Positions 1-36,073 of a stretch of DNA of 36,073 nucleotides are shown one piece after another. A program made the translations under genes and the position numbers. The notes under the pieces are model-generated. The model had not been told where the DNA came from. It worked only from the letters and a program-made list of their open reading frames with translations, and did not search any database. The stretch is from an uncultured bacterium. GTDB taxonomy: Bacteria; Patescibacteriota; Gracilibacteria; Absconditabacterales; Absconditicoccaceae. Each line of letters begins with the position of its first letter. Positions within the stretch are counted from its first letter, which is position 1. The stretch covers positions 1-36,073 of the forward strand of contig CAMJIH010000005.1 in the NCBI GenBank assembly GCA_946405785.1. Direction: 5' to 3'.

Positions 1-319
1 AATACACGAGGGATTTTTTTCCTTCAAGAGACGTTTGTCATGCCCTGATAAAGCAGACAGTACGCTTTTCGCGTGCTGTGCAGGAGTTGACTGATCGCAC
101 TGTGGCGAGTCGATAGTTGGGGTTCTCGTCTTCGATGAGAATAACGGCTTGTTCGATGCCATTGAGCATCTCATCTGTGTAGCCATCGGCTTCCAGCGTA
201 AACTCATCATTCTCATTGATGATACCACTCTTACTTACTCCTTTTACTTTGACGGAGCATTCAACATTGATCTCTTTTGCTAATTCAGCAGTGATCTGGG
301 GCACAAATTGATCGTCCAT
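1..319 (-). CDS. Hypothetical protein, 3' end cut by the window edge
   Basis: The gene starts at ATG 317-319 and reads leftwards. The first 93 codons are followed by TGA at 38-40. In this genome TGA is glycine, so the frame continues open to base 1 (at least 105 codons) and the end lies outside the window. The visible part is soluble and acidic (N-terminal MDDQFVPQI), with no signal peptide or membrane segment. Most of its glycines are GGN. A -35/-10 pair at 387-414 fits as its promoter. I do not recognise the family. If the TGA were a real stop the protein would be 93 aa, but no gene in the window needs a TGA stop. Confidence 0.6.
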
Positions 320-386
320 AACTTGAAAAATTTTTTATTAGTACTGTTTTTTGTTTTTTTATTGCTTATTTTCCAAAGCAGTTTTA

Positions 387-414
387 CTGATAATGATATT
401 TGTGATTAAGTCAA
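387..414 (-). promoter_or_regulatory. Putative promoter of the partial gene at 1-319
   Basis: On the minus strand TTGACT (409-414) and TATCAG (387-392) are separated by 16 nt, the spacing seen at other promoters here. The transcript would have a leader of about 60 nt. Confidence 0.4.
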
Positions 415-489
415 GTATTTTTTTTATTTTGTTGCAATACTATTGTTATCTTTTTTTGATTTATATTTTTTGAGAAAAAATTCGAAATT

Positions 490-517
490 TTGCAGTTATG
501 TTTTTTATCGTTATAAT
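490..517 (+). promoter_or_regulatory. Putative promoter of the DUF2207-like gene
   Basis: TTGCAG (490-495), 16 nt, TATAAT (512-517). Transcription would begin near 525, about 25 nt before ATG 549, which supports the 549 start over the internal ATG at 609. Confidence 0.6.
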
Positions 518-548
518 TGATTTGTATTATTTACATTGTTTTTAATGT

Positions 549-1820
549 ATGTGGAGAGGCGAGGAATCTAAAGTAGAAAAATATGCGTATAGAGCTCAAG
601 TTGTATGAATGATTGTTGTCCTTTTGTGCTGATCTCTTTTTGCTGAACAAGTTGATTATTGTTATGAATGGCTTGAAGAAAATGATTTTTCGTTAAGTAT
701 AATTGCTTGATTATTAGTCCTAGTGTATTTGTTTATTGTTTTGTTTGCTAAAAGAAGGAAGAAAAAAGTTATTAGAGATGTAGTTTTTTATGACCCACCA
801 AAAGGTTTTACAGCTGCTGAAGTGGCTGTTATCGATTCTTGGTGACCAACTTGAAGAGTTTTTCCAGCTATGCTTTATGATTGGGTTGCTAGGAAAAATG
901 TAAAAATGACAAGAATGCCTAGTTGAGAGGTTTGTTTTGAAAAGTTAACAGATAATCCACTTTTTTTGTCTGATGAAAAATATTTATATTCTTATCATTC
1001 AGCGTATAATAGAGATCCAGAAGATGATTTTTGGGATCTTTGTTTTGTGAATAGAACCCATGTTACTGTTCGTATGTTGATGAAAATTCCTTGAATAGAT
1101 AAGATTCCTAATGATTTTTTTTATCAAGTACAAAGACAGTGTTTAGATTGGAATGCATATAAGAAGGGAGCAATAAATCCTTCAACTATTTCTTGGGAGA
1201 AATCTATCTTTATTTTTGTTTTTATAAGCTGTTTAATAGCTTGATTTCTGCTATCATTAAATCTTTTTATTGTTCTTTCAATTGCTGCTTTAATTAGAGT
1301 TGTGTCTCTTTATTATAAGTCTAAAGAATCGGTTAAAGAGTATTATTTAACAGATTATGGTGTTCAAGTTGTTGAACAGATTCAATGATTTAAGAAATAT
1401 TTATTGGCAGTAGAGGATAGTAAGTTAAAAGTTATTTTGAAAGAAGATCCAACTTATTTTGAAAGAATTCTTCCTTATGCTATTGCGATGTGAATATGAG
1501 ATGGATGGTTGAATAAAGTGTTTAAATATCTTCAGTATGATGAATTATGATGAACAATTTTTGATTATCAGACTTCTCATTTTAGAACTAACCCTGAAGA
1601 TTTAGCTAAATTACATGATTGAATAGCAAATTCTATTGCATTTATTTCTTTATATAATGAAACTCGTAAGAATTGATGATCATTATTTGATGCATTAACG
1701 AAGCATAATTTAAATAAGGAGAAACCAACTTTCAGTAATTTGTTTTTATCTTTTGCAACAAATTATAGTAATAGCAGGTATTCTCGTGCTAATTGATATG
1801 GTTGACATGCTAAGAAATAA
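549..1820 (+). CDS. DUF2207-like predicted membrane protein (423 aa)
   Basis: Read with TGA = Gly this is one frame ending in TAA. A hydrophobic stretch begins at Met21 (MIVVLLCGSLFA), a second membrane segment spans about residues 48-66 and is followed by basic KRRKKK, and two more lie around 217-255. Right after the basic stretch comes the YDPPKGFTAAEV motif that marks the DUF2207 family, a widespread bacterial membrane family of unknown function. The long N-terminal extracytoplasmic domain typical of the family is missing; only about 30 residues lie outside the membrane there. ATG 609 would give a neater signal peptide, but the promoter position favours 549. Assignment to DUF2207 is by motif recall, not by search. 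Confidence 0.75.
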
Positions 1821-1821
1821 C

Positions 1822-1850
1822 TTGTTTTCGTATATTCTTTTCTTTATACT
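1822..1850 (+). promoter_or_regulatory. Putative promoter of the 200-aa membrane protein
   Basis: TTGTTT (1822-1827), 17 nt, TATACT (1845-1850), giving a leader of about 40 nt before ATG 1897. Confidence 0.5.
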
Positions 1851-1896
1851 GTTCGTGTAAATAAAACGTAGTACTAATAACAAAAATAAAAGTGTT

Positions 1897-2499
1897 ATGG
1901 TTAAGATTTTACTCATTCTGTTTGCTGCAGTCGGACTGTATGTATCAATTAGTTGGATTCTTGATAGTTTCAAGAAGACGAACAAAGATGATGGGGGTAA
2001 GGTTTTCGGAAGCATTATTCTCATTGTGACTCTTGGCTGTATTATCAGCTACTTCTTAGGGTTTATGTATCCAGTTATCGTGGTCGTTGGCTCAATGGGA
2101 TTGACGTTGACCGTTATATCATTAGGGCTTTTAAACGAAGATCATGAAGTATTCTCGGGATCTGGAATTCTTTTCGGTGTCGTAACATGGTTATTAGGAA
2201 TTGCAGCTGCTTATACATGTGCTCAATTGATGTTGGCAGAGGGATGGTATACTGTATGTATCTGTTTAGTTGCAGCGTTTACCGTTATTGCTGGTGTTGC
2301 TGCGATTAAGAGAGAACTCTTGAAAAAGACTTTTTCGTTCGGATATTTACTTACTTTCCTTTTGTTACTCTTGGGTGAGGTTCTTATTTCGAACACTTAT
2401 CCAGTAGATCATCTTGCAATTGTGATTACATCTATTGCAGTAATGATTGTCGCTGTACTTGTTCCTACTAAGTATGTTAAACGATTCTCTTTAACTTAA
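1897..2499 (+). CDS. Polytopic membrane protein of unknown function (200 aa)
   Basis: It starts at ATG 1897 and ends at TAA. It is almost entirely hydrophobic, with about six or seven membrane segments separated by short loops (for example KKTNKDDGG near residue 30 and NEDHE near 84). I do not recognise the family. All 17 glycines are GGN and none is TGA, while the upstream neighbour uses TGA for most of its glycines. The sequence also looks richer in G and C than its surroundings. This suggests a recent arrival from a standard-code donor, or selection against TGA here. It ends at a shared bidirectional terminator facing pilB. Confidence 0.75.
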   Translation: MVKILLILFAAVGLYVSISWILDSFKKTNKDDGGKVFGSIILIVTLGCIISYFLGFMYPVIVVVGSMGLTLTVISLGLLNEDHEVFSGSGILFGVVTWLLGIAAAYTCAQLMLAEGWYTVCICLVAAFTVIAGVAAIKRELLKKTFSFGYLLTFLLLLLGEVLISNTYPVDHLAIVITSIAVMIVAVLVPTKYVKRFSLT

Positions 2500-2517
2500 A
2501 CTATTCAATTAAAAAAT

Positions 2518-2550
2518 AATGGGCATCTTGTTTAAGATTGCCCATTTTTT
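2518..2550. terminator. Bidirectional terminator between the 200-aa membrane protein and pilB
   Basis: An inverted repeat (AATGGGC-ATCTT and AAGATTGCCCATT, one bulged base) has a GTTT loop, with a T-run on the right and an A-run on the left. It lies between two convergent genes and can serve both. Confidence 0.8.
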
Positions 2551-2557
2551 GTTATTT

Positions 2558-4144
2558 TTAGTAAGCTACTCTATGTACTTCCATAAGATCTGTTTCTCCG
2601 TTTATTACTTTCAATACTCAATCTCGTTGCATTGGAATAAATCATTGTTTTTTAGCGAATGGAACAAGATTTTCTCATGGTTCTTCTTTCATTATTTTGT
2701 CTCTTACTTTTTCTGTGATTTCAAGAGCTTCGATAATTGCCATTCTTCATAAGAAACCTGAATTATTACAATAATCACATCCTTTTGCTTTAAATACTTT
2801 TCATTTATAATTTGTTCATAATTCTGGATGATATTGTTGGATTTCTCATAATATTGTTCTTATTTCCATGTCTTCTTCTTTACTAGCATCCACCCATTCT
2901 CAACAATGAGGACAGACTCTACGAACAAGTCTTTGTCAGATAATAAGTTGAAGTGCTGGAACTAGAAGATATGGTTCAATACCCATATTCATTAATCTTG
3001 AGATTGAATCAAGAACTGAATTGGTATGCAATGTTGTAAATACAAGGTGTCATGTAAGTGATGCATTAATAGATATTTGTGCTGTTTCTTTTGTTCTGGT
3101 TTCTCAAACAAGAATAATATCAGGATCTTGTCTAAGGATTGCCTTTAATCAGCTTTCATAATCATATCATTTATCATAGTTGATTTGTGATTGTTGAATT
3201 CCTGCTATTTTATATTCGATAGGGTCTTCTAGTGTAATAATCTTTTTTGTACCATCATTAAGTTTTCTGAGGATAGTATAGAGTGTTGTTGTTTTTCATG
3301 AACCTGTAGGTCATGTCATGAAGATAATTCAACTTGTTTTTTGGAGACTTCTTTCAAGAAGATCCATATGATAATCTGCAAATCAAATATCTTTAAAATC
3401 TTCAACATTTTGTGAAGCATCTAAGAATCTGATAACAATACTTTCTGTTTGAATACCTGGCATAAATGAAATTCTGGCATCGATTTTTTTTGTTTCTCAG
3501 TGTCTATTTACCGCTTCAAATGAGAATCTACCATCTTGTGGAACATAATCGATATTCATTTTTACTCATGAAATGAACTTGATTTTTTGCATATATTTCC
3601 AGAATTCTTGATGTGTGAATGTTAAGATTTGATGAAGAACTCAATCTATTCTTAATCTTAATACGATTCCGTTTTCTTCAGGTTGAAAGTGAAGATCTGA
3701 TGCTCATGCTTGAAAGCTTAATCTAATAATATTATTAATGAATTCTGCAGGATCTTGAGACTCTCTTTTTTCGTATTCTTCTTGCATAATAGTAATAGCT
3801 GATTTACCATCAGCTTTAGCTGCTGTTTCTTGTTTAATTTCTTCTTCTTTTTTTGCTTCTTCTAATTTGTCATACCATTGAAGAGCAGTATTAAATCCTT
3901 CAGTTGTAGTATAAAATACTTTTGTATAATATCATTTTTTTTCGAATTCATTAAGAACTTTTTTTAAATCTTCAGGGAAATTATTTGTTGTAAGAATGCT
4001 TAATTCTTTTCTTTTTTCTTCAGCAAAAACAAGTGTCTGAGCTTTTTCAGCAACGTCTCTAGGCATAAAAACTAAACGAGAAAAATCTGGTTTAATCTGT
4101 TGTATTTCTTCATTTTCTAATATTGTGTTGATTAATCAGCTCAT
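2558..4144 (-). CDS. pilB: Type IV pilus assembly / type II secretion ATPase PilB (GspE family)
   Basis: This is a 528-aa cytoplasmic motor ATPase that drives pilus extension. It has an N-terminal domain (about 1-150), then a RecA-like ATPase. Walker A GPTGSGKTTT lies near residue 276, followed by the Asp-box EDPIEY, Walker [13 protein letters not shown] and the His-box [13 protein letters not shown] tetracysteine zinc site is formed by CPHC near 410 and CDYC near 456, as in PilB/GspE. Two of the three Walker A glycines are TGA. No other pilus gene is adjacent; the type IV-type ATPase homologue at 7416-8867 is the nearest related gene. A clear promoter lies at 4178-4206. Members of this lineage are thought to use pili for host contact or DNA uptake, but that role is inferred. 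Confidence 0.93.
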
Positions 4145-4177
4145 GAATTATTTTTTGTTTTTATAAAGTTCATAACA

Positions 4178-4206
4178 ATTATACTTAAAAGTTATAATTT
4201 TTGCAA
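4178..4206 (-). promoter_or_regulatory. Putative promoter of pilB
   Basis: On the minus strand TTGCAA (4201-4206), 17 nt, TATAAT (4178-4183), about 35 nt ahead of the start codon. It is back to back with the promoter at 4250-4277. Confidence 0.6.
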
Positions 4207-4249
4207 AAAATCGATTTGATTGTATGCCTTTTATAAAATTTTTTATTTT

Positions 4250-4277
4250 TTGACTAAATGTCAGTATTGTTTATACT
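4250..4277 (+). promoter_or_regulatory. Putative promoter of the gene at 4308
   Basis: TTGACT (4250-4255), 16 nt, TATACT (4272-4277). The start point would be near 4285, about 23 nt before ATG 4308. Confidence 0.55.
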
Positions 4278-4307
4278 TATATTAGCTTTTTATATTTATG
4301 AAACCTT

Positions 4308-5126
4308 ATGAAATCACGATTAAAACGAACATTGATATGAACTTGATCTGCTATTGTGCTTGGATGAGCATGGGCTGGGGCTACAAAATTAGGTTATATT
4401 CCTAATTGGTTAGGTTTGGAAATTCTTTGTCCTTGAGAAAAATGTGTTGATTGTAGTGACATTGTTTTTAGTGATTATAAAGTTTCTGAAGTTCTTCCAG
4501 AATCTTGTTGTCCATGAACATATCATAGGGCTATGCCTACTCAGAAAATTCCAGATGATGTTTTTGTGGGATTTAAACCAATTATTTATCTTTATCCAGA
4601 AGAAACAAGTGAAGTTAGTGTAAAACTTTGAAAATCTGAGAATTTACTTCATACTTATCCTAAATATGTTGATTGATGGAAGGTTATTGCTAATCCAGAT
4701 TGAACACTTATTGATACAACTAATAATAGGAATCTTTATGCTCTTTATTGGGAATGAATAATTGATGAACCTAGTGAAATAAATGAATGATTTGTTGTTA
4801 AATGAGAAGATACTATCTTATTTTTGGAAGAAAAATTGGCTACTTTATGATTAGATGAAAGAGAAGCTGAAGAATTTATTGTTTATTGGTTACCAATATT
4901 AGAAAATAATAAATGGAATCTTATTAGATTTAGAACGTTAGAAGAAATTAATAAGATTATGCCACTTGATATTACTCCAACTCCTGATACTGTAATCAGA
5001 GTTTTGATGCAATATAAGCCATTAGATGAATATCAAGAAGTTTTTGAACAAGAATTAACTACTCCTGAAAGAAATTGATTTACAGTGGTAGAATGGTGAG
5101 GAGAAGCTAATAATATTGTTAAATAG
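4308..5126 (+). CDS. Conserved exported protein of unknown function (272 aa)
   Basis: I chose ATG 4308 because an upstream ATG at 4298 is in another frame that soon stops. The N-terminus MKSRLKRTLIG followed by a Gly/Ala-rich hydrophobic stretch looks like a signal peptide or anchor. A Cys-containing segment (CPGEKCVDC, about residue 46) follows, then a conserved core beginning KPIIYLYPEE near residue 89 and including YWEG, YWLP and a C-terminal TVVEWGG. I recall this core from uncharacterised secreted proteins of Firmicutes and candidate-phyla bacteria; no function is known. The gene ends with TAG just before a terminator hairpin and is probably monocistronic. Confidence 0.75.
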
Positions 5127-5148
5127 AAAATTGTTTGTTAATATGAGA

Positions 5149-5180
5149 AATACCTACATGATGAGATGTAGGTATTTTTA
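5149..5180. terminator. Terminator hairpin between convergent genes
   Basis: An 11-bp perfect inverted repeat (AATACCTACAT / ATGTAGGTATT) with a 6-nt loop is followed by T-rich sequence. It sits between the convergent genes ending at 5126 and 5181 and may terminate both. Confidence 0.8.
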
Positions 5181-5951
5181 TTAATTCAATATGTATCAGT
5201 ATTTTTTTATGATTGTTTTTAATTGTTTTGAGATTTCTGGATCAATATTAGCAGCAAGTTCAGAAAGCCTGTTAATACTTGAGTTATGCTTATTTTCTTT
5301 GAGACATTTTTCTATGATGCTAATATTGAAAGTTTTTCTGTTTTTTCTTAATCGTTTTTTGATGAGATCTTCACTATAGTTCTTTTGAAGAGCTGAGGTG
5401 TTGTAAAGTGTCTCTAGTATAGCTAATTCAGGTAGTGCGATGTTGAGTTTTTCTTTCTCTATTTTGATTGGTTGAGTCTCTTTATAGAAGAAAGGAAACA
5501 GATTTCTTTTTTTACTTGAGTATGTTTTAAATAGAACTTTTTTTTCGAGAATTAGGCTTTCTATTCATTGCTTATTTTCATTTACGATTAATATTTCATC
5601 TGGAGTGGTATAAATACCCATAGCAATTTCTAATGCTTTTAATCCTCAAATATATCGTTTACCTTTGATAAGATTCTTGATTTGTTTGTTTAGGATATTC
5701 CAATAAAGTCTATCAACAATATCTTCTTCGTTAATTTCATCTTCTGGAAGTTTAACATAAAAGAAGTTTTTTTTGAGGTCTATAATATATCATCTGCTCT
5801 TTAAGTAGTAGAATATCTTATACATTCTATTGGTTGTATAATCGTCTCACATTGTTTGTTTTATCAGCTCTCTAATCTTTTCTGTGGTAATAATTTTTCA
5901 GCGATATTTTCACATCTTTTCTATGATCAGCTGAAACGATTCATTTTTCAT
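5181..5951 (-). CDS. AbiEi-like DNA-binding regulator (orphan antitoxin homologue), tentative
   Basis: This is a 256-aa basic protein. The first 70 residues have the pattern of a winged helix, ending YYLKSRGYIIDLKKNFFYV. A second block, IGGLKALEIAMG followed by TPDEILIV, recalls the central part of AbiEi antitoxins, the transcriptional repressors of type IV toxin-antitoxin (abortive infection) operons. No AbiEii-type nucleotidyltransferase toxin is adjacent on either side, so it would be an orphan. The C-terminal third is Lys-rich and unrecognised. The family call rests on a partial pattern and could be wrong; a DNA-binding role is the safer statement. Confidence 0.45.
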
Positions 5952-5985
5952 TTAACCTGTTCTTATTTGAATTAAAAGTAAAAAA

Positions 5986-6013
5986 AATATATAAAATCTT
6001 CCAAAAAAATCAA
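5986..6013 (-). promoter_or_regulatory. Putative promoter of the AbiEi-like gene
   Basis: On the minus strand TTGATT (6008-6013), 16 nt, TATATT (5986-5991), about 35 nt ahead of ATG 5951. Confidence 0.45.
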
Positions 6014-6075
6014 TACTTTTTTCTTATAAATTCTTTTATTTTTTCTCTTGTAATTATAAAATGTAATCGTATAGA

Positions 6076-6104
6076 TTGAGTCGTACAAAAAATTTGACTA
6101 TATT
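6076..6104 (+). promoter_or_regulatory. Putative promoter of the 95-aa gene
   Basis: TTGAGT (6076-6081), 17 nt, TATATT (6099-6104), leaving only about 10 nt to ATG 6121. Confidence 0.4.
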
Positions 6105-6120
6105 TTATATCATAGAATTA

Positions 6121-6408
6121 ATGAAAAAAATGCAGATATTTCAGTCTCCACTTTTAGCAGATTCAGTATTAGATCAAAGAACAGTGTGCGTGGAGTGAAT
6201 CACTGCAACATTAACTCAATATAGTCAATCTGATTTTGAAGTGCTTCTTGAGATTAATTCAAATAAGATCTTGGTTGCTTTCCAATGAGCTATTGATAGA
6301 ATTGAAGAACTTCAAATTTTAGCTGTTAAATGATTTGTTGAATTAAGTAAGTCATTTATAACAACTATTAAAAACTTAATTGGTCATTTGTTGTGCAGAA
6401 TGGATTAA
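6121..6408 (+). CDS. Small hypothetical protein (95 aa)
   Basis: It opens MKKMQIFQSPLLADS and is intact only with TGA = Gly (three TGA codons, for example AFQGAIDR). There is no signal peptide, and the middle is an amphipathic helix-rich segment. I do not recognise the family. A GC-rich terminator hairpin begins 28 nt downstream of its TAA, so it is a short single-gene transcript. Confidence 0.65.
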
Positions 6409-6435
6409 AACTATGAAAATATGAACACAAGATTT

Positions 6436-6460
6436 GAGAGGCGGTTGCCTCTCTTTTCTT
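6436..6460 (+). terminator. Terminator of the 95-aa gene
   Basis: GAGAGGC, GGTT loop, GCCTCTC, then a T-run: a compact 7-bp GC-rich stem and the clearest rho-independent terminator in the window. Confidence 0.85.
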
Positions 6461-6464
6461 TAAA

Positions 6465-6492
6465 TTGATATTATTGTTCAAATAATTATCTT
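6465..6492 (+). promoter_or_regulatory. Putative promoter of prmC
   Basis: TTGATA (6465-6470), 16 nt, TATCTT (6487-6492), about 44 nt before the start codon and directly after the preceding terminator. Confidence 0.45.
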
Positions 6493-6535
6493 TTAAGTTA
6501 ATTGTCCTTAGGATATTTCATTTAGAATTGCTTAT

Positions 6536-7405
6536 ATGATGAAAATTCAAGAATTTATACAGAGCCCTGAATATAAAAAGAAATTTGTTTTGGAGAAGCT
6601 TCTTTGTCATTATTTAAATAAGTCTAGAACTGAATTGTGGACTGATGCGGAAGAGGAATTAGATTCTAATCTTGTTGATAAAATTAAAGAAGATTATCGT
6701 GCTTATGAAATTGATAATAAGCCTTTAGAATATCTTTTGTGATATGTTGAATTCTTTTGAACTAAATTTTTTGTTAATGAAAATACATTAGTTCCTAGAC
6801 CTGAGACTGAATATATGATTACTGCTGTTACTGAATTTGTTTCTTCTAAAACTAATAATGATAATGTATTATTAGATATTTGAACTTGATCATGAGTATT
6901 ATGATGCTCTGTGCTTTTGCAGAATGAAAATAAGTTTGATAGGGTATTTATGGTGGATATTTCTCAGGAAGCTCTTGATGTGGCTAAAAGAAATTATTCT
7001 AATTTGATAGAGGAGTGAAAATATAATATTACTATGATGACTTCTGATTTATGTTCTTTTTTGGCTGATTATCAGAATGATATTAGTTGAAAAGATATAG
7101 TACTTGTTGCTAATCTTCCATATATACCAACAAAAACATTTGAAGATAATGCTCCTGAAAATTGTCAAAAATGGGAACCTAAGGTTGCTTTTGTTTGATG
7201 AGATGATTGATTAGATTTATATAGGGCAATGTTTAATCAATTAGAAGAATTAACAAAAGAAGTTAATTGATTAACTATGTTCCTTGAGATGATGACTTGG
7301 CAAGTTGATATTTTAAGAGAGGAGTTCTGAGATAAAATAAATTTTGAAGAAGTTAAGACGTTTCACTTTAATATAAGAATTGTTAAAGCTGAATTTAAAA
7401 AATAA
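6536..7405 (+). CDS. prmC: Release factor glutamine N5-methyltransferase PrmC (HemK)
   Basis: This is a 289-aa SAM-dependent enzyme that methylates the Gln of the GGQ motif of peptide-chain release factors. An N-terminal helical domain (about 1-75) ends in PLEYLLGYVEFFG. VPRPETE near residue 85 and the SAM-binding motif DIGTGSG near 118 follow. The catalytic motif reads NLPY near residue 198 where NPPY is usual; NLPY variants are, as I recall, common in candidate-phyla PrmC. Several of these glycines are TGA. In a cell with UGA recoded, its substrate should be RF1 alone, because RF2 would cut translation at UGA. Confidence 0.9.
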
Positions 7406-7431
7406 AAATGAGCTATTAAGCTCATTTTTTT
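7406..7431. terminator. Bidirectional terminator after prmC
   Basis: AAATGAGCT, ATTA loop, AGCTCATTT, then a T-run. It overlaps the last codons of the convergent gene at 7416-8867, so that gene's stop lies inside the hairpin. Confidence 0.75.
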
Positions 7432-8867
7432 GTAGATTTTCTTTTAACCTGTTTTTTTGGTTCTTTATTTTTTACTTCTTGTGACTTTTTTTTGGTTTTT
7501 ATCTTTGTAGGTTTTTTAATTATTTTCATTTCTGGTTTTTTGCCTGGTAATTCTATTATTTCGGTTTGAATTCAGTATCTAGCACAAAATTCTGATTCGA
7601 TAAATGCTTTTGCTCTTCAATATCTTTTTGAACAGTATTCTTTTAATATTGGTGTGATTTTTGGGAATACAGGCCGGGAAGTATTTTTATAACATTTAAT
7701 TTTTAAAGGTTTTTCATTTGATTGTTTTAAGATAAATTCCTTTTCTTTTAAATTGTTAAGATTCTCTTTTGATATTGTTGGGAATTCTTTTGAGAAGAAT
7801 TCTGCATCCTTTCAGAAGGTATTGAATATACAAATATTTCATGAATTATTTAATACATCATGAATGTCTTTTTCTTTGTTTTTACCTTCTATTTGATCAA
7901 TAAAATCGTGGATTAATACCATTCAAATCTTATTTTCTTTTGCTGTTTTAAATAGATTCTCATATGATGATCATAAGATGTTTTGAAAATTATTTATATA
8001 TAGAAAGAATGGATTCATTTCTTCTTTTGAAAGATGGGTTCTTTTTGCTAATTCTAACTTTAATTTATAAGTTAATATCATTCCAAGAAGAGAGGAACTT
8101 ATTTCTCAGATTTTGTCTTTTGCAAGATTAATTAATAATATGCATTTATTATCAATTATGTCATTAAAATTGAATGCTGATCTAGTTTGTCATATAATAT
8201 TTCTTATTTTTCAATTGGTTGTAAATTCTATGAATTTTGATGAAAAATATGGTATTATTTCTGCTTTTTCTCTATCTCCCATTGCGTTGTAAGTTCTTTC
8301 CCACCAATTAATTACTATTGGATTTGTTACTTTTGCTAGTTTATATTCTCTATAACCAGCGTCTGTAAACATTCTTATAATATCTAGAATTGTAGGTTTA
8401 TCATCAAAATCTTCAAGTAATGCAAGTGATGCATATTTAAAGTATTCTTGGATTCTTGGTCAAAAAACTTCTGGTCAAAACATTTTTAGGAACATTTCTG
8501 TTGCGTATTCAACGACTGTGCTTGCTTCGTCTAAAGAACTAATTTCATAAAGATTAATTCCCATAAATCTATCTTCATTTCCAGCATCAAAATATACTAA
8601 ATCTTTAGCTCTTTCTTTTGGTGTATGTTTTAGAAAATTTTCTGTATATTCTCAGTATTCATCAATTACACAAAATCAATTATTTAGGGTCCAAGCATCT
8701 TGAAGCATCATACTGAGTACTAATTTTTCTTTATTGGAGTCTTGCTTTCATATTATGTAGGTATGATTAAGTCTTTCTTTATCGTTAAGAGCGATAGCTC
8801 TTTTACCGAATGTCCTATAATTCATTCAAAGGAATAAATTATCTTTTGCGTAATTTTTTGTTATCAT
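7416..8867 (-). CDS. Type IV-secretion/HerA-like ATPase homologue with degenerate nucleotide-binding motifs
   Basis: This 483-aa protein follows the layout of a VirD4/TraG/HerA-related family common in candidate-phyla bacteria. The matching blocks are YIIGK near residue 39, VIDEYGEY near 66, DLVYFDAGN near 90, RNIIGQTRSAFNF near 225, LLGMILTYKLKLELAKR near 262, and YINNFQNI near 290. Family members normally show an intact Walker A at the first block and a Walker B of the type YxDEFQNF at the last. Here the first reads GKQDSNKEK and the acidic pair is replaced by Asn-Asn, so ATP hydrolysis is doubtful. The last 60 residues are a Lys-rich tail. It could be a structural partner of an active paralogue elsewhere. 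A perfect consensus promoter precedes it. Confidence 0.65.
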
Positions 8868-8899
8868 TTTTGTTTTTTGTAAGTAAATATTTATATAAT

Positions 8900-8928
8900 A
8901 TTATATTTGAGAACTGATATTTTGTCAA
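8900..8928 (-). promoter_or_regulatory. Consensus promoter of the HerA-like gene
   Basis: On the minus strand TTGACA (8923-8928), 17 nt, TATAAT (8900-8905): full consensus at both boxes, about 32 nt ahead of the start codon. Confidence 0.7.
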
Positions 8929-8952
8929 ATTACAAGTTAGTTTTATAAGAAA

Positions 8953-8980
8953 AAGCCCCAATGAAGTTTCATTGGAGCTC
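8953..8980 (-). terminator. Terminator of the 111-aa gene
   Basis: On the minus strand AGCTCCAATGA, AACT loop, TCATTGGGGCT, then a T-run. The stem is about 11 bp with one or two mismatches, 10 nt past the stop at 8991. Confidence 0.8.
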
Positions 8981-8990
8981 TCTGAGGATT

Positions 8991-9326
8991 TTATGCAGCC
9001 TTTTTTTGGTCTGCAGTCAGATCTTTTTCATTTTCAGCAGTTAAAGTAGCAAACAAATCATTTTCTGTATTTGTTTTTACTTTTCTTACTTTACCATCTA
9101 AGGAATCAGTAATAGTAAGAACTGAAATAAGACTGTCATTTGTATGTAACTTAATTTCTGAAAGATCGGCTCTTTCATTGAAACGAAGTTCATTAATCCT
9201 GTTTTTGTAGTTTCTGTTTTCAACTTTAGCTAACTTTGCTTTTCTAGCTAATTCATCTTCACGTTCATAGAAGTTAATTTCTTCTTGTGTTGGAAGAATA
9301 TTTCTATATTTGGCTGGTGTTTTCAT
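8991..9326 (-). CDS. Small charged hypothetical protein (111 aa)
   Basis: It starts MKTPAKYRNILPTQEEI and ends in TAA. Residues 13-50 are dense in Glu, Lys and Arg (EREDELARKAKLAKVE) and likely form a long helix. Residues 55-95 look like short strands, and the tail EKDLTADQKKAA is helical. It has one glycine (GGT) and no TGA, so it reads the same in either code. There is no signal peptide. It lies 73 nt downstream of the SLH gene on the same strand and may share its transcript. I do not recognise the family. Confidence 0.65.
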   Translation of the reverse strand: MKTPAKYRNILPTQEEINFYEREDELARKAKLAKVENRNYKNRINELRFNERADLSEIKLHTNDSLISVLTITDSLDGKVRKVKTNTENDLFATLTAENEKDLTADQKKAA

Positions 9327-9399
9327 TTTCTAATAATATAAGAGAATAAAATTGCTTAATCTAAGTAATAATAAGCTAATCTTGCATTAAGAATTTAAA

Positions 9400-10797
9400 T
9401 TAAAGTTCATTAATTACATCCTTAAGCATGGCAACAATCAATGATTTATTTTCATTGGAGTTACTATTATTTGTTGTGTTTGTTGTGGAATCTGTTTGTT
9501 TATCAACTGTGTTGATTCATTCCTTTGGTGTGCTAAATTCAAATGCTTCGACAAGAAGATTTGCTAGCTCTCCTCTAGTAATAGGCTCGGCGGCCACTCA
9601 TGGATCAACGTTGAGAATTTTAATTCCAGCAGCGTCGGCAACAAGGTTATAAGCTTCTCACTTAGTAAGCACAGCATCAGGTATAAGAGTAAATCCTGAT
9701 TGTGTAGTATGAAGTAGAGAATTTCATATCTCATGTTCAAGCAGATATTCCAAATGGGGACGATAGGTTGCAAAATAGGTGACATCGGTGATATTATTTA
9801 CGTGATAAAAATCGTTAATAACGAGTGCTTTTTGTTGTTTAACAAGAAGGCTATTGGCAATCATAATAATTCCATTAGCACGATTTATTTCTATATCGGG
9901 ATAGAATTTACCATTTCTTCCAGCTACTACCCCTAGCTGTGCAAGTATGGTAATGGCTGAACGGTATTTGTGATTGCTGATATCACTAAATACATCATCG
10001 TTTTGCTGAAACTTCAATTTGAAAATTTCTGCCAGATATTTGACCATTTCAGATTTTGTCATGGTTGTTTTTGTTGTATCAATCATGTCAATTTTATCTC
10101 ATTGGCCAAAATTGAGACGCAAAGCTAAAGTATTTTTAATGATCTTCTTCACTTGAAGAGGAGTAATTGCTTGATCTCGAACGATGAAATCAACTCATTC
10201 AAGTATTCATAGTTCTTCTGCAGTATTAAGTTTTTTTCAAAGAAGAGTGTTAGGTTGTTTTAAATTCAATAGTTTCTTGTTTGTTAATCAATCACTTCAT
10301 TCAATTGAGTAACCTAATTGATATCTGTAGATATCAACGATTAATCTAACAAAGTCACTGCAACGAACATGATCTGTTGGATGAAACTTACCTTGACCAT
10401 CTCCATGAACTAATCCAATACTAGCGAAAAGTTCTATGTTTTGCTTTTGAGGATCTTTTTGGATATCTTCAAAAGCGGGCAGTAATGTTGATTCACTTTC
10501 AGAGTAGTTTGTACGAATTATAGGTTGGTTTACTGTAGTATTAGTACTAATTTCTTGGTAACTAATTCTATTACTTGAATTATCATCATATGATGGTAAT
10601 CCATCTTGCATAAATTCAACCAGATTTTGCCAAACTTTCTTTACTCAGAATGCAACATCACTTTCAATCTGAGCGTGAAGGCTTTGTGAATCTGTTTGTT
10701 GTTGCGTTGTATTCGAATGTGTATTACTAATGTCATATGCAAGTACAGATGATATAGCATATCCACATAAAACAAATACTGCAACTAATCTCCACAT
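9400..10797 (-). CDS. Secreted SLH-domain surface protein (465 aa)
   Basis: MWRLVAVFVLCGYAISSVLA is a clear signal peptide. A Ser/Thr/Gln-rich linker follows to about residue 90, then three SLH-like repeats: about 105-165 (GLVHGDGQGKFHP), 265-325 (VFSDI, GVVAGRNGKFYPD) and 335-420 (LTKGEAYNLVADAAGI). SLH repeats usually tie proteins to cell-wall polymers, so this is probably a surface-layer or envelope protein. The tail after 425 is Asn/Thr-rich. ATG 10797 is chosen because GAGGG lies 7 nt upstream and the signal peptide begins there; an in-frame ATG at 10839 would add 14 residues. Glycine codons are an even mix of TGA and GGN. A long structured leader precedes it. Confidence 0.85.
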
Positions 10798-10839
10798 TTT
10801 AAACCCTCATTCTCTAGAATGTTTTTTAAGGATTCTCAT

Positions 10840-11258
10840 GTTTTGTCTTGTTAAACGAATAAATGGCTTGTGTGTAGAACCCATTTTTTCATTGTAAAGA
10901 CAATACGTTTCATACAACTACATATCAGATGATATATTAATAAAGTAATCTATATACTTATCAGAAGACGATCCTTTGTATGATGATCGGGTAGTATTTC
11001 ATGAATCAGTAATATTATTCCTATTGATAGAAAAGTTCCATTTATCATAGGAATAGGTTATTGCTAACTTATACCATTGATATTTGAAATTGTTTTTCTA
11101 TAAATAGCACTATCAAATAATAATTCTCTGATAGGCCTATTACTATATTCACATATACAAAGAACGGTGTCTCTGAGAGTATATGATTACTTCACTAAAT
11201 ATGCCTCCAATAAAGTAGGTATATGAAGTGGAGTGTGTCAATATATTTCTACATTGAC
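10840..11258 (-). ncRNA. Structured 5' leader of the SLH gene, or an independent RNA
   Basis: This stretch has no convincing gene in either code. Between the strong minus-strand promoter at 11265-11292 and the SLH start there are several good hairpins. TGTCAAT/ATTGACA (11253-11259 with 11236-11242) lies at the predicted RNA 5' end. CTATCA/TGATAG (11110-11115, 11129-11134), a 12-bp stem with one bulge (11017-11029 with 11043-11054), and CGATC/GATCG (10969-10973, 10985-10989) follow. Near 11180-11240 two pairings exclude each other: CTCCA:TGGAG and ACTTCA:TGAAGT. It does not match the tmRNA, RNase P or riboswitch consensus sequences I know. Confidence 0.4.
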
Positions 11259-11264
11259 AACAAT

Positions 11265-11292
11265 ATTATATACCAAAAATAAAAAATGTCAA
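11265..11292 (-). promoter_or_regulatory. Consensus promoter driving the SLH leader
   Basis: On the minus strand TTGACA (11287-11292), 16 nt, TATAAT (11265-11270): both boxes match consensus. Transcription would start near 11258, about 460 nt before the SLH start codon. A second TTGACA at 11236-11241 is better explained as one arm of the first hairpin of the transcript. Confidence 0.7.
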
Positions 11293-11512
11293 ATATTTTG
11301 TAATATTTTGAAAATTACTGTTTGCAATTGTGTTTCTCTCTAATATATCCTGTTTTTTTGAATCTTTTTTTATAAAAAAATTGGTTTTTTTATGATTTTT
11401 TATCCTAAAATTTTTTTGGTGATTTTCATTTGATTTTGTCTACTAATATTTTATGATTTAATTGATAGGTTATTAATAATAGTATATATCTTTTATCTTT
11501 TAATCTATTATC

Positions 11513-11674
11513 ATGAGAGAAACAGTTGATCTTAAGACTTATGTTATTTGATTGCTTGCAAATTATGATAAAGAAGAAGTTGTTCAAAAACTTTATGATG
11601 AAGGATATTCTATTGAAGAAATTGCAGATGAACTTTGAATTGATGAGGATGATGTTAAAGAAATTGTGTTATAG
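11513..11674 (+). CDS. Small helix-turn-helix protein (53 aa)
   Basis: It starts MRETVDLKTYVIG and ends in TAG. Residues 22-53 contain YDEGYSIEEIADELGIDEDDV, the spacing and residues of a helix-turn-helix (A..LGI turn) like those in sigma-70 region 4 or small regulators. Two glycines are TGA, including the one in the HTH turn, so the standard code would destroy the motif. It is acidic, which is unusual for a stand-alone DNA binder. It lies tail to tail with the 606-aa gene, 16 nt apart. Confidence 0.65.
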
Positions 11675-11690
11675 TTTTTTATGTAAATAG

Positions 11691-13511
11691 TTAATTAATA
11701 AGTGTTTTAATTTTCACTTTACCTTTTTTTATTAAGTCTAAACGTTGTTCATAATCATTATGATTATAACATCAGTCTATATATATGTTGTTGTCTATTT
11801 TTACCATAAGTATTCTCCATCAAGTTCTTCCTATAGGGAGTACGCGTATATCTTTGCATCAAGATTTATGGAGTAATACTTTTCAGAATCTTGGATTGTA
11901 TAATAGGTTTTTTAGAATACTTTTTTGAGAATCGTTAATACAAAATTCGTTTACTTGTTCTGTGAAATTATTTTCATTTATAAAATGGTAATCCATGTTC
12001 TTTAGTTGATCTATCATATAAGTAACTGGATCTTCAATTTCTATACTTTCAGTTGTACTTTTAGTAATTGGTTTTCTCTCTTCTCAACTTGTGTCTTTAG
12101 CCTTTTTTGTTTCTTTGATTTCTTCTTCAGCTTCGAATTCCATACCTATTTTATCTAATATTATATTCTCTGCTTTTGCTGGAATTTCTTGTATTTCGAA
12201 GATTTTTTTAAAGTTTGAGAAGTTTATAGGAAGTTCTTTTTTATATAGGTTCACTAAATATCTTTTCATACTTTCTCTTTTTTCGTCATTTCATCAAATG
12301 ATTCCAACAACTTTATCAAATTTTTCTTCGGTATTTTTATCTATTGTTGATACTTTTTTATAGGTGTTATAAAGATTGTAATTATTTGTTTTCTCTTTTT
12401 CATCTTCTTTCTCATTATTTGATTTTTCTTGTTTTATAGCGTTAATATTCTCGCTTTTTCTTAATTTTTTAAGATGATCTTCTTCGAATTTGTCTGCAAT
12501 AGCAAGAAAAAATAGACTAATCATGTCGGATTTCCAGTTATTACTTTGTCTGAATTCTTGATATTTTCATAGAATTCTGCTCATAAGTATTCATATTGTT
12601 AAGTCTAATTTCTCAGGATTATTTCTTCTTATTATTTTAGATGCTTCTCAATAAATATTCTCAAATACTTGTTCAATTTCTACTTCTATTTCGGATGATA
12701 TTTTGTTAATGAATTCATTTTTAAAATTTTTAATTTCAAAAAGATGGTTACAACTATTTTTAGCAAGAGGGTAACGTTTTTTACACTCTTCAATAAAAGA
12801 TTCTTTGATGTTATCACTTGGTTCTAGTGTAATTCATTTGTCTAAAAGATAATCACTAATTACTCAAAATGATTCTTTATAATCATTCTCAGTAAACTGA
12901 TTCTTTTGTAATTCTGTTATTATACTTTGTTTAATTCACATACAAAAAGTTTTTTTGAGAATTTCTTTTAGTGGGGGAATGTCGTCATATGTTATTAAGT
13001 AGTCTAAAACATTCCTTTTATATAAGTTTCAAAAAGTTTGATTATATATAGAATTCATATTATCCAACCAATCATCGTTTTCATTTTCAACGTATGCTCA
13101 AAATCATTTTATTCATATTTTATTTTTTTGTGTATTATTATTTTTTCTTTTTTCTAATCAAAATAAGAATTTTAGAAGTTTTTTTCATATTCATGGCATT
13201 TTTAAGTTGTTTTCACAATTTTCTTTTATGGTTTCGATTGCAGTGATTGATGTCCGTATATCGTATGTTTCTGGAGATGTTTGAAAAACTAAAGGATCGA
13301 GTTTATCAAATCCTTCTTCAATTTCTTTTGAAAAGATATCATCACTGTTGTTTAATGTTTCAATTAATTCGTCTCTACATTCTTTAATTTTTCTTTCTAA
13401 TTCTCCCTGTTTTCAAAAAACTTCAAATAATTTGTCGATCACAGTATTCATGTTAGTTGAATACTTTCTTATATTATCTGTTAAATCATATTTGTTATGA
13501 GATAATTCCAT
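11691..13511 (-). CDS. Large unknown protein with a C-terminal module shared with the gene at 27748-28056 (606 aa)
   Basis: The gene is intact only with TGA = Gly. It is mostly charged and helical, with no signal peptide or certain membrane segment. A Lys/Glu/Asn-rich low-complexity linker lies near residues 355-385. The last 110 residues form a distinct module: FGKVLLHKSGCKDIRVLPIG, then RTGWR, a VK strand, IDGCYNHNDYEQRL. The same module, with RVLPIGRTGWR identical, makes up most of the 102-codon gene at 27748-28056. The strand-rich end with a His-x-x-x-Tyr signature faintly recalls RelE/ParE folds, but I would not assign a function. A good promoter precedes it. Confidence 0.7.
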
Positions 13512-13539
13512 GTTTTTTTAATTGATTAAAGTGTAACAT

Positions 13540-13568
13540 ATAATATTAATTTTTATAATTAATGTCAA
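13540..13568 (-). promoter_or_regulatory. Putative promoter of the 606-aa gene
   Basis: On the minus strand TTGACA (13563-13568), 17 nt, TATTAT (13540-13545), about 30 nt ahead of ATG 13511. Confidence 0.6.
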
Positions 13569-13724
13569 GGTATTTTAGTTTTTGAAATAATGAAAATTAT
13601 TAGTTTCTTATATTGATTAAAACTCTTGGTTAGCGGAAAATTAAGAAATAATTTTGTATTATTTATTACATTTACTATTATTTTTTTTGTTAAGATAATT
13701 TACATTACTTATATATTTTTACTT

Positions 13725-14522
13725 ATGTCTACATGGAAAAATTTTATCTCAAATAGAGGATGGTTTTCATTAACTTCTTTTTTTTCTTCTTGGAAAAAAC
13801 AAGATTCATGGAAAGATATGTGAGATGAGGATATTATTTCTAAAGCAATTACTGAAGTTGATAAAAAATATGAGAAACCAATTAGTATTTCTTTAGATAG
13901 AAAACCGGATTCATCTGCTATAAGTTATAGTACTAGTAATGAAGTTGTAAAAACTGAAAGAGTTTTACAGATGAGACAAACTAATGCTAAACCTTCTATG
14001 TCTCAAGCTGCTGTCCTTTTAAAAAAGAATGAATGATCTTTAATTCTATGACGTAAAGGTATTTTAACAGATGAACAAGTATCACTTATTGCTTGAAGTA
14101 ATGAGAAAGTTTTGGATTTATCTTTATTTGAATTAACTGATCATCAGTTAGAAATTTTGGCTCGTTATTGTTGAGAAGAAATTATTTTCTGATTAAAAAA
14201 ATTAACAGATAGACAGTCTGAAATTTTTTCAAGATATAATGTAAAAACTCTAAATCTTAGTAATCTTTTGAGAATCTCTGATTATCAATTAGGAAAATTA
14301 ATTCAATTAAAGCGAAAGAAATTGAATTTAAGAGATCTTGTTCCTTCAAGGGTTCAAAAAACAATGTTATATAGATATCAATGAAAAATAATTAATAGAG
14401 TATATTCTCAACGAAAAGAGATGAATGAAAAAATTGTTGAGGAACAAAGAGAACTTAAGAGACAAAGAGAGGAGAAAAGAAAAATTAGAAGCGTTGCTTA
14501 TACTAGTTTCCAATATGCTTAA
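13725..14522 (+). CDS. Protein with LTDxQ leucine-rich-type repeats (265 aa)
   Basis: Four successive units of about 23 residues occupy roughly residues 113-205. They begin LTDEQVSLI, LTDHQLEIL, LTDRQSEIF and ISDYQLGKL, each followed by a short strand such as VLDLSLFE or TLNLSNLL. This is the layout of a small leucine-rich-repeat-type solenoid. The N-terminal 110 residues are Ser/Lys-rich and look disordered; the C-terminal 40 are a strongly charged coiled-coil-like helix (EEQRELKRQREEKRK). Such proteins usually bind other proteins. An upstream in-frame TTG at 13626 would add a hydrophobic segment, but ATG 13725 is the better start. Confidence 0.6.
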
Positions 14523-14566
14523 TCTTATATAGAATTTTTTGAAATTATTTTTTTGAGGATTTTTTC

Positions 14567-15061
14567 TTATTTTATGGTTTTTTCTGATTCTTCGGTATCT
14601 TCTTCAAACATATTATCTATCATTTTCTTAATTTTTTCTTTTTTAACATCACTACTTTCATATTCAAATTCATGTTGTTTGTCTCATTTGATGAATAAGT
14701 ATCAGCATATTCATATAGCTATTCATATGATGATTCATCAAATACATACATCGATTTCTTCATGTTGAATAATTCCAATTACTCAAAAAACTATTGCTCA
14801 TATTGATAGAATAGCAACAAATATCATGATTATATAGCTTAGTATTCTGTAGAAAATTTCGAATGTTGTTTTCGTTGTTTTTTCAATTTGATTTTTGGTT
14901 TTCTCATATTCCTCTGAGAATTCAGGTGAATTAGTTTTTTTCTCTTCAATGTAATTATTATATCTTTTCCCTATGAAATCTAAAATTATTCATATAATAA
15001 GAAGACAAAATGGTGTCGTCAAATCAGCTAATAGATCTACAATTAATTGTTTTGAGTCCAT
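14567..15061 (-). CDS. Small membrane protein (164 aa)
   Basis: Three or four membrane segments are visible: residues 15-30 (PFCLLIIGIILDFIG), about 75-100 (IIMIFVAILSIGAIVFG) and 107-128 (a Gly/Ile-rich helix). Charged cytoplasmic segments lie between them, and the acidic-basic tail is rich in Lys and Glu. Several glycines inside the helices are TGA. It lies 28 nt downstream of the uvrA stop on the same strand and is probably transcribed with it. I do not recognise the family. Confidence 0.65.
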
Positions 15062-15089
15062 AGGTTTAAGTTTTTATTATAAATTTTGT

Positions 15090-18000
15090 TTAGCTTACAA
15101 TTCTTCAGTTATCTAACTTTATTACATGATCTGCAAATTGCAAAATATCTTGATCATGTTCTATCATAAGAATTGTATCTCATTTGTCTAGGAATCTTTT
15201 TAATACTTTAAGAAGTCTTTCAATATCTGCTGGATGTAATCATACTGTAGGTTCATCTAAGAAATATACAGTGTTTCATCTATATTCTTTTAATAAGTGT
15301 TTAACGAGTTTTAATCTTTGTGATTCTCAACCTGACAATGTATGTGCTGGTTGTCCCATTTTTAGATATCATAGTCAGATTTCTACCATTAATTCTAGTT
15401 CTTCTTTGATATGATCAAGTTCATGGAAGAAGTCTAATGCTTCATAAACATACATATCTAGTACTTCACTAATTGTTTTTCCTCTCCAAGTAATTCATAG
15501 AATTTCTGGCTTATATCTACTTCAATGACAAAGTTCACACGGAACATAAGTATCTGGTAAGAATTGAAGTTCGATTTTTTTGTATCCATATCAATTACAT
15601 GCAGGACATGCTCATTTATCAGAGTTAAAACTGAAGTGTGAAGCATTAAATCAAAGGTATTTTGATTCTGTTGTTCATGCATATAACATTCTGATTTTAT
15701 CAAAAACATTAACGAATGTTGCTGGACATGATCTTGGTGTCTTTCAGATACTTGATTGGTCAACATAAATTGTATTTTTTATTTGTTCAGCTCATTGTAT
15801 TGTACGAACTCAGATATCTTCATAGAATTCTTGAAGTGCAAGATTCTCAAAATGTGCATATTCTTCGGCTCTCATTACAGGAGCAGCAAGAATATCTTCC
15901 CAACTTAATCCTTTTTTTAGGAGTTGAAGTCTGATATAACTTTGAACAAATTTTTGTCTATCATTTAGGAATCTAAATAGAGTAGTATACATTAATGTTG
16001 TTTTACCGGCTCATGATGGTCATGTAATAACAGTAAAACTTCATAGATTAAAATCTACGTCGATATCTTTTAGATTATATTTATGTGCATGCTTAATTTT
16101 TACTCGGTTATGACTTGGTGTATGTTCGAAATTAACTTTAACTTTTTTCTTTCATGTAATATATTCTGCAGTTAATGTTTTTGCTTTTAAGAAGTCTTCA
16201 TAACTTCAGTTAAATACTAATTCTCATCAGAAATCTCAAGCTCATGGTCAGATTTCTACAATCCAATCAGAGGCTTTAATGAATTCTTCATTATGTTCTA
16301 CAACTACAATGGTATTTCACATTGCTTTTAATTTTTGGATTGATTTGATTGTTTTTTGAATCTCTCAAGTATCAAGTCCAATTGTTGGTTCATCTAGTAC
16401 ATAGATGATTCCTGTTAATTTATTTCAGAGTTGTTTTGCTAGTCTTAATCTCTGGATTTCTCATCCTGATATTGTGTCTACAGCTCTTTTTAGCATTAGA
16501 TATCCTAATCAAAGATCTTGAATTGTCTTTGCTCTATCTAATAGAGGAGTAAGGATTCTATCTAGTAGATTTTGTGGTTTAAGACTTGTCTCTTTTAATA
16601 AATCTAAGAATTTAATTAGATGATCTAACTCCATTTTTTGTAAATCATAGATGTTGAACTTTAAGAGATGTTCATCATCAGGTTTAGCACATTCGTTAGT
16701 ATCTATATTTGCAAATAATTCGTTTACTGGAATTTCTGCTAATGTTTTTTTATCTATTTTTGAGGTATCTAAGCATAGAAAACAGTGAAGACTTTCTTTT
16801 TTTAATCTTGATCAGAAACAATGAGGACATTCATTCATACTAAGCATTGCTTGAAAATCTACTGTTAGAAGTCCTTTTGCGTATTGATCCTTGATTATTT
16901 CTTCTATACCATGATATTTAAGTGAAGTTCGTTTTCCTCATGCATTGATTCTTAGTAATTCATCATCTCATTCAACGATAACATTTAAAAACCATTCTGG
17001 TTGATCAGCCCATCTTTTTTCTGGATCCATACTATATTTTTCACAGAGTTTTTTTAGAACTGATTGTCAGAGATTACTTTCTCTCCATGGAAGAATAGCT
17101 TGAAGTAGTGGAGATGATGGATCGATAATTTTATCAAATTCTACTTGTAAGATTTCTCATAGTCCTAAACAGTGAGGACATGCTCCTTCTTGTCTATTTG
17201 GAGAAAAATGCTGTGTAGTAAATTCTGGATAAGTGATATTACAGTTTGGACAATACATTTTATCTGTAAACCATTGTATCATAGGAACAGATTTCTTTGT
17301 CTTAGAACTCTTTTCTGTAGTTTTTTTAGCTTTCTTTTTAGTAGATATTTCTATTGTAGCTCAAAAACTTGCATCAACTTGTTTTGAGTCTATAACTTCT
17401 TTTTCTGAACTATCAGTTGCAACTCTATACACTCAGAATTTTTTTGTTTCTGATAGAATTTTGATGATATCTTCTTTTAATCTTCAGATTTTTTGTTCTT
17501 CAAGTGTTATACGATCGAAGATTCAATAGCTATTTAATGGAAAATATTTTTCTGGGATATTAGGATCTTCAAGATAGAAGTATTCTATAGGTTCTTGATA
17601 TTCTGGATTTTTAGAAATTAGGAGATATCTGGTAAAACCTCATCATTTTTCTACTTTTTGTTTGTTGTTTTTTACAAATTTTGAAAGATCTCATTTACTT
17701 TCAAATGTTCAACTTTCTTTTAGTAGATATACTTTTTCTTCTCAATAGTCTTCTTTCATTGTTTGGAGAATTTGATCTACTGTTTTAGGTTCTATTTTCC
17801 TTCAACAATGCCAACAATAAGTATCTCATGTTTTTGCAAAAAGAAGTCTGATATAATCATCAATTTCTGTAACAGTACCAACAGTTGATCTTGAGTTTCA
17901 TGTTCTTTTATTTTGTTCAATAGCAATTGCTGGTGAAAGTCATGCACAATAATCTATTTCAGGTCTATCTCATAAATTGAAAAATTGTCTCAAATAACTT

Positions 18001-18209
18001 GAGAGTGATTCGATATATCTATATTGTCCTTCTTTATAAATTGTTTCAAAAGCGAGTGATGATTTTCATGATCATGATACTCATGTGATTGTAATTAATT
18101 TGTTTTTTGGAAGGATTAAGTCGATATCTTTTAAATTATTTGTTCTTATTCATTGAAGAATTATTTCAGAATCTTGCTCTGGAACTAGATTTTCAGACTT
18201 TTTTTTCAT
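15090..18209 (-). CDS. uvrA: Excinuclease ABC subunit A (UvrA)
   Basis: UvrA is the damage-recognition ATPase of nucleotide excision repair, a dimer that loads UvrB on lesions. The 1039-aa protein carries two ABC modules. Walker A is TGVSGSGKSS near residue 42 and TGPSGAGKTT near 730; the ABC signature is [14 protein letters not shown] near 578 and LSGGESQRLKL near 957. Cys pairs of the zinc sites are present (CWHC, CPNC/CPHC, CPAC/CELC). It is about 100 residues longer than usual; a Lys-rich insert ([16 protein letters not shown]) lies near 285-305. Many conserved glycines are TGA. uvrB and uvrC are not in the window. Confidence 0.95.
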
Positions 18210-18240
18210 GTGGTTTTATTTATTTAAAATCCTAACTTTG

Positions 18241-18268
18241 AGCATACTAAAATACGTGGAAATTTCAA
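18241..18268 (-). promoter_or_regulatory. Putative promoter of uvrA
   Basis: On the minus strand TTGAAA (18263-18268), 16 nt, TATGCT (18241-18246), 32 nt ahead of ATG 18209. No LexA-type operator is obvious. Confidence 0.4.
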
Positions 18269-18361
18269 TCTGTTTAATATAAAAAAACTTCTATTTTAAG
18301 TTGAAAAATTAATAAACATTATTATTTTGTTGTTGTTTTTTTATATCCCTTTACTACTACC

Positions 18362-18763
18362 ATGAATCCTAAACTAAAAAAAACCTTTATGTATTTTGCA
18401 TTTGTTTGAGCTTTAGTTATTGCAATTTTATGAATTATTGCTATTTGGTGAAATATTAATGAAGATATTATTCTTCGTACTCTCTTAACTTATTTTGTAT
18501 TATTCCTTGCTTTTGTTTGTATTTCTGCTTCACCAAAACTTTACGAAAAATTTGATAGTTATCCTGAATTAAGCTCTATTTGAAGTTGGGTTTTGATTAT
18601 AAGTATTGGTGCAATTGCTGTATTGATTTGTATGGATATCTGGAAGTCTGTTTTATCTACTGATTTAGTTTGGAAGATTATTGCAACAATTGGTGTTGTT
18701 AATTTTTCTTTGCTTATATTTGTTTTCTCTATTAATAAGTGGTGAGATAAATCATCTAAATAG
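18362..18763 (+). CDS. Four-helix membrane protein (133 aa)
   Basis: It begins MNPKLKKTFMYFAFVGALV and ends in TAG. Four hydrophobic segments fall at about residues 9-28, 41-57, 75-92 and 106-124, with short charged loops and a Lys/Ser tail. Five glycines in or near the helices are TGA. It is divergent from uvrA and 67 nt upstream of the gene at 18831, with which it may form an operon. Family not recognised. Confidence 0.65.
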
Positions 18764-18830
18764 TTTTTGTTAATTGTAATTCTAAATATATTATCATTTG
18801 ATATAACTTTTTAGTAGTGTCTAAAATATT

Positions 18831-19793
18831 ATGAAAGATTATAGTTGGTTAGAAAGGAAGAGGAGTGAGCTTGAAGCTGATTATAAAATTGGGAAAATTA
18901 CGGAAGAAGAATATCAAATGGTTATTGATGCTATTGAAAGAAAAAAAAAGAAATCTCTTTGGGGGTCATTTAAGCGTAATATGAAAGTTATTAAGCAATT
19001 GAGTTGAAAGTCTGAAGGTGCTGATAATATGAAAGAATCATATGAAAATTGAACAATTTCTTTAGGTGAATATAGGGAATATCTTCGTATGAATAGTTCT
19101 TATATTAAGAAGACGCATCATCGATGAACTTATATTATGCTTTTGTTATGTGTAGTCTGATTTCTTTTTTATCGATTTGTTTATATGCCAAATAAGACAT
19201 ATATTTATGTTGATAATTTAAAAGATATATCAGATCCTGTTCAAATTCCAATGACGTGATGATTCACTAGATTTGTTGATTGAGAGAATGTTAGGATCGA
19301 TTATTTAGCTCATTATGTTATTACTTGAAGAGTACTTGCTACAGCTCAGTATGGTTCTAATATTATTGAAAAATTGTTATTATGATCTGTTGTTGATAAT
19401 GCTATAAGGTATAGAGATGTTTGATTGTGATGGTGATTCTTATCAGATCCAGATTATGCTGATAGATTTTCTCGATGATCATATAATAGATTTTTGTTTC
19501 CAAGTGTTGAATCTAAGAGAGATTGGGAATATATCTCACATAAATATTCGTGGGATGATATTCAATTACATTTTTCACATAATCATCTTATTCCAATTGA
19601 TGATCATGTTAAGAGATTAATTCGTTGAATTAAAAAATGAGAATATGTTCAAATTAAGTGATATCTTGTTTCTTTACATTGAGATAGATGATATCAATTA
19701 TCTTCTAGTCTTGTTAGAGATGATTCTTGAGATTGAGCTTGTGAAACTATTCTTGTTACTGATGTTGTTTGGTTAAAGGAGAAAAAAAGATAA
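18831..19793 (+). CDS. Membrane-anchored protein with a conserved unknown C-terminal domain (320 aa)
   Basis: Residues 1-95 are charged and helical, with EADYKIGKITEEEYQ resembling a short SHOCT-like oligomerisation helix. One membrane segment (YIMLLLCVVGFLFYRFVY) spans about 101-118, and residues 119-320 lie on the far side. The outer domain carries a recognisable set: YVITGRVL, GLGWGFLSD, SHNHLIPI, VQIKGYLV and SSSLVRDDSGDGACET. I recall this series from uncharacterised proteins in proteobacteria and others; its function is unknown. It converges on the thermonuclease gene with only 4 nt between stops. Confidence 0.65.
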
Positions 19794-19797
19794 AAAA

Positions 19798-20391
19798 TTA
19801 TTTAATTTCTTTTCTCTCTCAGTTACAGGTATTAGCGTTTCGTAATCATAGATTATTTGATCTAGCATAATTTTCTGCTTTTTTAAACTCTTTTTGATAT
19901 TTATAAGGGACATTATAAGTGTATTCAAATCAGTATCAGTCTTTTATCATTTGTTTGTTTAAATTAATTCAACTGAGTATTAGGTATCAAAGTATTCTTC
20001 AATATTTATCTGTTGATGCTTGTGTTGAATCATATTCAACTTCTAATATTTTTATTCATGAAAGAAGTTGTGTAAGATGATTTGCTGCTTCTTTTCAGAA
20101 ACATTCGGAATATCAGTATCTTGTAGTTGATTTTTCTGGTGCATCTAATCCAATCATACGTATATTTTCTTCGTTACTTTTTTTTGTCTTTATTTTAACG
20201 GTATCTCAATCAATTACTTTTATTAGTTCTATTTTTTCTCTTTTTAAATAATTTAAATCAGAGGTTTCATGTTCTTGATTTGTTTCGTAATTATCAAATT
20301 TTGATGTAATATACAATGAAAGTAGTCAAACAATAAATGATGCTACTAGTATTATAATAACTGTTAGTGTGAAATTTTTCTCTTCTTCCAT
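19798..20391 (-). CDS. Membrane-anchored thermonuclease (staphylococcal nuclease family)
   Basis: This 197-aa protein has an N-terminal anchor (TLTVIIILVASFIVGLLSLYI, about residues 8-28) and an SNase domain outside the cell. VIDGDTVKI near residue 59 holds the calcium-binding Asp. IRMIGLDAPE near 77 carries the equivalents of Arg35, Asp40 and Glu43, and TDKYGRILGYL near 128 the equivalent of Arg87, so the active site looks complete. Three of these motif glycines are TGA. SNase enzymes cut DNA and RNA without sequence choice. At the surface of a small host-dependent cell this would supply nucleotides, which is an inference. Confidence 0.9.
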
Positions 20392-20525
20392 TTGTACTCT
20401 TTATTTAAACATTTTGTAGAATAAAATAATGGTTGTTGTTTTCAATAAAATTTGTTGAAATATTTTAACTTTTTTACATATTTGATTTGTTATATAATCA
20501 ATTTTATTTTTTAAGCTATTATAAT

Positions 20526-21068
20526 ATGACTATTTATGATTATGAAGCTAAACAAAGAAATTGAGAGATGTTTTCTTTATCGGAATTGAAATGAAAAGTT
20601 GTAATAGTTGTTAATACTGCTACTTGATGTTGATTTACTCCTCAATATGAATGATTGGAAAAATTATATGAAAAATATCATGATCAATGATTAGAAATTT
20701 TAGATTTCCCTTGTAATCAATTTTGACATCAAGCTCCATGAGATGATAACGAAATTCATCAATTTTGTGTTGCTAGATATCAGACTTCTTTTGATCAGTT
20801 TTCTAAAATTGATGTTAATTGAGATGAAGAACATCCTTTATTTACATATTTAAAGAAAGAACAACCTGTTGAAAAACCCGTTGGTATGAAAAATAAATTA
20901 GCAATGATTTGAGTTAAAAAAATGAGTACTACTTGTAAAAAGAAAGGGGATATTGTTTGGAATTTTACAAAATTTTTGGTTAATAAAGAATGAATTCCTG
21001 TAAAAAGATATGATCCAACTTTTAAGCCTGAAAATATGGAAGAAGAACTATTAGCTTTGCTTAAATAA
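20526..21068 (+). CDS. Glutathione peroxidase family thiol peroxidase
   Basis: This is a 180-aa cytoplasmic peroxidase of the BtuE/GPx type. The peroxidatic residue is Cys35 in NTATGCGFTPQY, encoded by TGT and flanked on both sides by TGA glycines. FPCNQFGHQAPGDDNEI near residue 70 supplies the catalytic Gln, and WNFTKFLV near 146 the Trp and Asn. Length and order match the family. It reduces hydroperoxides, in bacteria often with thioredoxin rather than glutathione. Because TGA marks selenocysteine in many animal GPx genes, automatic annotation could misread this site; the active residue here is plainly Cys. Confidence 0.92.
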
Positions 21069-21104
21069 AAAAAATTGAAAATCTTATTGTATTTTGTTTG
21101 TCGA

Positions 21105-21332
21105 ATGTTTACAATCACTGATGCAACAAAAAAACAAGTACATATGGCTATTGTAAAACCACTTAGACAATTCGCTGAGGAACGAATACTCGACCTTAGT
21201 GAGAGGGTATCCTTTTTGGACTTCTGTGATTCTATCAAAGTGAGAGGATCACTAGTAGTAGATGTTACCTCTTTTGAAGATTATTGGAGGAGGTATATTC
21301 ATAAAAAGGAACAAATCCCTAAGAAAAAATAA
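21105..21332 (+). CDS. Small hypothetical protein (75 aa)
   Basis: I chose ATG 21105 over an in-frame TTG at 21075 that would add ten hydrophobic residues. The protein opens MFTITDATKKQVHMAIVKPL and is amphipathic and helix-rich, with a basic tail (HKKEQIPKKK). It contains no TGA; its one glycine is GGA. It lies 36 nt after the peroxidase gene on the same strand and is followed by a strong terminator, so the two probably share a transcript. Family not recognised. Confidence 0.6.
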   Translation: MFTITDATKKQVHMAIVKPLRQFAEERILDLSERVSFLDFCDSIKVRGSLVVDVTSFEDYWRRYIHKKEQIPKKK

Positions 21333-21351
21333 TGTTATTTTAACATTTTTG

Positions 21352-21382
21352 GCTGGATTTATATAAAAATCCAGCTTTTTTG
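21352..21382 (+). terminator. Terminator after the 75-aa gene
   Basis: GCTGGATTT / AAATCCAGC: a 9-bp perfect stem with a 6-nt loop, followed by a T-run. Confidence 0.85.
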
Positions 21383-21492
21383 GTTAAAAAATTTTTGGCT
21401 TTTGAACTAATGCTTTTTGTTATAAAAAATACTATATCATTTTTTTAAGAAAAAGTGCTAACTGAGAATTAGAGGATTTTTGTGTTATATTC

Positions 21493-21520
21493 TTGTTTTT
21501 TTTCTATGCAATGTTATAGT
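21493..21520 (+). promoter_or_regulatory. Putative promoter of the structured RNA
   Basis: TTGTTT (21493-21498), 16 nt, TATAGT (21515-21520), giving a start near 21527. Confidence 0.45.
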
Positions 21521-21526
21521 GTAGTC

Positions 21527-21876
21527 GTAAATAAAAATTACATATAAAAACAAATTAAAAAAATCTCGTTATGGATCAGGAGTTCTGGGCATGAAGAGAT
21601 GATAAAATGACTAGCTTATCCTAATGCGAAAATTTATCACAAACTTGAACCTGTGTTTTTGTTAAATTGTTGTTGGTTATTTTATGTGCAGAAATTGGTA
21701 ATTTGTTGTAGAAGGCTAAATATGAATCGGTTTGAGTCCTTGGTTAATGTATAAGGTTTTTTACTATCGGTAGTCATCAAGTTGTTACTGATACTAATAA
21801 GCCTTCTGTATTCTTAAGGGCTGCGGACAGGTTCAAGTGAACTCTGACCAGAAGTTTCTCTTCCGGTCTTTTTTTT
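21527..21876 (+). ncRNA. Probable free-standing structured RNA of unknown class
   Basis: The stretch between two small genes has no good reading frame but has its own promoter and terminator. The outer pairing joins 21573-21585 to 21839-21849 (11 bp, two bulges) and encloses about 250 nt. Inside it, AGAAGGCT (21710-21717) pairs perfectly with AGCCTTCT (21800-21807). That arm holds CCTT/AAGG (21738-21741, 21753-21756) and ATCGGT/ACTGAT (21766-21771, 21787-21792). It lacks the conserved sequences of tmRNA, RNase P RNA, 6S and SRP RNA as I know them. It could be a diverged member of one of these or a new class. Confidence 0.5.
21846..21876 (+). terminator. Terminator of the structured RNA
   Basis: GACC-A-GAAG, TTTCT loop, CTTC-C-GGTC, then eight T. 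Its first four bases also form part of the outer stem of the RNA, so stem and terminator compete. Confidence 0.75.
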
Positions 21877-21939
21877 AACTTGAAATTTTCTTATAATATA
21901 ATAACATAATTTTATTCTTTATAAAAATTTCTATTATCA

Positions 21940-22140
21940 ATGGCTCAAGAAGAAACAAAGAAAGAAATTAGTAAAAATTTAGATAATCCAATTGTTGAGG
22001 CAACAAAGAAAACTGATTTGAGTGTTGCTATGAATTCTGCTCCTGAAAAAAAAGAGTTACAACCAGATCAAATTGCTCCTTGGTTATCTAAGTATGAAAA
22101 TAAGTTAATCAAAGAGAGGTACTGAGATAATAATCAATAA
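21940..22140 (+). CDS. Small acidic-basic hypothetical protein (66 aa)
   Basis: It starts MAQEETKKEISKNLDN and ends RYGDNNQ with a single TGA glycine, so the standard reading is only five residues shorter. It is hydrophilic and probably mostly disordered until a short PWLSKYENKLIKERY helix. It lies 45 nt upstream of tex on the same strand and may be co-transcribed. Family not recognised. Confidence 0.55.
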
Positions 22141-22185
22141 TGTAGACAGATATAGACACTATTTTTATTATTTTACATATTTTTT

Positions 22186-24450
22186 ATGTCATCATTAATT
22201 AATCAAATTAGGGAGAAGACTTGAATGGAAACTCTTGTTATTACCAATATTATTTCATTATTAGATCAATGAAATACTGTTCCATTTATTGCTCGTTATC
22301 GTAAAGAAATGACTAAATGAGCAACTGATGAACAGCTTCGTGATTTCTATGAAATCTATATGTATACTAAAAACTTGGAGGCAAGAAAACAAGATGTTAT
22401 ACGTTTGATTGATGAGAAATGATTATTAACTCCTGAATTAAAAGATCAGATTTTGAATGCTGAAACCTTGGCTAGAGTAGAAGATTTATATAGACCATTT
22501 AAAGAAAAGAAAAATACTAAGGCCACTATTGCTAAGGCAAAATGATTGGAACCTTTAGCTAAGATTCTTGCAAAAGCTCAGCTTTCAAAAGAAGATTTTG
22601 AGAAGAAAGCAGAGGAGTTTGTTAAGGATACTTGAGATAAGAAAACTAGTGTTTGAAGTGTTGAAGAAGCTATTCAATGAGCTAAAGATATTGTTGCTGA
22701 AGATGTTTCTGATCATGCAGATTTAAGAGCTGATTTGAAATCATATGAGGAAAAATATGCTGTTCTTGAAACTAAACCAACTAAAACTTTTGAAGAAAAT
22801 TGAGTATATAAGATTTATAAAGAATATAGTAAAGTTATGGCTGATATGCCTTCTTATGCTTATTTAGCTGTTTCAAGAGCTGAAAAAGAAAAACAATTGT
22901 CTATTAGAATGATATTTTCAAAAGAGAAAATTGATAAGTATTCAAAAAGATATTTTATGCCTGAAAATGCTGATACTTCTTCTGTTTATTTACAAGAGGC
23001 TATTGATGATTGATTAGAAAGATTATTATTACCTTCATTAGAGAGAGAAATAAGAGCTGATAAGAAAAGATGGTCTGATGAAGCTGCTATTAAAGTATTT
23101 GGTGAGAATTTGAAACAATTATTATTAACACCTCCTGTTCAATGATTAACTGTGCTTTGATTTGATCCTGCTTTTAGAACTTGATGTAAGTTGGCTGTTG
23201 TTGATAAGACTTGAAAGTTTTTAGAAAAGTCTGTTATCTATCCAACTGAACCACAGAATAAGATTGAAGAGGCACAACAAACATTATTAGAATTAGTTAA
23301 GAAATATAATATTGATTTAATAGTTCTTTGAAATGGTACAGCATCCAGAGAATCTGAACAAGTTGTTGCTGATTTTATTAAGAAGAATAAATTGAAGGTC
23401 CAATATTTGATTACTTCTGAAGCATGAGCTTCTGTTTATTCTGCTTCTGAATTAGCTCAGTCTGAATATCCTAATTTGGATGTGACTATTAGATGAGCTA
23501 TTAGTATTGCACATAGAGTTCAAGATCCTTTGGCTGAATTAACAAAAATTGATCCTAAAGCTATTTGAGTTTGACAGTATCAGCATGATGTTGATCAAAA
23601 AATATTAAAAGAAAAATTGAATGAAAAAGTTGAAGATATTGTAAACTCTGTTTGAGTTGATGTTAATACTGCTAGTTATACATTATTACAATATATTGCA
23701 GGTTTAACTACTGCTATAGCTAAAAATATTGTTGCTTATAGAGATGAAAATTGAAGTTTTACTGATAAAAAACAAATTAAAAAAGTTAAATGATTATGAC
23801 CTAAAGCATATGAGCAGGCTATTTGATTCTTAAGAATTAAGTGAGGTAATGAAGTGCTTGATTCTACTGGAATTCATCCTGATCATTATAAACAAGTTTA
23901 TGATTTTATTGAAAATGAATTAAAAATTAAAAAGAAAGATTTAGTTTTGCCACTAAAATTAAGAGAATATTCTGAAGATGAAATAGAGGAGTTCTCTAAT
24001 AATTATTGATTATGATATGAAACAATGGAGGATTGTATTAAGGAGCTTCAAAGACCTTGATTAGATCCTAGAGAAGAATTAGAAAAACCTTGTTTTAAGT
24101 CTGATGTATTAGATATTAAGGATGTTCAAGTTTGAATGAAACTTCAATGAGTAATTAGAAACATTACTGATTTCTGAGCTTTTGTTGATGTTTGATTACA
24201 TAATGATTGATTGGTACATAAGTCTCAAATGGCAGATTTTTACGTGCAAAATCCTATCGATGTTGTCAAGGTTTGACAACAAGTGACTGTAAGAGTTCTA
24301 GATATTGATTTAGAAAAAGAAAGATTATCTCTTTCTATGAAATGAGAAGAAAATCCAGTTAACAAGGAATATAAAGAAAAGACTCCTAGGAAGGAAAGAA
24401 AAGAGGAGTCTTCGTTATTTACATTAGGTGGTAATATTACTTTTTCTTAG
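22186..24450 (+). CDS. tex: Tex-family S1 RNA-binding protein
   Basis: This is a 754-aa cytoplasmic RNA-binding protein of the Tex/Spt6 family, linked to transcription and RNA turnover. It has an N-terminal helical domain (IARYRKEMT near residue 38), a YqgF/RNase H-like domain from about 318 (VLGFDPAFRTGCKLAVVD), tandem helix-hairpin-helix motifs at about 493-550 (KVKGLGPKAYEQAIGFLRI), and a C-terminal S1 domain from about 650 (GVIRNITDFGAFVDVG). Length and order are normal. TGA codes many glycines, including those in the HhH and S1 motifs. The stop is 2 nt from that of the convergent 758-aa gene, with no terminator between them. Confidence 0.93.
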
Positions 24451-24452
24451 TG

Positions 24453-26729
24453 CTATCATAAGTTAGATTCTGTAGAAATTTCCATCGATTCTATTGCTTC
24501 AAGTGAGGCCATTAGTTCAATATCTGCTTCTTCACTTTCTCTTTCATGTTTCTCTTCTGCTAATTCTTGGATTTTTTTTCATTGTTCTTGCGCTAGTCTT
24601 TTTTCAGGATTCATTTTTTCATAGTTTTCAGAAAATTCTTTTGAGAAGTTGTCTAGTTTGATATTTTCTTTTTTAGACCATTGATCTATGAATGATGAGA
24701 AATCATCGATATTAATTTTGAACTCTGGATCATTTGGATCTCTTCTTTCAAAGAGTTTGAAGAAGTTAATTATTGAAGTTTCCCAATTTTCGTAATTCTC
24801 TTGTTCTTTTCCATGTTTAAGATTTAGTAGATTTTCTCTTAGAACTGGGTCTGTAATTTTATTTATTTCTTCTACTGGTTTTCATAACAATCATTCAAGT
24901 TTTTTAAGTGCTCATTTGAATTCTACCAACTCGCTTGATGTAGATTTTTCTGTTGTATTGTCTACTAGTAAAAGAACTTTTCTTATTGGAGTTAATCATG
25001 TTTCAGTTTGTTCGTTAATTTTTCTTTTATATTCTGTTCTTCCAATAAGTGCTGAATCAAAGGCTTGTGCTGCAAGATTTTTCTCTGTAAAACGTCACAT
25101 ACGGGTTTTTATTTCATCGTTTTCAGGAAATGATTCTTTTATTTTGTTGTTTATATAATCTGTTACATTTCTTTTGAAATCGTTTGCATCGCTTGATCCT
25201 TCTAGTATTTTTTTAAAGATATCTTGATCCATATTTTGTAGATTACTTACAATATCTTTTGTGCTAGGCATTTTGATTTTTAAATCTGATCTTGGATGTT
25301 TTCATTCTCAATCATATATTTGATATTTGTCATTTTCTATGTGTAAAACATCATCACAGCAGATTTTTGTTTGTCAGTCTTTTGTATCATAATAGAATGA
25401 AAGTGGTTTACCATCAATAACTCATTCGATGCGCATTGTTGAATCCTGCATTGTTATGAATTCATCTTTCCCTTTTCAGAATCTGTCTTGTAATGTGTCT
25501 TTATTGAATCATGTATATGAGTCTAAGTATCTTAGTATTCATGTTAGTGGTGCTTGTGCTGCAGATCATTTGATATAATCTGTAATCCATCAGTTTAGAC
25601 TATCTAATTTTGTTGTGTAGTAATTAATATCATCTTGTGTTAGGTCAGAGTAGTCTTCATCAAATATTTTTTTGCTTATTTCTTGGAATTTTTCATCTTT
25701 TGGAAAATTAACGTCATTTTTATAGATTAGTTCCATTTTTTTGTAAGGTGCTAATGTTGATTTTAATGATTCTAGGTTGCTTGTATCTATATTTTCTTTT
25801 CAAAAGTATGATGTATTTCATAGTTTAGAAATTTCAGGGTCAGTATCTTTAAATTTTTTTAGATCTGGATTGGCTTCGAATGTTGCTGTATTTGCTGTTA
25901 ATGGAAGTCATTTAGTTGTTTCTGTTCTAATTCATAGTGTGTTTTCTAAGTTTTTTAGGTTACTTAAGAAGTCTCTTGTTTCTGGTGTGTGGTCATTTTC
26001 TCATAGTTCGTAGATTTTGTCTCTTGATATGGTATATTGGATATATTCCTCTTCGTTAACATTATTTTCTGCTAGTTTTTTCTTTGTATCTTCTGGTAAT
26101 GATGATTTTTTTTGTTCTACTTCTTGAGATGTTACTTCTTTATATTTTGATGCTAGTTTTTCGTGTGATTCTTGGGTTTTTGTAAGTGCTTCATTTATTC
26201 CCTTGAACATTTCGGTGGCGAATTTTCATAATCATGTTCAAGCTCAGATTGTATATTCTCATGTTATATCTGTGGCAATTTCTTTGGTTATTCATATTCA
26301 TGAAACTCATCAAATAGCATTTACGATTTTCCCTGTGCTTATTGTCTTGTCTTTTGAATTTATTGCAGCATTTTTTAAAATATTAAATCATTTAAAAAAA
26401 TTTTTTTGAACGTTTGTATAATTTGTTTCTGTTTCGTTTGTTGTTGTATTTTCATTATTGGGGTCAATTTCATTGTTATCTAAATCATTTATTTCATTTT
26501 CAATTTCTTTTATTCATTCGTCAATATTTTCTGAAAATTTTATTCTTATTTTTAAATCTTCTAAAATATTTTTTATTTTTGTTTCACCTTCATTTTTTAA
26601 TTTTTTTTCAATGCATTTTTTTATTCTATTATTTTGTTCTTCATTTAATTTTAAATCTCAGAAAACTTTTTCAATTTCGTTGTCTATTGAAAATAATTCT
26701 GTATTTCCTAGATTCTGAGATTCTGGCAT
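24453..26729 (-). CDS. Large protein of unknown function (758 aa)
   Basis: It is continuous only with TGA = Gly and ends in TAG. The N-terminal 115 residues are charged and helical. A Gly/Ile/Ala-rich segment (about 135-175, with repeated TGA glycines: NAIGGVSGIG, GAGTGLG) could insert in or cross a membrane. A long acidic middle follows, then a strand-rich block near 440-500 (RIEGVIDGKPLSFYYD, ICCDDVLHI, YQIYDGEG). The C-terminal 150 residues are a Glu/Lys-rich coiled-coil-like helix. There is no signal peptide. I do not recognise the family. It heads a group of minus-strand lineage-specific genes (24453-28056). Confidence 0.65.
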
Positions 26730-26792
26730 TACCTTTATTTTTTCATTAATTTATAAATTAAAATAATTATATTTATATTTTTTTTAAAATCA

Positions 26793-26824
26793 AAAAATTA
26801 CAACTTTATATTGTTGTAATTTTT
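26793..26824. terminator. Terminator after the 276-aa gene
   Basis: AAAAATTACAAC / GTTGTAATTTTT: a 12-bp perfect stem with an 8-nt loop, in the 116-nt gap between two minus-strand genes. On the minus strand it is followed by T-rich sequence. Confidence 0.75.
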
Positions 26825-26845
26825 AATTTTATCTAAAGTTTATCT

Positions 26846-27676
26846 TTAATTATCGTTTAACCATTTAATGATTTTTTTTGTTGTTTCGTTAGGTGTCCTT
26901 CATAATGCTTTACATCTCTTTAGATATTCTTCGAAAATTGGTTTATTCCTTTTATCTTTTATAAATTCTGTATTTTCAATTAGGTTATACATGTCTTCTA
27001 TAATATTTAATAGTTCTTCTGAATCTTCTCTTGTTATATTATTTTTTTTAGATATTTCTTTCATTCTTTCTGTCATTTTTCTCCATTTGTCCATAATTAT
27101 TTCTAGTTCATTTCTCCTTTTTTCTAATCATTTTTTTATGAAATGTACTATTGCTTTTGCAGCTCATTCTTTAATGTCTCTCCCCTCTATATTTTTTGCT
27201 ATATCACTGTCGTTACAAAATGTATTTTCTCATGTCAATTTTTCTAATGTCATTAGAATTGTTGTGTAGATATCTTTTTCTGATGTTCATATTTCTTTTG
27301 TATCTTTTATTATTCTGTCTATATTATAATTTATTACGTTTATGTATTCTTGTTCTAGTTTGTTTATTTTTTCGAAAATACCTTTAAAATATTCTTCATA
27401 TTGTGGATAATATTTTCTAACTGCAACTTTTGCTTGGTTAATATAATTAGGTACATTAGATTGTTCTACATTCTCAGTCATAGGCGAAATTGTTCATGGT
27501 ACATTTGCTACCATTTCAGTAGGAAATTCTTGTTTATTATATGTTTTTGCTTCTGCAGGTTGTCCTGAAAGTGTTAAAGCAATAGCAGCTGCAACTATTT
27601 TCTTTAGTGTATTACTTGAACTTCCTTTAGGTGTAGAAGTAACTTTTTCTGGAGCATTTCATAGAGTATTAACCAT
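26846..27676 (-). CDS. Exported helical protein of unknown function (276 aa)
   Basis: The N-terminus has a polar stretch of about 24 residues, then KKIVAAAIALTLSGQPAEAK, a signal peptide with a probable cleavage after AEA near residue 43. The mature part is almost entirely charged helix (for example EKINKLEQEYINVINYNIDRI and MDKWRKMTERMKEI), with one short Cys-containing loop (TFCNDSD). Length and composition suggest a periplasmic or extracellular helical bundle. I do not recognise the family. It has its own promoter (27709-27736) and terminator. Confidence 0.65.
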
Positions 27677-27708
27677 GAGTGTGTAGATTATTAATCTAAA
27701 ACAATTAA

Positions 27709-27736
27709 AGTATATTTTGTTTGTCGATTTTGTCAA
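27709..27736 (-). promoter_or_regulatory. Promoter of the 276-aa exported protein
   Basis: On the minus strand TTGACA (27731-27736), 16 nt, TATACT (27709-27714), about 33 nt ahead of ATG 27676. Confidence 0.65.
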
Positions 27737-27747
27737 GTTAAGTTTAT

Positions 27748-28056
27748 CTAGTTTTTAATATCTGCTAAACGATCCCAATAATCATCATGATTACAGAAGC
27801 TATCAACTGTTGTCTCTTTTCATTCTTTTACAAGTAATAGTCTCCATCATGTTCTTCATATTGGAAGTACACGTGCTTTTTTATGTCATCATCTGTGTTA
27901 TAGTGTTTTTCAAAATTCTCTTGATTGTTTGCTAAGTATTTTTATTAATTCTGAAATAACTACATCATCTTCTGGATCATGAGTTGTTTCTGCTAAATCA
28001 AATATATCTTGGTTGTTTAATTTATTGTTTCAAAGAAGATCTTTCTCAAAGCTCAT
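27748..28056 (-). pseudogene. Stand-alone copy of the C-terminal module of the 606-aa protein, broken by an in-frame TAA
   Basis: A 103-codon frame runs from ATG 28056 to TAG 27748-27750, but codon 53 is TAA (27898-27900). The two halves align to the end of the 606-aa protein (11691-13511): FGKTL, stop, HRGGHKKARVLPIGRTGWR against FGKVLLHKSGCKDIRVLPIGRTGWR. The stop therefore replaces one leucine and nothing is shifted. TTA to TAA is a single change. The rest (VDSFCNHDDYWDRLADIKN) is well preserved, so the loss is recent, is a sequencing error, or is tolerated by readthrough. An AAGGA sequence 4 nt before ATG is one of the few Shine-Dalgarno-like sites here. No restart codon follows the stop closely. 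Confidence 0.65.
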
Positions 28057-28084
28057 GGTTCCTTGATTTTATAAAGATATTTCT

Positions 28085-28113
28085 AATATAATCATTATAT
28101 CTAAAAGAGTCAA
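28085..28113 (-). promoter_or_regulatory. Putative promoter of the interrupted gene
   Basis: On the minus strand TTGACT (28108-28113), 17 nt, TATATT (28085-28090), about 28 nt ahead of ATG 28056. Confidence 0.5.
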
Positions 28114-28197
28114 TATAATTATTATGTATGAAAAATTGTTTTATGGACAATTGATTAAATTGAGTTACTAATTGCTTTTATCTTTTATCTTTAAAAT

Positions 28198-29679
28198 ATG
28201 AAAAAATTTGGATTAATCTTGGGTTTCTTATCTAGCATTGTATTGATGTTGATTGGATTTTCGGCGATTTCTCCTAATTTAGTGTGATTTAATTTGGTAC
28301 AAACTGAGTATTCTGAACCAATTGATGAAAAAATAGATAATAAAAACTTAGAAACATGTGGTCCTATTTATGATTGAATACATTTAGATAATTTTAATCT
28401 AGACAAATCTGTTCGATCTTGATTAAATGCTGTATTTTGTAATAATTTTTATGCTTGGAGTTTAATTTTAATTTTCTTTCTTGCTTGATTTTCTTGGTTC
28501 ATAGGCTTGATTCTTAGATGTATTAATTGAAAAATTTGAATTAGTTTTGTTTATAGTTTATTATTATGAATTTCAATAACTGGTGTTAGTATCTGTGATA
28601 TCGTTTTATCTATTATAAGATGAGAAAGATTTTGATGAGATATTTTTATGTTATTGATTTGATTAATATTACTTATTGTTTGAATTATTAGTTTTTCTAA
28701 ATATTGTAGATGTGCACTGTTAAAAAGAGGTAGACCTGTGTACGCAAAAGTTATTCAATTAAATCCTATAAAGCTTTATAGTCTTCCTTCAACTGATGTT
28801 GATTTGGATAATTTCTTAGATTATTGATTGTCTTCTTTGACTACTGAAAAATGTTTTATTACTTTTGATGATTGAGTGTCTTTATTTGAGGAATGTTTTT
28901 CATGAAGTCTTGCTCCTGAAATAACTATGTGATCTTACCTCCCAATTTATTATAGCAAAGATAAATCTTCTTATTGGATTGATTATCATGGATTTAAGAA
29001 AAAAGAACCAGCTAATTATTTAAAGAAAAATCTTGATTTTTATTGATTAAGTGAATCTCCATTAAGAAGGAAATTGCATTTACTTGGTAAAAAATGAGTT
29101 TGATTTGATATTTTTGTTTTGCTTTTGGTATTAGTTTTCTGAGTTTTGTTATTGATTTTATGATTCACATGAAATGAAGGTTGGTATTCTGCTAGTAATC
29201 TTTTTGCTTATGTTTTCTGATTTATCTTTTTGGTTTCTTCAATTTCTTTATTGTTAAAAACTATTAAAAAAATTAATTTAAATAATAAAATTAAGCAATT
29301 GAAACATCTTAAGTGAAAGTATTTGAAGATAGAATCAATTAGTGAAAATAGGAGAGTTTTGTGAAGTTTCCGTTCTTATTTCTTATCTGTTACTGATTGA
29401 AAAAACTCTTTTAAAAGTGAGAATTTTTCTACAAACAATATTCATGATTTATTGATGGTTTGAGATTCTGTAATGTTCTATCAATCAGAAGATAATCCTG
29501 ATGTTTATTTTATCGATATTGAAGACTGTAAACCTACTGAGAAATGAGATTCATTTATTGCTAATGAGAAGCAGAATGATGAGAAGGAAAATATGGATAA
29601 AAAAATTAATAAGGTAAAATGAGAGGTTTGAACTGTTATTGATGATGTAAGAGTTGCTAAAAAAATTCTGAAAAAATAG
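28198..29679 (+). CDS. Multi-pass membrane protein of unknown function (493 aa)
   Basis: It starts MKKFGLILGFLSSIVLMLIG, an N-terminal helix. A short outside loop with Cys residues follows, then three helices (about 95-175). After them comes a cytoplasmic block with GRPVYAKVIQL near 182, the kind of strand that opens DUF3592-like domains. Another helix pair lies near 305-360, and a second soluble block (GKYLKIESI ... VGDSVMFYQ) and a charged tail complete it. The two helix-pair-plus-soluble-block halves suggest an internal duplication. TGA glycines are abundant in the helices. The gene stands alone between intergenic gaps, and no function can be assigned. Confidence 0.65.
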
Positions 29680-29738
29680 GTCATATTATGTTGTCTTTTT
29701 TCTGGGTATTTGTCAATTATTATTTGTTATTTCTATGC

Positions 29739-29766
29739 TTGCATCTTAATGAGAAAAAATTATATT
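29739..29766 (+). promoter_or_regulatory. Putative promoter of the asnS operon
   Basis: TTGCAT (29739-29744), 16 nt, TATATT (29761-29766), about 35 nt before ATG 29801. I see no T-box. Confidence 0.45.
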
Positions 29767-29800
29767 TCTTGTTAGATTTTATTTTTCTGATTTTGTACTT

Positions 29801-31192
29801 ATGAAAGCTACGAGTATTAAGTCCATCTTTCAAGGTTATGAAAGCATGATTGGTAGTGATCTTGTCATAAAAGGATGGATTAGAAGTTTGAGAGATTCAA
29901 AAACTTTTTGATTTATTGAGGTTAATGATGGATCTTATTTAAAAAATTTGCAAGTAGTATTCAATAATGACTTAAATAATTTTGACGAAATCTGTAAATT
30001 TACTACATGAAGTAGTATTGAAGTTCATGGAAAATTAGTGAAGTCTGAATGAGCTAAACAAGCTTTTGAATTACAAGCAACTGAAGTTATTTTAATTTGA
30101 TGAGCTGATGAAACTTATCCATTACAAAAGAAAAGACATTCTTTTGAATATCTAAGAACTATTGCTCACCTTAGAGGAAGAACAAATACTTTCTCTGCTG
30201 TTTTTAGAGTAAGAAGTTTATTGGCTTTCGCAATTCATGATTATTTTAATAAAAATGGATTTATTTGGGCACACACTCCATTAATTACTGCTAGTGATTG
30301 TGAAGGAGCTTGAGAGATGTTCCAAGTATCTACATTAGATTTAATGAATCTTCCTAAAAATGAAGATTGAACAATTGATTATACAAAGGATTTCTTCTGA
30401 AAAAAAGCTTCATTAACTGTAAGTTGACAGCTTGAAGGAGAAACTTTTGCTACAGCATTTGGTAAGATTTATACTTTCGGACCTACATTTAGAGCTGAAA
30501 ATTCAAATACAACAAGACATCTATCTGAATTCTGGATGATTGAACCTGAAATTGCATTTGCAGATTTGGAAGATAATATGGATGTTGCTGAAGGTATGCT
30601 AAAATACGCTTTCAATTATGTATTAGAAAACGCTCAAGCAGAAATGGAATTCTTTGATAAATTTATTATGCCTTGAGTAAAAGAAAGACTTGAAAAATTA
30701 GTTAATGCTAAATTCTCTAAAGTTACTTATACTGAAGCTATTGAATTATTAAAGAAATCAGGTCAAAAATTTGAATATGCACCTGAATGGTGAATTGATT
30801 TGCAAACAGAACATGAAAGATGTTTGTCTGAAAAAATCTTTAATGGACCAGTTTTTGTAACTGATTATCCAAAAGAGATTAAAGCATTCTACATGAAGAT
30901 GAACGAAGATAATAAAACTGTTAGGGCAGTTGATTGTCTAGTTCCTGGTGTTGGTGAACTTATTTGAGGATCTCAAAGAGAAGATGATTATGATAAATTA
31001 ACAAAGAGAATGATTGAATTAGGAATGAATCCTGAAGATTATTCTTGGTTCTTGGATTTGAGAAAATATGGTTCAGTTCCTCACTCTGGATTTGGTGTTG
31101 GATTTGAAAGATTGGTGATGTATGTTACTGGTATGGAAAATATCCGTGATGTTATTCCTTTCCCAAGAGCACCTAAGACTTGTGAATTCTAA
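29801..31192 (+). CDS. asnS: Asparaginyl-tRNA synthetase
   Basis: This is a 463-aa class IIb synthetase that charges tRNA-Asn. An N-terminal OB-fold anticodon-binding domain spans about 1-110 ([20 protein letters not shown]). The catalytic core holds motif 1 around 145, motif 2 near 227 ([21 protein letters not shown]) and motif 3 near 431 ([15 protein letters not shown]). Length matches the E. coli enzyme (466 aa). A dedicated AsnRS means the cell need not make Asn-tRNA by transamidation. It heads a run of five same-strand genes (asnS, ftsH, ricT-like, TPR, nucleotidyltransferase) with gaps of 15-47 nt, probably one operon. Confidence 0.95.
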
Positions 31193-31239
31193 ATTAACGT
31201 TAAACTCTGTGTAAAATAAATTTTATATATATCAGAACT

Positions 31240-33219
31240 ATGTCTAAAAATTCTGAAAAAAATAAAGATATTACAAAAAAGAATAACGAAGTATCTAAGA
31301 AAAATAATGAATGAACTCCTGAAAAAAATAAGAAAAAGTCAGATTCTTATAGATGGTGGGGGTACTGAGTTATTGTTATTCTTGTTGTTGCTTTTTGACT
31401 TAACGCTACTCAAAATTCTAAATTAGCACCTATATTTTGAGCATGAAGTTGAGCTATGGAAGTAGTTACTGAAGATGAAAGTTTGACTCTTAATCAATGG
31501 TTAGATCATTATCAATCTTGAGATTTCAAGAAAGTTAATGTAATTAATGATAGAGATTTGGAGTGATATTCTTTTATTAAAACTTGAGAAAAATCTATTC
31601 TTTGATTTTCAGCTCCAACAGAGGAGTATAAATTATATAAATCTGAAAAAGCTGAATCATTAAGTGTTGTTGATATGTGACTTCAACTTACTTGAGATAT
31701 TGAAATTTCTTTGTATAAAGTTGAAGATACTATTTGGGAGAAATTGTTAGAGCAGATGTGAACACTTATTTTGCTTCTTATTATTTTCTTAATTTGAATG
31801 AGATTCTTGATTCCTAAGAATTGACCTTCTGGAATGTTTGGAATTAAAGTTGGTAGAGAAAGTAAAAAGAATGAATCAAAAACTAAGTTTTCAGATATTG
31901 CTTGAATGGAAGAAGTTAAGAATGAATTAATTGAAATTATTGATTATCTTAAATCTCCTGAGAAATATCAAAAAATTTGAGCTAGACCACCAAAGTGAGT
32001 ATTGCTTTATTGAGTGCCTGGTTCATGAAAAACGTTATTAGCTAGAGCTGTTGCATGAGAGGCTGGAGTATCATTCTTCTCTGCATCTTGATCTGAATTT
32101 ATGGAGATGTTAGTTTGAATGTGAGCTGCTAAGGTAAGAAAATTGTTTGAACAAGCTAAAGCTGCATGAAAAGCTATTATCTTTATTGATGAAATCGATG
32201 CTATCTGAAAGAAAAGATGAGCATGATATACATGAGGTCATCAAGAACAAGAACAAACATTAAATCAGATCCTTACTGAAATGGATTGATTTGATAAGAA
32301 TACTAACATTATTGTTATGGCTGCAACAAATAGACCTGATACATTGGATCCTGCTTTGTTAAGAGCTGGTAGATTTGATAGAAAGGTTTTTGTTTCAGTA
32401 CCAACATTTGAGGAAAGAATTCAGATTTTTGAATATTATTTGAAGAAAAAGAAGATTGCTAAAGATGTTAGTATCCAATCATTAGCAAAAAGAACAAGTT
32501 GATTAGTTTGAGCTGATATTGAAAATGTTGTAAATGAAGCGGCATTACAAGTTGCTAAAGCTAATAGAGATACTTTAGAGGTTGCAGATTTTGAATATGC
32601 GTTGGAGAAAGTTATTATGTGACCTGAAAAGAAAGTTAAATCTATGAAGGAAAAAGAAAAGAAGTTGGTAGCATATCATGAATTATGACATGCTGTTACT
32701 GGACATTTATTGGAGAATACTGATCCTATTGAAAAGATTTCTATTGTACGTAGAGGTCACGCTTTATGAGTTACTTGGACAACTCCTGAAGAAGATAAAA
32801 ATCTTTATTCTAAGGCTAAGTTCTTAGATGAAATTGTTAGCTTACTTTGAGGTAGGGCAGCTGAAGAAGTTTTCTTCTGAAAAGATGAAATTACTACTTG
32901 AGCTTCTAATGATTTAGAAAGAGCTACTGAAATTATTAAAAGTATGATTTTGAAATATTGAATGGATGATGATTTCTGACCAATCAACTATTTAAAAGAG
33001 TGAGAGGAACAAGGAATTATTAATCCATATAGTGAAGATATTGCACAACTTGTTGATAAAAAGATTAAAGTTTATCTTCAAGATGCATATCAAAAGGCAA
33101 AGAAAATTCTTAAGAAAAATGAAGATTTGATTAATAATATGGCTGAAATTCTCTTAGAAAAAGAATATCTTTCTAGTGATGAATTCCTTGAAATGATGAA
33201 AGACGGTAAAAAACTTTAA
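31240..33219 (+). CDS. ftsH: ATP-dependent zinc metalloprotease FtsH
   Basis: This is a 659-aa membrane AAA+ protease that degrades misfolded membrane and regulatory proteins as a hexamer. It has a Lys/Asn-rich N-tail, TM1 at about 45-58, an extracytoplasmic domain, and TM2 at about 178-194. In the AAA domain Walker A reads GVPGSGKT near 260, Walker [10 protein letters not shown], and the second region of homology ends RAGRFDR. The zinc site HELGH lies near 480, with the third ligand in SNDLERAT near 550. TGA codes the glycines of both Walker A and HELGH. Walker A differs slightly from the common GPPGTGKT, which should not affect function. Confidence 0.95.
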
Positions 33220-33234
33220 TTATAAAGAATCCTT

Positions 33235-34071
33235 ATGAAAACTATAGCTGTTTTAGACTACTTTATGAATAAGAATTTTAATGTCTCTAATATTCCTGAT
33301 GATGCTGAAATTCATCATTGAGATAAAATTGCTTATTTCTTAGAGGAAAAGTGAACACAAAAAGAATCAATTGGTACTGCTATTTGATATCCTTTGGAAT
33401 TAGATAGAACTGTTCCTTATTCTAGAAAACTTACTGATGAGGAATGTATGGAATTTGCTAAACAGCAGGATTTTGCTTTAAAACTTTTCCCTATGTTTAA
33501 GAAGAAATTTAAGGCAAATTTTCCATGATCTAAACCTATTACTGCAAGATATAATCCTGTAACTGATCAGCTTTATTTCTATTTCTTTTCTGAAGAAAGA
33601 TATGTGTTCTGAGATTTTGTAAAAGATTTAAGAAGCGAGTTATGAAAGAATATTTTCTTGTTTCAGGTAGGTGCAAGAGATATGATGAGAATTGATCCTA
33701 ATGCTGCTGTATATTCTGTTTGAACTGATTGTTGAATGGCTATCGCATGTCAGTGATATTGACCATTACCAAGTGTTGAAGTTGAAAATATTGCTATGCA
33801 ATGATTAGATTGAAGAGATATTGAAAGATTAAAATGAAGATGTTGAAAATTGAAGTGTAGTTTATTATATGAACTTGAAATATATCTTAAAGAAAGTAAG
33901 GATTTTCCTGAGAGAGGAAGTACTGTTATGTGCCCTGGTGGAGAACAAAAAGGTATTGTAAGTTCTTATAATATCATTACAAAAGAAGTCGTTATAAAAA
34001 CAGAAGAGGGTGGAGTTCTTAGAGTTCCATTGTCTTTGTTAAAAAGTGTAAAAGAAAAGTCAAAAGCATAA
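33235..34071 (+). CDS. PSP1/RicT-family regulatory protein
   Basis: This 278-aa protein starts 15 nt after ftsH. The central part has the Cys-rich PSP1 signature: DCGMAIACQGYGPLP near residue 164, GRCGKLKCSLLYE near 201, then FPERGSTVMCPGG and a C-terminal strand domain. Bacillus RicT (YaaT) belongs to this family. It binds an Fe-S cluster with partners RicA and RicF and acts in RNA maturation through RNase Y. Cysteines that could serve as ligands are kept here, but partners are not in the window. The last 74 codons (33850-34071) contain no TGA. Family membership is fairly sure; the exact role in this lineage is not. Confidence 0.8.
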
Positions 34072-34094
34072 TATTTTTATTCTAAATTTTTAAG

Positions 34095-35045
34095 ATGCAA
34101 CGAACTAATTTAATCATTTATTTTTGGCTTGCATTAACTGCTGCTATAGTCATTATTCCTTGTGCATATTTAATTTATATTTTGTGGAATAAATCTTCTG
34201 ATTTTATTGAGAGAAAGGCTCAAGTTATTAAAGAAAATAAAGAACTAAAAAATATTAAATCTGATCTAGAAGAACAAAAGGATGAGTTTATTGCATCTAA
34301 TGAATATTGAACTTTTATTGCTCCTGATGATGAGAAAAAAGAGGAAGAAGTAGAGGAGGCAGTAGAGGAAGAAAACTCTGCTGATGTTGAGTCATCTATT
34401 TTGACTGTAAAGGAGAATACTGATGAAAAATTAGCTGAACTTATTGAAGATGCAGAAAAGAAAGAGCAAGCTCTAGAAAAAGAAAGGAAGAGATTCGATT
34501 CTTTGTTATTAGAAGCTGATCTCTTTAAGAATGAATGAAAATTTGAACAATATGAAAAGAAATTGATTGAGGCTATGGCTATTGATGATGAATCATTAAA
34601 GGTATTAAAACCTTTGTCAGATTTATACTTTACTTTAGGTAATTATAAAAAAGCTCTTTCACTTTTGAAGAAAGTAACTGAAAAGGATCCTACAGATCAT
34701 AAAGCTATTTGGCAGATTGCTGAAATTTATTTTGTTGCTTGAGATACTCAAACTGCAGAATTATTAATTGAGAAAGCTATTAATCTTAAGAATGATAATC
34801 CTAAGTATTATTTAACTATGGTTGAAATCTATTATAATACTGAAAGATATGATGAGGCATTAGCATTCATGGAGAAGATTATTAAATTAAGACCTACTAA
34901 TCCTAAATATTTGTTAGCTACTGCTGAACTTTATGAACAGATTTGAGATATTGATAATGCTAAGAAATATTATTTCACTGTTCTAGAATATGAACAGAAT
35001 AATGAAAAAGCTAAATCTAAATTAAGGGAGTTTACAAGAGAATAA
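34095..35045 (+). CDS. Membrane-anchored TPR protein (316 aa)
   Basis: One N-terminal membrane helix (about residues 6-32) is followed by a coiled-coil region (ERKAQVIKENKELKNI), an acidic low-complexity stretch near 80-100 (EEEVEEAVEEE), another coiled coil at about 115-145, and then four or five TPR units from about 150 to 310 (for example LSDLYFTLGNYKKALSLLKK and MVEIYYNTERYDEALAFMEK). TPR arrays hold other proteins; anchored TPR proteins often organise envelope complexes. No partner can be named. It lies 23 nt after the ricT-like gene in the presumed asnS operon. Confidence 0.8.
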
Positions 35046-35086
35046 TTATAAATAGATATTCTTTTATCCTTTTCATATATTCAAAA

Positions 35087-35980
35087 ATGGCACTAAACTT
35101 AGTTGTTCTTGCGGCTTGAATGTGAAGTCGTTACTGATGATTAAAGCAACTTGATAAATTCTGATCTTGATGACATGCTTTGATGGAATATTCAGTTTAT
35201 GATGCTAAGTTAGCATGATTTGAAAAGGTTGTTTTTGTCATTAGAAAATCTTTTGAAGAAGAGTTTAAAGAAAAGATTGGTAATAAAATTGCTTGATTTA
35301 TTCCAGTTTCTTATGCTTTTCAAGATATGAAAGATTTGCCTGAATGATTTGTCTGTCCTGAAACTAGAGAAAAACCTTGGGGAACATGACATGCTGTATT
35401 AAGTGCTAAAGGTGTTATTGATTGACCTTTTGCTGTGATTAATGCTGATGATTTTTATGGTAGAGAAAGTTATGAAGTAATAGCTAATTTTCTTAAAAAT
35501 AATGATCAAAATGCTATCGTTTGATATACTATTTCTGAAGTATTATCAGAGTTCTGAACAGTATCTAGAGGAATGTGTGAATTAGATAATGATGGTAATT
35601 TGGTTGCTATTCATGAAACTAAAAAGATTTATAAGAAAGATGGTAAAATTTTAGCTGATAGAGATGATTGAACTTCTTTTGAGATTAATTTTAATGAATT
35701 ATGTTCTATGAATATGATGTGATTTAGAAAAAGTAGTTTGGATTTCTATGAAAGATATTTTAAGGAATTCTTGGAGAAAAATATTAATGAACCTAAAGTT
35801 GAATTCTATATGCCTGAAGTTGTTACAAGATTAATTAATGAAGAAGGGGAGCATGTTCCTGTGTTGCCTACTAAAGCTCAATGGTTTGGAGTAACTTATC
35901 AAGAAGATAAAGAGGCAACAAATAGAAGTATTGATGCATTAATTGAGAGTTGAAAATATCCTAAGAATTTATGGGAGTAA
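35087..35980 (+). CDS. Sugar-phosphate nucleotidyltransferase family protein
   Basis: This 297-aa protein opens MALNLVVLAAGMGSRYGGLKQ, the nucleotide-binding loop of the NTP_transferase (GT-A) fold. GGHALMEYSVYDA and VVFVIRKSFEEEF follow. WGTGHAVLSAK and the metal-binding INADDFYG near residue 120 complete the active site. The family activates sugar phosphates to NDP-sugars for envelope polymers. The rather short C-terminal part resembles uncharacterised members rather than GalU or RmlA, so substrate and nucleotide are open. It is the last gene of the presumed asnS operon. Confidence 0.85.
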
Positions 35981-36019
35981 TTGGTGAATACTAATATAAA
36001 GAAAAACCCTGGTTAAAAC

Positions 36020-36073
36020 TGAACTGAGCCCCGAAAAGTAGAAAATAATAAAAAGGGGCTAATTACTTAACAA
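36020..36073. other. Inverted repeat at the window edge, possibly the end of an IS3-family element
   Basis: TGAACTGAGCCCCGAAAAGTAGA (36020-36042) resembles the terminal repeat of IS150-type IS3 elements as I recall it. The same bases also include AGCCCC (36027-36032), which pairs with GGGGCT (36055-36060) around a 22-nt loop. Too little sequence remains to see a transposase gene, so a plain hairpin or terminator is equally possible. Confidence 0.25.

What the first reader, a model, noticed from the sequence alone, without database searches (positions are those of the whole stretch)
21527..21876. Candidate new structured RNA with promoter, closing stem and terminator
There is no good reading frame over more than 300 nt, but an 11-bp end-closing stem, an 8-bp perfect internal stem with two nested hairpins, a plausible promoter and a strong terminator whose 5' arm overlaps the closing stem. 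It does not carry the conserved blocks of tmRNA, RNase P, 6S or SRP RNA.
Basis: partly seen in the sequence, partly recalled or inferred. Interest (0 to 1): 0.6.

Follow-up and report, generated by a model that had tools for sequence, protein, structure and literature searches.

The report
New genus-specific structured RNA gene
In a tiny, uncultured bacterium that reads the TGA stop codon as glycine there is a roughly 340-letter stretch that makes no protein but is kept, with matching changes in its paired letters, in the other two known species of its genus, so it is very probably a real RNA gene of unknown job that no RNA catalogue lists.

Summary
The window is from a code-25 (TGA=Gly) Gracilibacteria-type genome. 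Between a glutathione peroxidase region and an ORF66-tex unit lies a conserved block (about 21430-21905). It holds a promoter-like region, a structured RNA (about 21527-21876) and a terminator on the + strand. No Rfam family matches. The RNA is present, single-copy and beside ORF66-tex, in both other sampled species of the genus (88% and 71% identity). It was not detected in 350 other genomes of the class. RNase P and tmRNA genes lie elsewhere in those two relatives. A consensus structure of 79 pairs keeps 97.4% of its cells paired and has 11 pairs changed on both sides (0 of 500 shuffles reach this; slid controls give at most 2). Its 11-bp closing stem is only partly kept, and a local hairpin using the same bases covaries better. 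The strongest long-range helix is a 12-bp one at 21643-21654/21827-21838. Best reading: a stand-alone structured noncoding RNA restricted to one genus, with an unknown molecular role. A leader of ORF66-tex is the main rival.

The parts
21427..21526 (+). Conserved upstream (promoter) region; likely -35 TTGTTT 21493-21498, 16-nt spacer, -10 TATAGT 21515-21520 with TG at 21512-21513
   Evidence: Conservation rises sharply at about 21427. The block has no convincing fold (-5.4 kcal/mol, covariation term unfavourable). The hexamers were read by eye and are kept in G002; in G001 they read TTGTAT-16-TATGAT. Not called by the consensus scan.
21527..21876 (+). Structured noncoding RNA gene, about 340-350 nt (transcript ends inferred)
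   Evidence: 88% and 71% identity in the two other species of the genus. Indels of 1, 2 and 4 nt, mostly not multiples of 3. 11 pairs changed on both sides.
21564..21599 (+). 5' hairpin H1/H2: 21564-21567/21596-21599 and 21570-21579/21585-21593, loop GAGUU 21580-21584
   Evidence: H2: 3 of 8 pairs changed on both sides, 100% of cells paired
21600..21639 (+). Hairpin H3: 21600-21606/21633-21639, with a large, strongly conserved loop
   Evidence: 95% of cells paired but almost invariant, so the pairing is not tested by covariation. The 3' half (21627-21646) is identical in all three species.
21643..21838 (+). Long-range helix H5: ACUUGAACCUGU 21643-21654 with ACAGGUUCAAGU 21827-21838, closing the 3' domain
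   Evidence: Longest inverted repeat of the RNA, 12 bp in G000 and 13 in G002. U-A to C-G in G001; read by eye, G001 pairs ACUUGAACCC-GAA with UUC-G-GGGUUCAAGU, which adds a U-A to A-U change.
21713..21733 (+). Small hairpin H6: 21713-21717/21729-21733
   Evidence: 3 of 5 pairs changed on both sides, 93% of cells paired
21735..21822 (+). Long hairpin H7+H8: 21735-21742/21815-21822 and 21746-21773/21785-21812, with near-invariant AATAAGCCTTCTGTATTC.TAAGGGCTGC on the 3' side
   Evidence: 33 pairs, 2 changed on both sides, most invariant
21846..21876 (+). Intrinsic terminator H9: 21846-21854/21860-21868, then 8 T
   Evidence: 2 of 8 pairs changed on both sides, U-tract kept in all three species
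21875..21902 (+). Promoter-like site TTAACT-16-TATAAT between the RNA and ORF66
   Evidence: 10 of 12 consensus matches; the stretch 21867-21906 is conserved in all three species. The scan expects 3.5 such sites by chance, so conservation is the main support.
21940..22140 (+). ORF66, small conserved protein of unknown function, directly downstream
   Evidence: 81% and 66% identity in G002 and G001, 37-43% in G005, G016 and G023; no Pfam family
22186..24450 (+). tex, transcription accessory protein (code 25)
   Evidence: Pfam Tex_YqgF, Tex_N, S1; next to RNA-ORF66 in all three species

Best explanation
This is a stand-alone gene for a structured noncoding RNA of about 340 nt, confined, as far as can be detected, to one genus of code-25 Gracilibacteria-type bacteria. 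A sigma-70-type promoter starts it near 21527 and an intrinsic terminator ends it near 21876; ORF66 and tex then appear to have their own promoter. The RNA folds into 5' hairpins (H1/H2, H3), a 12-bp long-range helix (H5) that closes a 3' domain with a small hairpin (H6) and a long hairpin (H7/H8), and the terminator. Shown: conservation, covariation, strand (many G-U pairs and a U-tract on the + strand), absence from Rfam, synteny. Inferred: transcription, transcript ends, independence from ORF66. Most likely mode of action (inferred, low confidence): a trans-acting RNA bound by protein, because conservation sits both in helices and in unpaired blocks (the H3 loop, CUUAAGGGCUGC) and it is single-copy in every sampled species of the genus, as housekeeping or global regulatory RNAs are.
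For: The whole 350 nt aligns in both other genomes of the genus. Conservation drops sharply on the 5' side at about 21427; the stretch before it is not alignable. A covariance model finds only these three loci in 353 genomes of the class. Structure: 97.4% of cells paired, 11 pairs with changes on both sides, 0 of 500 shuffles as high, slid controls 0-2. Alignment fold z -6.3, 0 of 300 column shuffles as low. Single-sequence z -3.7, -2.4 and -3.4 in the three species. Indels are mostly 1, 2 or 4 nt, so not coding. The terminator is kept with compensatory changes. Identity between G001 and G002 is 67.7%, against 77% for RNase P and 90% for tmRNA in the same pair, so it evolves somewhat faster than RNase P.
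Against: Only three sequences exist, so covariation rests essentially on one divergent sequence (G001). The column-shuffle z is not strand-specific (- strand z -7.9). Single-sequence minimum-energy folds differ from the consensus, which lies 23-54 kcal/mol above the minimum in each sequence. The promoter is weak. No expression data. No homologue outside the genus, so no functional context.
Confidence: 0.66

Rival explanations
1. Cis-regulatory leader (attenuator or riboswitch-like) of the ORF66-tex unit. The region is the 5' leader of one transcript, and the terminator is conditional: 21839-21849 can pair either with 21573-21585 (antiterminator) or within the terminator hairpin.
For: RNA-ORF66-tex order is kept in all three species although the gene upstream of the RNA differs in G001. 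The loop GAGUU of H2 can pair with AACUC at 21840-21844, and in G001 GUGUU can pair with AAC(C)AU, both read by eye.
Against: ORF66 in three other genomes (two other genera) and tex in about ten other genera lack the RNA upstream. A conserved promoter-like site follows the terminator. The full closing stem (antiterminator) is not kept in G001. The 3' domain between the stems is larger and more conserved than most attenuators need (own knowledge).
Confidence: 0.2
2. A lineage-specific replacement of, or strongly diverged, 6S RNA: a closing helix (H5), a large asymmetric bubble and a long terminal hairpin (H7/H8) could mimic an open promoter and bind RNA polymerase.
For: No 6S match was found in any of the three genomes of the genus, while two sister genera (G003, G006) and one other family (G038) have matches at 41-44 bits, just under the 46.4 cut-off. 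Stem-bubble-stem layout of the 3' domain.
Against: About 340 nt against 144-156 nt for the matches in relatives. No match of the 6S model at E up to 10 in this region. The bubble has about 80 nt on one side and about 4 on the other. The sequence is unlike the G006 and G003 6S candidates. G006's 6S candidate has different neighbours.
Confidence: 0.05
3. Diverged copy of another housekeeping RNA (RNase P, tmRNA or SRP RNA).
For: Length fits RNase P or tmRNA. G000 itself lacks an RNase P match and a full-length tmRNA match, probably because it is only 77% complete.
Against: G001 and G002 carry both this RNA and separate, full-length RNase P and tmRNA matches. SRP RNA models and a domain IV motif match nothing in the genus and no Ffh M domain (PF02978) is found in 13 class genomes, against 14 of 14 controls.
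Confidence: 0.02
4. No RNA function: a conserved non-coding DNA element, or remnant of a decayed gene or mobile element, whose inverted repeats fold by chance.
For: Inverted repeats are symmetric, so the - strand also scores. Only three sequences.
Against: Covariation with slid and shuffled controls, G-U pairs that would be A-C mismatches on the other strand, a conserved terminator, one copy per genome.
Confidence: 0.07

Closest known systems
Orphan candidate structured RNAs found by comparative genomics (e.g. PMC2864571; human-microbiome screen, PMC8040213)
   Same: Intergenic, conserved, covarying, no known function
   Different: Confined to a genus of code-25 bacteria. PMC8040213's main text does not mention Gracilibacteria or Patescibacteria; I could not compare sequences with its tables, so an unnamed listing there is not excluded.
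6S RNA (RF00013)
   Same: Closing stem, bubble and terminal stem in the 3' domain; stand-alone gene
   Different: Twice as long; extra 5' hairpins; very asymmetric bubble; no model match
RNase P RNA (RF00010) and tmRNA (RF00023)
   Same: Size class, multi-domain fold, single copy
   Different: Both genes are present separately in G001 and G002; no model match here
Transcription-attenuating leaders (riboswitch-like)
   Same: Possible alternative pairing that overlaps the terminator; next to a conserved downstream gene
   Different: Alternative stem not fully conserved; own downstream promoter-like site; RNA absent where ORF66 or tex occur in other genera

Membership tests
Any Rfam 15 family | Covariance-model score at or above the family's gathering threshold | tested here: not met
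   0 matches in the whole window; the best sub-threshold matches at 21300-22000 are chance-level
Bacterial RNase P RNA | Match to RF00010, and the genome's only copy | tested here: not met
   No match here; separate copies in G001 and G002
tmRNA | tRNA-like ends and tag reading frame; match to RF00023 or ARAGORN | tested here: not met
   ARAGORN finds none in the window; separate copies in G001 and G002
SRP RNA | Domain IV motif and match to RF00169 or RF01854 | tested here: not met
   no Ffh M domain either
6S RNA | Match to RF00013 | tested here: not met
   No match in this region at E up to 10, none in the genus
6S RNA | Binds RNA polymerase holoenzyme and templates a product RNA | not testable with these tools
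   Needs biochemistry
Independent structured ncRNA gene | Compensatory changes in conserved helices across species | tested here: met
   11 of 79 pairs changed on both sides, 0 of 500 shuffles; only three sequences
Independent structured ncRNA gene | Own promoter and terminator | tested here: inconclusive
   Terminator conserved; promoter read by eye, conserved but not called by the scan
Independent structured ncRNA gene | Discrete transcript | not testable with these tools
   No RNA-seq
Cis-regulatory leader of ORF66-tex | Accompanies its downstream gene across lineages | tested here: not met
   Kept only within the genus; ORF66 and tex in other genera lack it
Cis-regulatory leader of ORF66-tex | Mutually exclusive antiterminator and terminator, both conserved | tested here: inconclusive
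   Terminator conserved; antiterminator complete in G000 and G002 only

The most novel reading that the evidence does not exclude
A previously undescribed housekeeping-type RNA of a code-25 Gracilibacteria lineage, such as a structurally unrelated replacement for 6S RNA (not detected in this genus), making it a global regulator that arose or diverged beyond recognition within one genus.
Probability: 0.06. Interest if true: 0.7.

Novelty: new member of a known kind. Interest (0 to 1): 0.38.

Why it matters
Little seems to be recorded about noncoding RNAs of these reduced, code-25 bacteria: a text search of the held papers gave nothing relevant. If confirmed, this is a new RNA family with a testable structure model and clear boundaries. 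It also shows that large structured RNAs can be confined to a single genus. Without a function, its importance stays moderate.

Tried and rejected
First three-way alignment used the wrong strand for two loci and was discarded. Known RNAs: Rfam at gathering and at permissive thresholds, ARAGORN, RNase P, tmRNA, SRP and 6S in relatives. Wider homologues: blastn in 59 genomes, covariance model in 353 class genomes and again with laxer filters in 36. The weak hits (17-28 bits) that could be inspected lack the invariant blocks and look like chance; G030's 27.8-bit hit did not reappear in that search. Core-motif pattern in viral contigs (0) and genome contigs (two records, apparently the same two relatives); phage records (none). 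Unfiltered model search upstream of tex and ORF66 in sister genera (chance-level only). The upstream conserved block as part of the RNA: rejected, no convincing fold. Coding: rejected by ORFs and indel lengths. One search was a useless look-up with a placeholder id; one search was a malformed input; one search was a report that did not fit the schema.

Full report
Setting. The window reads sensibly only with TGA as glycine (code 25): Tex at 22186-24450 has 35 in-frame TGA and matches the Pfam Tex domains. The window is contig C5 of a 0.99-Mb, 77%-complete genome. Two other genomes of the genus are held (G001, 99% complete; G002, 90%).

Checking the observation. 21527-21876 holds no ORF of 60 aa or more in either code. 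The + strand folds at -87.4 kcal/mol, better than all 100 shuffles (z -3.70); the - strand gives z -2.24.

Homologues. The whole element aligns in G002 (88%) and G001 (71%). Strand-corrected alignment A2 shows conserved blocks separated by variable loops. Conservation begins abruptly near 21427 and runs through the terminator to about 21906. The 100 nt before 21527 are conserved but do not fold convincingly, which fits a promoter region. Indels are mostly 1, 2 or 4 nt, which argues against a conserved reading frame. A covariance model (R1) finds these three loci with 231-262 bits and nothing credible in the other 350 genomes of the class, nor with laxer filters in 36 relatives, nor unfiltered around tex and ORF66 of sister genera. 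Its core motif occurs in no viral contig, and in genome contigs only in what look like the same two relatives (contig lengths agree).

Structure. RNAalifold on the three sequences, without a poly-A/poly-U stem, gives 79 pairs in 9 helices: 97.4% of cells paired and 11 pairs changed on both sides. No shuffle of 500 reaches either value, and sliding partners by 1-3 columns drops pairing to 36-44% and double changes to 0-2. Support is best for H2 (3 pairs), H6 (3), H8 (2), the terminator (2) and H5 (1). By sight H5 in G001 reads ACUUGAACCC-GAA/UUC-G-GGGUUCAAGU, which adds a second change. H3, H7 and most of H8 are nearly invariant, so they are conserved but not tested. Alignment folding beats all 300 column shuffles (z -6.3), but so does the reverse strand. 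The strand therefore rests on G-U pairs, the U-tract and the promoter.

What it is not. No Rfam family matches. G001 and G002 have separate RNase P and tmRNA genes. SRP RNA is not detected in 13-15 class genomes by two models, a domain IV motif is absent from the genus, and the RNA-binding domain of Ffh is also not detected while all 14 controls have it, so this RNA is unlikely to be an SRP RNA. 6S is not detected in the genus but weakly in three relatives; those are 144-156 nt and unlike this RNA.

How it probably works. The independent terminator, a conserved promoter-like site between terminator and ORF66 (21875-21902) and the lack of the RNA near ORF66 or tex in other genera favour a stand-alone gene. 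The retained order RNA-ORF66-tex within the genus despite a changed upstream gene, and the overlap of terminator and closing stem, keep the leader model alive at about 20%. The molecular target is not shown; a protein-bound trans-acting RNA is my best guess.

Novelty. It is a new candidate RNA family of a familiar sort (orphan, lineage-restricted structured ncRNA). The evidence depends on three sequences, one of them informative; more sequences and expression data are the need.

Noticed in passing
relatives G000-G008 and G036-G039: No SRP RNA (small or large model) and no Ffh M domain (PF02978) in 13 genomes of the class, some 99-100% complete, while all 14 control genomes have PF02978. The class may lack a recognisable signal recognition particle.
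   Followed up: partly
21940-22140: ORF66: short conserved protein without a Pfam family, found in at least three genera of the family (37-81% identity).
   Followed up: partly
tex in relatives: In-frame TGA number in tex ranges from 2 (G020) to 39 (G001) among genomes of one family, suggesting very different use of the reassigned codon.
   Followed up: no
21351-21384: A second strong intrinsic terminator (GGCTGGATTT...AAATCCAGC then TTTTTT) follows the upstream 85-aa ORF and separates it from the RNA gene.
   Followed up: no
G003, G006, G038: 6S RNA candidates just below the Rfam cut-off in some genera of the class; none found in this genus.
   Followed up: partly
24453-26729 (- strand): Large protein of unknown function next to tex; a similar-looking protein also sits beside tex in G001 (L060:231-1445).
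   Followed up: no
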